Positions 1 to 64,000 of a DNA stretch of 64,000 bases are shown here, piece by piece. Made by a program: the position numbers and the translations under genes. Position 1 is the first letter of the stretch. Every line of letters starts with the position of its first letter. The notes beneath the pieces were generated by a model. That model searched no databases and was not told the DNA's origin. It worked only from the letters and a program-made list of their open reading frames with translations. Source of the stretch: Luteibacter sp. UNC138MFCol5.1 (GTDB taxonomy: Bacteria; Pseudomonadota; Gammaproteobacteria; Xanthomonadales; Rhodanobacteraceae); NCBI RefSeq assembly GCF_900110505.1, contig NZ_FODZ01000005.1, forward strand, positions 186,001 through 250,000, in the 5' to 3' direction.

Positions 1-1386
1 CGTGTGGAAAGGCACGGGCTCCGCCGTCTCGGGATCGCTGCGCCAGCGCCCGCGGACGCTGCTCCGCCAGAACCTTGCGAACAGCAGGATGGCGGCCATG
101 CTGAGGCCGGCGATGAGGCCCATCCACATGCCCCGCGCACCCAGGTCGTGGACGAACGCGAGGTACCAGCCGATCGGCATGCCGACGCCCCAATAGGCGA
201 ACAGGGTGATGCCCATGGGCACCCGCGTGTCCTTCAGCCCGCGAAGGGCCCCGTTCGACGCCACCTGGATGCCGTCGGAGAACTGGAAGAAGCCCGCGAG
301 GAGCAGCAGCTGCGATGCCGTGGCGATCACCGCGGCGTCGCTCGTGTAGAGCCGGGCGATGGCCGCCGGGAACAGCAGCATGACGCCCGACGACACGCAC
401 TGCGTGACCAGGACCAGGGCGATGCCGGACAGGCCGGCGTAGCGGACGCCCGCCACGTCGCGGCGGCCGGCCGCGTTGCCGACGCGGACCGTGATGGCCA
501 TCGACAGGCCCAGCGGAATCATGAAGGCGACCGACGCCACGTTCAGCGCCACGTGGTGGCTCGCCGTGACGGTCTCGCCGAGCCGGCCGATCAGCAACGC
601 GACGGCCACGAACAGCCCCGCCTCCATCAGGAGCGTCACGGCCATGGGCAGACCGATGTGCAGGAGCTGGCCGATCTGGCGGCGATCGGGCGCGGCCATG
701 CGCGAACGCAGGTTGAGGTCGCGGTAATTGCGGTGCTTCAGGACGTACGTGGCGAAGCCGATCATCTCCAGCCAGAGCACGAGCGCCGTGGCGATGCCGC
801 TGCCGCGCGCGCCCATGACCGGGAAGCCCAGCTTGCCGTACATCAGCACGTAGCCCAGCGGCGCCAGCACCAGCAGTCCGCCGAAGCTGAAGTACATCGA
901 GGGTCGTGGCATCGACAGGCCGTCGGAGAGGCCGCGCAGCGCGAAATACGTCGTCAGCGCCGGGGCCGCGAACGCGATCGCGTGGAGGAAGGCGGTCACG
1001 TCGGCGCGCATCGATTCGACGACGCCGAACAGGGCCATCAGCGGCGAAGCGTGCCAGACGCCGATGCCGAGCAGGATGCCCAGGCCCCAGGCGATGTAGA
1101 GGGCCTGGTGGAACACCGGCCCGACCTCGCCACGACGACCCGCGCCGTCCAGCTGCGCGACCGTGGGCGGCACCGCCATCATCGTGCCGATGCCGGTCAC
1201 GATGGCGAGCACCCAGATGTTCGCGCCCGTGACCACGGCGGCCTGCGTGTGCGCACCCTGGTGGCCGGCGAGCACGGCGTCGACCACGTTGGTGCCGATG
1301 GCGGAGAGCTGGGCGACGATCATCGGCAGGGCCAGCCGTACGGTGGCGCCGATCTCACGCCGCGCGCGGGCGCGGTCGAGGGACAT
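1..1386 (-). CDS. MATE family multidrug/Na+ antiporter (3'-truncated by window edge)
   Basis: Inner-membrane multidrug exporter of the MATE (NorM-like) family, which expels cationic drugs in exchange for Na+ or H+. Reading down from an ATG at 1386 (MSLDRARARREIGATVRLAL) the frame stays open for 462 codons to the first base of the window, so the C-terminus lies outside. The protein has about twelve hydrophobic segments, the family-typical start of helix 1 (LPMIVAQLSAIGTNVVDAVL) and a second similar half (LLHIGLPMAVTLLMEAGLFV). It is transcribed away from the DUF3667 gene, with 88 bases between the two starts. Family assignment is firm; the substrate cannot be read from sequence. The long plus-strand ORF over this region is a GC-bias shadow rich in Arg, His and Asp. 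Confidence 0.93.
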   Translation of the reverse strand, partial: MSLDRARARREIGATVRLALPMIVAQLSAIGTNVVDAVLAGHQGAHTQAAVVTGANIWVLAIVTGIGTMMAVPPTVAQLDGAGRRGEVGPVFHQALYIAWGLGILLGIGVWHASPLMALFGVVESMRADVTAFLHAIAFAAPALTTYFALRGLSDGLSMPRPSMYFSFGGLLVLAPLGYVLMYGKLGFPVMGARGSGIATALVLWLEMIGFATYVLKHRNYRDLNLRSRMAAPDRRQIGQLLHIGLPMAVTLLMEAGLFVAVALLIGRLGETVTASHHVALNVASVAFMIPLGLSMAITVRVGNAAGRRDVAGVRYAGLSGIALVLVTQCVSSGVMLLFPAAIARLYTSDAAVIATASQLLLLAGFFQFSDGIQVASNGALRGLKDTRVPMGITLFAYWGVGMPIGWYLAFVHDLGARGMWMGLIAGLSMAAILLFARFWRSSVRGRWRSDPETAEPVPFHT

Positions 1387-1474
1387 GGGAAGGATGACCA
1401 ATGGGGCCCGCCATTGTAGCGGCTGCCGTGCCATCATCCGAACCCGAGAGGGGTCAATCGGGGACAACCAGGGG

Positions 1475-2632
1475 ATGAACGAGCTCACGCCTTCGCCGGC
1501 TCTGCTCTGCGCGAACTGCGGCACGGCCCTGCAGGGCGAGTTCTGCCACGCATGCGGGCAGTCGATCCACAGTGTGCTCCGGCCTGTCTCGCACATGCTG
1601 GAAGACGCCGGGGACCTGTTCCTGCACATGGACGAGCGCATCGTCCATACGCTGCCGCCGCTGTACACGAAACCCGGGTTCCTCACCCTGGAGTACTTCT
1701 CGGGGCGGCGCATCCGCTATGTCGCGCCGTTCCGCCTGATGTTCGTGTTCTGCCTGCTCGCGTTCTTCTTCGTGCACCTCGCCTTCAGCGATGTCCGTTT
1801 CGGGGACGACGACGAGGCCGCCCCGCCGGACAGCGTCGGCGCGATCCACGCCGCGAAGACGCCGGAGGACGTGCGCCGTCTTTACGACGCGCAGATCGGC
1901 GAGCTGGACGCCGCCATCGCGAACCCCGACCTCCCCGCGGCGGCGAAGAAAGGCCTCGAACTCGGGCAGGACGTCGTCCGCGACGCCGCCAACCGCCGTC
2001 TCGCCGAGCTCAAGGCGGACCCGATTCCGGCACCCGTCGGACACGCCGCCCCGGCAAGGGCTGGCGACGAACGCAAATGGACCCACGAACCGACCGTCGT
2101 CGACATCGCCTGGCTACCCGACGTAGTGACCCGGCGGATCGCCGTGGGCATCGGTCATTTCAAGGCCAACATCGCCCGGCTCGGAGAGGGCGGCGAGGCG
2201 AAGGCCGAAGCCCTGAAGCGCATGGGCGAGGGGTTCTTCTCGGTGCTGCCGCAGACCATGCTGGTGATGATCCCGGTCTTCGCGCTGATCCTGAAGCTCT
2301 TCTACGCCTTCCGGCGCCGGCTCTACATGGAGCACATCATCGTGGCGCTGCACAGCCACGCGTTCCTGTTCCTCTCGCTGCTCCTCCTGATGGTGCTCGG
2401 CTTCGCCAAGGACGCGATCCGGCCGCATGCATGGCCCGCGGCCAGCCTCATCGGGCTGGTCCAGGGGATCATGTGGGTGTGGATGCCGGTGTATCTCCTG
2501 ATCATGCAGAAACGGGTCTACCGTCAGGCATGGCCTATGACCATCCTTAAGTATTGGTTGATAGGCAGCGTCTATTTCTGGCTGCTCCTCTTCGCGGTGA
2601 CGGTGGCCTTCTTCATCGGTGCGTCGCACTAG
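1475..2632 (+). CDS. DUF3667-type membrane protein with N-terminal zinc ribbon
   Basis: A 385-residue protein of unknown function. The start is the ATG at 1475 (MNELTPSPALLCANCGTALQ). The N-terminus carries a four-cysteine zinc-ribbon pattern (CANCG about residue 12, CHACGQ about residue 27), as in DUF3667 proteins. A hydrophobic segment follows near residues 85-100 (PFRLMFVFCLLAFFFVHLAF), then a long soluble, probably periplasmic loop, then four hydrophobic segments in the last 120 residues. A membrane protein with a cytoplasmic zinc ribbon is the only safe description. It is divergent from the MATE gene and followed by a 372-base gene-free region. The longer in-frame ORF upstream overlaps the MATE gene and is not needed. 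Confidence 0.85.
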   Translation: MNELTPSPALLCANCGTALQGEFCHACGQSIHSVLRPVSHMLEDAGDLFLHMDERIVHTLPPLYTKPGFLTLEYFSGRRIRYVAPFRLMFVFCLLAFFFVHLAFSDVRFGDDDEAAPPDSVGAIHAAKTPEDVRRLYDAQIGELDAAIANPDLPAAAKKGLELGQDVVRDAANRRLAELKADPIPAPVGHAAPARAGDERKWTHEPTVVDIAWLPDVVTRRIAVGIGHFKANIARLGEGGEAKAEALKRMGEGFFSVLPQTMLVMIPVFALILKLFYAFRRRLYMEHIIVALHSHAFLFLSLLLLMVLGFAKDAIRPHAWPAASLIGLVQGIMWVWMPVYLLIMQKRVYRQAWPMTILKYWLIGSVYFWLLLFAVTVAFFIGASH

Positions 2633-2754
2633 GATTTATTCCTACCGGCCGGACGGTTGTGCACAGGGCCGGCGCACCCTTCGCGTTTGTCAAGATCGGA
2701 TGGACGTTTGATGAACGCTGGGCGGCACCGAAAGTCCAAGCGATTGATTTAGAA

Positions 2755-2790
2755 GTACATTTCAGCTTGGTTAAAATGTACCCAAGCTGA
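2755..2790. repeat. Two interleaved inverted repeats (order A-B-A'-B')
   Basis: Arm A GTACATTT (2755-2762) pairs with AAATGTAC (2774-2781). Arm B TCAGCTTGG (2762-2770) pairs with CCAAGCTGA (2782-2790). The order makes the two hairpins mutually exclusive, or as DNA gives overlapping binding sites. Linkers of 0-3 bases make a simple RNA pseudoknot sterically unlikely. Function unknown. Confidence 0.75.
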
Positions 2791-2835
2791 CCCGAACGGC
2801 CCAACCATGCGGTCTGGAAGGGTCCCATCCGAGGC

Positions 2836-2870
2836 TCATCCACAGAGTTATCCACAGAGGTTGTGGATAA
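2836..2870. promoter_or_regulatory. Cluster of three DnaA boxes
   Basis: TCATCCACA (2836-2844, one mismatch to the TTATCCACA consensus), TTATCCACA (2848-2856, exact) and TGTGGATAA (2862-2870, exact on the minus strand) fall within 35 bases. The first two form a 12-base direct repeat ending in CCACAGAG. Three boxes at this spacing are unlikely by chance in GC-rich DNA. Binding and effect on priA are inference; there is no dnaA, dnaN or AT-rich unwinding element nearby to support a replication origin. Confidence 0.7.
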
Positions 2871-2950
2871 CACGGAAAGCGTCCCGGGGGCGGGCACTTA
2901 GCTTTCATTCCTCTTTCGGGGGATGCCATTGAGAGGCAAACCCATGTGCC

Positions 2951-2971
2951 GCTGGTCAATCATTGACCAGC
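2951..2971. repeat. 21-base palindrome upstream of priA
   Basis: GCTGGTCAAT and ATTGACCAGC (10-base perfect arms) flank a single C. It sits 34-54 bases before the priA start, so it could be an operator overlapping the promoter or a hairpin in the leader. No U-tract follows, so it is not a terminator. Confidence 0.7.
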
Positions 2972-3004
2972 GAAATCGGCATATGCCATTAAACTAGGCC
3001 TCGC

Positions 3005-5176
3005 ATGCTCACCCTCCGCGTCGCCCTTCCCGTACCCCTCCCCACGCTCTTCGACTACCTGCCCCCGGCGGTCGGCGAAGCGCGCGCGGGGTCGCGCGTG
3101 CGGGTTCCGTTCGGCAAGGGGGAGATGGTCGGCGTCGTGGTCGATCCAGCGGCCGAGGCGGCGGTCGGATCGAAGCGCCTGAAACAGGCCATCGAGGTCC
3201 TGGACCCCTATCCGCTGCTGGACGCAGAGCTGCTCGCCACGCTCGCCTGGGCCGCCGACTACTGGGCGGGCGCCCCGGGCGAGGCGGTGGCCAACGCGTT
3301 GCCCCGCGCGCTGCGCGAGCCGCGTGCGCTGCCGCCCACGGGCATCGAGGTGTGGGCACTCACGCAGCAGGGCCGCGCTGCCCTGGCGGCGGGCAGCCGG
3401 AAGGGCGGCTCGGCCGCCTTGCTGGCGGCGCTCCAGGACGGGCCACGCGCCGCCGACGATCTCGGCGTCGCCCTGCCCGACTGGCGCGCGGCCGCGCGCC
3501 GGCTGCTGGAAGCCGGTCTCGTCGAAAAACGGGAGGTCGAGGACGCGCCGCCGCCCGGCGGTGCCGCCCCGGGTCCGGCGCTGAGCGACGAGCAGACGGC
3601 GGCCGTGGCGGCCATCGGCGAGGTCTTCGACGGCTTCCAGCCCTGGCTGCTGGATGGCGTGACCGGCAGCGGCAAGACCGAGGTGTACCTCGCGCTGATC
3701 GAGCGGGCCCTGGCGGAGGGCAGGCAAACCCTGCTGCTGGTGCCCGAGATCGGCCTCGCCCCGCAGACCGTGCGTCGCCTGCGCGACCGTCTGGGCGTCG
3801 CGGTCGAGGTGCTGCATTCCAATCTCGCCGAGGGCGAGCGCGCCCGCGCGTGGCTGCGCGCGCGCAACGGCAGCGCCCGCGTCGTGCTCGGCACGCGGTC
3901 GGCGGTGTTCACGCCCTTGCCCCACGCGGGTCTCATCATCGTCGACGAGGAACACGACCCTTCCTACAAGCAACAGGAAGGCTTCCGTTACCACGCCCGC
4001 GATCTCGCGGTGGTCCGGGCCAGGTCGCTCGGCGTGCCCGTCGTGCTCGGCTCCGCGACGCCGTCGCTCGAGACGCTGGGCAACGTCGAGGCGGGCCGCT
4101 ACCGGCGTGTGGTGCTGAAGGCGCGCCCCGGTGCGTCGCAGCCCACGCGCGTGCAGATCGTGGACATGCGCGCCCAACGCCTCGACCACGGCCTCTCGCC
4201 CACGCTGGTGCACGCCGTGGCCGCCTGCATCGAACGGGGCGAGCAGGCGCTGGTCTTCCGCAACCGGCGCGGCTACGCGCCGGTGCTGCTCTGCCACGAC
4301 TGCGGATGGCACGCCGACTGCCCGCGCTGCGAACGTCCCATGACGCTGCACGCCGGCCGCCGACGGCTGGTCTGCCACCACTGCGACAACACGATGCACG
4401 TGCCGGCGGCCTGCCCGGCCTGCGGCTCGGCCAACCTCAGTCCGCAGGGACAGGGCACCGAGCGGCTCGAAGAGGCCCTGACGGAACGTTTCCCCGGTGT
4501 CGCCGTCGTCCGCATCGACCGCGAGACGACACGGCGCCGCGACGCCTTCGGCGAGATTCTCGACGGCCTGCGCGAGGACAAGCCGGCGATCCTGGTCGGG
4601 ACTCAGATGCTCGCCAAGGGCCATGACCTGCCCAACCTGACCCTCGTGGCCATCGTCGGCGTGGATGAGGGCCTGCACAGCGTCGACTTCCGCGCCGGCG
4701 AACGCCTGGCCCAGCTCGTCGTCCAGGTCGCTGGACGCGCGGGGCGCTCGGCCAAGCCGGGCAGCGTGCTGCTGCAGACGCATCACCCCGACCACCCGAT
4801 GCTGCACGCCCTGCTCCGTGGCGGTTATCCCGCGGTGGCCGCCGGCCTGCTCGAAGAGCGCCGGCTGCTCGAACTGCCGCCGTACGCCCATCAGGTGCTG
4901 CTGCGCGCCGACGCGCTGGGCCGGGCGGAGGTGGACGCGTTCCTGGCCGAAGCCCATGTCGCCATCGGCGCCCCGGGACCGCTGCGGATCGCCGGGCCCA
5001 TGCCCGCGCCCATGCCCCTGCGCGCGGGTCGGCATCGCGGCCAGCTGCTCGTGGAGGCCGGCACGCGCGCGCAGCTCCACGGCTTCCTGCGGACGTGGCA
5101 GCAGGCGTTGGCCAGCCTGCCCTCGGCGCGGAAGGTCCGCTGGTCGCTCGACGTGGATCCGATCGATCTCTACTGA
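3005..5176 (+). CDS. priA: Primosomal replication-restart helicase PriA
   Basis: PriA recognises abandoned forks and D-loops and reloads the replicative helicase. The 723-residue product matches the family length. An N-terminal 3'-OH-binding region (residues 1-100) precedes the helicase core, with Walker A TGSGKTE near 220 and the DEEH box (IIVDEEHDPSYKQQ) near 315. The paired zinc-binding insertion (CHDCGWHADCPRC, CHHCDNT, CPACG) spans about 430-475, followed by the second RecA-like lobe (ILVGTQMLAKGHD). The ATG at 3005 starts the conserved N-terminus. The gene stands alone behind the DnaA-box and palindrome region and is followed 130 bases on by tal. Identification is secure. Confidence 0.97.
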   Translation: MLTLRVALPVPLPTLFDYLPPAVGEARAGSRVRVPFGKGEMVGVVVDPAAEAAVGSKRLKQAIEVLDPYPLLDAELLATLAWAADYWAGAPGEAVANALPRALREPRALPPTGIEVWALTQQGRAALAAGSRKGGSAALLAALQDGPRAADDLGVALPDWRAAARRLLEAGLVEKREVEDAPPPGGAAPGPALSDEQTAAVAAIGEVFDGFQPWLLDGVTGSGKTEVYLALIERALAEGRQTLLLVPEIGLAPQTVRRLRDRLGVAVEVLHSNLAEGERARAWLRARNGSARVVLGTRSAVFTPLPHAGLIIVDEEHDPSYKQQEGFRYHARDLAVVRARSLGVPVVLGSATPSLETLGNVEAGRYRRVVLKARPGASQPTRVQIVDMRAQRLDHGLSPTLVHAVAACIERGEQALVFRNRRGYAPVLLCHDCGWHADCPRCERPMTLHAGRRRLVCHHCDNTMHVPAACPACGSANLSPQGQGTERLEEALTERFPGVAVVRIDRETTRRRDAFGEILDGLREDKPAILVGTQMLAKGHDLPNLTLVAIVGVDEGLHSVDFRAGERLAQLVVQVAGRAGRSAKPGSVLLQTHHPDHPMLHALLRGGYPAVAAGLLEERRLLELPPYAHQVLLRADALGRAEVDAFLAEAHVAIGAPGPLRIAGPMPAPMPLRAGRHRGQLLVEAGTRAQLHGFLRTWQQALASLPSARKVRWSLDVDPIDLY

Positions 5177-5306
5177 GCGGCGCGGTTGATTCCCGGGCGC
5201 CGTGCTCTCACGTTGTCATGATCGGCCGACCGATACCTTCGGATGCCTGTATCTGGCCCGCGATCGGCGCGACAATAGCCCCCTTATCAGGTAACGGAAC
5301 AAGAAC

Positions 5307-6284
5307 GTGACCAGCCAACTCGAACAGCTCAAAGAGATCACCACCGTCGTGGCCGACACCGGCGACTTCTCCGCCATGAAGAAGTACCAGCCGCAGGACG
5401 CGACGACCAATCCGTCGCTGCTGCTCAAGGCCGCCGGCATCGCCGAGTACGCGCATCTCGTCGACGAGGCTGTGGCATGGGCCGCCGAACAGAGCGACAG
5501 CCGCGAGCAGCAGCTGATCGACGCCGGCGACCGCCTCGCCGTCCTGTTCGGCCGCGAGATCCTGAAGATCGTGCCGGGCTACGTTTCGACCGAGGTCGAC
5601 GCCCGCCTGTCGTTCGACACCGAGGCGTCCATCGCCAAGGCCAAGCGCCTGCTCGGCCTGTACAAGGACGTCGGTGTCGATCCGAAGCGCATCCTGATCA
5701 AGCTCGCGTCCACGTGGGAAGGCATCAAGGCCGCCGAGACGCTGCAGAAGGACGGCATCAACTGCAACATGACGCTGCTCTTCAGCTTCGAGCAGGCGGT
5801 GGCGTGCGCCGAGGCCGGCGCGTTCCTGATCTCGCCGTTCGTCGGCCGCATCTTCGACTGGTATGTCGCCAACACCGACAAGAAGACCTACGCGCCGGCG
5901 GAAGACCCGGGCGTGAAGTCGGTGCGTCGCATCTACGACTACTACAAGATGCACGGCTACAAGACGATCGTGATGGGCGCGAGCTTCCGCAACATCGGCC
6001 AGATCCAGGCCCTCGCCGGGTGCGATCGCCTGACGATCGCGCCGGAACTGCTCGAGCAGCTGAGCGAGACCAACGACAAGCTCGACGTCGCGCTGAAGGA
6101 CACCGGGAAGAAGGAAGAGCCGCCGAAGGACAAGCTCACCGAAGCCAAGTTCCGCTGGGGCCACAACGAAGACGCCATGGCCACCGACAAGCTGGCCGAA
6201 GGCATCCGCAAGTTCGCCGTCGACCAGCGCAAGCTCGAAGCGCTGCTGGGCGAGAAGCTGAGCGCGGCGAAGGCCAGCGCGTAA
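5307..6284 (+). CDS. tal: Transaldolase
   Basis: Cytoplasmic pentose-phosphate enzyme that moves a dihydroxyacetone unit between sedoheptulose 7-phosphate and glyceraldehyde 3-phosphate. The 325-residue TalB-type product has the Schiff-base lysine at position 132 ([13 protein letters not shown]) and family motifs [12 protein letters not shown] and [14 protein letters not shown]. The start is a GTG at 5307, preceded by a good ribosome-binding site (AGGTAACGGA at 5290-5299). Nothing upstream in frame looks coding. A hairpin terminator lies 26 bases past the stop. Confidence 0.97.
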
Positions 6285-6308
6285 GCGCTTCGCCATCGCT
6301 CGACGAGG

Positions 6309-6332
6309 AAGGGGCCGAAAGGCCCCTTCTTC
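6309..6332. terminator. Terminator between tal and the convergent aldehyde dehydrogenase gene
   Basis: GGGGCC-GAAA-GGCCCC (6311-6326) is followed by TTCTTC on the plus strand and preceded by purines, so it may serve both convergent genes. Intrinsic terminator for tal. Confidence 0.8.
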
Positions 6333-6340
6333 GTGCCTGC

Positions 6341-7738
6341 CTACCGCCGGAGCTTGAACGCCAGCAACCGCTGGATCGTCTTGCCGTACGGCGGCCTCAG
6401 CATCGCGGTGACGTCGAGGCGCGACTGTCGGTAGACCGGGCGCGCGTGGCTGAACGTGCGGAAGCCATCGACACCGTGATACGCACCCATGCCCGACGGC
6501 CCCACGCCGCCGAACGGAAGATCGTCCATCGTCAGATGCATGATCGTGTCGTTGACGGTGACGCCACCCGCGACGATGTCGCCTAGCACGCGTGCCTGCT
6601 CCCGTGCGTCGTCGCCGAAGTAGTAGAGGCTCAGTGGGCGCGGGCGCGCGTTGACGTATGCCACGGCCTCGTCGATGCCGTCGTAGGGCAGCACCGGAAG
6701 GATCGGGCCGAATATCTCGTCGCGCATCACGTCCATCGTGTCGTTCGCACCCAGCACCGCGACGGGCGCCATGCGTCCGTCCGACGGTTCCGGCACGTCG
6801 TCGTGCAACGGCAGCACCTTGGCGCCCTTCGCGCGTGCGTCGTCGAGGTAACCGCGCAAGCGCGCACGGTGACGGTCGTTGACGATCGCCGTGTAATCGG
6901 GATTGCCGGACACTCGCGGGAACATCGCGCGCGTCGCATCCCGGCAGGCATCGACGAACGCGTCCACGCGATCGCTCGGCAGCAGCGCGTAATCCGGTGC
7001 CACGCACACCTGGCCCGCGTTGAGCGTCTTGCCGAACATGAGCCGCTTCGCCGCGAGCGTGAGGTCGGCGTCGCGCCCGACGATGGCCGGCGACTTGCCA
7101 CCCAGTTCGAGGGTGACGGGCACGAGGTTCGCCGCCGCGGCGCGCATGACGTGCCTGGCGACCGATGTCGCGCCGGTGAACAGGAGATGGTCGAAAGGAA
7201 GCGCCGAGAACGCGGCGCCGACCTCGGCGTCGCCAGTGACCACCGCGAGCTCGGTCTCGTCGAACGCGGTGGCGATCATGCGCTGCATCAGCGCGGACGA
7301 GCGTGGTGTGAACTCCGATGGCTTGATCATCGCGCGGTTGCCCGCCGCGAGCACGCCGGCGAGCGGCGCGAACGTCAGGTTGAACGGGAAGTTCCACGGG
7401 GACATGATGCCGACCACACCCTTGGGCTGGTAGTCGATCCAGGCGCGGGCTCCGAGCAGTGCCAGCGCGGCCGGCGACACCTTGCGCGGCTCGCGGCGCA
7501 TCCACCTCCGCACGTGGCGTTTCGCATGCTTGAGCGGTTCGATCGACGCCGCGACATCGGTGACGAGCGAGCCCTGCACGGAGCGGTGCCCGAAGTCGTC
7601 CCTCAGCGCGTCGGCGATGTCGTCCGCGTGATCGACGAGCAGTCCGATGGCGCGGTCGAGGCGATCGATCCGCACCTGTGCGGACGGCGACCCGTCGGCG
7701 AGCTGGGCGAGCTTCTGGCGGTCGAGGAGGGTGCGCAT
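6341..7738 (-). CDS. Aldehyde dehydrogenase, coniferyl-aldehyde dehydrogenase type
   Basis: NAD(P)-dependent oxidation of aldehydes to acids. The 465-residue protein begins at the ATG at 7738 (MRTLLDRQKLAQLADGSP). Motifs visible are the cofactor-binding PWNFPFNLTFAPL, the general-base glutamate in LELGGKSPAIV, and the catalytic cysteine in NAGQVCVAPDY. The short length and the C-terminal DDLPFGGVGPSGMGAYHG motif match the class 3/CalB-like branch, which acts on coniferyl and long-chain aldehydes. It ends at the shared terminator with tal. The thioredoxin-fold gene upstream ends 22 bases before its start, so co-transcription is possible. Exact substrate unknown. Confidence 0.92.
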   Translation of the reverse strand: MRTLLDRQKLAQLADGSPSAQVRIDRLDRAIGLLVDHADDIADALRDDFGHRSVQGSLVTDVAASIEPLKHAKRHVRRWMRREPRKVSPAALALLGARAWIDYQPKGVVGIMSPWNFPFNLTFAPLAGVLAAGNRAMIKPSEFTPRSSALMQRMIATAFDETELAVVTGDAEVGAAFSALPFDHLLFTGATSVARHVMRAAAANLVPVTLELGGKSPAIVGRDADLTLAAKRLMFGKTLNAGQVCVAPDYALLPSDRVDAFVDACRDATRAMFPRVSGNPDYTAIVNDRHRARLRGYLDDARAKGAKVLPLHDDVPEPSDGRMAPVAVLGANDTMDVMRDEIFGPILPVLPYDGIDEAVAYVNARPRPLSLYYFGDDAREQARVLGDIVAGGVTVNDTIMHLTMDDLPFGGVGPSGMGAYHGVDGFRTFSHARPVYRQSRLDVTAMLRPPYGKTIQRLLAFKLRR

Positions 7739-7760
7739 GCGCGCACGATAGCCGAAATGG

Positions 7761-8672
7761 CTATTCGACGGACAAGGCGCCCAGGGTCTGCAGGTGCCGC
7801 CGCAACACGGCGATGTCGGCGTCCGACCGCCAGCCGGTGTGCGTCGCGACGACTCTACCACCGCGCAGGAAGTAGAACGTCGGGGTGTCCCAGGAGCCGA
7901 TGAACGGCCACTGGCTCTCCTTATATGCGTAGACCATCGGCATGCGCGGGTGCGTCGCGTTCCAGTCCCGAACGCTCTCGATATGCAGATTCCCTTCGAC
8001 CGGCATCAGCCAGCGGCCGTGCCGTGACATCACATCCCGCAGACCGGGGTCGGCCTCGATGGATGCCATCGCATGCCGGGAGAAACTGCACAGCGGCGAC
8101 GACACCACGACGACCTCGATGTCCCGAGCGCCTACCACGGCCGGCACTAGCGACGTTCCATCCGCATCGAGGACGAGCGCGCCACGCGCACTCATGGCAC
8201 GCGCCACCTGCTCGTCAAGGGACGGAATCCGCGGACGTCGACTTGTCTTATGGTCGTTTTCGTAACGGCGAGCATCTTCCAGACGTCGCGCGGCGACAAG
8301 AAATTCAATGTATCGCATGCGATCTTCATCGCGCGTCGCTCCGCGTCGATCCAGATCGCCGAGTATCCGCGTCATGTCGTCGGCGATGTCGACCTCCGGA
8401 TCATAGAACGCGATCATCGCCAGCACTCGAAGAAGCAGCCGGACGTCATCGGTCGCCAGCGATTCGACTTCCAGGCCGATCGACGGCGAAACCATCCGCC
8501 GATAGCGTTGCTCCATCCGGCGAGCACGCTCCTTCGAAGGGACGCCATATGAGTTCCGCCCGATGTCAAGGAGCTCCGCCACGTCCCGGCTCCCGAGCAC
8601 GCCGTTTCCAGCCGGGCAGATCACGGGCAGCGCGAGAAGAATGCTCAGGATGGTCGGACGGATGCATCGCAT
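7761..8672 (-). CDS. Exported thioredoxin-fold protein with a monothiol CxxS site
   Basis: A 303-residue protein with a signal peptide (MRCIRPTILSILLALPVICP). The C-terminal 120 residues look like a thioredoxin fold: beta strand DIEVVVVSSPLC, active-site C195-S-F-S198 in the CxxC position, and a cis-proline motif at T263-P264 (SWDTPTFYFLRGGRVVATHT). Residues 30-165 are helical and charged, with no family I recognise. The missing second cysteine argues for a glutaredoxin-like or isomerase role rather than simple dithiol reduction. The start at 8672 was chosen because it creates the signal peptide; in-frame extensions overlap the upstream gene. It follows the four-cysteine exported protein by 19 bases and is probably in its operon. 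GC content is lower than in neighbours, which suggests transfer. Confidence 0.7.
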   Translation of the reverse strand: MRCIRPTILSILLALPVICPAGNGVLGSRDVAELLDIGRNSYGVPSKERARRMEQRYRRMVSPSIGLEVESLATDDVRLLLRVLAMIAFYDPEVDIADDMTRILGDLDRRGATRDEDRMRYIEFLVAARRLEDARRYENDHKTSRRPRIPSLDEQVARAMSARGALVLDADGTSLVPAVVGARDIEVVVVSSPLCSFSRHAMASIEADPGLRDVMSRHGRWLMPVEGNLHIESVRDWNATHPRMPMVYAYKESQWPFIGSWDTPTFYFLRGGRVVATHTGWRSDADIAVLRRHLQTLGALSVE

Positions 8673-8691
8673 CCGTCGACCAGGCTTGGTT

Positions 8692-9231
8692 CTACTCAAA
8701 GCAATTGCTTGTGCATATGTGATCGAATTCACGACGGCAGCTAGCACGGCTTGCGCACTTGTAGTTGCGATAATCCATCGGAAGGCGAACCGAACCTTGC
8801 TGGATAGCCCGATCCCTCGAAGTCGTCGATCGTGCCTCCGGGATGAGGCCAATATCATCCTGGACCCCGAACAAGGCAAGCACGTCGTATATCTGTTCAA
8901 CGCTAAGCTCGGAACGAAGGTCGGAAATCGAAAACCCCGTGATGCCGCTGTCGTTGAACGTCAGGCTTTCGATAAACCGCTGCCTGCCGGAAGCGGATAA
9001 TTTCGTAAGCGGATTTGCCTCGCTGGGATTAGAAGATTCGTAGGCGTAGAGATCAGCGAGGCTTTTAATCTTCGCACCCGAAAGCGATGCGCGTGCGTGC
9101 TCGAGCTGATACTCGACGACCTCGGGTCCCGGAAGGTCGGAGGGCAATGCTTTCCGTTCGTCCGAAGACGATGCCGCAGAAGCGGCTGTAGCACTTAATG
9201 CAAAACAGAACAGAATACGGTTGACTTTCAT
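8692..9231 (-). CDS. Exported hypothetical protein with four C-terminal cysteines
   Basis: A 179-residue protein beginning at the ATG at 9231 (MKVNRILFCFALSATAASAA), a clear signal peptide. The middle is acidic and helical, with no motif I recognise. The only cysteines of the mature part lie in the last 25 residues with spacing C-x5-C-x7-C-x3-C, which predicts two disulfides or a metal site in an oxidising compartment. Base composition is strikingly lower in GC than surrounding genes. The next gene 19 bases downstream encodes an exported thioredoxin-fold protein, so the pair may be a substrate and its disulfide-handling partner (inference). Function unknown. Confidence 0.65.
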   Translation of the reverse strand: MKVNRILFCFALSATAASAASSSDERKALPSDLPGPEVVEYQLEHARASLSGAKIKSLADLYAYESSNPSEANPLTKLSASGRQRFIESLTFNDSGITGFSISDLRSELSVEQIYDVLALFGVQDDIGLIPEARSTTSRDRAIQQGSVRLPMDYRNYKCASRASCRREFDHICTSNCFE

Positions 9232-9411
9232 ACGACCATCCATGTATCGAATCGAGCGGAACCTGCCCGCATGGCACATCCACGTCACGGGCTCCGATGC
9301 GCGTGACCGACCAAGATTACCGGGCGGATCACGTGGCACAAAGAAAGCTGCCGAAAAGGCATACCGGTTGATCAGACAGTCCGATCTATCGCTGACGGAA
9401 TCGTCGCGCGA

Positions 9412-10827
9412 TCAGGTGTTGTTCCAGCCGCCACCCAGCGCGCGGATCAGCTGGACGCTCGCGCGGAGCTGGCGCGTTTCGAGGTCGATCACGCTGCGTC
9501 GCGCGTCGAGCGCGGCCGTCTGCGCCTGCACCACGTCGAGATAACCCACGGCGCCCTGGCGATAGCGGTCGAGCGACAGATCGACGGAGCGCTGCGCCGC
9601 GTCGGCGGCGGCGCGCTGGTCGGTGAGCGCCGTGCCGAGATCGCGCAGCAGCGTGAGGTTGTCTTCCACCTGCGCGAACGCGTTGAGCACCACGGCACGA
9701 TACTGCGCGCCGGCTTCGTCGGTCGCCGCCTTCGCGGCTTCGACGCCCGCCTTGCGACGGCCACCGTCGAAGACGTTGAGCAACAGACTCGGGCCGATCG
9801 CCCAGAAGCGGTTCGGCGCCGTCGCGATGTTGCCCCACTGCGAGCTCTGCCAGCCGCCCTGCCCGTCGAGCGTGAGCTGCGGGAAGAACGCGGAGCGGGC
9901 GATGCCGATGCGCGCGTTCGCCGCGGCGGTGCGGCGCTCGGCGGCGGCGATGTCCGGACGGCGCTGCAGGAGGGTCGACGGCACGTCGACCGGAAGGGTC
10001 GGCACCTCGACCTTCGCATCGTTCGTCGCGAGCTCGAAGCGTGACGCGGAATCGCCGACCAGCACCGCGATGGCGTGCAGCACGAGCGCGCGCTGCGCCT
10101 GCGCCTGCGTGAGCTGCGACTTCGCGTTGGACAGCTGCGTCTGCGCACGCGCGACGTCGAGGCCGGAAGCGATGCCGCCCTCGTGCCGCGACTGCGTCAG
10201 CTGCAACGCGCGCGTGAACGCGTCGATGCTTTCGTTGAGGACCTTGATCTGCCGATCGAAGCCGTTGAGCTGCAGGTAGCTGTCGGCCAGCTGCGCCTGC
10301 AGGCTGAGGCGGGCGGAGGCGAGGTCCGCCGCGGATGCCGCCTGTTCGGCGGTGCCGGCGGCGACGGTGTCGCGCACCCTGCCCCACAGGTCGACCTCGT
10401 AATCCAGCTGCGCACCGATGGTGTACGAGTCGTAGTACGTCGGCGACGTCGCGCCGCGCAGCGGTCGCGTGTCGGATTCCCTGTTGCGCGTCGCGTTCGC
10501 GTTCAGCCCGACCTGCGGATACAACCCGGCGCGGACCTGCTTCGTGAACGCTTCGGACTGCTGGTAATGGGCCAGCGCCGCGGCCAGCGTCGCGTTGTTC
10601 GCGACGAGACGCGTCTGCAGGTCGTCGAGGCGCGCGTCGCCGTAGAGCTTCCACCAGCCGTCGCGGTCGAGGTGATCGGCAGGCCTGGCCTCTGTCCACG
10701 GCGTCGTCGCGTTCGCGTACTGGTCCGTCACCGGCACCTCGGGCGCCTTGTACGTCGGCGCGAGCGAGCAGGCCGAGAGCCCGACGGAGATCAGGAGGGC
10801 GGCGATGCCGGAATCAAGCCTTGGCAT
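9412..10827 (-). CDS. RND efflux outer-membrane lipoprotein, NodT/OprM family
   Basis: Outer-membrane channel that completes a tripartite pump. The 471-residue precursor has a lipoprotein signal ending in a lipobox (SVGLSACSLAPTYKAPEVPV), so it is probably acylated at Cys20. The two repeats of the TolC/OprM fold are recognisable (SLQAQLADSYLQLNGFDRQI; QRSVDLSLDRYRQGAVGYLD). Its start overlaps the adaptor gene by 14 bases, so it is translated as the last gene of the permease-adaptor-channel operon. No terminator is evident downstream; the next gene on this strand starts about 180 bases further. Confidence 0.95.
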   Translation of the reverse strand: MPRLDSGIAALLISVGLSACSLAPTYKAPEVPVTDQYANATTPWTEARPADHLDRDGWWKLYGDARLDDLQTRLVANNATLAAALAHYQQSEAFTKQVRAGLYPQVGLNANATRNRESDTRPLRGATSPTYYDSYTIGAQLDYEVDLWGRVRDTVAAGTAEQAASAADLASARLSLQAQLADSYLQLNGFDRQIKVLNESIDAFTRALQLTQSRHEGGIASGLDVARAQTQLSNAKSQLTQAQAQRALVLHAIAVLVGDSASRFELATNDAKVEVPTLPVDVPSTLLQRRPDIAAAERRTAAANARIGIARSAFFPQLTLDGQGGWQSSQWGNIATAPNRFWAIGPSLLLNVFDGGRRKAGVEAAKAATDEAGAQYRAVVLNAFAQVEDNLTLLRDLGTALTDQRAAADAAQRSVDLSLDRYRQGAVGYLDVVQAQTAALDARRSVIDLETRQLRASVQLIRALGGGWNNT

Positions 10828-11986
10828 GGTCGCCTTCCGCCTTCGGTGCGGCGATGCGCACGGTGTCGCCGTCGGCCAAGCCGTCCGGCGGGCTCTCGAT
10901 CAGGCGGTCCCCGGCGGCGATGCCCGAGCCCAGCTGCACCGTCTTCCCGAAGTCGCGCGTGATCGTGACGTCCTTGAACTTCACCTTGTTCTGCGCGTCG
11001 ACCACGGCGACGCGCAGGCCCTTTTCGTCGAAGACGAGCGCGCTGGCCGGGACGCGCAGCAGTGCGCCGTCGCTGGGCAGATCGAACGTCACGCTCGCGT
11101 AGCCACCCGGCAGGAGCTTGCCGTCGGCGTTATCCACCGAGACCTGCACGAGCGTCGTGCCGGACGCCGCGTTGATCGCGGACGACGTCGACTCGACGGT
11201 GCCGGTGAAGCTCTTACCCGGATACTCCGGAACGGCGAGCTTGACCGTGGCGCCCTGTCGGATCGACGGCGCGTAGTTCTGCGGCACGTTGACGTACATG
11301 CGCAGCTTGCGCACGTCGGAGACCACGAAGAGCTCCTGGCCGCCGCCGCCGGCGTTGATCAGCGCGCCGACGTCCGTCTCGCGCGCCGTGACCACGCCGT
11401 CGAACGGTGCGACGAGCTTCGCGAAGCCCTTGAGCGCCTGGATGCGCTCGAGGTTGGCCTGCGCGGCCTGGGCCAGCGCGTGCTTGGCGTCGTAGTCGCC
11501 GGTCTTCTCGTCGACTTCCTGCTTGGATACCGAATCGGAGTCGCGCATCGCCTGCCAGCGTTTCGCGGTGGTCGATGCGAGCGCTTCGTTGGCGCGCGCG
11601 CTGGCGAGATCGGCTTTCGCCTGCAGCAGCTGCTGGTCGAGGTCGGGCGTTTCGATTTCGGCGAGCAGATCGCCGGCCTTCACCTTCTGGCCTATGTCGG
11701 CCTTCCAGTACTTCAGGTAACCGCTCGTGCGCGCGAAGATGGGCGCGCGAGCGTAGGCCTGGAGACGACCCGGCAACTGGAGGTCGCCGTCGCCCTGCCC
11801 GCCATCCGGCTTGACGACGCTGACCGTCGGCACCGCCTGGTCGTTCGTCCATTCGCGCAGGCGACGCGAGTCGTTGGCGCGCGTGGCGACACCCGCGACC
11901 ACGATGGCGAGCACGACGATCGCGGCGATGATGCCGGCCAGGCGCAGGCGGCGCGGCGGCGGGGTGTGCAGGGTTTCAGGCGACAT
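10814..11986 (-). CDS. RND efflux periplasmic adaptor (membrane fusion protein)
   Basis: Periplasmic adaptor linking the RND permease to the outer-membrane channel. The 390-residue protein has an N-terminal membrane anchor (residues 16-34), a lipoyl/barrel-sandwich half (GYLKYWKADIGQKVKAGDLL), a coiled-coil hairpin (about 105-190) and the second lipoyl half (KLVAPFDGVVTARETDVGAL). A beta-barrel and membrane-proximal domain follow. Start and stop overlap the flanking pump genes (11 bases with the permease, 14 with the channel), showing tight translational coupling. The anchor carries no lipobox cysteine. Confidence 0.95.
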   Translation of the reverse strand: MSPETLHTPPPRRLRLAGIIAAIVVLAIVVAGVATRANDSRRLREWTNDQAVPTVSVVKPDGGQGDGDLQLPGRLQAYARAPIFARTSGYLKYWKADIGQKVKAGDLLAEIETPDLDQQLLQAKADLASARANEALASTTAKRWQAMRDSDSVSKQEVDEKTGDYDAKHALAQAAQANLERIQALKGFAKLVAPFDGVVTARETDVGALINAGGGGQELFVVSDVRKLRMYVNVPQNYAPSIRQGATVKLAVPEYPGKSFTGTVESTSSAINAASGTTLVQVSVDNADGKLLPGGYASVTFDLPSDGALLRVPASALVFDEKGLRVAVVDAQNKVKFKDVTITRDFGKTVQLGSGIAAGDRLIESPPDGLADGDTVRIAAPKAEGDHAKA

Positions 11987-14900
11987 GGACAGGCTCTCCG
12001 GAAGCGTTCGCCGGGGTGGGGGACGGGTGGCCGCGGCGGCCGTGGATGATGCTGAAGACGATGGGGACGAAGAACAGCGTCGCCGTCGTCGCGAAGATGA
12101 GGCCGCCGATCACCGCGCGGCCGAGGGGCGCGTTCTGCTCGCCACCTTCGCCCAGGCCGAGGGCCATCGGCGCCATGCCGATGATCATGGCCAGCGCGGT
12201 CATCAGGACCGGGCGGAAGCGGACGAAACCGCCCTCGAGGGCCGCCTGCACGGCGTCGCCGTGCTCGGCGAGCTTCTCGCGGCAGAAGCTGACCACGAGG
12301 ATCGAGTTCGCCGTCGCGACGCCCATGCACATGATCGCGCCGGTGAGCGCCGGCACCGACAGCGTCGTGTGCGTGGCGAACAGGATCCACACGATGCCGG
12401 CGATCGCGGCGGGCAGCGCGGTAACGATCACGAACGGATCGCTCCACGACTGGAAGTTCACGACGATCAGCAGGTAGATCAGCACGATCGCGCCGAGCAG
12501 GCCGAAGATCAGGCCCGAGAACGCATTGTTCATCGTCTGCACCTGACCGAGCAGCGCGATGCTCGACGCCTTGGGCAGTTCCTTCTTGTGCGCGTCGAGG
12601 ATCTTCTGGATGTCCGCGGCCACGGCGCCGAGATCGCGATCCTGCGTGGTCGCGAAGATCTCGACCATCGAGTTGATGTTGTACTGGCTGACCACGGCGT
12701 TGGTCGTCGTGCGGCTCACCGTCGCCAGGCCACCGAGGATCTGCGAGCCGGCCGTGCCGGAGCTCGGCGAGATGGGCACGTTTTCCAGATCGGGCAGGCT
12801 GTCGAGGCTGTACTGCGGGGTCTGCATCACGATCGGGTACGACACGCCGTTCTGCGGGTTGAGCCAGAACGTCGGCGCCACCTGGCTCGAACCGGCGAGA
12901 TTGACGCCGAGGCTCGTGGTGACGTCGCGCTCGGTGATGCCCACCTGCTGCGCACGGCTGCGGTCGACGTCCACGTTGAAGCCGGGATTCGCCTGCGACT
13001 GCTGGATGCGCGCGTCGGCGACGCCCGGCACGCGGCGAATGTCGCGCAGGAGCGTGTTCGCGTAGGCGAAATTGGCGCCGATGTTCGGACCGCGGATCTG
13101 CAGGTCGATCGGCGCGGGCGAGCCGAAGTTCAGGATCTGGCTGATGATGTCCGCGGGCGGGAAGGAGAAGGTGGCGCCTGGGAACTGGCGCGGCAGCTTC
13201 TCGCGCAGCTCGCGCACGTAGTCGGCGGTCGGCGCATGGTCTTCGTTGAGCGCGATCTGGATGTCGCCGTCCCACGAGCCGATGGTGCCGGTGTTGTTGT
13301 ACGTGGTGTTGATGCCCGAGGTCGACAGGCCGATGTTGTCCACGACGGTGCCGAGCTCGTCCTTCGGAATGATCTTGCGGACGGCGTCGGTGACTTCGGC
13401 GAACAGGCGGGCGCTCTCCTCCACGCGGGTGCCGATCGGCGCGCGGACGTGCATCAGGATCTGGCCCGAGTCCACCGACGGGAAGAAGTTGCGGCCGAGC
13501 ATCGGCACCAGCAGGAACGAGAGCAGCACGAAGGCCATGAAGCCGATGGTGAACACCTTGCGGTGGTTCAGCGCCGTCTCGAGCAGCACGTGATAGCCGG
13601 CGCGCATCTTCTCGAAGCGCTTCTCGAACCCGCGCTGGAAGCGGACCAGCGGATTGCGCGACGGCGCGCCGTGCTCGCCATGCGGATCGTTGTGCGTGTG
13701 CGGCTTGAGCAGGTACTTGGACATCGTCGGCACGAGCGTGCGCGAGAGGATGAAGGACGCGATCATCGCGAACATCACGGCCTCGGCCATCGGCACGAAG
13801 AGGAAGCGCGCGACGCCTTCGAGGAAGAACATCGGCACGAACACGATGCAGATGCACAGCAGCGACACGAAGGCCGGCGTCACGATCTGCGCGGCGCCGT
13901 CCAGGATCGCCGTCTCGACGTCCTTGCCCTGCTCCAGGTGCCAGTTAATGTTCTCGATGGTCACCGTGGCGTCGTCGACGAGGATGCCCACCGCGAGCGC
14001 GAGGCCGCCGAGCGTCATGATGTTCATCGTCTCGCCGATCGCGGACAGCGCGGCGATGGAGCCGAGGATCGCCAGCGGAATCGACGTCGCGATGATGATC
14101 GTGGAGCGCCAGCTGCCGAGGAACAGCAGGATCATCAGGCTCGTCAGCGCGGCGGCGATCACGCCCTCGCGTGCCACGCCTTCGATGGCGCCGCTGACGA
14201 ACAGCGACTGGTCGCCGATCGGGGCGATCTTGAGGTTCGGCGGCAGCGCGTCCTTCATGGCGGCCGCGCGGTCCTTGATGCCCTTGATGATCGCCAGCGT
14301 CGACGCCGAGCCGTTCTTCAGCACCGTCATCAGCACCGAGCGGTCGCCGTCGACGTGCACGATGTTGGTCTGCGGCGGCGAGCCGTCGCGAACGTGGGCG
14401 ACGTCGCGGATGTACACGGTCGCGCCGTTGACCACCTTGATCGGCAGGTTGCCGAGCTCGTCGATGTCCGAGGGCGAGTTGTTCAGCTGCAGCGTGTATT
14501 CGTAGCGCCCGATCTTCTGCGTGCCGACGGGCGTGATGAGGTTCTGCGCCGCGAGCGCGTTGGCGACGTCCTGCGCGGAAAGACCGCGCGCCTGCAGGGC
14601 CGGCGGATCGATGTCGATCTGCACCTGGCGGGTCTTGCCGCCATACGGATAAGGGATCGCCGCGCCCGGCACGGAGACCAGCTGCGGGCGGATGATGTTC
14701 TGGCCGAGGTCGGCGAGGTTCTGCTCGGTAAGGCCCTGGCCCGACAGCGCCAGCTGGATGATCGGCACCGTCGACGCGCTGTAGTTGAGGATCAGCGGCG
14801 GCGTCGTTCCCTGCGGCAACTGGCGCAGCAGCGTCTGCGCCACCGCCGTCACCTGCGCGTTCGCCGTGCGGATGTCCACCGTGGGCTGGAAGAAGATCTT

Positions 14901-15179
14901 GACGATGCCGAAGCCCTGGATCGAGTTCGCCTCGATGTGCTCGACGTCGTTCACCGTGGTCGTGAGCACGCGCTCGAACGGCGACGACACACGACCGGCC
15001 ATCTGGTCGGCCGGGAGGCCCGTGTACTGCCAGACCACCGCGATCACGGGAATCTTGATGTCGGGGAAGATGTCCGTCGGCGTGCGCAGCGCCGCCAGCG
15101 GTCCCACGATCAGGATCAGCAGGGCGAGAACGACGAAGGTATACGGCCGCGTGAGAGCGATCCGGACGATGCCAATCAT
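11976..15179 (-). CDS. RND efflux permease, AcrB/HAE1-type
   Basis: Proton-driven inner-membrane pump of 1067 residues with the classic layout of 12 transmembrane helices and two large periplasmic loops. The paired aspartates of the proton relay are present in helix 4 (AVGILVDDATVTIENINWHL), and the N-terminal helix and porter motif (TPTDIFPDIKIPVIAVVWQY) are typical. Unusually it is the first pump gene: order is permease, adaptor, channel, rather than adaptor first as in acrAB. Its start lies 93 bases after the histidine kinase stop, with an AT-rich stretch (about 15245-15262) between them where a promoter or regulator site may sit. Substrate cannot be deduced; the adjacent two-component pair suggests inducible expression. 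Confidence 0.95.
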   Translation of the reverse strand: MIGIVRIALTRPYTFVVLALLILIVGPLAALRTPTDIFPDIKIPVIAVVWQYTGLPADQMAGRVSSPFERVLTTTVNDVEHIEANSIQGFGIVKIFFQPTVDIRTANAQVTAVAQTLLRQLPQGTTPPLILNYSASTVPIIQLALSGQGLTEQNLADLGQNIIRPQLVSVPGAAIPYPYGGKTRQVQIDIDPPALQARGLSAQDVANALAAQNLITPVGTQKIGRYEYTLQLNNSPSDIDELGNLPIKVVNGATVYIRDVAHVRDGSPPQTNIVHVDGDRSVLMTVLKNGSASTLAIIKGIKDRAAAMKDALPPNLKIAPIGDQSLFVSGAIEGVAREGVIAAALTSLMILLFLGSWRSTIIIATSIPLAILGSIAALSAIGETMNIMTLGGLALAVGILVDDATVTIENINWHLEQGKDVETAILDGAAQIVTPAFVSLLCICIVFVPMFFLEGVARFLFVPMAEAVMFAMIASFILSRTLVPTMSKYLLKPHTHNDPHGEHGAPSRNPLVRFQRGFEKRFEKMRAGYHVLLETALNHRKVFTIGFMAFVLLSFLLVPMLGRNFFPSVDSGQILMHVRAPIGTRVEESARLFAEVTDAVRKIIPKDELGTVVDNIGLSTSGINTTYNNTGTIGSWDGDIQIALNEDHAPTADYVRELREKLPRQFPGATFSFPPADIISQILNFGSPAPIDLQIRGPNIGANFAYANTLLRDIRRVPGVADARIQQSQANPGFNVDVDRSRAQQVGITERDVTTSLGVNLAGSSQVAPTFWLNPQNGVSYPIVMQTPQYSLDSLPDLENVPISPSSGTAGSQILGGLATVSRTTTNAVVSQYNINSMVEIFATTQDRDLGAVAADIQKILDAHKKELPKASSIALLGQVQTMNNAFSGLIFGLLGAIVLIYLLIVVNFQSWSDPFVIVTALPAAIAGIVWILFATHTTLSVPALTGAIMCMGVATANSILVVSFCREKLAEHGDAVQAALEGGFVRFRPVLMTALAMIIGMAPMALGLGEGGEQNAPLGRAVIGGLIFATTATLFFVPIVFSIIHGRRGHPSPTPANASGEPVHVA

Positions 15180-15272
15180 GGGGGACGGATTCCGAGCGCG
15201 ATGTTGCGTCGCGGCGAATTCTGCGCCCCTGCGCTTTTCCGGCGTAGTTAAGATTTATTTAGAAGGCCGCGA

Positions 15273-16646
15273 TCAGGCGGCCGGGCAGCTCACCGAGAAC
15301 ACCGCGCCGCGCTCGTCGCCGCCGACCGACATGGAGTAGCCGTGCAGGCGCACGATGGCGCTGACGATCGCGAGTCCCAGGCCGCAGCCGGGCTTGGCGC
15401 GGGTCTCGTCGGCCCGGTAGAACCGGCGGAACACCGCTTCGCGTTCGTCGGGCGGGATGCCGGGGCCGGTGTCGGCTATGTCGACGCGCGCGCCGCCATT
15501 CGCATCGGTGGACGCGACGAGCCGCACCGCGCCGCCGTTCGGCGTGAACTTGATCGCGTTGCCGACCAGGTTGGCGAAGGCCTCGAACATCAGCTGCGGA
15601 TCGCCGCGCAGCGGCGGAAGCTTGCCCACCGTCAGTTCGAAGGACTGCCCGCGATCCTCCGCGAGCGGGGCGTAGAACTCATGCACGTTCTGCAGCACGG
15701 CGCCAAGGTCCATCGAAGCGAAGCAGGCGCTGCGCTGGCGGTCTTCGAGCTCGGAAACGCGCAGCAGCGCGCGGAAGCGGCCGAGCACCGTGTCGATCTC
15801 GGCCACGCACGCTTCGAGCTGTTCGCCCTCGGGCCTGCCCTCGAACTGCTGCTGCAGGCGGTAGAGTCGCGTCCGCATGCGTGTCAGCGGCGTGCGCAGG
15901 TCGTGGGCGATGTTGTCCGTCACGCCTTTGACCTCGCCGAGCAGGCGCTCGATCTCCGTCAGCGTCGTGTTGACCGTGGCAGCGAGCAGATCCACCTCGT
16001 CGCCACTGCGACTGACCGGCAGGCGCACGCTGAGGTCGCCCTCGCGGATCGGCTCCATCGCCTGCTGGATCGCGCGGATGCGACGCGCCGGGCCACGTGC
16101 GATGAGCACGCCGCCGAGGAGGCCGGGAATCAGCGTGAGCGTCAGGCCCCAGAGCGCGCCACGACGGATGATGGCGCCGAGGCTGTCGATCGTGGTGCTC
16201 TCCTTCGCGACGACGAGGCGCTCGCCGCCGGGAAGCACGCGGGTGATGGCACGTGCGCGCGCGCCGTCGAGCTTGCGCCCGGGGCTGTCGAGCGTCGCGT
16301 TGACCGACTGCACGACGCCGTCTTCCGTGAGCTGCTTCGGCACCGACGCGATGTTGCCGGCCACGCGCCTGCCTTGCGCGTCGAACAGGCCGACCCACAT
16401 GTAACCCTGGATGTCGATCTCGCTCGCCGCTTCCACCGTGGCCGGCAGCCGGTGCGTATCGGTGTTCTCCAGATAATGGATGCGGGCGACGAGCATCTGG
16501 TCGACGACGTTGCTCAGGTAGCGCGACGCCTCCCACTGCACGACACCCAGCAGCATCACGCACCAGATGGCGAACAGCGCGCCATAGATGATGATCAGGC
16601 GCGAGGTGGCGGAACGCCAGGCGTCAGTCAGCGGGCGCAAGGACAT
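15273..16646 (-). CDS. Sensor histidine kinase of a two-component system
   Basis: A 457-residue membrane kinase. Helix 1 is at about 15-37, a periplasmic sensor at 38-162, helix 2 at about 163-184, HAMP at about 185-238, HisKA with phospho-accepting His248 (DNIAHDLRTPLTRMRTRL), and an HATPase domain with the N box (AFANLVGNAIKFTPNGG) and G boxes (DIADTGPGIP, GCGLGLAIV). It autophosphorylates and passes phosphate to the overlapping response regulator (23-base overlap). The RND pump genes follow 93 bases downstream on the same strand, so the pair probably controls or senses the same stress. The signal is unknown. Confidence 0.95.
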   Translation of the reverse strand: MSLRPLTDAWRSATSRLIIIYGALFAIWCVMLLGVVQWEASRYLSNVVDQMLVARIHYLENTDTHRLPATVEAASEIDIQGYMWVGLFDAQGRRVAGNIASVPKQLTEDGVVQSVNATLDSPGRKLDGARARAITRVLPGGERLVVAKESTTIDSLGAIIRRGALWGLTLTLIPGLLGGVLIARGPARRIRAIQQAMEPIREGDLSVRLPVSRSGDEVDLLAATVNTTLTEIERLLGEVKGVTDNIAHDLRTPLTRMRTRLYRLQQQFEGRPEGEQLEACVAEIDTVLGRFRALLRVSELEDRQRSACFASMDLGAVLQNVHEFYAPLAEDRGQSFELTVGKLPPLRGDPQLMFEAFANLVGNAIKFTPNGGAVRLVASTDANGGARVDIADTGPGIPPDEREAVFRRFYRADETRAKPGCGLGLAIVSAIVRLHGYSMSVGGDERGAVFSVSCPAA

Positions 16647-17304
16647 ACCCCGAGCCGCGCACCGTGCGGATGAGCGGCGACTGGCCGGCCCCGTCGATCT
16701 TGCGACGGAGGCGGCCGATGTGGACGTCGATCACGTTGGTACCCGGATCGAAATGAAAACCCCAGACGTGCTCGAAGATCATCTGCCGCGTCACCACCTG
16801 GCCCGCGTTGCGCATCAGGAATTCGAGCAGGCGGAACTCGGTGGGCAGCAGCGTCAGGGGCTGGCCGTTGCGCACGGCGTCGTGGCGCACGAGGTCGAGC
16901 TCGAGGTCGGCGACGCGCAGGCGTGTTTCGTTCGCGGCCGGACGACGACGGCGCAGCAGCACCTCGGCGCGCGCGGCCAGTTCGTCGGGCGCGAACGGCT
17001 TGGTGAGGTAGTCGTCGCCGCCGGCGCGCAGGCCGCGCACGCGCTCGTCCACGTCGGACAGCGCGCTGATCATCAGCACCGGCGTGTCCACCGCGCGCTC
17101 GCGCAGCTCGGACACGACATCGATGCCGTCCATGCCGGGCAGCATGCGGTCGAGTGTGATGATGTCGAAGCCGTCCGCGAGCGCGCGCTGGAGGCCGTCG
17201 CGGCCGTTCGCGACCCACTCGGCGGTGAGACCATGCGCACCGAGCTCCGCGACGATGTCGCGGGCGGTCACTTCGTCGTCTTCGATGACCAGCGCCCTGG
17301 GCAT
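16624..17304 (-). CDS. OmpR/PhoB-family response regulator
   Basis: A 226-residue transcription factor. The receiver has the acidic pocket (VIEDDE), phospho-acceptor Asp52 (FDIITLDRMLPGMDG) and switch lysine 102 (DDYLTKPF). The winged-helix DNA-binding domain ends in the typical DVHIGRLRRKI and RTVRGSGYVL motifs. The ATG at 17304 is preceded by AAGGTGGAG at 9-base spacing; an in-frame start nine codons upstream lacks such a site. It is the first gene of the RR-HK-pump cluster and lies downstream of the rpoH terminator. Confidence 0.95.
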   Translation of the reverse strand: MPRALVIEDDEVTARDIVAELGAHGLTAEWVANGRDGLQRALADGFDIITLDRMLPGMDGIDVVSELRERAVDTPVLMISALSDVDERVRGLRAGGDDYLTKPFAPDELAARAEVLLRRRRPAANETRLRVADLELDLVRHDAVRNGQPLTLLPTEFRLLEFLMRNAGQVVTRQMIFEHVWGFHFDPGTNVIDVHIGRLRRKIDGAGQSPLIRTVRGSGYVLAPAD

Positions 17305-17333
17305 CCGGCTGCACTCCACCTTCGGAACCAACG

Positions 17334-17366
17334 GAAAACGGCCCCGCGCGAAGCACGGGGCCGTCC
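17334..17366 (-). terminator. rpoH intrinsic terminator
   Basis: On the minus strand a 9-base stem ACGGCCCCG/CGGGGCCGT (17338-17364, 9-base loop) runs into TTTTCC. It lies 24 bases past the rpoH stop and isolates rpoH from the response-regulator operon. Confidence 0.88.
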
Positions 17367-17389
17367 GGATGTTACGCCAATCGCTCCGG

Positions 17390-18250
<861 letters not shown>

Positions 18251-18278
18251 GTGTGGAACCTCCTGAAAGTCTGTATGC

Positions 18279-18308
18279 AGATTAGCAGTCCCGGAATGAG
18301 AGTGCTAA
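18279..18308 (-). promoter_or_regulatory. CIRCE-like HrcA operator overlapping the rpoH promoter
   Basis: TTAGCAGTC (18282-18290), nine bases, then GAGTGCTAA (18300-18308) match the CIRCE consensus TTAGCACTC-N9-GAGTGCTAA at 17 of 18 positions with the exact 9-base spacer. On the rpoH strand TTAGCA (18308-18303) and TAATCT (18284-18279, preceded by TGC) at 18-base spacing form a plausible -35/-10 pair, so a bound repressor would cover the promoter. The site is about 30-60 bases before the rpoH start codon. The match is directly visible; HrcA binding is inference. Confidence 0.82.
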
Positions 18309-18481
18309 GCCAGCCCGAAGTTCATCGGTTAACTGTACGCCATAGTACAGAAATACCGGGCAGGTGTCCAGAGGGAGGTTCGGGGCATTCAGGGGAGAGA
18401 CGGCAAGCCCAGCCCGGGAACCGGAGAGGCTCCCAGCCAGGTGGCTGTTCCACATAGGAATATGGGTCTCCGCCGGACCAA

Positions 18482-19186
18482 TTAAAGGGCGGCGATTTCC
18501 GGGCGCGGCGGCAGCGACCAGTCGATCGGCTGCTCGCCGCGGGCTTCCAGCCAGGCGTTGGCCTGCGCGAAGTGACCGCAGCCGAGGAAACCGCGGTGGG
18601 CCGAGAGAGGCGACGGATGCACGCTGCGGAGGATCAGGTGGCGCTTGCCGTCGATCAGCTGGCCCTTCTTCTGGGCGTGGCTGCCCCAGAGCATGAAGAC
18701 CAGGCCGTCCCGCCCGCGGTTGAGCGCGTCGACGGCGGCGTCGGTGAAACCTTCCCAGCCCCTGCCCTGATGCGAACCCGCCTGCCCGGCCTCGACGGTC
18801 AGCACCGCGTTGAGCAGGAGCACGCCACGGTCGGCCCATGGCGTCAGGCAGCCATGGTCCGGACGCGGGATGCCGAGGCAGGCCTCGATCTCCTTGAACA
18901 TGTTCTGCAGCGAGGGCGGCACGCGCACGCCGGGCCGCACCGAGAAGCTCAGCCCATGCGCCTGTCCCGGGCCGTGGTACGGGTCCTGGCCGAGGATGAC
19001 CACGCGGACCGCCTCGAACGGCGTGTGCGCGAAGGCATTGAAGATCTCGGGGCCAGGCGGATAGATCTCCTTGCCGCGGGCCTTTTCCTCACGAAGGAAC
19101 GCCGACAGCGCCAGCATGTCGGGACGGTCGAGGTAATCGCCGATCCGCGCCTTCCAGCTCGGCTCGAGCTTCACGCGGTCGTTCAA
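18482..19186 (-). CDS. ung: Uracil-DNA glycosylase
   Basis: Removes uracil from DNA to start base-excision repair. The 234-residue product has the family-1 catalytic motif GQDPYHG (66-72, Asp68 activates water) and the leucine-loop motif HPSPLSA (190-196). The start overlaps the stop of the upstream double-receiver gene by ATGA, so it is the last gene of ftsE-ftsX-regulator-ung. A 231-base spacer separates it from rpoH. Confidence 0.97.
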
Positions 19187-20022
19187 TGTTCGACCCGGTC
19201 GCGGAGATGCAGGGCGACGCGCAGCTGGAAGAGCAGCTTGGTGATGAGCAGCTTTTCTTCCACCGGCTTCTCGACGAGGTCGTTGGCGCCGGCGCGCAGC
19301 AGCGCCGCCTGGTTCGCCGGGTTCTCGTCGCCGGTCATGATCAGCGTGGGCAGCTGGCCCTTGCCGTAGCCGAAGTCGTTGCGGATACGCTCGACGAGAT
19401 CACCGCCGGTGAGCTCGCCCTTGAGGCTGACGTCGGTGAGCACGACGTCGGCGCCGACGTCACCCCGATCCCTGGCGGCGCGCAGGTGTTCGAGCGCGTC
19501 TTCGGCGCTGATGACGTGGTGCACGGTCAGGCCGTACTTCTCCATCATGCGCCGGGTGGCCAGCGCGACGACGCGGCTGTCTTCCACGTAAAGCACTTCA
19601 CCTTCGGCGCCGCCCTCGGGGCGCACGTAGCCGCGGATGAACTCCGCGAGCGCGCCGAAGCCGAGCGACTTGTCGAAGTAGTCGGTGACGAACTCGCCGA
19701 GTTCGCGCCGGTGCAGGCGCGCCTCGACGTCGCCGGACACCACAACGATGGGCATGTAGATCTGCGGCGTGGCCTCGCGTACGAAACGGGCGAGTTCCAG
19801 ACCGTCCATGTCGGGCAGGCGCAGGGCGACGGTCACGAAATCGAAGACGCCCCGCTGCAGTTCGGTCTGCGCTTCCGCGCCGGTGGCCGCACCGACGATT
19901 TCCACGCCGGGCACCTCGGCCGCGACGACGCGCGCGATCAGCTGCCGGACGACCTTGGAGCCGTCGACGAGCAGGATGCGTGGCGTGGCGCCGGCGACAC
20001 CCGAACCGATGTGAGATCCCAC
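19183..20022 (-). CDS. Double-receiver response regulator with a degenerate first receiver
   Basis: A 279-residue protein made only of two receiver domains, with no output domain. In receiver 1 (about 14-130) the phospho-acceptor position is Ala66 ([13 protein letters not shown]) and one acidic-pocket residue is Gly21 (LLVDGSK), so it should not be phosphorylated, although Lys118 is kept. Receiver 2 (about 141-265) is intact, with Asp197 ([11 protein letters not shown]), MTGD and Lys252 (LVEKPV). The start is a GTG at 20022 behind AGGGAAGGGG; upstream frame overlaps ftsX. It sits 19 bases after ftsX and overlaps ung by four bases. Without an output domain it probably works by protein contact, perhaps with division or envelope machinery (inference). 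Confidence 0.85.
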
Positions 20023-20041
20023 CCTAAGTTCCCCTTCCCTC

Positions 20042-21022
20042 TCAGCCCGCCGCGGCGCGGCGGATCTGCCTCGCACTGACGAGACGCGCGCCGAGCCACC
20101 CCAGCACGGCAGACGCGAAGGGTACCGAAAGCAGCAGCCACGCGGGGAGTGCGCCGAAGCTCACGCTCCCGTCGTACGCCGCGGCGAGCCGCCCGACCGG
20201 TCCGGCCATCGCCAGTTCGAGCACGACGGCCAGGGCGACGGCGAGCACGCCGGCGAGGAAGCCGAGCCAGATGCCGGCATACAGGTAAGGCCTGCGCACG
20301 AACGGCCGGCTCGCGCCGATGAGCAGCAGCACGCCGATCTCGGCGCTGCGGCTCTGGATGTCCACGCGGATGGTGTTCCCGACGACCAGCAACGCGGCCA
20401 CGCCCAGCAGCAACGCGAGCAATCCGACGGCGCGTCCACCGACGCCGACGAGGGCGTCGAGGCGCTGCCGCCACGCGCCGGTCTCCTGGACCATGTCGAC
20501 GCCTGGCGTCGCCTTCATCGCCTCGACCAGCCGGTTGACGTCGTCCGCCGATAGCCCGGCCTTCGGCTGCACCGAGAGCACGTACGGCAAGGGGTTGGCG
20601 TCGAGCGACTGCAAGGCGCCGGAGAAACCCTGCACTTCCGCCAGTTCGTCGAGGCCATCCTTCGGCGTCCGCACGACGATGTCGGCGACCTCGGGGCGTC
20701 CGCGCAGAGCGGAGGCCGCCGTCTCGGCCACGCCCGCGTTCTGCCCGGGCTTCAGGAACGCGCTGATCGACTGGTTGCGGCCGAGGGCGTCGCCCATGCG
20801 TTGGACGTTGTCGAGCAGCAGATAGAACGTCAGCGGAAGGGCGAGCGCCACGCCCATCACCGCGATGGTGAGCAGCGTGCCGAGCGGTCGCGCGCCGAGG
20901 CGGCGCAGACTGATCGACATGCTCCACGCGTGGTGTTCGCGCCAGGCGCCGACCTTGCGCGGCCCGCTGCGGCGGGTCGCTTCGGTCTCGGGTGTCTTGC
21001 GTGCGTCGCGGGCGGCGTTCAT
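20042..21022 (-). CDS. ftsX: Cell-division ABC-type permease FtsX
   Basis: Membrane partner of FtsE; the complex activates septal peptidoglycan hydrolases. The 326-residue protein has an N-terminal cytoplasmic tail, helix 1 at about 49-70, a periplasmic loop of about 95 residues and three C-terminal helices, which is the usual FtsX topology. Motifs NTIRVDIQSRSAEIGVLLLI and GASRPFVRRPYLYAGIWLGF are characteristic. The start overlaps the ftsE stop by four bases. Confidence 0.96.
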   Translation of the reverse strand: MNAARDARKTPETEATRRSGPRKVGAWREHHAWSMSISLRRLGARPLGTLLTIAVMGVALALPLTFYLLLDNVQRMGDALGRNQSISAFLKPGQNAGVAETAASALRGRPEVADIVVRTPKDGLDELAEVQGFSGALQSLDANPLPYVLSVQPKAGLSADDVNRLVEAMKATPGVDMVQETGAWRQRLDALVGVGGRAVGLLALLLGVAALLVVGNTIRVDIQSRSAEIGVLLLIGASRPFVRRPYLYAGIWLGFLAGVLAVALAVVLELAMAGPVGRLAAAYDGSVSFGALPAWLLLSVPFASAVLGWLGARLVSARQIRRAAAG

Positions 21023-21696
21023 ACGACCTCCGTCGCGGGCACGTCGGCGACGAGCTTGCCGTGGTCGAGGACCACGACGCGCTTCTTCATGCGCTTGATC
21101 AGCATGAGGTCGTGGCTGGCGACCAGCACCGCGGTGCCCACGGCCTGGAATTCGGCGAAGAGCGACATGATTTCCATGGCCAGCTGGGGGTCGAGGTTGC
21201 CCGTGGGCTCGTCGGCGATGAGCACGGCCGGCTTGGCGACGATGGCGCGCGCGATGCCGACGCGCTGCTGCTCGCCCGTGGACAGGGCCTCGGGCAGCTG
21301 CTTCTCGTAACTGAGCAGGCCGACCTTCTCGAGGGCGGCGCGGACGCGACGGCCACGATCGGCCGGCGACACGCCACCGATGATGAGCGGCAGTTCGACG
21401 TTGGCGAAGACGGTACGGTCCAGCAGCAGGCGGTGGTCCTGGAAGACCATCCCGAGCTTGCGGCGGATCTTCGGGATGTCGCCGGGGCGAACGGTGTTGA
21501 GCTTCTGGCCGTCGAGGGTGACGACGCCGTTGGTGGGGCGCTCGATCATGGCCAGCAGCTTCAGGAGCGTGCTCTTGCCCGCGCCGGAATGACCGGTGAC
21601 GAATGCCATCTCGCCCGCGCCGACCTGGAACGACACATCGGTAAGGGCCTGGTGGCCGCCCTCGTATCGTTTGCTCACCAGATCGAAACCGATCAC
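21019..21696 (-). CDS. ftsE: Cell-division ATP-binding protein FtsE
   Basis: Cytoplasmic ATPase of the FtsEX division complex, 225 residues. It has the FtsE-typical Walker A (GHSGAGKST, 35-43), Q-loop (GMVFQDHRLLL), signature LSTGEQQRV and Walker B LIADEPTGNLD. It is the first gene of ftsE-ftsX-receiver-ung; the promoter should lie in the 165-base spacer that also contains a REP pair. ftsY, often upstream in relatives, is not here. Confidence 0.97.
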   Translation of the reverse strand: MIGFDLVSKRYEGGHQALTDVSFQVGAGEMAFVTGHSGAGKSTLLKLLAMIERPTNGVVTLDGQKLNTVRPGDIPKIRRKLGMVFQDHRLLLDRTVFANVELPLIIGGVSPADRGRRVRAALEKVGLLSYEKQLPEALSTGEQQRVGIARAIVAKPAVLIADEPTGNLDPQLAMEIMSLFAEFQAVGTAVLVASHDLMLIKRMKKRVVVLDHGKLVADVPATEVV

Positions 21697-21751
21697 CGCA
21701 TCACCCGTTGGCTGTTAAGCCTCAGAGGATAAGGGATGTGGAACGGGCCCG

Positions 21752-21849
21752 GTAGGAGCGCGCCTCGCGCGCGACATCTTTTCGCGAAGAGCTGCACGGC
21801 CTGTTGCGCACGGCCCCAAAAGCCGTCGCGCGCAGGGCGCGCTCCTACC
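21752..21849. repeat. REP doublet (inverted pair of GTAG-headed palindromes)
   Basis: A 25-base unit starting GGTAGGAGCGCGC (21752-21776) recurs in inverted orientation at 21825-21849, with one two-base difference. Each unit has a GTAG head followed by a GC palindrome, the architecture of REP/BIME elements mobilised by RAYT transposases and of SMAG elements of Stenotrophomonas. It lies between ftsE and the end of rhlB. No RAYT gene is in the window. Confidence 0.85.
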
Positions 21850-21861
21850 GGGGCGCCCGGG

Positions 21862-23604
21862 TCAGCGGCCGCCGAAGAGGCGGCCGATGCGACGGAGCAG
21901 GCCGACCTTTTCCGGCGCCTTCGGCGCGGCCGGCGCCGGGGTGGCGGCCGGACGCGCGGCCGTCACCTGGCGGGACGGACGGCGGTTCGGGTTGGCGGGG
22001 CCGTCGGCCTTGCGCGGCGCGGACGGCTGGCTCTCGCCTGCCGTGACGACGGTGCCGGCGGTGTTTTCGGCGTCTTCGCGCGCACCGCGGCCACGGCCGC
22101 CCCGACGACGGCGACGCTTCTTCGTCGCGGACGCGTCGGCCATCGCTTCCGCGGCGGCCGGCAGGCCGGCGACGGTTTCGGCGACGACGACCGTCTTCAC
22201 CGGCACCTCGGTCGGCGACGGAGCGGCGGCGCCCTCTTCGCGCGGCGGACGCGGGCGGCGCTCGCGGCTGCCCGACCGTTCGCCGGAACGCGGACCGCGA
22301 CCGTCGCGGCCACCCCGACCACCGCGGGCACCCTTCTCCGGCGGCGCGCCGCGGGTCGGGATGTGGCCGTCGTTGTCGTTCGGATCGTCCACCTCGTCCT
22401 GCACGCCGTCGGCGCGCGGTCGCGGCGCCGGCATGACGAGCATGCGGGCCTCGATCGACGCGGTGGGGATCTTCTGGTTGATGTAGGTCTCGATGTCCGG
22501 CAGGCCCATCGCGTAGAGATCGCACGCGAAGCTGATCGCGTCGCCCTCCGCGCCGAGGCGCGCCGTGCGGCCGATGCGGTGGACGTAGTCCTCGGCATCC
22601 TGCGGCAGGTCGTAGTTGAAGACGTGGCTGACGGCCGGGATGTGCAGGCCGCGCGCCGCGACGTCGGTCGCCACGAGGAGGTCGATCTGGCCGGCCTGGA
22701 AGCGCTGCAGGAGCTTCTGGCGCTTCACCTGCGGCACGTCGCCCGAGATGGCGCCGACACGGAAGTTGTGGCGCTTCAGGCGATCGGTGATGCGCTCGGC
22801 GGCCGCCTTCGTGTTGACGAAGATGATGCTGCGCTCCGCCTTCGTTTCCTCCAGCAGGTTGAACAGCAGCGGCATCTTCTCTTCCTTGGACGGGAAGTAG
22901 ACGATCTGGCGCACGCGGTCGGCGGTGACGTTCTCGGTTTCCACCACCAGCTTCTCGGCCTCGTGCATGTGCTCGTAGGCGAGTTCGAGCACGCGGTGGC
23001 TGAGCGTGGCCGAGAACAGCAGGACCTGGCGCTTCTCGCGCGCGGGAAGGCGGCGGAAGATGAAGCGGACGTCCTTGATGAAGCCGAGGTCGAACATGCG
23101 GTCGGCTTCGTCGATGACCATGACCTCGACGCTGCCGAAGCCGAAGACGTCCTGCTTGTAGTAGTCGAGCAGGCGGCCCGGCGTGGCGATGATGATGTCG
23201 CAGCCGTCGCGCAGCTGCTGGCGCTGCTTGTCGTAGTCGACGCCGCCGTAGATCAGCGCGCTGCGCAGACCGGTGGCCTTGCCGATGGTCTGGAAGTCCT
23301 TCTCGATCTGGATGGCGAGTTCGCGCGTCGGGGCGATGACCAGCGCGCGCGGGTCGGAATCCTTGCGGTCCGGGTGGGCCGGATTCTTCAGCAGCCGGTC
23401 GACGAGCGCGACGAGAAAGGCGAACGTCTTGCCGGTGCCGGTCTGGGCTTGGCCGGCGACGTCGCGGCCGGTCAGGGCGATCGGGAGGGTGAGGGCCTGG
23501 ATCGGCGTGCAGCGGGTGATGCCGGCGGCGGCGAGACCCTGCTGGAGCAGCGGATGCAGGTCGAGGTTTTCGTAGAAGACGTCGGTGAGTACGGTTTCGG
23601 ACAT
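21862..23604 (-). CDS. rhlB: DEAD-box ATP-dependent RNA helicase RhlB
   Basis: Unwinds RNA, in many gammaproteobacteria as part of the RNA degradosome. The ATG at 23604 ([20 protein letters not shown]) starts the Q-motif region. Motif I AQTGTGKT is at 53-60, then PTRELA, DEAD ([13 protein letters not shown]), SAT, and [11 protein letters not shown]. At 580 residues it is about 160 longer than E. coli RhlB; the extra is a C-terminal low-complexity tail rich in Arg, Gly, Pro and Ala (about 420-580), probably for RNA or partner binding. It diverges from trxA-rho, the same neighbourhood as in E. coli. An imperfect 14-base inverted repeat lies in its upstream region. Confidence 0.95.
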
Positions 23605-24031
23605 GGAATGGAAGGCCTGGAAGCTCGCGCCGCGCGTGCGCGGCGCCGTCCCGGCGGCAAAGCGTGCACCACGGGACGGGGATGGTCCGGCCGGCGTCAC
23701 GGGAGAGTCGGGAAGGGCCGGTTGCCAGTCCGGCGGCCTGTCGACGCGCCCGGCGCGCGAAGGCCGGAGGCGGGTGGCGGCCGCCTGGAGGGTTCCCGCT
23801 GGCATAGGTGAACCGGCTGCGTGAACCGGTTTACCTATGTCAACGGAAACCATCCGTCGGCGACCTTGAATCGCTTGAATCGCGCCCCTAGTTCGGGTGG
23901 AATGAGGGCCACCGGCCGCAATGGCCAAGACCTTCGGTTCCGGTTGGACCCGCGACATGGGGCTCCTAAGTGTAGCCGATGCCAGCGTCACGGTCGTCAA
24001 CCCCCTTCCCGCCCCTCTATTGGAGACCACG
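23605..24031. other. Divergent rhlB-trxA intergenic region
   Basis: 427 bases without a credible gene. The half near rhlB is very GC-rich and gives only composition shadows; the half near trxA is more balanced. The one clear element is an inverted repeat at 23803-23839. A 37-codon in-frame extension of trxA (from 23921) is open, but it lacks thioredoxin similarity and is rejected. Confidence 0.6.
23803..23839. promoter_or_regulatory. Inverted repeat in the rhlB/trxA divergent region
   Basis: CATAGGTGAACCGG (23803-23816) and CCGGTTTACCTATG (23826-23839) form 14-base arms with one mismatch and a 9-base loop. It lies about 200 bases from both starts. As DNA it could be an operator; as RNA it would be a hairpin in the rhlB leader. 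No U-tract follows, so it is not an obvious terminator. Confidence 0.6.
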
Positions 24032-24358
24032 GTGAGCGACAAGATCACCCATACGAGCGATGCCGCCTTCTCGAAGGACGTCCTTGAATCCGACACCCCC
24101 GTCCTGCTCGATTTCTGGGCCGAATGGTGCGGCCCCTGCAAGTCCATCGCTCCCGCGCTCGAGCAGCTCGCCGGCGAGTACGAAGGCAAGGTCAAGATCG
24201 TCAAGATCAACATCGACGAGAACCAGAAGACCCCGAGCCAGTACGGCATCCGCGGCATCCCGACGCTGATGGTGTTCAAGGACGGCAAGGTCGCCGGTAC
24301 CCAGGTCGGCGCCGTCAACAAGGGCGCCCTCGCCCAGTTCATCGACAAGTCCATCTGA
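24032..24358 (+). CDS. trxA: Thioredoxin 1
   Basis: Small cytoplasmic disulfide reductase, 108 residues. The redox site WCGPC (32-36) and cis-proline motif ([14 protein letters not shown]) are intact. The start is a GTG at 24032 with GGAG seven bases upstream, giving exactly the family length. It diverges from rhlB and is followed 156 bases downstream by rho, as in many gammaproteobacteria. Confidence 0.96.
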
Positions 24359-24514
24359 CGTAACACCCCGCTCCACCTTTCGCCGCCGCGTGAGGCGCTT
24401 TACGACGCGCCTCACGCGATGCTAGGCTCTAGGAGTTCGCCGGGACACCGCTTGTCCCCCCTGTCGCGAACCCTCTCCCTTCTTTCTTCCAACGGCGCCC
24501 CGTGAGGTTTGCCC

Positions 24515-26314
<1,800 letters not shown>

Positions 26315-26346
26315 GCCTCGCGCCTGCCGGATCGTCGGACATGACG

Positions 26347-26380
26347 AAAGGCCGCCTCGATGGGGCGGCCTTTTATTTTT
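26347..26380 (+). terminator. rho intrinsic terminator
   Basis: GGCCGCC (26350-26356) pairs with GGCGGCC (26364-26370), followed by TTTTATTTTT. It starts 33 bases after the rho stop. Confidence 0.92.
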
Positions 26381-26625
26381 CGGAGCGGGGGGCCGGGGGA
26401 TGGGAAGTGGGGGCGACATAGCCGGCGGGCGCACGAGGCGATGCACAACTCCGCGCTGGCGACGCCGCAGCCGAACGCTTCACGTACCCTCGAGCGCACG
26501 CCGGGATCGCGCCCCCGATTCCCTGCTCCCCACTCCGCTTTTGCTACCCTCCCCCGACCTTTTGCTTGCCCCATCGCGCCCCCATGTGGGCGGCACCGGT
26601 CAGCCGATCAGCCAAGGAAAGTGAC
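26381..26625 (+). promoter_or_regulatory. Promoter region of the glutamate-cysteine ligase gene
   Basis: Non-coding spacer between the rho terminator and the next start. TGCTACCCT at 26542-26550 looks like an extended -10 (TGn-TAnnnT). The same motif occurs before ycgL (29751-29759) and rep (56990-56998). No good -35 is visible. Nothing else is recognisable in the spacer. Confidence 0.45.
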
Positions 26626-27996
26626 GTGTCCATACCCAGCGCCGCCAAGAGCACGCCCATCGGCGACCGCAACGATCTGGTCGAGTACCTCGCCAAGGGT
26701 GAGAAGCCGCAGGCGGAGTGGCGCATCGGCACCGAGCACGAGAAGTTCGGGTTCTATACCGACGACCTGACGCCGCCGCCGTTCGAAGGCGAGCGGCCGG
26801 GCATCCGCGCGATCCTCGAAGGCCTGGCGGAGCGGTACCACTGGAATATCGCGCGCGAGGGCGAAACGCCGGTCGCGCTGACCAAGGACAACGCGAACAT
26901 CACGCTCGAACCGGCAGGCCAGCTGGAGTTGTCCGGCGCCCCGCTGAAGACGATCCACGAGACCTGCGACGAGGTCACCAACCACCTGAAGGAAGTGCGC
27001 TCGGTTGCCGAGGAATTCGGCATCGGTTTCCTCGGCATGGGCTTCCAGCCGAAGTGGCGGCGCGACCAGATGCCGTGGATGCCGAAGGGTCGCTACAAGA
27101 TCATGCGGGAGTACATGCCCAAGGTGGGTTCGCTCGGGCTCGACATGATGACGCGCACGTGCACCGTGCAGGTCAACCTCGATTTCGCGAGCGAGGCCGA
27201 CATGGTAAAGAAGTTCCGCGTCGCCCTCGCGCTACAGCCGATCGCCACCGCCCTGTTCGCCAATTCACCCTTCACCGAAGGCAAGCCGAACGGCTACAAG
27301 TCGTTCCGGTCGCACGTGTGGACCGACACCGACGCCGACCGTACCGGCATGCTCGACTTCGTCTTCGAGGATGGCTTCGGCTACGAACGCTACGTCGATT
27401 ACATCCTCGATGTGCCGATGTACTTCAGCTACCGGGACGGCAAGTACGTCGACCTTTCCGGCCAGGACTTCAAGAAGTTCATGCGCGGCGAGCTCGCGGC
27501 GTTGCCGGGGGTGAAGGCGGACATGAAGGACTGGGCCGACCATCTCACGACGGCCTTCCCCGAAGTGCGCCTGAAGCAGTACCTCGAGATGCGCGGCGCG
27601 GACACCAGCACGTGGGGCTCGCTCTGCGCGCTGCCCGCGTACTGGGTCGGCCTGCTGTACGACGACGTGGCGCTCGACGCCGCGTGGGACCTCGTCAAGG
27701 ATTTCAGCAAGGCGGAGCGCCATGCGCTTCGCGACGGCGTGCCGAAGCATGCGCTCGACCTTCCCTTCCGCGCCCACCACGTGCGCGAGCTCGCGCTGGA
27801 GTCGCTGAAGATCGCGGACCATGGCCTGAAGCGTCGCAACCAGCGCGGCAATCGCGGCATCGACGAGTCGATCTACCTCGAACCGCTGCTCGAGATCGCG
27901 CTTTCGGGCAAGACGCAGGCGGACGTGAAGCTCGAGAAGTTCCACGGCGAGTGGAACGGTAGCGTGGACCCGGTGTTCCGCGAATACGCGTACTGA
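26626..27996 (+). CDS. gshA: Glutamate-cysteine ligase, plant-like (GCS2) type
   Basis: Catalyses the first and rate-limiting step of glutathione synthesis, joining glutamate and cysteine with ATP. The 456-residue protein matches the plant/alphaproteobacterial type found in Xanthomonadales rather than E. coli GshA. Conserved stretches include RIGTEHEKFGFY, ITLEPAGQLELSG, GFLGMGFQPKW and MMTRTCTVQVNLDF. The GTG at 26626 with AAGGA seven bases before it is preferred; an upstream in-frame ATG gives an unrelated tail. It stands alone behind rho, with its own probable promoter and a strong terminator after a REP-like palindrome. Glutathione made here could gate the Kef-type exchanger encoded about 6 kb away (inference). 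Confidence 0.95.
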   Translation: MSIPSAAKSTPIGDRNDLVEYLAKGEKPQAEWRIGTEHEKFGFYTDDLTPPPFEGERPGIRAILEGLAERYHWNIAREGETPVALTKDNANITLEPAGQLELSGAPLKTIHETCDEVTNHLKEVRSVAEEFGIGFLGMGFQPKWRRDQMPWMPKGRYKIMREYMPKVGSLGLDMMTRTCTVQVNLDFASEADMVKKFRVALALQPIATALFANSPFTEGKPNGYKSFRSHVWTDTDADRTGMLDFVFEDGFGYERYVDYILDVPMYFSYRDGKYVDLSGQDFKKFMRGELAALPGVKADMKDWADHLTTAFPEVRLKQYLEMRGADTSTWGSLCALPAYWVGLLYDDVALDAAWDLVKDFSKAERHALRDGVPKHALDLPFRAHHVRELALESLKIADHGLKRRNQRGNRGIDESIYLEPLLEIALSGKTQADVKLEKFHGEWNGSVDPVFREYAY

Positions 27997-28030
27997 GCGC
28001 GGGGATCCGGCGGAGACAAGCGCACCGCGC

Positions 28031-28054
28031 ATCGCGCCCAGGTGCGCTCCAACC
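28031..28054. repeat. Solitary degenerate REP-like palindrome
   Basis: Read on the minus strand this is GGTTGGAGCGCACCTGGGCG followed by CGAT, resembling the GGTAGGAGCGCGCC unit at 21752 with a few substitutions. It sits between the gshA stop and the terminator. A single diverged REP is the best explanation. Confidence 0.55.
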
Positions 28055-28077
28055 ATAAGCCGGGAACGGCGGACATA

Positions 28078-28110
28078 AAAAAACCTCCCCGTCGCCGGGG
28101 AGGTTTTCTT
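28078..28110. terminator. Bidirectional terminator between gshA and fadL
   Basis: AAACCTCCCC (28081-28090) and GGGGAGGTTT (28097-28106) form a 10-base stem with a 6-base loop. It is flanked by a run of A upstream and TTCTTT downstream, so it can stop transcription from both convergent genes. Confidence 0.92.
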
Positions 28111-28128
28111 TCGCCAGGTATCGTTCTA

Positions 28129-29556
28129 TCAGAACGCGTACTTGGCCGAGACGCTGAGCAGATTGCCCTTGTCGTCGTTCTCGCCGACGATGCGGTCGTT
28201 CGTGCCGCTGTTCACGCCGCCGATGTGCGCCTTGTTCACGAAGATGTGGGCGTAGCCGGCGTTGAGCTCGAAGCGCTCCGTGGCCTTGTAGCCGACACCG
28301 AAGGCCAGCCACTTGCGGGTGGAGTCCGGCACGCGCGGCGAACGGGTGTCGTCGTAGGTCGGGGTGCTGTCGACGGCGATACCGCCACGCAGCGTCAGCT
28401 TGTCGCTGAGGTAGTACTCACCGCCGGCCGACACGAACCAGCTGTTGCGCCAGCCGTACTTCTCGCTGGTCGGCGGCTGGTTCGGGTTGGAGTAGTTGAC
28501 CGTCAGGTTCTCGAACGCATCCCACTTCGTCCACGACAGGTCGAAGCCGAGGCCGAACTTCTCGTCCTGGTGCCAGAAGCTGGCGGTGGCGATCGCCGGC
28601 GTGGTGAAGCCCGCGCGGCCGTCGGTGTGGGTGAACGGCGGCTGGCCGCGGCCCAGCAGGGCGGCGACGGTCGGGTTCGACAGCACGGCCGTCACGTTGG
28701 TCGGCATGGTGAAGTTACCCGTGCCTTCCAGGTTGTGCTTGATCTTGCTGCGGTAGCTGAGCGCGAGACGATCGTTCGGGGTTAGCTTCCACAGGCCACC
28801 GACCTGCCAGCCGTAGGCCCAGTCGTCACCCTTGATCTTGGCGTAGCCGTCGCTGCCCGGCGGAACGACCGCCGCGTACTGGGCGGCGAGGGCGCGAGCG
28901 ACGGCCGGCGACAGCTGGCCGGCGGCCGCAGCGCGCTGGATCAGACCCAGGCCGACGGTGTTGTAGTTGATGGCGCTGGTCAGCTCGGCGCTGGTCTTCT
29001 GCGCGATGGCGCTGACACCGAAGGTGAAGGTGTCGGTGACGTCGAACGAGGCGGACAGCGTGGCGTCGAACGACTTGAAGTCGGACTTGATGCCGTTGTA
29101 GCGGCCCTTCCAGTCGGAGTCGTATTCGGTCTTGAAGCCGAACGGCGCGGTCAGGCCGAGACCGAAGTGCCAGCGATCGGCGACCTGCGTGGCGAAGTAC
29201 AGCGCCGGAACCGGGATCGTGGTGCCGGCGTCGCCGCCGTTGCCACCGCTGATCGGACGGCCCTGCGCGTCGGTCGCGGTGCCGTGGAACTTGGTGCTGA
29301 AGTTGATGCCCGTCACGTCGGCCTGGAACACGTTGCCCTTCAGGAGGGTCATGGCGGCCGGGTTGTTGACGATGGCCGAGGCGTCGTCGCCAGCGGCGGC
29401 GGAGCCCGCGAACGCGCGGCCGAGGGCCTTGGCGCTGTTTTCCTTGAGCTGGAACGCGCTGGCGTGGGCGGCCTGCGGAGCGACCAGCGCGCCGGCGATG
29501 GCCAGCGAAAGGGCGGCGGCGGCCAGCGGACGGGTCGAAAGGTTCAGCTTCTGCAT
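28129..29556 (-). CDS. FadL-family outer-membrane fatty-acid transporter
   Basis: Outer-membrane beta-barrel for long-chain fatty acids or other hydrophobic compounds. The 475-residue precursor starts at the ATG at 29556 with a signal peptide (MQKLNLSTRPLAAAALSLAI, cleavage after AHA-SA). The mature N-terminus has the FadL hatch signature (SAFQLKENSAKALGRAFAGS, then NNPAAMT). The C-terminus ends in a barrel strand with terminal Phe (SVSAKYAF). It is monocistronic, ending at the shared terminator with gshA. The roughly 230-base upstream spacer is comparatively AT-rich and should hold its promoter; I could not assign a FadR-like operator. Confidence 0.93.
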   Translation of the reverse strand: MQKLNLSTRPLAAAALSLAIAGALVAPQAAHASAFQLKENSAKALGRAFAGSAAAGDDASAIVNNPAAMTLLKGNVFQADVTGINFSTKFHGTATDAQGRPISGGNGGDAGTTIPVPALYFATQVADRWHFGLGLTAPFGFKTEYDSDWKGRYNGIKSDFKSFDATLSASFDVTDTFTFGVSAIAQKTSAELTSAINYNTVGLGLIQRAAAAGQLSPAVARALAAQYAAVVPPGSDGYAKIKGDDWAYGWQVGGLWKLTPNDRLALSYRSKIKHNLEGTGNFTMPTNVTAVLSNPTVAALLGRGQPPFTHTDGRAGFTTPAIATASFWHQDEKFGLGFDLSWTKWDAFENLTVNYSNPNQPPTSEKYGWRNSWFVSAGGEYYLSDKLTLRGGIAVDSTPTYDDTRSPRVPDSTRKWLAFGVGYKATERFELNAGYAHIFVNKAHIGGVNSGTNDRIVGENDDKGNLLSVSAKYAF

Positions 29557-29750
29557 GCGGACGGGCTCCTGCTTCCTGTTTTGCTCTGGGGCGACTGGAT
29601 CACGCGAAAAAACGCAAAAATTTCTTGTTTTCATACGCGCGTTTAACAATCTGGCAGCGAACTCTGGCGGACTTGACGCTGTTTTTGCAAGTGCGGATGC
29701 AACAAAGATGAAACGACCGGGACGCCCGTCACGCATTTCCCTGCGCCTTT

Positions 29751-29759
29751 TGCTACCTT
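29751..29759 (+). promoter_or_regulatory. Extended -10 promoter element before ycgL
   Basis: TGCTACCTT fits TGn-TAnnnT and lies 32-40 bases before the ycgL start. Nearly the same element precedes gshA and rep. No clear -35. Confidence 0.45.
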
Positions 29760-29790
29760 GTCCCATTGGCCCCCAGCGAGACCTGCCGTC

Positions 29791-30093
29791 ATGCACTGCT
29801 TCGTCTACGCCAGCCAGCGAAAGCCCGACTCCTACCTGTGGCTTGCCGAACGCGACGGCTTCCAGGCCGTTCCCGAGCCCCTCGCCCTGCTTTTGGGCGA
29901 GCTGCGCTTCGTGCTCGAGGTCGAACTGACGCCCCAGCGCAAGCTGCCGAACGAGGACAGCGAACGCGTGATGGCGAATCTCGCGGCGCAGGGCTGGCAC
30001 TTGCAGAGTCCGCCGAACGAGACGCTCAGCGTGTGCAACCAGCCGAACCACAATCGTGAGATCGATCCCGACCTAGTCCTGGTAAGGAACTGA
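29791..30093 (+). CDS. YcgL-domain protein
   Basis: A 100-residue cytoplasmic protein of the YcgL family, present across gammaproteobacteria with no firm function. The conserved N-terminus (MHCFVYASQRKPDSYLWLAE) and the central GELRFVLEVELTPQRKL fix the family and the ATG at 29791. It is preceded by a likely extended -10 promoter and followed 90 bases on by the ankyrin-protein gene. Confidence 0.9.
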   Translation: MHCFVYASQRKPDSYLWLAERDGFQAVPEPLALLLGELRFVLEVELTPQRKLPNEDSERVMANLAAQGWHLQSPPNETLSVCNQPNHNREIDPDLVLVRN

Positions 30094-30183
30094 TCCGGCC
30101 AAAAACGCACGGAATCGCGGCGTGCAGCGCGAGTTAACGCGACGTTACCGCGTAGGCGTGACGTGCTCCGTATACTCGCGCGC

Positions 30184-33100
30184 ATGGCCAATCCCAAACG
30201 TCGTCGACCATCGCTGATCAAGGCACTGCCCTGGTTCCTCCCCGCCCTCGCCGCCGTCGCGTGCGCGGGTCTCACCGCATCGCCGCTCGCCCTCATTCCG
30301 CTGCTGCTCGCGAACGCCCTGGCCATGGGCGCGGTGTGCCACGCGATCGGTTTCGATCCGGAGCCGAGCTACGTGCGTACGGTGCTGCGCCGCGGATCGG
30401 CGCACCTGGTGATGTTCACCGCCTACGCGTTCGTGGTCTTCGTGCTCGTCGCCTGGCCGCTGCTGAAGCTGACGCAGGCGCCGAGCCTCGGCGCGGCGCT
30501 GCTGCTGGCCGCGACCCTGGTCGTGGCGTTCACGGCACTGTGGCGCGTTTGGCCCGCGTTCGGCCTGGTGTTCCTCTGGGACGACGCTTATCCGGAGGAA
30601 AGCGGCGACGGATCGTGGATCTTCACCGCGATCGCCCGCTCGATCTCGTTCGGCCGCCATCTCTCGGCGGAAGAGCGCTTCTTCTCCCATTTCCTTCCCG
30701 CGGCGCTCGGCCTGCTCGTGCTCGCGTTCTGCGCGGTCGCGCTGTCCGGTCTGTACGGCGTGCTTCCGGCCGAACTGCGCATCGCCGCGCTGGGCCTCTA
30801 TGCGCTCGTGCTGCTGCCGCTCGGCTGCATGGTCATCGCCAACCGCACGCTGCGCGCCCTGCTCAGCGATCGTCGCGGACACGTCCGGTCCGCGCGCGCC
30901 GAGCCGCGCCGCGAGCCCGCGATGGCGCCCGTCGAGCCGCCGCGCGCACCCATCCCCGTGCTGAGCACCGAGGAGGCCCAGCCAGGCGTGCGCGATCGCG
31001 CCCTTCGTGCCGCGTTGCGCGAAGGCGACATCGCGCGCGCCGTCGCACTGGTCGAGGCCGGCGCGGCACCCGATGGCGATGCCGAGCCCGGCGAGCGCGA
31101 CCAGCGCCCCGTCCTCACCCTCGCCGCGCTGTCGCCGGACACGCGCCTGCTGCGCGCGCTGATCGCCAAGGGCGCTCGCGTGGACCGCGTGCACGGCGGC
31201 ATGACCGCGCTGCTCGCGGCATGCCGCGACAGCTGGCACGGCCGACCGGAAGCCGTGCTCACGTTGCTCACCAATGGCGCCAACGCCGCCGCGACCGACG
31301 CCCATGGCAACACGGCGCTGCACGGCGCGGTGCTCAGCGCCGAGCCGACCGTCGCGGCGATGCTGCTCGACGCCGGCGCGCCGGTGGACGCCGTCAACGC
31401 GGCGGGCGACACGCCGCTCGTTATCGCCTGCCGCGCCGCGAACTGGACGCTCGCCCGCTTCCTGCTCGAACACGGCGCGAAGCCGGCGCCGGTGGGTGGC
31501 GAACCGGCGCTCGTCGCGGCGGCCGGCATTCCCGACGACGACAGCGAAGGCGTGAAGGTCCTGCTTCGTTACAAGGCGCCGGTCAACGCGACCGACGCGC
31601 ACGGCCGCACGGCGCTGATCGCCGCCGCGGCGGAGGGACACGAACAGATCGCGCGCGCGTTGCTACAGGCGCACGCCAATCCCAACCTCGCCGACCGCCA
31701 CGGCACGACCGCCCTGATGGAAGCGGCTCGCGCGGGCGCGCAAGGCATCGTGCAGGCGCTGGCCGATGCCCACGCCGACGCATCTCCCCGCGACGGCCAC
31801 GGACGCGACGCGCTGACGCTCGCGTGCCAGTCGCCACGCGCGCAGGCCGCCACGGTGCGCGCGCTGCTCACGCTCGGTGCGCAGCCGAAGGAAACCGGTG
31901 CCGACGGACGCAGCGCCCTCGATCATGCGGCCGCCGCGGGACGCTGGGACTTCGTCGCGCTGCTCGATCCCGACACGCCGCTGCCCACCTCGCTGAGTGA
32001 ATCCGTGGTGCCCGAAGCGGGCGCCGACTCCCCGGCGCATCTTTACGACGCGCTGCGCTTCGGCCACTGGGCGGTCGCGTCGACGTTCGCCACGAAGGTT
32101 CGCGAATGGCCAGCCGAACAGCTTGCCGCGCTCTATCTCGAGCTGGCCGGTACCGGCCTGCACATGGCGCGCGCGTGGCTGCTCGATCATGGTCTTTCCG
32201 CCGATGCGCGCCTGGCGCCGCCCGCCGAAGACGAAGGCGTCCTCGGCCGGCGCCTCTTCGACGCGCTGCTGCCGCAACTGCCGCAATCGGCCGAAGCGCT
32301 CCTGCAGCTGATGCAAGCGGGCGCGTCGCCGGCGGGCGCCGGGCTGCTGGGTCAGGCCGTCTGCCGCCTCGACGGTGTCGACGAGCGCCTGACGCTGGCG
32401 ATGCTCGACGCCGGCGCGGACCCGTTCGGCGCCGACGCGCGCGGTCGCACGCCCATGCACATGGCGGCCGCGACCGGCCGCGTCGCGTTGCTCGACGCGT
32501 TGCTGGCCCGCGGCATGGATCCGAACGTCCGCGACCTCGGCGGCCGCACGCCGCTGCACGCGGCGCTGGAACATGGCGGCGACAACCTCCCGCTCGTCCG
32601 CGCGCTCGTCTCCCACGGTGCCGACCCCGAAGCCGCGGACGTCAATGGCGAGACGCCATATGGCCTCGGTATCGGCCACGGCGACGTGGAGCGCTGGCTC
32701 AGCTGGGCCACGTGGCCGCTGCCGCGTCGCGCGCTGCGCGCCGCCGACCTGCCCGCGGCGGCCGCCGCGGGCGACATGGCGGCCGTGGATCGCCTCCTCG
32801 AACTGGGTTTCGACGTCGAAACCCGCGACGCGCAGGGCGCGACGGCCCTGCTCCGCGCCGCCGGCGCGGGCCAGCGCGACGTGGCCGAACACCTGCTCGC
32901 GGCCGGCGCCGATCCGTCGGCGGCCGCGGCCTCCGGGGTCACGCCGCTCGCGGCCGCCGTCAACGCACGCCGGGAATCGGTGGTCGAGCTGCTGCTCTCG
33001 CGAGGCGTCGCCGCCGACCAGCGGCTGCCGGGTAACGCCACCGCGCTCATGATCGCCGCCACGCTCGGCTATCCCGAGATCGCCGAGATGCTGCTCGCCG

Positions 33101-33612
33101 CCGGCGCCGATGCGGCGGCGGAGGATGCGCACGGGCATACGTCGTTGCATGCCGCCGCGCAGTACTGCTTCGGCAGCAGCGACAGCCTGCGCGCACGCCG
33201 CCTGCTGGACACCGTGATCCGCAAGGGCGCCGATGTGAACAAGGCCGACAAGGACGGCGTCACGCCGTTGCTGATCCTGCTTGGCGCGCATATGCGCCCG
33301 GGCAGCCACGCGGACGCGACCCATCTCGGCGCGCTGGTGCCCGTGCTGCTCGATGCTGGCGCCGCCATGGAACACGCCGACCATCGCGGCGTCAGCGCGC
33401 TGCACGCGTGCGCGATGCACGCTTTGCTGCCGCCGGCCCGCGTGCTCCTCCAGCGCGGCGCGAACCGCAACGCGGCGGATGCGTTCGGCCGCACGGCCGG
33501 CGACGTCGCGCGGCACCTCGGCTACGTCGACATCGCTCACGAACTCGGCACGCGCGTCGGCGCGATCCCGAGCGTGAGGCAGACCCTCAGGCAGCCGGCC
33601 CAGCCGGACTGA
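30184..33612 (+). CDS. Large membrane-anchored ankyrin-repeat protein
   Basis: A 1142-residue protein, start ATG 30184 (MANPKRRRPSLIKALPWFLP). Residues 15-235 contain about six hydrophobic segments, including a Leu/Ala-rich pair at about 20-55, and resemble an integral membrane domain. From about 265 to the C-terminus there are many ankyrin units of about 33 residues, recognisable by G(R/N)TAL-AAA...G...LLxxGA patterns (for example GRTALIAAAAEGHEQIARAL; GRTPLHAALEHGGDNLPLVR). Middle units near 620-700 are degenerate. Ankyrin arrays bind proteins, so a scaffold at the inner membrane is likely. It is convergent with the antiporter gene with one base between the stops. Partner and function unknown. 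Confidence 0.88.
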   Translation: MANPKRRRPSLIKALPWFLPALAAVACAGLTASPLALIPLLLANALAMGAVCHAIGFDPEPSYVRTVLRRGSAHLVMFTAYAFVVFVLVAWPLLKLTQAPSLGAALLLAATLVVAFTALWRVWPAFGLVFLWDDAYPEESGDGSWIFTAIARSISFGRHLSAEERFFSHFLPAALGLLVLAFCAVALSGLYGVLPAELRIAALGLYALVLLPLGCMVIANRTLRALLSDRRGHVRSARAEPRREPAMAPVEPPRAPIPVLSTEEAQPGVRDRALRAALREGDIARAVALVEAGAAPDGDAEPGERDQRPVLTLAALSPDTRLLRALIAKGARVDRVHGGMTALLAACRDSWHGRPEAVLTLLTNGANAAATDAHGNTALHGAVLSAEPTVAAMLLDAGAPVDAVNAAGDTPLVIACRAANWTLARFLLEHGAKPAPVGGEPALVAAAGIPDDDSEGVKVLLRYKAPVNATDAHGRTALIAAAAEGHEQIARALLQAHANPNLADRHGTTALMEAARAGAQGIVQALADAHADASPRDGHGRDALTLACQSPRAQAATVRALLTLGAQPKETGADGRSALDHAAAAGRWDFVALLDPDTPLPTSLSESVVPEAGADSPAHLYDALRFGHWAVASTFATKVREWPAEQLAALYLELAGTGLHMARAWLLDHGLSADARLAPPAEDEGVLGRRLFDALLPQLPQSAEALLQLMQAGASPAGAGLLGQAVCRLDGVDERLTLAMLDAGADPFGADARGRTPMHMAAATGRVALLDALLARGMDPNVRDLGGRTPLHAALEHGGDNLPLVRALVSHGADPEAADVNGETPYGLGIGHGDVERWLSWATWPLPRRALRAADLPAAAAAGDMAAVDRLLELGFDVETRDAQGATALLRAAGAGQRDVAEHLLAAGADPSAAAASGVTPLAAAVNARRESVVELLLSRGVAADQRLPGNATALMIAATLGYPEIAEMLLAAGADAAAEDAHGHTSLHAAAQYCFGSSDSLRARRLLDTVIRKGADVNKADKDGVTPLLILLGAHMRPGSHADATHLGALVPVLLDAGAAMEHADHRGVSALHACAMHALLPPARVLLQRGANRNAADAFGRTAGDVARHLGYVDIAHELGTRVGAIPSVRQTLRQPAQPD

Positions 33613-33613
33613 T

Positions 33614-35422
33614 CTATTTCTCGCCGTCGCGGACGCGCTCTTCCACGGCGTCCGCCTCGAAGAGCTGCTGCAGGTCGTGCAGCGCTTCCTTGCTCGTCTG
33701 CACGAGCGCGGTCTCGTCGTCGTAAACGAGGTACTGCGCGCGCAGCACCTGATCGTCGTGCTTGCGGAAACGCTCGATGCGACTCGCGGCGACGTCCGCC
33801 GGCATGTCCAGCGATTCGAGCACGTGCCGCGTCATCTCCAGGCTGGAGTAGAACGTTTCGCGTACGGGGTCCTCGACGCCGATGTCCATCAGGCGGAACG
33901 CATGCTGACGATTGCGTGCGCGGGCGACGATCTTCAGGTGCGGGTACTGGCGACGCACCAGGCGGGCGGTGCGCAGGTTCGCTTCCGGATCGTCGGTGGC
34001 GATGACGAAGACTTCGGCCTTGTCCGCCTGCGCCGCGCGCAGCATTTCGGGCCGGCCGGGGTCGCCGAAGAACAGTGACGTACCGCCGAAGCGACGCGAC
34101 GTCTCGACCTGTTCGACAGAGCTCTCCAGCGCCACGAACTGGATGCCCTGCGCGCGCAGCACGCGGGCGACGATCTGCCCCATGCGGCCGAAGCCCGCGA
34201 TGATGACGCGCGGCGTATCGGCCTCGATCGCGTCGAATTCGCGGTCCGGCTTGCGCACGCGGTCGTGCACCAGGCGCGACGCTAGCAGCACGAGCAGCGG
34301 CGTCAGCGCCATCGACAGCGAGATGGCCATCACCATCAGGCCGCGCTGGCTGCCGTTGATCAGCTGGTTCTGCTGCGCGAGGTTGAGCAGCACGAAGGCG
34401 AATTCGCCGCCGCATGCGAGCACCGCGGCGAGCCTCACCGAATCGCCCATGGTCAACGCGCCGACCACCCGGCCCAAGGGCAGGATCAGCACGGCCTTCA
34501 CCGCGAGCAGGAGCGCGACCATGCCGAGCACGAGCAGCGGCTTGGCCACCAGCATGCCGAGATCCACGGACATGCCCACGCTGACGAAGAACAGGCCGAG
34601 CAGAAGACCCTTGAAGGGTTCGATATTGGATTCGAGCTCGTGGCGATATTCCGAATCCGCCAGCAGCAGACCGGCAAGGAACGCGCCGAGCGTCGTGGAG
34701 ATGCCGGCCAGTTCCATCAGCCACGCCGTGCCCATCACCACGAGCAGCGCGGTCGCGGTGAAGACTTCCGTGCTCTTGGCACGCGCGACGAATCGGAAGA
34801 CGTGGCGCAGCAGCAGCCGGCCACCGACGATCACCGCGAAGATGGTGCCGACGACGCGGAGGACGCTGAACAGATCGGGGGCATGCGCGTCGCGCGCGAT
34901 GGCGCCCCCGAGAAGGGGCACGGCGGCGATCAGGGGAATGGCCGCGAGGTCCTGGAACAGCAGGATCGCGAAGGCCTGGCGTCCATAGACGGTGCCCGCC
35001 TCCTTGCGCTCGGCGAGGATCTGCAGACCGAACGCCGTCGAGGACAACGCCAGGCTGCCGCCGACGATGACGGCCGCCTTCCACGTGAGGCCGAACAGGA
35101 AGTAGCCGATGGCGCCCAGCGCCAGCGCGCAGGTCAGCACCTGGAGACTGCCGCTGCCGAATACCGCACGCCGCATCACCCACAGGCGTGACGGCGAGAG
35201 TTCGAGGCCGATGACGAACAGCATCAGCACGACACCGAAATCGGAGATCGTCGCGACGCCCTCGGTATCGCTCACCAGGCCGAGCACTGACGGGCCGATG
35301 ACCACGCCCGCGAGCAGGTAGCCGAGGACGGCGCCGAGGCGGAAGCGCTTGGTCAGCGGAACCGCGATGACGGTCGCCAGAAGAAAGACGACTGCCGTCT
35401 CCAGAAAATGATGCCCATCCAT
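33614..35422 (-). CDS. Kef-type monovalent cation:proton antiporter (CPA2) with RCK domain
   Basis: Potassium/proton antiporter of the KefB/KefC group, 602 residues. About twelve membrane segments occupy residues 1-385, with the family motif SNIEPFKGLLLGLFFVSVGM near 270. A Rossmann RCK_N domain (RVIIAGFGRMGQIVARVL) spans about 405-525. E. coli KefB/C are held closed by glutathione and opened by its adducts to protect against electrophiles; gshA lies nearby, so similar control is plausible but unproven. No KefF/KefG-like ancillary subunit is adjacent. It is convergent with the ankyrin gene. Confidence 0.93.
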   Translation of the reverse strand: MDGHHFLETAVVFLLATVIAVPLTKRFRLGAVLGYLLAGVVIGPSVLGLVSDTEGVATISDFGVVLMLFVIGLELSPSRLWVMRRAVFGSGSLQVLTCALALGAIGYFLFGLTWKAAVIVGGSLALSSTAFGLQILAERKEAGTVYGRQAFAILLFQDLAAIPLIAAVPLLGGAIARDAHAPDLFSVLRVVGTIFAVIVGGRLLLRHVFRFVARAKSTEVFTATALLVVMGTAWLMELAGISTTLGAFLAGLLLADSEYRHELESNIEPFKGLLLGLFFVSVGMSVDLGMLVAKPLLVLGMVALLLAVKAVLILPLGRVVGALTMGDSVRLAAVLACGGEFAFVLLNLAQQNQLINGSQRGLMVMAISLSMALTPLLVLLASRLVHDRVRKPDREFDAIEADTPRVIIAGFGRMGQIVARVLRAQGIQFVALESSVEQVETSRRFGGTSLFFGDPGRPEMLRAAQADKAEVFVIATDDPEANLRTARLVRRQYPHLKIVARARNRQHAFRLMDIGVEDPVRETFYSSLEMTRHVLESLDMPADVAASRIERFRKHDDQVLRAQYLVYDDETALVQTSKEALHDLQQLFEADAVEERVRDGEK

Positions 35423-35498
35423 CCTGCGACTCCCACCAATGTCGTCCGCGATTATGTCACGCGTGCGCGGATGGGATTTGCAGAATCCGGGACTTGCG

Positions 35499-36521
<1,023 letters not shown>

Positions 36522-36588
36522 TTACGCCTCCTCGCCCTCCTTCCGGGGGGCAAAGCGTCGCAGGGGCGGCGACCGTGGTTCCCGGCGC

Positions 36589-37680
<1,092 letters not shown>

Positions 37681-37743
37681 CACTTTCTCCGGTGGGCGCC
37701 GCGGGCGGCAGGTCGAGCCTGCCAATGGTCCGGGCAATGGAGT

Positions 37744-37771
37744 ATTCTGCCGACGTAATCGTTTACGTCAA
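37744..37771 (-). promoter_or_regulatory. Probable ugpC promoter overlapping the operator
   Basis: On the minus strand TTGACG (37771-37766) and CAGAAT (37749-37744) are spaced 16 bases, a plausible sigma-70 promoter. The -35 lies inside one arm of the palindrome at 37752-37769, so a bound repressor would block polymerase. Confidence 0.5.
37752..37769. promoter_or_regulatory. LacI-family-like operator between ugpC and glk
   Basis: GACGTAA and TTACGTC arms (7 bases, perfect) flank TCGT, giving an 18-base palindrome with a near-central CG, the usual form of LacI/GalR-family operators. It lies between divergent sugar-uptake and sugar-kinase genes. No LacI-type regulator gene is in the window, so the repressor must be encoded elsewhere. 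Confidence 0.65.
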
Positions 37772-37899
37772 AGTGCCGGCAGGGAAGGCCGTTCAAGGAG
37801 AACCACGCTCGTAGCTAAGCGCGGGGACAGCCTTCACTAGACGCCAGCCCCCATGCGAGGCACCCTTGCGTGCTTCCGTGACACGACAGGTTCTCCAAC

Positions 37900-38940
37900 A
37901 TGGCCAACGTTAGCGCTCCGGCGCCGACCCTGCTCGCCGACCTCGGCGGCACCAATGTGCGCTTCGGCATCGCGCATCCGGAAGAAGATCAACCGCTTAT
38001 CGAATCCAGCGTCAGGAAGTACCACGTCAAGGACTACGCCTCCATGGCGGACGCCGCGAAGCAGTACTTCAAGGAAACCGGCCACGAGGCGACCCGCGCG
38101 ATCATCGCCGCCGCCGGCCGTATCGACAACGGTGAGACCGTCAAGGTCACGAACAATCCGTGGGCCATCTCGGCGCATACGCTGGCGGGCGAACTCGGCC
38201 TCGAGTGGGTCCACCTCGTCAACGACTTCGCCGCGCAGTCGATGGCCGTGATGCTGATGAGCCCGGACAAGGCCCTGCGCGACGGCCATCGCGAGCTCGA
38301 GCGGATCGGCGAGCCGGCCGTTCCCGTGATCGGCGCCAAGGACGAGCAGACGTTCGTCGTCGTGGGTCCGGGCACGGGCCTGGGCGTCGGCGGCCTGCTG
38401 ATCCGCGGCGACAAGGTCAGCGTGCTGCAGACCGAAGGCGGCCATGCCGGCTTCGCGGCACACAGCGCCGAGGACATCGAGATCCTCAAGGTGCTGAACC
38501 TCCGCTACGGCCGCGTCTCCAACGAGCGCCTGATCAGTGGCCAGGGCCTGGTGAACCTCTACACCGCGATCTGCGAGATCGCCGGCCAGAAGCCCGATGA
38601 GACGATCACGCCGGAAGATGTCACCAAGCGTGCGACGGAAGGCACCTGCCCGATGTGCGCGCGGGCCGTGCAAGCCCTCGCCGGCATCTTCGGCAGCGTG
38701 GCGGGCGATCTGGTCCTCACGCTCGGCGCATGGGACGGTGTGTATCTCACCGGCGGCATGACACCGATCCTGCTCCCGTGGATCCAGAAGCATTTCCGCG
38801 AGCGTTTCGAAGCCAAGGGCCGCTTCCGCGACACGATGGAAAAGGTGCCGACGCAGGCGATCATGAATCCCGAGCCGGGCCTCATCGGCGGCGCCGCGCT
38901 CGCCATCGTCGAAGCCGGCGGCACGCCGCTGCATCGCTGA
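37900..38940 (+). CDS. glk: Glucokinase
   Basis: Phosphorylates glucose with ATP to feed glycolysis or the Entner-Doudoroff route. The 346-residue protein is of the proteobacterial Glk type, with the phosphate motif LLADLGGTNVRFGIAHPEED, VNDFAAQSMAV, GPGTGLGVGGL and EGGHAGFAAHS. It diverges from ugpC, sharing a palindromic operator, and ends at a strong terminator. Its last about 27 codons and the terminator are duplicated about 850 bases downstream. Confidence 0.95.
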   Translation: MANVSAPAPTLLADLGGTNVRFGIAHPEEDQPLIESSVRKYHVKDYASMADAAKQYFKETGHEATRAIIAAAGRIDNGETVKVTNNPWAISAHTLAGELGLEWVHLVNDFAAQSMAVMLMSPDKALRDGHRELERIGEPAVPVIGAKDEQTFVVVGPGTGLGVGGLLIRGDKVSVLQTEGGHAGFAAHSAEDIEILKVLNLRYGRVSNERLISGQGLVNLYTAICEIAGQKPDETITPEDVTKRATEGTCPMCARAVQALAGIFGSVAGDLVLTLGAWDGVYLTGGMTPILLPWIQKHFRERFEAKGRFRDTMEKVPTQAIMNPEPGLIGGAALAIVEAGGTPLHR

Positions 38941-38957
38941 GCCTCGCTTCGTGCTGA

Positions 38958-38993
38958 AACGAAACGCCCGGCTCCCGCCGGGCGTTTCGTTTT
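38958..38993 (+). terminator. glk terminator (original copy)
   Basis: CGAAACGCCCGGC (38960-38972) and GCCGGGCGTTTCG (38977-38989) form a 13-base perfect stem with a 4-base loop, followed by TTTT. A diverged copy is at 39799-39829. Confidence 0.93.
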
Positions 38994-39009
38994 GCCAGCT
39001 TCCTCGACG

Positions 39010-39519
39010 TCAGTCTGGACTGAACGAGACGCTCCGAAGGCATCCGGGTGCGCCGTCCGCGAAGCTGAACACCACGCTTCCGCGATCGACGTTCGCTGAC
39101 CAGACCACTCGCTTCGACGCGTCGGGCATGTCCGGCCTCGGCGTGTCCCGAAGTTCGAGCCCTGGGTAGTGAGTCAGGACTTCACCTCGGGAAACGCAAC
39201 GCCCGCCGATGTCGATGACCGCCACCGCCAGCCGTCCATCCCTGCGCTGTCGCAACTCGGAACGCGTGACGGTGGTCGAGGGCGAAAAGGGACCAGCACC
39301 GCTTTCGGATCGATCGTCGTCGCTCGATGACAGAGAGCTTCCGGGCCAAACGCCGCGCAGCGCTTCCTCGCCCTCCGCCAGCCGGCTCGCGATGTCGTTC
39401 ACCCGCTGCCAGAAAACGGGATCCTGATCGCCAGCGTCGCCGGATGCGGGAAGGCCGTGGTTGGCGTCGTACGGCGTGAACAAGGCCAGCAGAAAGGCGC
39501 CAGCCACTCTTGCGATCAT
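39010..39519 (-). CDS. Exported hypothetical protein, copy A of a duplicated pair
   Basis: A 169-residue protein starting at the ATG at 39519 with AGGAG at 7-base spacing. The N-terminus (MIARVAGAFLLALFTPYDAN) resembles a short signal peptide. I recognise no family. It is paralogous to the 179-residue protein at 39849-40388: both share a D-x-FWQR-type helix followed by EALRGVW/EALQEHW, a central strand ending in GRCVS/APCIS, and a C-terminal strand pair with a single cysteine (APGCLRSVSFSPD versus NPKCVGRVTLVPG). The two conserved cysteines suggest a disulfide. It is convergent with glk, ending 17 bases from the terminator. Confidence 0.7.
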   Translation of the reverse strand: MIARVAGAFLLALFTPYDANHGLPASGDAGDQDPVFWQRVNDIASRLAEGEEALRGVWPGSSLSSSDDDRSESGAGPFSPSTTVTRSELRQRRDGRLAVAVIDIGGRCVSRGEVLTHYPGLELRDTPRPDMPDASKRVVWSANVDRGSVVFSFADGAPGCLRSVSFSPD

Positions 39520-39701
39520 CGATGACTCCTTACATGTCCAGCTTGCGTGGCGAAACATCGGCGCTGCTTGTCGCCGTCGCATTTGAGAACCATCCGCAAT
39601 CTGCCGAAGCCCATGCTTGAGTTCGGCCTGATTCGCGCGTGGGCGAGGCTAGAACTCCGATGCTACGTTTCCCGCGGAACGACGGAGGCGATTCTGATCC
39701 T

Positions 39702-39801
39702 GGCGATCATGGACCCCGAGCCAGGCCTCATCGGCGGCGCAGGGCTCGCCATCGTCGAAGCCAGCGGCACGCGGCTGCATACGCTTCGTGCGCTGATATG
39801 A
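39702..39801 (+). pseudogene. glk: Duplicated 3' fragment of glk
   Basis: Translates in frame to LAIMDPEPGLIGGAGLAIVE and onward, almost identical to the glk C-terminus (AIMNPEPGLIGGAALAIVEA). Nucleotide similarity runs from about 38856 in glk and continues through the stop region into the terminator. There is no glk body upstream, so it is a non-functional remnant of a tandem duplication. Confidence 0.88.
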
Positions 39802-39829
39802 AACGCCCGGCTCCTGCCAGGCGTTTTGT
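39799..39829 (+). terminator. Second, diverged copy of the glk terminator
   Basis: AAACGCCCGGC (39801-39811) pairs with GCCAGGCGTTT (39816-39826) with one mismatch, followed by TG and T. It retains the loop of the original and lies 20 bases from the stop of the paralogous gene, matching the original layout. Confidence 0.75.
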
Positions 39830-39848
39830 TGGTGCCTCCCTAGAGGGA

Positions 39849-40388
39849 TCAGGCCGGCGGCGACGCACCCGGCACCAGCGTCACCCGCCCGACGCACTTC
39901 GGATTGACGTAGGAGAATCCGAAGGCGATCTCCCCGTCGGGCCCGAAGATCGACCACGTACCATATGCGTCCGGCGAACCGTTGTGTGGCGAGCCGGTCA
40001 CGATCGCCGAAGGGTAACGCGCGCGGACGGTGTCGAGGCTGATGCACGGGGCCGAGAGCTGCATGTTCGCAACGACGACGTGCGACGGATCTGTTCGTCT
40101 CACCCTGATCTCGGAGGCCCGCACGTCGATGCCCGGCACGAGCGGCGCGCCACCGCCGACATAGCTGACGGTATTGCTGCGCATTTCCCGTGCGGGCGCC
40201 CGAATCGGCCAATGCTCCTGCAAGGCTTCGGCCCCGTCAGCGGCATCGTGGGCCAGCGCCTCGATGCGCTGAAAAAACGGCTCGTTGTCGAACGCCGTCT
40301 CCGAAGACCCTGCCGCTCCCTGGCCGAACGCGCACAAAGGCAGACAGAAGGCGCCGATAGCGACGCACGAGATGCGATTCTTTCGCAC
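39849..40388 (-). CDS. Exported hypothetical protein, copy B of a duplicated pair
   Basis: A 179-residue protein. The start is a GTG at 40388 behind AGGAG (6-base spacing), giving a signal peptide (residues 1-25, RKNRISCVAIGAFCLPLCAF). Similarity to the 169-residue neighbour covers the helix DNEPFFQRIEALAHDAADGA, the cysteine-containing centre and the C-terminal strands, but with many substitutions, so the duplication is old or fast-evolving. Function unknown. A plausible promoter (TTGCGA, 16 bases, TATCTC, minus strand 40505-40478) gives a leader of about 80 bases. Confidence 0.7.
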   Translation of the reverse strand: MRKNRISCVAIGAFCLPLCAFGQGAAGSSETAFDNEPFFQRIEALAHDAADGAEALQEHWPIRAPAREMRSNTVSYVGGGAPLVPGIDVRASEIRVRRTDPSHVVVANMQLSAPCISLDTVRARYPSAIVTGSPHNGSPDAYGTWSIFGPDGEIAFGFSYVNPKCVGRVTLVPGASPPA

Positions 40389-40680
40389 GTGTTTCTCCTG
40401 GTAAAGAACGATACGCGGCGGCCGCTTGAGCACCGCGTGCCGATCATTCCTGTCGAGCACGCCTACGTCTTGAGAATGAGATATGACCTAGCGCACCCGT
40501 CGCAAAAGTGCGATGGAGATCACAGTTGCTGGTTCTTTTGACGCCGAGCGCGAGACGCTGCCCGACGAGCGCCCGCGCGACGAATCTCCGAGGTTTCTCA
40601 CCCGTGGGCGCGAATGACGCGGCGCGCGGCGATACCGTCGCACGCGAACGGCCGGTTGGCGCGGTCAGGTGCTTGCTAGA

Positions 40681-40965
40681 TCAGGCCGCGTGCAGGTGCA
40701 CGCCGAGCGCGCGCATCACGCGCATGACGGTGGCGAACTCGGGGTTGCCGTCCGTCGCCAGCGCCCTGTAGAGGCCTTCGCGCGAGATGCCGCTGGCGCG
40801 TGCGACGTGCGTCATGCCGCGCGCGCGCGCGATGTCGCCAAGCGCGGCGCGTACGAGGCTGCCATCGCCTGGGTCGTCGGCGAGACAGGCGTTGAGGTAG
40901 CGCGTCTGGTCGGCCTCGGTCCGGAGGTGGTCGGCGGCATCCCAGCGTGTGAATCGTTCTTTCAT
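40681..40965 (-). CDS. HigA-like antitoxin (putative addiction-module antidote)
   Basis: A 94-residue DNA-binding antitoxin. The C-terminal half holds a helix-turn-helix (LGDIARARGMTHVARASGIS then REGLYRALATDGNPEF), typical of the antidote family paired with RelE/HigB-like toxins. Its ATG overlaps the toxin stop as ATGA, so it is translated after the toxin, the HigBA order. It should neutralise the toxin and repress the operon. Confidence 0.9.
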   Translation of the reverse strand: MKERFTRWDAADHLRTEADQTRYLNACLADDPGDGSLVRAALGDIARARGMTHVARASGISREGLYRALATDGNPEFATVMRVMRALGVHLHAA

Positions 40966-41264
40966 GCACCGTGGTCCCATGCTGCGGCGATGGCGATCGC
41001 CCGTTCGATGTCGGCGCGCTGACTGCTCTTGTCGCCGCCTGTCAGAAGGATGACCAGCGCCGACGCGCGCACGATGTAGTAGAGGCGATATCCGGGACCG
41101 CAGGCGATGCGCATCTCGCGGACACCCGATCCGACGTGCTTGACGTCGCCCGGATGACCCAACGACATACGACGCAACCTCGCCTGTATGCGCGCAGTCG
41201 CGTCCGCATCGCGAAGCCGCGAAAACCAGCGCCGGAATGTCTCGCTCTGGACGATCTCATACAT
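40962..41264 (-). CDS. RelE/HigB-like toxin (addiction-module killer protein)
   Basis: A 100-residue member of the RelE/ParE superfamily, the Gp49-like killer type, expected to cleave mRNA on ribosomes. The ATG at 41264 (MYEIVQSETFRRWFSRLRDA) begins the conserved N-terminus; core motifs are VREMRIACGPGYRLYYIV and LLTGGDKSSQRADIERAI, including the GDKSSQ motif. It is first in a two-gene operon with the antitoxin. An inverted repeat lies 9 bases before the start. Confidence 0.92.
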   Translation of the reverse strand: MYEIVQSETFRRWFSRLRDADATARIQARLRRMSLGHPGDVKHVGSGVREMRIACGPGYRLYYIVRASALVILLTGGDKSSQRADIERAIAIAAAWDHGA

Positions 41265-41272
41265 GGATCGAC

Positions 41273-41290
41273 CGTAACCCATAAGTTACG
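41273..41290. promoter_or_regulatory. Inverted repeat upstream of the toxin gene, likely autoregulatory operator
   Basis: CGTAAC-CCATAA-GTTACG, perfect 6-base arms, just ahead of the toxin start at 41264. Position and symmetry fit the operator bound by an antitoxin or complex. Confidence 0.6.
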
Positions 41291-41363
41291 CTCGTGACCT
41301 ATGGATTACAAGCCTCGCGCCGTGGTCCGACGCAATCGCCGGCGCAATCGCCGGCGGTGCGAC

Positions 41364-44375
<3,012 letters not shown>

Positions 44376-44462
44376 CCGTACCGATCCTGCCCGCGCGATC
44401 AAAACAGGAAGCTTAGCAAACGCAGGATGAGGAACCCGTAGGACTTTTTACCCAGTGGACCG

Positions 44463-44483
44463 GCCCGGTTCAGCGAGCCGGGC
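44463..44483 (-). terminator. Hairpin after gpsA
   Basis: GCCCGGTTC and GAGCCGGGC form a 9-base stem (one G-U pair) with a 3-base loop, 19 bases past the gpsA stop. There is only a weak T-rich stretch further on, so termination efficiency is uncertain. Confidence 0.5.
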
Positions 44484-44501
44484 GTCGGCCTGGCCCGCGT
44501 C

Positions 44502-45536
44502 TCAGCGCCGGTTGGCGAACAGGTCGACCGGGTACTCGGCCTTCTGCTCACGGCCCATCAGGCTGCGCAGGCCCTCGGCGGGTGTGACTTCACCATGCAG
44601 CACGGCACGCACCGCGGCCGAGATCGGCAGATCCAGCCCGTGGAAGCCGGCGAGCCGGGCCACCTCGTCGGCCGTGACGACACTCTCGACCACCTGGCCG
44701 ATCTGGCGCACGGCCTCGTCGAGCGGAATGCCCTTGCCGAGGGCGAGGCCCAGCCGGCGGTTGCGCGAGAGGTCGCCCGTGCACGTGAGCACGAGGTCGC
44801 CGAGGCCCGCCAGTCCCATCAGGGTCTCGGCGCGCGCGCCCAGCGCCACGCCGAGCCGCAGCATTTCGTTCATGCCACGGGTGATGAGGCCCGCGCGCGC
44901 ATTGAGCCCAAGCTCCATGCCGTCGGCCACGCCCGTCGCCACCGCGAGCACGTTCTTCATCGCGCCACCGAGCTCGGCGCCGAGGATGTCGTTGCCCGTG
45001 TAGGCACGGAAGTTCGGCGCGTGCAGCAGCACGGCGAGCTCCTTGCCGAAGGCTTCGTCGGTCGCGTGCACCGTGACCGCGCTGGGCAGGCCCGCCGTGA
45101 CTTCGCGCGCGAACGAGGGTCCGGTGACGACCGCCGCGGGGCGTCCCGGCAGCTTCTCGTTGACGAGCTCGTGCAGGAAACGGCCGGTGCCGGTCTCGAA
45201 GCCCTTGGTCGCCCAGGAGATCTTCGCTCCGGCCTCGAGCAGCGGCACGATCTGGTCGAGCATCGCCGCGAAGGCGTGGCTCGGCACCACCATGAGGACG
45301 ATGTCCGCGCCGCGCAGCACCGCCGCGAGATCGGACTCATAGGCAAGCTCGGGCGGAAGGTCGAGATCGGGCAGGTAACGCAGGTTGCGGCGCGCGGCGG
45401 CCATGGCCGCGAGCGCGTCCGCGTCGCGCCCCCACAGTCGCGTGGGGACGTCGTTGCGCGCCAGCAGCGCGGCCAGCGCGGTACCCCAGGACCCGGCGCC
45501 GAGAACGGCGACGGTGGGTCGGGAAGCGGCGCTCAT
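44502..45536 (-). CDS. gpsA: Glycerol-3-phosphate dehydrogenase [NAD(P)+]
   Basis: Reduces dihydroxyacetone phosphate to sn-glycerol 3-phosphate for phospholipid synthesis. The 344-residue protein has the nucleotide-binding [18 protein letters not shown], the VVPSHAF and [15 protein letters not shown] motifs, and the catalytic lysine region ([18 protein letters not shown]). Its start lies four bases after the secB stop, the same secB-gpsA pairing seen in E. coli. Its product is the substrate of PlsB, encoded at the right edge of the window. Confidence 0.97.
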
Positions 45537-45540
45537 CGCG

Positions 45541-46032
45541 TCAGCTGTTGAGGGTATGGGCACCCACGCCTTCGACCTGCTGGCGCTGCTGCTCCGCGTA
45601 GAGGGCGTCGAAGTTGATCGGCTGCAGCAGGAACGGGGGGAAACCACCCTCCTGGATCATCGCCGAGACCATCTGGCGGCCGTACGGGAACAGCAGGTTC
45701 GGGCAGTAGGAGCCGAGGATGCCGTCGCGGTCTTCGTCGCTGAAGCCGGCGATGCCGAAGATGCCGGCCTGATGCACTTCGGCCAGGTACGCCGTGCGCT
45801 CGCCCAGGTTGCAGGTGAGGGTCAGGCTGAGGACGACTTCGAACAGATCGTTGCCCAGGTCCGTCGCCTTGTGGCCCAGATTGAGCTGGACCTGCGGCTG
45901 CGCCTCGGTCTCGCCCATTTCCTGGAACACCTGCGGGGCGTTCGGGGCTTCGAAGGAGGCGTCCTTCACGTAGATCTTCTGCAGCACGAGCTGCGGCTGG
46001 CCGGCCTGGCCGTTGGCGGTGATTTCTGCCAT
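45541..46032 (-). CDS. secB: Protein-export chaperone SecB
   Basis: Homotetrameric chaperone that keeps preproteins unfolded and delivers them to SecA. The 163-residue product has the core [20 protein letters not shown] and [20 protein letters not shown] (with the GGFPP turn). The ATG at 46032 is behind GAGGA. It is first in secB-gpsA. Confidence 0.96.
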
Positions 46033-46336
46033 TGCGTTGTCCTCGGGAAGGCGTCGTCTGGAGTGGGCGTGTGCCGGGGGCACGAAAGCCGGGATTGTTT
46101 CATACAACACGGCGCGGCGCACAGTCCGGCTTGCGCGGGCACGTGGGATTCTGAGAGAATGCCCGGCTTCCCTATGCCAACCCGATGCGTCGGGCAGGCC
46201 CGTCACGCGATGCGGGCCCTCAGCGGCGGAAGCGCTCCACCCTCCAGCCATCGCGTGGCGCCCGGTCGAACGGCGCGTCGCTGGGCCGTCGCCGTCCTGG
46301 CCAAAGGATGGTCCAACGAATCTAGAGGAGGTCATC
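46033..46336. promoter_or_regulatory. Divergent secB-rpmB intergenic region
   Basis: 304 bases without a gene. TTGCGC and GAGAAT at 18-base spacing (about 46133-46162) may be the rpmB promoter, giving a leader of about 170 bases for the L28-L33 mRNA. I see no recognised riboswitch or autogenous-control structure. The secB promoter should lie in the first 80 bases but is not clear. Confidence 0.4.
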
Positions 46337-46573
46337 ATGGCCCGTAGATGCCAAGTCACCAACAAGGGTGTGCAGACCGGTAACAACGTCTCGCACGCGA
46401 ACAACAAGACCCGTCGCCGCTGGCTGCCGAACCTGCACGAGCGTCGCTTCTGGGTCGCTAGCGAGAACCGCTGGGTGAAGCTGCGCGTTTCCAACCACGC
46501 GCTGCGCACCATCGACAAGAACGGCATCGAAGCCGTGCTGGCCGACCTCCGTTCCCGCGGCGAAAAGATCTAA
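46337..46573 (+). CDS. rpmB: 50S ribosomal protein L28
   Basis: Structural protein of the large ribosomal subunit, 78 residues ([20 protein letters not shown] start, ending [12 protein letters not shown]). The ATG at 46337 is preceded by GAGGAGG. It forms the conserved rpmB-rpmG operon; rpmG begins 11 bases after its stop. Confidence 0.98.
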
Positions 46574-46584
46574 GGAGATCGAAC

Positions 46585-46749
46585 ATGGCAAGCAAGCGCG
46601 ATAAGCACCGCCTGATTTCCACCGCGGGCACCGGTCACTTCTACACGACCACCAAGAACAAGAAGAACACCCCGGAAAAGATGGTCTTCATGAAGTACGA
46701 CCCCGTCGTCCGGAAGCACGTCGAATACAAGGAAGGCAAGATCAAGTGA
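46585..46749 (+). CDS. rpmG: 50S ribosomal protein L33
   Basis: A 54-residue large-subunit protein ([20 protein letters not shown], then [20 protein letters not shown], then [13 protein letters not shown]). AAGGAG precedes its ATG. This is the form without zinc-ribbon cysteines (C-minus), so it would not change under zinc limitation. Two near-identical terminators follow. Confidence 0.97.
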
Positions 46750-46758
46750 TCTCGCGAA

Positions 46759-46786
46759 GAAAGCCGCCGAAAGGCGGCTTTCTTTT
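46759..46786 (+). terminator. rpmG terminator, first copy
   Basis: AAAGCCGCC-GAAA-GGCGGCTTT (46760-46781) followed by TCTTTT, 10 bases past the stop. Confidence 0.92.
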
Positions 46787-46820
46787 GCCTTGATAAAAGC
46801 TTGCCATCTCGCGATGGCCG

Positions 46821-46846
46821 GAGCCGCCGAAAGGCGGCTTTCTTTT
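46821..46846 (+). terminator. Second, near-identical terminator
   Basis: AGCCGCC-GAAA-GGCGGCT (46822-46839) followed by TTCTTTTTG. It repeats the rpmG terminator about 60 bases later and abuts the end of the convergent NmrA-like gene. Confidence 0.88.
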
Positions 46847-46850
46847 TGCT

Positions 46851-47765
46851 TCAACACTCGAGGCGGGATCGCAGGTAGCCCTCGACGTCGACCGTCTCGT
46901 AACCGTGCCGCCGGTTGAACGTCCGCGACATCTCCCACCACATCCCGTCACCGCGCGCGAAGGCGGCCCGGTATCGCGCCATCACGTCGTCGGGCGCGTT
47001 GGCGAGATCGGCGTGCAGCCTGTCGAGCGTCCACAGCGTCCTTTCGACCTTCTTCCCCGTGACGCGCTCGACCACGTCCGCCAGCTCGCCGTACGAGATC
47101 GTGTCGCCGGCCAGGTAGACGACCTCGTTCGCGATCCGAGGCTCGGCCAGAAGAATCTCCGTCGTGAGCCTGCCGATATCGTCGGGCGTGGTGACGGTGA
47201 CTCGTGTTTCCCAGCTGCCGAGGCCGTTGACCTTTCCCGCGTCGAGGCCGACCACGCCGAACGCCGGCTCGAACAGGAAACTCGTGAACATGCCCGTCGA
47301 CACGATCACCCATTCGGTTCCCCGCTGCGCACGCAGCACCTGACGGACGTCGTATTGCTCGTCGAAGACGGGCTGCCCACTGCCACGTCCGACGACGTCG
47401 TAATCCACCCCGAACTGCCACGGGAAGTAACGGCGAACCCCTGCCGCCAGCACGGCGCGCGTGATCTTCATCTGCGTTCCCGGACCCGCGACGAACCCGG
47501 TCGCGTTCAGCACCGTGCGGTACCGCGAGAAGAGCGCCGCCAGCGATGCTTCGTCCGCCATGAGGTCGAAGCCGATGACGTCGACGCCCAACCGTTCGAG
47601 CGCCTCCTGCCCCGACGGCTCGGTCAGGCTCGCCGGCGACACCAGCACCGTCAGTCGGTGGCCCGCCGCCCGAGCGCGCGGCGCCAGCGCGCGCAGCACC
47701 GCCATGCCCAGCTGTCCCGCGCCGAGGACGAGGACGTCCTTGAGCACTTCGCTTTCGTTCACCAT
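46851..47765 (-). CDS. NmrA-like NAD(P)-binding reductase
   Basis: A 304-residue short-chain-type oxidoreductase or redox sensor. The N-terminal Rossmann motif VLVLGAGQLGMAVLRALAPR and the isoflavone-reductase-like pattern (GVRRYFPWQFGVDYDVVGRG) fit the NmrA/aromatic-alcohol-reductase group. No classic Tyr-x3-Lys pair is obvious. The start at 47765 (MVNESEVLKDVLVLG) is chosen; an in-frame extension upstream would overlap the LysR promoter region. It diverges from a LysR regulator with a 147-base spacer, the typical target layout. Confidence 0.85.
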   Translation of the reverse strand: MVNESEVLKDVLVLGAGQLGMAVLRALAPRARAAGHRLTVLVSPASLTEPSGQEALERLGVDVIGFDLMADEASLAALFSRYRTVLNATGFVAGPGTQMKITRAVLAAGVRRYFPWQFGVDYDVVGRGSGQPVFDEQYDVRQVLRAQRGTEWVIVSTGMFTSFLFEPAFGVVGLDAGKVNGLGSWETRVTVTTPDDIGRLTTEILLAEPRIANEVVYLAGDTISYGELADVVERVTGKKVERTLWTLDRLHADLANAPDDVMARYRAAFARGDGMWWEMSRTFNRRHGYETVDVEGYLRSRLEC

Positions 47766-47912
47766 GTTGTTCGCCCTCTTCGATGCAATGACCAAGCCAG
47801 CCACCATGGTGCTCGATGAGAAGCCGGTGATAGGCTGCGCGCGCACGACTTCATAGTTCGTCATCGCGCAACAATCCTGGTCGGTGCGCCGGCCGCGCCA
47901 CGGAGCCCCCGC

Positions 47913-48815
47913 ATGGATCGTCTGCAGGCGATGGAGACCTTCATTCGCGTGATCGAGGCCGGCAGCTTCCGCGGGGCCGCCGAGACGATGCACGTCCTTC
48001 CGTCGACGGTGACGCGCACCATCAAGGAGCTCGAAGCGCATCTGGGCGCGCGACTGCTTAACCGGACGACCCGCTCCCTGAGCCTCACGGACGCGGGCCT
48101 GCGCTACTTCGACAGCTGCAAGGCGATCCTGCACGACGTGCGGGCGGCGGAGGCCACGGCTCAGCAGGCCGGCGCGCCCCGAGGATCGATCACGATCGGC
48201 ACCACCCCGTCGCTCGCGACGCATTTCATCATTCCCGCCCTGGGCGGCTTCCACGCACGGTATCCGGGCATCGACCTCGACCTGCACCTGGCGGACGCCA
48301 CCGTCGACGTCATCCAGCGCGGCATCGACTGCGTGATCCGGGCCGGCGAGCTTCGCCCCTCGCGCCTCGTCGCCCGTCGCCTCGGCGCGTTCCGATGGTA
48401 CGTGTGCGGTTCACCGGCGTACTTCGAACGTCACGGCATGCCCGACTCCATCGAGGCACTGGGCCGGCACACGGCCGTTGGCTACGTGAACAGCCAGACG
48501 GGCCGCTCGATCGCGTGGCCGTTCCGGCAAGGGACGGAGACGGTGAGCATCGCGATGAAGGAACGCGTCCGCGTCAACGACACCGATGCGTATGTCGCGG
48601 CCGGCATGGCCGGGCTGGGCCTGATCCGTGCCGCCAGCTACATGGTGCGCGAGCCGCTCGCGGAGGGGCGTCTGATCCGGGTGCTCGCCGATGTCGATGC
48701 GCCCCTGGAACCGGTGTCGGCCCTCTATCCGCAGAGTCGCCACCTCGCCCCCGCCGTGCGCGCCTTCATCGACTGGGCCGTCGAACTGTTCGCCGACGCG
48801 GCACGACACTGGTGA
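47913..48815 (+). CDS. LysR-family transcriptional regulator
   Basis: A 300-residue regulator with the N-terminal winged helix (MDRLQAMETFIRVIEAGSFR, then AAETMHVLPSTVTRTIKELE) and a periplasmic-binding-protein-like effector domain from about residue 90 (GSITIGTTPSLATHFIIPAL). It diverges from the NmrA-like reductase gene and most likely controls that gene and itself. I could not define a convincing T-N11-A box in the 147-base spacer. It ends at a shared terminator with the desaturase gene. Confidence 0.93.
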   Translation: MDRLQAMETFIRVIEAGSFRGAAETMHVLPSTVTRTIKELEAHLGARLLNRTTRSLSLTDAGLRYFDSCKAILHDVRAAEATAQQAGAPRGSITIGTTPSLATHFIIPALGGFHARYPGIDLDLHLADATVDVIQRGIDCVIRAGELRPSRLVARRLGAFRWYVCGSPAYFERHGMPDSIEALGRHTAVGYVNSQTGRSIAWPFRQGTETVSIAMKERVRVNDTDAYVAAGMAGLGLIRAASYMVREPLAEGRLIRVLADVDAPLEPVSALYPQSRHLAPAVRAFIDWAVELFADAARHW

Positions 48816-48828
48816 TCGTCCACGCATG

Positions 48829-48866
48829 AAAAAGGCGCCGACCCTCCCGAGTCGGCGCCCTTTCGG
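48829..48866. terminator. Terminator between lysR-type gene and desaturase gene
   Basis: GGCGCCGAC (48834-48842) and GTCGGCGCC (48851-48859) form a 9-base stem with an 8-base loop. It is followed by CTTTC on the plus strand and by TTTTT on the minus strand, so it serves both convergent genes. Confidence 0.85.
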
Positions 48867-48885
48867 ACCCGCGTGGCGCTTCGAT

Positions 48886-50079
48886 TCAGACGCCGACCGC
48901 GGAGTACCCCTTCAGGCGCTGCGCGAACTGCTGGAGCGAACGAATGCCGCTCTGCTCCGCCTCGACGATCCACTGCTGGAGCGCCTTGAGCGACTTCTCC
49001 GCACCGCGCTCTTCCATCAGCGCGACGAGGCGAGCGCGGAACTCGCACACGGTCTGCAGCGCGGGGCGATTGGCGAGCGCGGCATGCATGCGCTCGCGGG
49101 CGTCGTTGTCCAGCCAGCGGCCGCCATCGGCCAGCGCGCGGCGCAGGCGACGCGGAATGGCCTTGATGCTCTCGCCGGCCTGGCCGACTTCCTCGCGCAT
49201 CGTCGGCAGGATGACGTTGCGGTAGTAATCGGTGGTGGCCTGGAACCGCAGCGCGAGCACGCCCTTGAGCGTCTCGGCGTCCGGCAGGTGGACGTTCGGG
49301 CGGATGTTCAGCGTCGGCGCGACGCGGAGCACCTTTGCGAGGCCGAGGAAGCGCAGGCCGCAGATGGCCGCCCAGCCGATGTCGAACTCCCACTTGCGCA
49401 GCGCGAACTTCGCCGAGCTCGGGAACGCGTGGTGATTGTTGTGCAGCTCTTCGCCACCGATCCAGAAGCCCCACGGCGAGATGTTCGTGGCCGTGTCGGA
49501 GCTCTCGAAGTTGCGGTAGCCCCACCAGTGGCCGATGCCGTTGACGAAACCGGCGGCCCAGAACGGGATCCAGATCATCTGCACCGCCCAAAGCGCCATG
49601 CCGACCACGCCGAACAGCGACAGGTCGATCACGGCCATGAGGACCGGACCCCAGTACGGGTGCTTGCCGAACAGGTGACGCTCGAACCAGTCGTCGGGCG
49701 TGCCGCGACCGTACTTCTCCATGTCGGCCTTGTTTTCGCTGGCCTCACGGTAGAGGGAGACGCCGTCGAGGAAGACCTTCTTGATGCCGAAGATCTGCGG
49801 GCTGTGCGGATCCTCCTCGGTCTCGACCTTGGCGTGGTGCTTGCGGTGGATGGCCACCCACTCCTTCACCACCATGCCCGTGGTCAGCCAGCCCCAGAAA
49901 CGGAAGAAGCCGTTGAGGGTCCAGTGGAAATCCACGCCGCGATGGGTCGCGCTACGGTGGTAGTAGAGCGTCACCGTGAAGATGGTGAGCTGGGTGACCA
50001 CCAGCATGTACACGACGATCTCGCCCCAGCTTGCGCGGGTGAGGCCGTTGGACAGGAAATCGAGCAGGGTGTCGAGCAT
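48886..50079 (-). CDS. Acyl-lipid/acyl-CoA fatty-acid desaturase
   Basis: Membrane di-iron enzyme that inserts a double bond into saturated acyl chains, controlling membrane fluidity. The 397-residue protein has all three histidine boxes of the delta-9 class: HRSATH (about 41-46), HRKHH (about 78-82) and HNNHH (about 213-217), between about four hydrophobic segments. The C-terminal 110 residues are soluble and helical. The upstream 234-base region contains repeated ACCAG motifs near 50120-50133, but no recognisable FadR, FabR or DesT palindrome. Confidence 0.92.
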   Translation of the reverse strand: MLDTLLDFLSNGLTRASWGEIVVYMLVVTQLTIFTVTLYYHRSATHRGVDFHWTLNGFFRFWGWLTTGMVVKEWVAIHRKHHAKVETEEDPHSPQIFGIKKVFLDGVSLYREASENKADMEKYGRGTPDDWFERHLFGKHPYWGPVLMAVIDLSLFGVVGMALWAVQMIWIPFWAAGFVNGIGHWWGYRNFESSDTATNISPWGFWIGGEELHNNHHAFPSSAKFALRKWEFDIGWAAICGLRFLGLAKVLRVAPTLNIRPNVHLPDAETLKGVLALRFQATTDYYRNVILPTMREEVGQAGESIKAIPRRLRRALADGGRWLDNDARERMHAALANRPALQTVCEFRARLVALMEERGAEKSLKALQQWIVEAEQSGIRSLQQFAQRLKGYSAVGV

Positions 50080-50313
50080 TCAGTCGGTACCGCGCGGGAA
50101 GTGAAGGGATCGTGCCTGACCAGTCTAACCAGCCGGTTCCATACCCACCAGCACGGTTTCCGGCGATTTGTGAAAACGGCGGTTGTCGGATCCGGCGGCC
50201 ATTCCGCACAATCGCGGGATGACACCGACGCCCACCGTTCATCCGCCCGCCGCCCCGTCGACACGATGGGAGCAGGATTCTGCAAGAAGCGCGGCGATGG
50301 GCGACGTACGGGC

Positions 50314-51045
50314 ATGATCGGAGACGGCTTGCTGAACGTCGAAGGCGTTTCACGCCGCCGCGCCGGCCGCGCGGCGGTCGCCGACGTCTCGTTCCGCCTG
50401 AACGGCGGTGAAGTGCTTGGCCTGCTCGGCGTCAATGGCGCGGGCAAATCCACGACGCTTTCGATGCTCGCGGGCGCCCTGCGACCCGATCGCGGACGGA
50501 TCCTCCTGGCCGGAAAGGATTTCGTGGCCCACCCCGGCCTGGCACGCACGCTCGTGGGCTGGCTCCCCGAAAGCGCCCCCTTGTGGCCCGAACTTTCGGT
50601 CGACGAGCACCTGCTGGCGTTCGCCCGGCTGCGCGGGGCGACGCGCGCGGCCGCTCGCCGGGCGGCCGATGCGATGGTCGCGCGCCTCCAGCTGGAGCCG
50701 CTGCGGCGGCGGATGGCCGGAGTCCTTTCCCAGGGCCAACGCCAGCGGCTGGGGCTGGCGTGCGCCCTCGTGCACGATCCGGCGTTGATCATCCTCGACG
50801 AACCGGCGAACGCGCTCGATCCCGTCCAGGTCGGCGAGTTGCGCAAGCTCATCCGCGAGCGCGCCGCCGCCGGAGCGGCAATCATTCTTTCCACGCATGT
50901 GCTCGGCGAGGTCGTCGCCGTGTGCGACCGGGTGGCGATCCTCCACCAGGGCTCGCTCCGCCATGACGCCCCGCTGCAGGGCGACGAAGGCGGCAAGGCG
51001 CTGGAGGCCACCTTCTTCGGCATCGCCACGGGGAACGCGGCATGA
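50314..51045 (+). CDS. ABC transporter ATP-binding protein (GldA-like)
   Basis: A 243-residue ATPase with Walker A LGVNGAGKSTTLSML, signature VLSQGQRQRLGLACALVHDP and Walker B LIILDEPANALDP. It is the first gene of a four-gene, overlapping operon with a GldF-like permease, a GldG-like protein and a small membrane-anchored protein. In Bacteroidetes GldAFG supports gliding; homologous clusters in non-gliding proteobacteria have unknown cargo. An upstream in-frame reading through the intergenic region is rejected. Confidence 0.9.
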   Translation: MIGDGLLNVEGVSRRRAGRAAVADVSFRLNGGEVLGLLGVNGAGKSTTLSMLAGALRPDRGRILLAGKDFVAHPGLARTLVGWLPESAPLWPELSVDEHLLAFARLRGATRAAARRAADAMVARLQLEPLRRRMAGVLSQGQRQRLGLACALVHDPALIILDEPANALDPVQVGELRKLIRERAAAGAAIILSTHVLGEVVAVCDRVAILHQGSLRHDAPLQGDEGGKALEATFFGIATGNAA

Positions 51046-51797
51046 CCGTCCTCGCCGTCACGCGACTCGAACTCCGCCGCCTCGCGGTCCGTCCGCTGGC
51101 CTGGGCGCTCGCCGCGCTCACCATCGCCTGGCTCGCGTGGACCTTCATCCTCGGCCTCGGCCAGTTCGTCGCCCAGCAGGTGAAATACGCCGCGGTGGCC
51201 GACGCGCCGGGCTTCACCGATCTCGTCGCCATTCCGCTGCTGGCCGAGCTCGCCAAGCTCGCCTTCCTCGTCGTGCCGCTGATGACGATGACGCAGCTCG
51301 CCGGCGAGCGCCGGAACGGCACCCTCGCCCTCCTCGCCTCGACCGGCCTGCCGCCGTGGCGGATCGTGCTCGGCAAGTACCTCGCGGTGCTCGTGTGGCT
51401 CGCCCTGTGGCTGATGGCGACACTCGCCATGCCGCTTGTCGTCGGCCTCGAGTCGACCGCCGACTGGGGCAAGCTGGCCTCGGCCACCCTCGGCACGGCG
51501 CTGATGCTGGCCACGCTCGCCGCCATCGGCATCGCCTGCTCGGCGGCGACGAGCTTTCCCGCCATCGCCGCCGCCATGGCGCTGATCGTCACGCTCGCCT
51601 TGTGGACGATCGACCGGGGCGCCCAGGCGGCCGGCGTGAACGGTGGGTTCCTCGAGTGGCTGACGATGGCGACGCACCTGCAGAACCTCCTGCGCGGCCT
51701 CGTGACCACCGCGGACCTCGCATGGTTCGCGCTCGCGATCGCATTCGCCCTGACCCTCGCGATCCGTCGCCTGGGCGCCGACCGGGAGCGCCAGTGA
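51042..51797 (+). CDS. ABC transporter permease (GldF-like, ABC-2 type)
   Basis: A 251-residue permease with six hydrophobic segments, including TRLELRRLAVRPLAWALAAL near the N-terminus and RRNGTLALLASTGLPPWRIV, the conserved ABC-2 cytoplasmic loop. It overlaps the ATPase gene by four bases and the next gene by one base, so the proteins are made together. Confidence 0.9.
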   Translation: MTVLAVTRLELRRLAVRPLAWALAALTIAWLAWTFILGLGQFVAQQVKYAAVADAPGFTDLVAIPLLAELAKLAFLVVPLMTMTQLAGERRNGTLALLASTGLPPWRIVLGKYLAVLVWLALWLMATLAMPLVVGLESTADWGKLASATLGTALMLATLAAIGIACSAATSFPAIAAAMALIVTLALWTIDRGAQAAGVNGGFLEWLTMATHLQNLLRGLVTTADLAWFALAIAFALTLAIRRLGADRERQ

Positions 51798-53143
51798 TGC
51801 GCCGTCTCGACCGCTGGTTCGTGCTCCTCGGCCTGATCGTCGCGACCGGCTGCCTCGGCTTCCTCAGCGCCCGGCACAGCTGGACGTGGGACTGGACGCG
51901 CGGCGCGCGCGCCAGCCTCGCGCCGGAGAGCGTCGCCGTGCTCGGAAAACTTCCGGGCCGCGTCGAGGTCGTCGGCTACCTGTCGCCAGCCGGCCCGCTG
52001 CGCGAGCAGATCGCCGGGGTGATGGAGCGCTACACGCGCGCGAAACCCGATCTGGTCCTCTCCTTCGTCGATCCCGACCTCGATCCGGCGGCCTCGCGGC
52101 AGCTGGGCATCGCCGGCGACGGCGCGCTGCTGATCCGTTACCACGGCCGCGAGGAACGCGTCGAAAGCCCCATCAACGAACGCAACCTGTCCAACGCGCT
52201 CGAACGCCTCGCGCGCGGCGGCCAGCGCATCGTCGCCTTCGTCACCGGCGACGGCGAGCGCCAGGCCGACGGTCGTGCGAATGCCGACCTCGGCACGTTC
52301 ATGCGCCAGGTGGAACGGCGCGGCATCCGGGCCGTGCCCCTCAACTTCAGCCAGACGCGCGGCGTTCCCGAGCACACCGACCTCGTGGTGCTGGCGAGCC
52401 CGGTGGCCGCCCTGCCCGCCCAGAGCGTGACGGCGCTCGTCGACTACGTGCGCGACGGCGGCAACCTGCTCTGGCTCACCGAGCCCGCGAACGACGACCT
52501 CGGCACCGGCGCGCTCGCCGACGTGCTCGGCGTGCGCGTGCTGCCCGGCGTCCTCGTCGATGGCCAGGGCAGCACGCTCAACGTCAACGATCCGCGCCTC
52601 GTGGTGGTCGGTGATTATCCTTTCCATGCGATCACGCGCGCGTTCCGCGAAACGACGCTGTTCCCCCAGGTCGCGGCGCTCGCGCAGGTATCCGATCACG
52701 ACTGGGCCGTGGTGCCCTTCCTGCGTTCCGGCGAACGCAGCTGGACCGCGTTCGGAGGCATCGACAACGACAAGCCGTCGACGGTCGCCTTCCATCCCGA
52801 AGCCGGCGAACTGAAGGGACCGCTCGATTTCGCGTTCGCGCTCAACCGCCTCTCGCCCAGCCCGGCGAAGAGCGAACAGCGAGCGGTCGTGATCGGCGAT
52901 GGCGACTTCCTCTCCAACACCTATGTCGGCAACGGCGGCAATCGCGCGCTCGGCGAGCGCATCCTCGACTGGCTGCTCGGCGACGACGTGCTCGTCGATC
53001 TGCCCGCGCGCGGCGCGCCCGATCGCGTGATCTCGCTCTCGCAGGACGGCCTCAACGCCGTGACCTTCGGCTTCCTCGTCTTCCTGCCCCTCGTGCTGCT
53101 GGCGCTCGGCGTCGGCATCGCATGGCGGCGCCGGCGGCGCTGA
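51797..53143 (+). CDS. GldG-like ABC-type auxiliary protein
   Basis: A 448-residue protein with an N-terminal membrane anchor (FVLLGLIVATGCLGFLSARH), a large extracytoplasmic region beginning with a DxTxGARASLAPES-type motif, and a C-terminal helix (FGFLVFLPLVLLALGVGIAW) followed by Arg-rich residues. This matches the GldG/ABC-type uncharacterised transport family (DxTRGxRxSL start, thioredoxin-like then GATase-like folds). It works with the ATPase and permease encoded just upstream; cargo unknown. It ends one base before the start of the following small gene. Confidence 0.87.
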   Translation: MRRLDRWFVLLGLIVATGCLGFLSARHSWTWDWTRGARASLAPESVAVLGKLPGRVEVVGYLSPAGPLREQIAGVMERYTRAKPDLVLSFVDPDLDPAASRQLGIAGDGALLIRYHGREERVESPINERNLSNALERLARGGQRIVAFVTGDGERQADGRANADLGTFMRQVERRGIRAVPLNFSQTRGVPEHTDLVVLASPVAALPAQSVTALVDYVRDGGNLLWLTEPANDDLGTGALADVLGVRVLPGVLVDGQGSTLNVNDPRLVVVGDYPFHAITRAFRETTLFPQVAALAQVSDHDWAVVPFLRSGERSWTAFGGIDNDKPSTVAFHPEAGELKGPLDFAFALNRLSPSPAKSEQRAVVIGDGDFLSNTYVGNGGNRALGERILDWLLGDDVLVDLPARGAPDRVISLSQDGLNAVTFGFLVFLPLVLLALGVGIAWRRRRR

Positions 53144-53144
53144 C

Positions 53145-53633
53145 GTGCTCGCACGCGTCGCCGGCATCGTCGCGTTGATCGCGCTCGTGGGCGCGGTGGC
53201 CTGGCAATGGCATGCCGACGATGCCGAAGCGCGCGCGCATCTGCTGACGCCGCTCGATCCGGACGCCGTGGCGCATGTCGAGGTGTCGCTCAGAGGCCTG
53301 CCCGTCCAGCGGTTCGACCGCCACGACGGCCGCTGGACGAACGGCACCGGCGCCGTCGATCAGGGTCGCGCCGACGAACTCGCGTCGCTGGCGGCCACGC
53401 CCGTCGCGGACTGGCGGCCGGCGAGCGCCTTCGACCCCGCGAAGATCGGCCTGGCGCCCCCGCTGGCCGAGTTGCGCCTGGACGATACACGGATCGAGTT
53501 CGGCGAGATGACCGCCCTGGGCAAGCAGCGCTACGCGCGCATCGGCGACCGCATCGCCATCGTCCCCGCGCAAGCCCTGCCGAGGGCGCCGCGCACGTCG
53601 TCCTTGCCCACATCGGCCTCGACGGCGCCGTGA
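53145..53633 (+). CDS. Short DUF4340-like membrane-anchored protein
   Basis: A 162-residue protein whose GTG start (53145) lies one base after the preceding stop. The N-terminus is a membrane helix (VAGIVALIALVGAVAWQWHA). The rest looks like one DUF4340 unit (VQRFDRHDGRWTNG; KIGLAPPLAELRLDDTRIEF). DUF4340 proteins usually follow GldG-like proteins and are about twice as long, so this may be a minimal version. The last 15 residues are Ser/Pro-rich and untypical. Function unknown, probably with the ABC system upstream. Confidence 0.7.
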   Translation: MLARVAGIVALIALVGAVAWQWHADDAEARAHLLTPLDPDAVAHVEVSLRGLPVQRFDRHDGRWTNGTGAVDQGRADELASLAATPVADWRPASAFDPAKIGLAPPLAELRLDDTRIEFGEMTALGKQRYARIGDRIAIVPAQALPRAPRTSSLPTSASTAP

Positions 53634-53672
53634 CCGCTTGCCCGGAACGCCGCGAAACCCCATCTTTCGCGC

Positions 53673-54485
53673 ATGCCTGAACTGCCCGAAGTCGAGACCA
53701 CCCGCCGCGGAATCGCACCGCACGTCGAAGGGCGACGGGTAACCGGCGTGGTCCTGCGCCGTCCCGATCTGCGCTGGCCCATTCCGCCGGAGATCGCGAC
53801 GCTGCTGCCGGGCCAGGTCGTCGACGCGGTGGAACGGCGCGCCAAGTACCTCCTGTTGCACACGGCGGCCGGTACGGCACTGCTGCATCTGGGCATGTCC
53901 GGCATGCTGCGCGTGCTCCCCGCCGACACGCCGCCCGGCAAGCACGACCATGTCGACATCGTGCTCGACTCCGGCCGCGTGCTCCGCTTCACGGATCCGC
54001 GCCGCTTCGGCGCCCTGCTCTGGCAGATGCCGGACGAAACGCACGAGCTGCTCGAAGGCATCGGGCCGGAGCCCCTCACCGACGCGTTCGACGGCGACCT
54101 GCTGTGGCGCCTCTCGCGCGGTCGCACCGCGGCCGTGAAGACGTTCCTGATGGACAACGCCGTGGTCGTCGGCGTCGGCAACATCTATGCGAGCGAAGCC
54201 TTGTTCGCCGCCGGCATCGATCCGCGTCGCGCCGCCGGGAAGGTCTCGCGCGAGCGCTACGCGTGGCTCGCGGTGGAGGTGAAGCGCATCCTCGCGTACG
54301 CCATCGAACGGGGCGGCACGACGCTGCGCGACTTCCTCGCGCCGGACGGCGCGCCGGGCTACTTCTTCCAGGAACTCAACGCCTATGGCCGGGCGGGCGA
54401 GCCCTGCAAGACCTGTGGCGCAGCCATCCGCGTCGTGACGCTCGGCCAACGCGCCTCGTTCTACTGCCCAGGCTGCCAGAAGTAG
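53673..54485 (+). CDS. mutM: Formamidopyrimidine-DNA glycosylase
   Basis: Excises 8-oxoguanine and ring-opened purines and nicks the abasic site. The 270-residue product has the catalytic N-terminus [12 protein letters not shown] (Pro2 nucleophile, Glu3), Lys in RRAKYLLL, and a C-terminal zinc finger with CKTCG and CPGCQK. The start at 53673 is fixed because Pro2 must be the first mature residue. It lies 40 bases after the ABC operon. Confidence 0.97.
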
Positions 54486-54578
54486 CCAGGACTACACGAA
54501 CCCGGGTAGTGAACCGACGGCGACGCCCGGGCACCGCTTCATAGACTTTCTCCATGCCTTGCCACATGGAAGTCTCCC

Positions 54579-55505
54579 GTGCCCACCACCATGCACACGC
54601 GGCTCGCCGGACTGACGGTATTCGCCATCGCCAGCCTGCTGGCCCATGCGGCAAATGCCGACACGCCGACCGACCTGAGCCGCCCCTTCGACCGCTACAG
54701 CTGGGTGACGACGCACAACGCGTTCAGCAGCAACGGCTTGTTCCCGAACCAGCGCCAGACGATCGAGGAGCAGCTCACCGCGGGCGTTCGCGCGTTCATG
54801 CTCGATCTGCATGAACACCGCGGCCGGGTGAGCCTTTGCCATAACCGGTGCACGACCCCGCCTACCCACTTCGCCGATCTGGTCAACGGAACGCTGCTAC
54901 CGTTCCTCGAGCGCGATCCGTCGGCGGTGCTGATGCTCCATCTGGAAGACTTCACGACGCGCGACGCGCTCGTCGCCGAACTGGAGAGGGCGCCCGCCCT
55001 GGCGGCGATGACGTTCGATCCCGACGCGTGGGACACCGATGGCTGGCCGTCCTACGAAGCGATCGTGCAGAGCGGCCGGCGCATCCTCGTCTTCACTCTC
55101 GCCAACGAGCAAAGCGGCCGCATCGACACGCAGGCGGGGCCGGTCCACTTCATGCGTAGCGACGCGTTCACGGTGGAGAATTACTGGAGCCTCGGCACAC
55201 CGGTCATCGAGCACAATTACGCGTGCTACACCCGATGGAACCACGTTCCCCTCTCGGAACCGGAGGTCGCGGGCAAACCGGGATGGCGCCGGCTTTTCAC
55301 CATGAACCATTTCCACGACGCGTCGACGCCCCTGACCGACTGGCACGTGGCGGCGGACAACGCCTTCGACCGGCTACACGTCCGCTACGTCGACTACTGT
55401 CGTCCCGCCGCGGGGCGCAAGCCGAACTTCGTCGCGGTCGACATCCACGAGGACGGCGACACGGCAAAGTTCGTGCATTGGCTCAACGCGTTCGCGCCGG
55501 ACTGA
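54579..55505 (+). CDS. Exported PI-PLC X-domain phosphodiesterase-like protein
   Basis: A 308-residue protein with a signal peptide (LAGLTVFAIASLLAHAANAD). The mature part has the two histidines of the PI-PLC X-domain (SWVTTHNAFSS, and VSLCHN), and the LTAGVRAFMLDLHEHRGRV strand. Such bacterial enzymes cleave phosphatidylinositol or related phosphodiesters outside the cytoplasm. Several cysteines (CHNRC; YACYTRW; VDYC) suggest disulfides. The GTG at 54579 behind ATGGAAG is preferred; an ATG four codons later is possible. Substrate unknown. Confidence 0.85.
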   Translation: MPTTMHTRLAGLTVFAIASLLAHAANADTPTDLSRPFDRYSWVTTHNAFSSNGLFPNQRQTIEEQLTAGVRAFMLDLHEHRGRVSLCHNRCTTPPTHFADLVNGTLLPFLERDPSAVLMLHLEDFTTRDALVAELERAPALAAMTFDPDAWDTDGWPSYEAIVQSGRRILVFTLANEQSGRIDTQAGPVHFMRSDAFTVENYWSLGTPVIEHNYACYTRWNHVPLSEPEVAGKPGWRRLFTMNHFHDASTPLTDWHVAADNAFDRLHVRYVDYCRPAAGRKPNFVAVDIHEDGDTAKFVHWLNAFAPD

Positions 55506-55509
55506 CGCG

Positions 55510-56283
55510 TCAGTCCGGCCAGCGCATCGCCGCATGGGAGTTGTTGAAGCGTGGATCTTCCTCGTCGCCGGAAAGCACGACGGCGAGGCCGCCCGGCACG
55601 CCGTCGACCTCGAGCGCCTGCCCGTCGTCGAAGCGCGAACCCAGCGCCCCGAGCTCCACGAGGCGCTCCGAGAGCGCGCCCGCGCGGTCGACTTCGCGAT
55701 CGGGCACGTTGGTCAGGCTGATGTCCGGGCGCCCGAACTTGCGCATGCCGCGGGTCCGGATCCACGAACGACCCTTGGTCTCTTCGGGACTGCACAGGAT
55801 CAGCACGTGGTTCCGCGGCGGCGCGCCGCCCTGCACGAGGTAGTGCTCGCGCCAGGCGCCCTTGTCGAACAGGGTCAGGATCTGCGGATCCACCACCGCG
55901 GTGCCGCCGACATCGAGCAGCCCCGCCACGACGCCCAGGGTGTCGCGCAGGTAGTCGAGGGTGTCGCGGTCGGGGAAGCGCCCACGGATCGCGATCACAT
56001 GCGGTGCGGCCTTCGCGGCCTTGAAGGCCTCGGCGTTGTCCTCGCGCAACAGTTCGCCGAGCGCGCCGGAAAGCGGGTAGCCTTCCCAACGCGCGAGCAC
56101 GGCGTTCTGGAAGCGCTGCAGCTCGACGCCCTCGGGCAGGCCCGGGCTACCGTACTTCGCGGCCGGAATGGCGAGGTCCTCGGGGAAGGCGCCGAAGACG
56201 AAGAACAGGAGCACGGCCTGCTCGTCGCTTTCCTGCCAGTAGGGGCGCGGCCATTCGGCGGCGGGGGTCGTCGTCTCGGTCAC
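55510..56283 (-). CDS. Conserved hypothetical protein, coupled to tdk
   Basis: A 257-residue soluble protein with no signal peptide or transmembrane helix. I recognise no family; visible features are an acidic, globular composition and stretches such as [20 protein letters not shown] and [20 protein letters not shown]. Its start overlaps the tdk stop by four bases, so it is translated with tdk. Function unknown. Confidence 0.75.
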
Positions 56284-56933
56284 GCGTGGGATCCTTCTTC
56301 GGGGTCGGTTTCGCCGAGGGGCAGCACGGGCTGCTGAAGCTCGATACGTCCGTCGCCGCCGGTGATGCTCTTGAACTCGGCGCGACTGACGGAGACATAG
56401 CGGTCGTTTCCGCCGATCTCAACCTGCGGGCCCTGGGTCACGGCGCGCCCGTGCTCGTCGACACGGACGACCATCGTGGCCTTCTTGCCCGAGTGGCAGA
56501 TCGTCTTGATCTCCTCCAGGTTGTCGGCCCACGCCAGCAGATAACGGCTGCCCTCGAAGAGCTCGCCGCGAAAATCGGTCCGCAGGCCGTAGGCCAGGAC
56601 CGGGATGCCCAGGCGGTCGACCACGTCCGACAGCTGCCAGACCTGCGCCTTGCTCATGAACTGCGCCTCGTCCACCAGCACGCAGTGGAGCGCGCCGCGG
56701 TTCGCGATGTCCTTCTCGACGATCGCGAAGATGTCGTCCTCCCCCGCGAACCGCATCGCGCGGGCCTGGAGGCCGATCCGGGAGGCCACGACGCCTTCGC
56801 CGTAGCGGTCGTCCAGCGCCGGCGTGAGAATCAGCGTCCGCATCCCGCGCTCATGGTAGTTGTGCGCGCTCTGCAGCAGCGTGGTGGTCTTTCCGGCATT
56901 CATCGCCGAGTAGTAGAAGTAGAGCTTGGCCAT
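56280..56933 (-). CDS. tdk: Thymidine kinase, type II
   Basis: Salvage kinase that makes dTMP from thymidine and ATP. The 217-residue protein has the P-loop [20 protein letters not shown] with the catalytic Glu (position 89), and a C-terminal lasso ([14 protein letters not shown]). In the zinc-binding part, Cys146 remains but positions that are cysteine in E. coli Tdk appear as Ser148 and Ser183, so the structural zinc site seems lost. It is followed by the coupled hypothetical gene. The start is the ATG at 56933, divergent from rep. Confidence 0.95.
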
Positions 56934-56989
56934 GGACTTTCCGGTACGTGACGGTCCAGTTTACCGCTCGCGAGCCCGGGGCCTCCACC

Positions 56990-56998
56990 TGCTACCAT
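56990..56998 (+). promoter_or_regulatory. Extended -10 element before rep
   Basis: TGCTACCAT fits TGn-TAnnnT, 40-48 bases before the rep start. Same motif as before ycgL and gshA. No obvious -35. Confidence 0.45.
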
Positions 56999-57037
56999 CG
57001 GGGCCCTCGTCCGCCTGTCCTAGTGGCCGATCCCACG

Positions 57038-59029
57038 ATGCTCAACCCGCAACAACACGCGGCCGTCGAATACTGCGACGGCCCCCTCCTCGTGCTGGCC
57101 GGCGCCGGCTCCGGCAAGACCCGTGTCATCACGGAGAAGATCTCGCACCTGATTTCCCGCCGGCATCTCGCCGCCGAGAAGATCGCCGCGATCACCTTCA
57201 CCAACAAGGCGGCGAAGGAGATGCGCGAGCGCGTCTCGAAGCTCATTTCGGACGATGCCGCCCGGGCGCTGACGGTGTGCACCTTCCATGCGCTGGGCCT
57301 GAAGTTCCTGCAGATCGAGCACGACCGCGCGCAGTTGCGCCGCGGGTTCTCGGTGCTGGACGCCGACGACAGCGCGAACATGATCAAGGAGCTCTCGCCC
57401 AAGGGCGTGAAGCCCGAGGTGATCCAGGGCATTCGCAACCTCGTCGGCCGCGCGAAGAACGCCGGCCTGACGCCCGAGGAAGCGATGGCCTCCGCGCGCA
57501 GTCCGCGCGAGATCGAGGCCGCGACGATCTACGATCTCTACCAGCAGCGCCTCGCCGCCTTCAACGCGGTGGACTTCGACGACCTCATCCGGCTGCCGCT
57601 GCGCATCCTCGAGACGGACGACGAGGCGCGCGCCATCTGGCAGGAGCGCCTGCGCTACCTGCTGGTCGACGAATACCAGGACACCAACGACGCGCAGTAC
57701 CGCCTGCTGAAGGCCATCGCAGGCCCGAAGGCGCGCTTCACCTGCGTCGGCGACGACGACCAGAGCATCTACGCGTGGCGCGGTGCGAATCCGGAGAACA
57801 TCGACCAGCTCGGCCGCGATTTCCCCAACCTGCGCGTGATCAAGCTGGAGCAGAACTACCGCTGCGCGAAGCGCATCCTGCGTGCCGCGAACCAGCTGAT
57901 CGCGAACAACCCGCACGTGCACGAGAAGAAGCTCTGGAGCGACCACATCGAGGGTCCGCCGATCCGCGTGCTCGAGTGCAAGGACAACGAGCACGAGGCC
58001 GAACGCATCGCCGCCATCGCATCGAACCTGCACGAGAAGTACAAGGAAAAGGGCGTTCGCTGGGACGACTTCTGCATCCTTTACCGCGGCAACTTCCAGG
58101 CGCGCGTGATCGAGAAGGCGCTGCGCCTGGCGCGCGTGCCGTACCACCTCAGCGGTGCGCTGTCGTTCCTCGACCGCGCCGAGGTGAAGGACATCCTCTG
58201 CTACCTGCGGCTGATCACCAACCCGACCGACGACGCCGCCTTCCTGCGCGTCGTCAACGTGCCCAAGCGCGAGATCGGCGCCACGTCGCTGGAGAAGCTC
58301 GGGCAGATCGCGCAGACACGCAACGCCTCGCTCCTCGACGCCGCCCGTAGCGACGCGGCGCTGAAATCCATCAGCCCCCGTCCGGCGGGCGCGCTTGCCA
58401 GCTTCGCGCGGCTGATGGACGAACTGCGCAGCCACGCCGTGCACGAAAGCGCCGCGGACCTGGTGAACACCGTCATCGAGAAGACCGGATACGGCGCGCA
58501 GATCGCCGCCTCGACGCCCGACGAAGCGCTGCGCGAACGTCGGCTGGGCAACCTGCGCGAACTGACCGACTGGTTCCGCGCGATGGGCAAGGACGGCGGC
58601 CGCACCGGCGACATCGCGGCGCAGCTGGCACTCCTCAGCCATGCCGACCGCGACGATCCGGGCAACGCGCTGCGCATGATGACGCTGCACTCGGCCAAGG
58701 GCCTCGAATTCCGCTTCGTGTTCATCGTGGGCTGCGAGGACGGCACCCTTCCGCACGAGGGTGCGATCGACGAAGGGCGCCTCGACGAGGAACGGCGCCT
58801 GATGTACGTCGGCATCACCCGCGCGAAGGAGTTGCTGACGCTCTCCTTCGCCGCGAAGTCGCGCAAGTACGGCGAGATCCTCACCAACGATCCCAGCCGT
58901 TTCCTCGACGAGCTGCCGCAGGACGACCTGCACTGGGACGGCAAGGATCCGGAAGCCGACGCCGAGGTGAAGAAGGAGACGGCGGCGACGCACATGGCGC
59001 GCATCCGCGCCATGCTCGCCGGCGGCTGA
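57038..59029 (+). CDS. rep: ATP-dependent DNA helicase Rep
   Basis: Superfamily 1A 3'-to-5' helicase that removes proteins ahead of replication forks. The 663-residue product starts at the ATG at 57038 (MLNPQQHAAVEYCDGPLLVL). Motifs in order: Walker A LAGAGSGKTRVI, VDEYQDTN, GDDDQSIYAWRGA, QNYRC, LHSAKGLEFRFVFIVG, and YVGITRAK. The C-terminal end matches Rep more than UvrD in length. It diverges from tdk with a probable extended -10 promoter. Confidence 0.96.
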   Translation: MLNPQQHAAVEYCDGPLLVLAGAGSGKTRVITEKISHLISRRHLAAEKIAAITFTNKAAKEMRERVSKLISDDAARALTVCTFHALGLKFLQIEHDRAQLRRGFSVLDADDSANMIKELSPKGVKPEVIQGIRNLVGRAKNAGLTPEEAMASARSPREIEAATIYDLYQQRLAAFNAVDFDDLIRLPLRILETDDEARAIWQERLRYLLVDEYQDTNDAQYRLLKAIAGPKARFTCVGDDDQSIYAWRGANPENIDQLGRDFPNLRVIKLEQNYRCAKRILRAANQLIANNPHVHEKKLWSDHIEGPPIRVLECKDNEHEAERIAAIASNLHEKYKEKGVRWDDFCILYRGNFQARVIEKALRLARVPYHLSGALSFLDRAEVKDILCYLRLITNPTDDAAFLRVVNVPKREIGATSLEKLGQIAQTRNASLLDAARSDAALKSISPRPAGALASFARLMDELRSHAVHESAADLVNTVIEKTGYGAQIAASTPDEALRERRLGNLRELTDWFRAMGKDGGRTGDIAAQLALLSHADRDDPGNALRMMTLHSAKGLEFRFVFIVGCEDGTLPHEGAIDEGRLDEERRLMYVGITRAKELLTLSFAAKSRKYGEILTNDPSRFLDELPQDDLHWDGKDPEADAEVKKETAATHMARIRAMLAGG

Positions 59030-59080
59030 CGCCATCGCGAGCACCCGATCGCATCGGCGATGCCGCGCAGCGGCGCGGGA

Positions 59081-60100
59081 TCACACCAGGCCTTCGGCCT
59101 CGAGCTCGCTCTTCAGGTAGGCGTAGTAGATCGGCGCGGCCACCAGCCCCGCCAGGCCGAACGCGGCCTCGAAGGCGAGCATCGCGACGAGCAGCTCCCA
59201 GGTGCGCGCCCGGATCTGTCCGCCGACGATGCGCGCGTTGAGGAAGTACTCGAGCTTGTGCACGACGACGAGGAAACCGAGCGCGGCCACGCCCACCCAT
59301 AGCGATACCGATAGCGCCGCGATCGTCACGAGCGTGTTCGAGATGAGGTTGCCGACGACGGGCAGCAGGCCGGTCACGAAGGTCACGATCACGAGCGTCT
59401 TCGCCAGCGGCACGTGCACGCCGAACAGCGGCAGCGCGACCAGCAGGAAGAGACCGGCGAGGGCCGTGTTGATCGCCGAGATCTTCAGCTGCGCGAAGAT
59501 GATGTTGTGGAAGGCGCGCGCGAGCCGCGCGGCGCGCGTCGCCAGCTCCGACGACAGCGGACGCGACGGCCGGTGTCCGGCACCGTGACTCACGGCCACG
59601 ATGGCGCCGAGCACGAGGCCGATCAGGACATGGGCGAAGACGCGCGCGGCGGTCGTGCCGACCAGGCGCAGGTCGCCGGAGTGCTCGTGGGCCCAGGCCA
59701 TGCCCTGCTCGCGAAAGTCGATGAAGCTGTCGGGCAGGTTCGACGTGAGCCAGGCGGGCAGCTGCTCGTGCGCCTTGGTCAGGAGCGGCAGCAGCTTGGC
59801 ATCCCACAGCGCCTGGGGATCGCCCAGGTCGCGACGGTAGAACGTCAACGCGGCCACGACGATCCCGATGATCGCGCCGACGACCACCACGGTGACCACG
59901 CCGACGGCGAAGAAGCGGGCGCGCTCGCCGGGGACGACCCGCCGGATCAGCGGCGTCAGCGTTTCCACGACCTCGTAGACCAGGAGCCCCGCCAGAAGCG
60001 CGGAGATGAGATGGAGCATCAGGATGCCCCATAGCGCGAGCGCCGCCAGCACGTACGTGACGATGCGGATGGCGCGTGCGTTGTACGGGGTATCCGGCAT
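59081..60100 (-). CDS. AI-2E (PerM/TqsA) family permease, paralog 1
   Basis: A 339-residue membrane protein of the AI-2E family (exporters of autoinducer-2 or unrelated solutes, some Na+/H+ antiporters). Start ATG 60100 (MPDTPYNARAIRIVTYVLAA). About seven to eight helices, with the conserved FVTGLLPVVGNLISNTLVTI and LVVVHKLEYFLNARIVGGQI segments. The upstream gene encodes a close paralog about two-thirds identical in the C-terminal half, so the pair arose by tandem duplication; 66 bases separate them. Confidence 0.9.
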   Translation of the reverse strand: MPDTPYNARAIRIVTYVLAALALWGILMLHLISALLAGLLVYEVVETLTPLIRRVVPGERARFFAVGVVTVVVVGAIIGIVVAALTFYRRDLGDPQALWDAKLLPLLTKAHEQLPAWLTSNLPDSFIDFREQGMAWAHEHSGDLRLVGTTAARVFAHVLIGLVLGAIVAVSHGAGHRPSRPLSSELATRAARLARAFHNIIFAQLKISAINTALAGLFLLVALPLFGVHVPLAKTLVIVTFVTGLLPVVGNLISNTLVTIAALSVSLWVGVAALGFLVVVHKLEYFLNARIVGGQIRARTWELLVAMLAFEAAFGLAGLVAAPIYYAYLKSELEAEGLV

Positions 60101-60166
60101 GAAGGGCTCCTCGGGGTGGCGCGATTCCAGCAGCACGGCGATGAACGCGGCATCAAGCCCGCGAGG

Positions 60167-61186
60167 TCAGATCAGCCGTTCGGCTTCCAGCTCGGCTTTC
60201 AGGTAGGCGTAGAAGATCGGCGCCGCCACCACGCCGGGCAGCCCGAACGCCGCCTCGAACAGCAGCATCGCAACGAGCAGCTCCCACGCGCGCGCACGGA
60301 TCTGACTGCCGACGATACGCGCGTTGAGGAAGTACTCGAACTTGTGGATGACGATCAGGAACGCCAGCGCGCCGAGACCGACGTACAGCGATACCGACAG
60401 GCCGACGACGGTGATGGCCGTGTTGGACAGGAGGTTGCCGATCACGGGCAGCAGGCCCACCACGAAGGTGATCACGATCAGCGTCTTCGTCAGCGGCAGG
60501 TGCACGCCGAACATCGGCAGCACGGCGAGCAGATAGATCGCGGTGAACAAGGTATTGAACAGCGAGATCTTGATCTGCGCGAAGACGATGTTGTGGAAGG
60601 CGTCGGCGAGGCGCGCGGCGCGCAGGCTCAGCTCCGCCGCGAACGGCCCGACCTGGTGCGTCGGCCGCGTACGGCTGAGTGCCACGATCGCGCCCAGCAC
60701 GAGGCCGATCAGGATGTGCACCACCACGCGAGCGGCTTCCTTGCCCGCCAGCTGCAGCGTGACGGCGTGCGAGCGCGCCCAGTCCATCGCCGTCACGCGC
60801 AGCGCCTCCACGCTGTCCGGCAGGCGGTCGACGATCGCGGGCGGCAGCTGCTGTCGTGCGCGCTCGACCAGCGGCATGAGCCGGTTCTGCCAGAGGTCTT
60901 CCGGATTGCCGATCTCGTTGCGGAAGAAGCTGATGCCGCCGAACACGAGGAGCGTGAGGAGGCCCACCACGAGCACGCCGACGAGGGCCACGACGAGCAC
61001 GCGCGCCCGGTCGCCCGAAAGCCGGCGGCCCATGAGCGGCGCGGTCGACACGACCACCTCGTAGACCAGGAGTCCGGCCAGGAGCGCCGGCAACAGACGC
61101 AGGTAAAGGACGAGGAACAGGCCGAGTCCGGCGGCGATATAACTGGCGATGCGCACGGCGTGCAATCGCGAGGTGGCGACTTCCAT
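60167..61186 (-). CDS. AI-2E (PerM/TqsA) family permease, paralog 2
   Basis: A 339-residue protein of exactly the same length as its downstream neighbour, start ATG 61186 (MEVATSRLHAVRIASYIAAG). The C-terminal half (FVVGLLPVIGNLLSNTAITV; LIVIHKFEYFLNARIVGSQI) is strongly conserved, while the N-terminal half has diverged (about 40 percent identity by eye). This may indicate different ligands. First gene of the tandem pair. Confidence 0.9.
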   Translation of the reverse strand: MEVATSRLHAVRIASYIAAGLGLFLVLYLRLLPALLAGLLVYEVVVSTAPLMGRRLSGDRARVLVVALVGVLVVGLLTLLVFGGISFFRNEIGNPEDLWQNRLMPLVERARQQLPPAIVDRLPDSVEALRVTAMDWARSHAVTLQLAGKEAARVVVHILIGLVLGAIVALSRTRPTHQVGPFAAELSLRAARLADAFHNIVFAQIKISLFNTLFTAIYLLAVLPMFGVHLPLTKTLIVITFVVGLLPVIGNLLSNTAITVVGLSVSLYVGLGALAFLIVIHKFEYFLNARIVGSQIRARAWELLVAMLLFEAAFGLPGVVAAPIFYAYLKAELEAERLI

Positions 61187-61330
61187 GGACGGTTCCGTCG
61201 TGGATGAGGGCGCAGTCTGTCAGCAGGTGGGCCCTTTGCGCCAGAGGCGTGCCGCCGTCGTCACGCTGTCGTAAACTGCCCGCAGAATCGCCGCGCCACG
61301 GGCGCGGTGCCCGTCTCCACAGGGGTTTGC

Positions 61331-62242
61331 ATGATCAGGTTCGCTCCGGTCGCACTCGCGGCCGCGCTGTCACTCGCGGGCTGCGCTCACACGCCGAAGG
61401 CCACCGCGCCGATGCCGGTTCCGGCGTCGAGTGCCAGCGCGTCCGCGCCGGCGCCGGCTGGCCCCGCCGCCGACGACAACCTCAACGCCGTGGCCTGGTC
61501 GCAGAACGCGAGCGAGCACGATTTCATCTATCTGCAGACCTACCGCGACGCGACGGAGAAACTCCTCAGGGCGAAGAAGGACCCGACCTGGGACGCCCTG
61601 CCGAAGGCGGACCGTGCCGCGCACCCGTCGCTGAAGGGTCTGAAGCCGGCCGTGATCCTCGACATCGACGAGACCGTGCTCGACAACTCGCCCTACCAGG
61701 CCCGCCTCGTGCGCTCGGGCGGCGAGTTCGACGAGGCCGCATGGGCGGCGTGGTGCAAGGAGGCGATCGCCCGTCCGCTACCCGGCGCGCTCGAATTCAC
61801 GAAGTTCGCCGCCGACCATGGCGTGGCCGTGTTCTACATCTCGAACCGGGCGAAGGATCTCGACGAGGCGACGCTCGCCAACCTCCGTTCGGCCGGTTTC
61901 CCGGTCGCGGGCAAGTCCTCGTTCCTGGGCCTGGGCACCTTCGTCGAAGGATGCGAGCAGGCGGGGAGCGAGAAGGGCTGCCGCCGCCAGCTGGTCGGCA
62001 AGGACCATCGCGTGCTGATGCAGTTCGGCGATCAGATCGGCGACTTCACCGACGTGTATGGCAACAACGCCGAAGGTCGCGCGAAGGCCATGGCGCCGTA
62101 CACCGCGTGGATCGGAGAGCGCTGGTTCGTGCTGCCGAACCCGACGTACGGCGCCTGGGAAAGCGCGCTGTTCGACAACGACTACGGCCTGCCGCGGTCC
62201 GAACGCCGCGCGAAGAAGATCGAATCGCTTCGCACCAACTAA
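61331..62242 (+). CDS. Class C (HAD) acid phosphatase lipoprotein
   Basis: A 303-residue precursor with lipobox LSLAGC (Cys acylated), then a Pro/Ala/Ser linker, then a HAD phosphatase domain similar to lipoprotein e(P4). The nucleophile motif is VILDIDETVLDNSPYQARLV, followed by FYISNRAKDLDEATLANLRS and a lysine region (CRRQLVGKDHRVLMQFGDQI). The family removes phosphate from 5'-nucleotides and organic phosphates in the periplasm. The ATG at 61331 starts the signal (MIRFAPVALAAALSLAGC). It ends 65 bases before the candidate small RNA. Confidence 0.92.
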   Translation: MIRFAPVALAAALSLAGCAHTPKATAPMPVPASSASASAPAPAGPAADDNLNAVAWSQNASEHDFIYLQTYRDATEKLLRAKKDPTWDALPKADRAAHPSLKGLKPAVILDIDETVLDNSPYQARLVRSGGEFDEAAWAAWCKEAIARPLPGALEFTKFAADHGVAVFYISNRAKDLDEATLANLRSAGFPVAGKSSFLGLGTFVEGCEQAGSEKGCRRQLVGKDHRVLMQFGDQIGDFTDVYGNNAEGRAKAMAPYTAWIGERWFVLPNPTYGAWESALFDNDYGLPRSERRAKKIESLRTN

Positions 62243-62273
62243 ATCAGTGAGTTACGGCGCATAACCTGACATA

Positions 62274-62302
62274 TTGCTTTAGCAATGTGAGCCAACTATC
62301 AT
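62274..62302 (+). promoter_or_regulatory. Sigma-70-like promoter before the candidate RNA
   Basis: TTGCTT (62274-62279) and TATCAT (62297-62302) are 17 bases apart, the ideal spacing. Transcription would begin near 62308. Confidence 0.55.
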
Positions 62303-62307
62303 TCCCC

Positions 62308-62410
62308 TCGCCGAAACCTGCGGTGCCCAAAGCAAAGCAGGCAAGGCCATTTCCCTTTCCGGCTTCGGGCTGGATAACCCCGTGAGGCCTCCGGCTTCCG
62401 GGGTTTTTTC
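62308..62410 (+). ncRNA. Candidate small RNA or terminated leader upstream of the lipoprotein gene
   Basis: About 100 bases between a well-spaced promoter and a strong terminator, with no ORF. It can fold into CCTGC/GCAGG and CCGGC-rich hairpins, and the sequence CCGGCTTC occurs twice (about 62370 and 62391), which could give alternative pairings. It does not match 4.5S RNA, 6S RNA, tmRNA or a riboswitch core I can recognise. It could be a free sRNA or the attenuated leader of the lipoprotein mRNA that starts 30 bases downstream. Confidence 0.45.
62375..62410 (+). terminator. Intrinsic terminator between phosphatase and lipoprotein genes
   Basis: AACCCCG pairs with CGGGGTT around a GC-rich loop (about 62376-62405), followed by TTTTTTC. 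It ends about 30 bases before the next gene, so it can terminate the phosphatase gene, the candidate RNA, or attenuate the next gene. Confidence 0.85.
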
Positions 62411-62439
62411 TTGTTACGCTTCCCGATCCCGTTGTCGAC

Positions 62440-63417
62440 ATGCGTGCCATGCCCCGCACTTTCCCGAAGACCCTGGCCCTCCTGCTGGTCCTCGCGCTCG
62501 TCGCGGCCTGCAACCGGCAGAAGGAAGCGCCCGGCACGCCCGGCGGCGGCTCGCCGGAGGACGCCACGCGCGAATCGCTGCAGCTGCTGCGCGACGGTAA
62601 GTTCGACCTCTTCTGGAAACACGCGCTGCCGCCCGCCGACTTCGCGACGCTGCGCGCCGACTGGCCGCGCCGCAACGCCGCGAACGAGCCGATGTCGGAC
62701 GAGGACCGGGCGAAGTTCGAGAACGGCGTGAAACGGCTCACGGAGCCCGACGCCGAGAAGAAACTCTTCGCCGACCTGCGGCCGACGCTCGTCCGCTTCG
62801 ACCGCGACTACAAGGACCAGATGCCGCTGATCGCGGGCATCGGCCAGTCGATGGCGCTCACGGCCATCGACCAGGCGAAGGACCTGACGCTGTCGCAGAA
62901 ACGGCAGCTTCGCGAGGCCGTGAACATCGTCGGCCCGTGGGCCCAGACGGTGTCGTGGGGCGATCAGGCGAAGGCGAAACAGGCCATCGCGACGGTCGTC
63001 GACACCGCGCGGCAGGCCCATCTCTCGACGCCCGACGCGCTGCATGCGATGAACTTCGAGCAATCGATGGCGACCTGGTCGACGGCGTGGCTGGGCTTCA
63101 AGCGCCTGCTGGACGTGTACGGGCTGTCGATCGACAAGACGTTCGACTCGGTGAGCATCGACACGCTGGAGCGCGGCGGCGGCTCCGCCCACGTGAAGAT
63201 CACCTACACCCTGCTCGACAAGCCCATCCAGACCGACGCCACGATGGTGCTGCTCGACGGCCGCTGGTACGACAGCGATCTCCTGCAACGCGTGCGCGAC
63301 GAGCACGCCCGCCTCGCCCCGCCCGCGCCCGCTCCCGCTCCCGCAACCAGCGTTCCCGCGCGCCCCGGCACCGCCGCCACCCCCGCGCCGCCCGTCGCGG
63401 ACGCCAGAGCCCGCTGA
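62440..63417 (+). CDS. Lipoprotein of unknown function
   Basis: A 325-residue precursor with a lipoprotein signal ending LALVAAC. The mature part is about 260 residues, helical with a C-terminal sheet region (SAHVKITYTLLDKPIQTDAT then MVLLDGRWYDSDLLQRVRDE), resembling NTF2-like or SnoaL folds by eye only, and ends in a Pro/Ala-rich tail. I do not recognise a family. The ATG at 62440 is used; one at 62449 is equally possible. It lies just behind a strong terminator. Confidence 0.75.
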   Translation: MRAMPRTFPKTLALLLVLALVAACNRQKEAPGTPGGGSPEDATRESLQLLRDGKFDLFWKHALPPADFATLRADWPRRNAANEPMSDEDRAKFENGVKRLTEPDAEKKLFADLRPTLVRFDRDYKDQMPLIAGIGQSMALTAIDQAKDLTLSQKRQLREAVNIVGPWAQTVSWGDQAKAKQAIATVVDTARQAHLSTPDALHAMNFEQSMATWSTAWLGFKRLLDVYGLSIDKTFDSVSIDTLERGGGSAHVKITYTLLDKPIQTDATMVLLDGRWYDSDLLQRVRDEHARLAPPAPAPAPATSVPARPGTAATPAPPVADARAR

Positions 63418-63434
63418 GGCCTTACAATCGTCCG

Positions 63435-64000
63435 ATGCCTGATATCCCGATGAGTGCGGATCCGCACGTCCATGTCGCCCGTTCGCCCTGGTGGTTCAAG
63501 CTGCTGGGGCGCATGCTCGAACCCTGGGTGCGTATCAAACGCGATCCCGCGGAGCCCGCCACGCTGCTCGGCAGCGGGGCCGCGGTCTGCTACGCCATCG
63601 AACGCGACGGCACGTCCGACGCCCTGATCCTCGAGCGCGCGTGCCGCGAAGCCGGTCTGCCCAGCCCGATGCAGCTGCTCGACCTGCCCGGCCGTCGCCG
63701 TCGCTCGGTGTTCTCGTTGAGCCGCCGCCACGGCTGGCTGTTCGGCCGGACGGACGCACGGGGGCCCAGGGAGCCGATCGGCCAGCTCATCCGCGCACTC
63801 GAGGACGATCCGGAGCGCGACATCCAGATCGTGCCCGTTTCGATCTACGTCGGTCGTGCGCCGAACCGCGAAAGCGGCTGGTTCAGCGTGCTGTTCGCCG
63901 AGAACTGGCTGGTCGTCGGCCGCTTCCGCCGCATGCTCGCGCTGCTGCTCAACGGCCGCGACACCGTCGTGCACTTCTCCGCACCGGTGTCCCTGCGCAG
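63435..64000 (+). CDS. plsB: Glycerol-3-phosphate acyltransferase PlsB (5' part)
   Basis: Transfers an acyl chain to position 1 of sn-glycerol 3-phosphate at the inner membrane, the first step of phospholipid synthesis. The ATG at 63435 starts 188 codons that run to the window end without a stop. The N-terminal region matches PlsB (AVCYAIERDGTSDALILERA; IQIVPVSIYVGRAPNRES). Its catalytic HxxxxD box lies beyond the edge. Its substrate is made by GpsA encoded in this window. Confidence 0.92.
   Translation, partial: MPDIPMSADPHVHVARSPWWFKLLGRMLEPWVRIKRDPAEPATLLGSGAAVCYAIERDGTSDALILERACREAGLPSPMQLLDLPGRRRRSVFSLSRRHGWLFGRTDARGPREPIGQLIRALEDDPERDIQIVPVSIYVGRAPNRESGWFSVLFAENWLVVGRFRRMLALLLNGRDTVVHFSAPVSLR

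Follow-up and report, generated by a model that had tools for sequence, protein, structure and literature searches.

The rpoH locus and its CIRCE element

The 64,000-nt stretch of DNA analysed here, henceforth called the window, carries an rpoH gene, which is preceded by a ribosome binding site, a 27-bp CIRCE element and promoter-like motifs of two kinds (Table 1). Farther upstream of rpoH, the frames at 18482–21696 of the minus strand presumably encode proteins resembling, as judged by eye, a uracil-DNA glycosylase, a response regulator, FtsX, and FtsE.

Table 1. Features at the rpoH locus (window positions)
Feature	Position	Strand	Basis
rpoH, sigma-32, 286 aa	17390..18250	-	TIGR02392, 418 bits vs. 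cut-off 323.1
AGGAGG, rpoH ribosome binding site	18259..18264	-	
CIRCE element (predicted HrcA operator)	18282..18308	.	1 mismatch, 9-bp spacer; genus conservation
TCTCA, sigma-E type -10	18297..18301	-	16 nt from GAACTT; spacer base conservation
GAACTT, sigma-E type -35	18318..18323	-	GAAC at same offset, 22/22 genus loci
TACTAT, putative sigma-70-like -10	18342..18347	-	17 nt after TGGACA
TGGACA, putative sigma-70-like -35	18365..18370	-	likeness within genus and family by eye, unscored

On the plus strand, the 27-mer at 18282–18308 reads TTAGCAGTC-CCGGAATGA-GAGTGCTAA and differs from the CIRCE consensus TTAGCACTC-N9-GAGTGCTAA at 1 of 18 positions, with a spacer of exactly 9 bp and a gap of 31 nt (18251–18281) between the element and the ATG of rpoH. 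The initial annotation had claimed a one-mismatch CIRCE with exact spacing at this place, which was confirmed; the start given there, 18279, is three bases early. At up to three mismatches, 100 dinucleotide-preserving shuffles of the window yielded a mean of 0.01 matches, and a reversed control pattern gave no match in the 4.2-Mb genome. The same genome scan returned one further CIRCE, located before groES, with 3 mismatches vs. 1 at rpoH. The initial annotation had also reckoned with a genome devoid of hrcA; the gene was found (PF01628, E 1.5e-66) in a cluster hrcA-grpE-dnaK. The genome also has an rpoE ortholog (TIGR02939, 322 bits vs. 236). Autoregulation of hrcA was considered and rejected, the 3.66-kb hrcA locus containing no CIRCE better than 8 mismatches.

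Conservation of the element and its co-occurrence with hrcA

CIRCE matches with at most three mismatches were found in all 23 genomes of the genus, and the element stood before rpoH in 22/22 loci read in context (in the 23rd genome, G012, the best locus was the groES site, and its rpoH-type match fell outside the 22 loci read). The arms on the rpoH strand were TTAGCACTC/GACTGCTAA in 18 of the 22 loci, TTAGCAGTC/GACTGCTAA in two, and TTAGCACTC/CAGTGCTAA in two. The third base of the rpoH-proximal arm was changed from G to C in 20 of these sites, and each of the 22 departed from the consensus in one arm, two of them in both arms; the remaining bases of both arms were invariant. A site absent or scrambled in relatives, an outcome envisaged with the initial annotation, was thus not seen within the genus; in the Xanthomonas-like genera, the rpoH sites were partly degraded, with 4–5 mismatches. 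Because of these mismatches and the third-base change in the genus, repression may be weak or lost in such genomes. In another family of the order (f2), the rpoH site was usually the variant TTAGCAGTC-N9-GACTGCTAA. A shift of HrcA specificity towards this G-type arm was considered; since several f2 groES sites share the one-arm change, no rpoH-specific shift is claimed.

Across the order, hrcA was detected in 89 of 200 genomes. The regions before rpoH were compared for 76 hrcA-positive genomes outside the genus and 44 of the 111 hrcA-negative genomes, and the site was scored as present at up to five mismatches. The 44 hrcA-negative genomes belong to 65 with a listed rpoH position (44 covered, 21 not); 46 more were without one, as were the hrcA-positive genomes G038, G041, G055, and G056. 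The element preceded rpoH in 75/76 hrcA-positive vs. 0/44 hrcA-negative genomes, among which some absences are unsure because the sequence of G193 (L219, 121 bases) is shortened and MAGs were included (Fisher p 3e-32, relatedness not corrected for). Of the 75 sites, 28 were perfect; one, two, three, four, and five mismatches were found in 12, 23, 3, 7, and 2 sites, respectively, and the best match among the 44 hrcA-negative genomes had six. G139, the sole hrcA-positive genome missed, contains a repeat with altered spacing. In the families with both hrcA states (f2, f4, f5, and f12), the site tracked hrcA with one exception, which belongs to f2.

Relics of the site were recognized by eye in five hrcA-negative genomes, i.e., G035, G167, and G180 (f2) as well as G033 and G043 (f12). 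They consisted of one arm or part of it, and in the f2 genomes, in which no CIRCE with up to three mismatches occurs genome-wide, the spacer was changed as well. Had the repressor been lost first and its site then decayed, relics of this kind would remain; the right half-sites surviving in some hrcA-negative genomes may, however, also reflect another use or a recent loss.

A set of named genomes provided 80 rpoH loci, two of which end before the upstream region, so that 78 were scored. CIRCE stood before rpoH in 40 of 45 hrcA-positive genomes (two of these calls being weak, namely a Rhizobacter MAG with a short end fragment of 26 bits and a Pseudoalteromonas with a divergent protein of 46.6 bits) vs. 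3 of 33 hrcA-negative ones, these three carriers all being metagenome bins. The hrcA-positive genomes without the site were MAG WH4.bin29, MAG N2M, Thioploca, Anaeromyxobacter, and a Myxococcota MAG. Carriers included Dyella, Methylocaldum, Nitrosomonas, Pandoraea, Trinickia, Polynucleobacter, and Leucothrix. The Pseudoalteromonas protein, that of Pseudoalteromonas luteoviolacea H33-S (L042, L286, L288), is HrcA-like (PF01628) and encoded beside a GrpE-like frame; the single CIRCE of this genome at up to two mismatches is perfect and precedes rpoH.

A second CIRCE with up to two mismatches was located before groES in all 24 same-family genomes having one. The rpoH site was nearer to the consensus than the groES site in 21 of these 24 genomes, with two ties and one worse. 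Operator sequence and spacing are those of the classical groESL CIRCE of the HrcA regulon; the rpoH case differs in that the target is a sigma factor gene. Upstream of the 3-mismatch groES CIRCE (L002), a sigma-32-like CTTGAAC-N13-CGCCAT was noted by eye, and with this motif and CIRCE both before groES, groESL seems to be under both controls.

Promoter motifs under and upstream of the element

The rpoH strand of the window shows GAACTT-CGGGCTGGCTTAGCAC-TCTCA, in which a sigma-E type -35 is followed at a distance of 16 nt by a TCTNA-like -10. Of the five bases of this -10, two close the distal CIRCE arm and three open the spacer. Compared with GGAACTT, the window has TGAACTT, and GAACTT was found in 18 of the 22 genus loci. 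The core GAAC lay at -15/-16 from the site in all 22 genus sequences, in 23/25 of the same family (f1), and in 30/31 of f2; of the other 19 sequences of the order, 11 had it at -15 and seven at -13. The seven f12 genomes fit the -13 position, and their spacers start with TCCAA, TCCCA, TCGAA, ACTAA, or similar; with GAAC 2 nt closer and the start of the spacer shifted, -35 and -10 seem, by eye, to have moved together. TCNNA occupied the -10 place in 82/97 sites, and across the 75 order sites, base 3 of the rpoH spacer was A in 81% and base 2 was A or C in 92%. Within f1, an A at spacer base 3 was present in 20/25 rpoH sites (hand count) vs. 1/24 groES sites. A -10 within the rpoH spacer would account for this difference, since a repressor spacer needs no such base.

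A sigma-E-like promoter score of at least 10 was reached in 54/76 hrcA-positive genomes (0.6% in mononucleotide shuffles) and in 23/44 hrcA-negative genomes (0.9%), which suggests that the promoter stands without CIRCE once hrcA is gone. Among the 43 named genomes with the site, GAAC at -15/-16 was found in 23 and not in 20; in Burkholderiales-type genomes, CIRCE lies farther from the ATG, without GAACTT at the fixed offset, on some other promoter. The arrangement is comparable to the GAACTT-N16-TCTGA layout before enteric rpoH, which we take to be the sigma-E dependent promoter P3 and which was recovered, in a scan of 23 loci, from eight Enterobacterales loci together with a more distant Aeromonas match. 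Both are of sigma-E type, but here CIRCE overlies the -10, whereas no CIRCE was found before rpoH in the enteric loci, whose genomes have no hrcA, nor in the Vibrio and Shewanella loci scanned.

The initial annotation had assumed a -35/-10 pair under the site. This stands for the sigma-E type -10 and the likely transcription start, which the element covers, but not for the sigma-70-like pair TGGACA-N17-TACTAT, which is located 34–62 nt upstream of CIRCE. A weak sigma-70 pair inside the element (TTAGCA/CTAAT) was discarded as a poor fit in this genome, GAACTT-N16-TCTCA being the conserved pattern (by eye). The sigma-70-like -10 is overlaid by a palindrome, CTGTAC-N6-GTACAG (18333–18350, minus strand), nearly unchanged across the genus as judged by eye, which is possibly a second operator.

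Predicted control of rpoH by HrcA

The HrcA operator that the initial annotation had placed on rpoH is strongly supported as a prediction by its position, its conservation in the genus, and its co-occurrence with hrcA. Overall, the site is taken to be real and maintained by selection, over a promoter of sigma-E type. Judged from these sequence comparisons, the element is probably (about four chances in five) a working HrcA operator, at which the repressor occludes the -10 and the start of the sigma-E promoter and thereby represses rpoH; HrcA binding, the transcription start, promoter use, and the direction and size of regulation are the parts that we infer. In Bacillus, HrcA is kept active by free GroEL. 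In unstressed cells, GroEL-activated HrcA on CIRCE would accordingly be expected to keep rpoH low, and heat or misfolding would titrate GroEL and release HrcA from the element. With sigma-E active as well, rpoH would be transcribed and sigma-32 would drive the chaperone genes, until refilled GroE restored HrcA. The bound repressor may, in addition, act as a roadblock to transcription from the sigma-70-like promoter upstream. Hence, three stress circuits, those of HrcA, sigma-32, and sigma-E, appear to meet at rpoH, and HrcA would act on the sigma-E-driven step toward sigma-32.

That the operator is real and acts mainly on the upstream sigma-70-like promoter, as a roadblock in the leader, with GAACTT minor or unused, seems unlikely to us. 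The position of TGGACA-N17-TACTAT upstream of the site would suit this arrangement, as would the Burkholderiales-type sites with their greater distance from the ATG and lack of GAACTT at the fixed offset; against it stand GAAC at -15/-16 in 75/78 sequences of the genus, f1, and f2, the A at spacer base 3 that marks rpoH and not groES sites, and the joint shift of -35 and -10 in f12. We give even less credit to the idea that the genus site, with its off-consensus arm, is in decay as a relic or serves a regulator other than HrcA. One arm is indeed altered throughout the genus, and half-sites survive in hrcA-negative relatives, but the rest of both arms is invariant in 22/22 loci, three hrcA-negative g27 genomes have no CIRCE at all at up to three mismatches, and 11 of the 12 hrcA-positive g27 sister sequences examined retain the spaced repeat before rpoH with 2 mismatches. 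It is very improbable that the repeat acts in the rpoH leader as an RNA hairpin or thermosensor and not as a protein operator. Transcription from the upstream promoter would include the repeat, which is able to fold and has fully complementary arms in 42/75 order sites, but such arms occur in only 2/22 genus sites, the leader folds no better than shuffles (z -0.22; 77/200 equally stable), and a hairpin needs neither the CIRCE match nor the tracking of hrcA.

A further reading is put forward tentatively, at somewhat less than even odds, namely that rpoH and not groESL is the leading HrcA target in Rhodanobacteraceae-like bacteria and that two inputs gate the rpoH promoter. Full firing would then require both envelope stress, with sigma-E active, and exhaustion of cytoplasmic GroE, with HrcA off the site. 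If this holds, a lineage such as Pseudoalteromonas luteoviolacea would retain HrcA solely for rpoH.

Textbooks keep HrcA/CIRCE, sigma-32, and sigma-E apart as three heat-shock strategies. They would be joined at one promoter by a conserved CIRCE on a sigma-E-type rpoH promoter, which would also predict how sigma-32 is controlled transcriptionally outside the enterics and would open to testing which regulator heads the heat-shock response. Lineages that lost hrcA and in which the site then decayed, with the sigma-E promoter retained, constitute a natural experiment.

CIRCE on rpoH has a precedent, as it was predicted before rpoH of Geobacter sulfurreducens (Rodionov et al. 2004, PMC545781, Table 8). 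There, the element lies some 50 bp upstream of the start codon, and hrcA is present as well; the differences are that the case concerns one deltaproteobacterial genome with a perfect CIRCE and that no sigma-E overlap is described in the portions of that paper used here (PMC545781). The pattern reported here is, by comparison, gamma- and betaproteobacterial and tied to hrcA. Besides Geobacter, no statement of CIRCE before rpoH was found in the literature searched, a body of text outside which most subscription papers fall. The HrcA/CIRCE and sigma-32 regulons of beta-, gamma-, and epsilonproteobacteria were reportedly treated by Permina and Gelfand in 2003, i.e., the same question in overlapping taxa, and rpoH may already be listed there.

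Expression data are available from relatives, cited here from excerpts of the respective reports. In Stenotrophomonas maltophilia kept at 42 °C for 10 min, rpoH mRNA was without significant change and rpoE was up 5.9-fold (PMC6479208), and in nitrogen-starved Xylella, a 4-fold rise of hrcA mRNA at 2 h was followed by a 2-fold rise of rpoH mRNA at 8 and 12 h (PMC3224663). As far as these excerpts go, both data sets do not favour simple derepression of rpoH. In an rpfF mutant of X. oryzae, rpoE and rpoH were both raised (PMC8659556), which fits, indirectly and within the same limits, a sigma-E step to rpoH.
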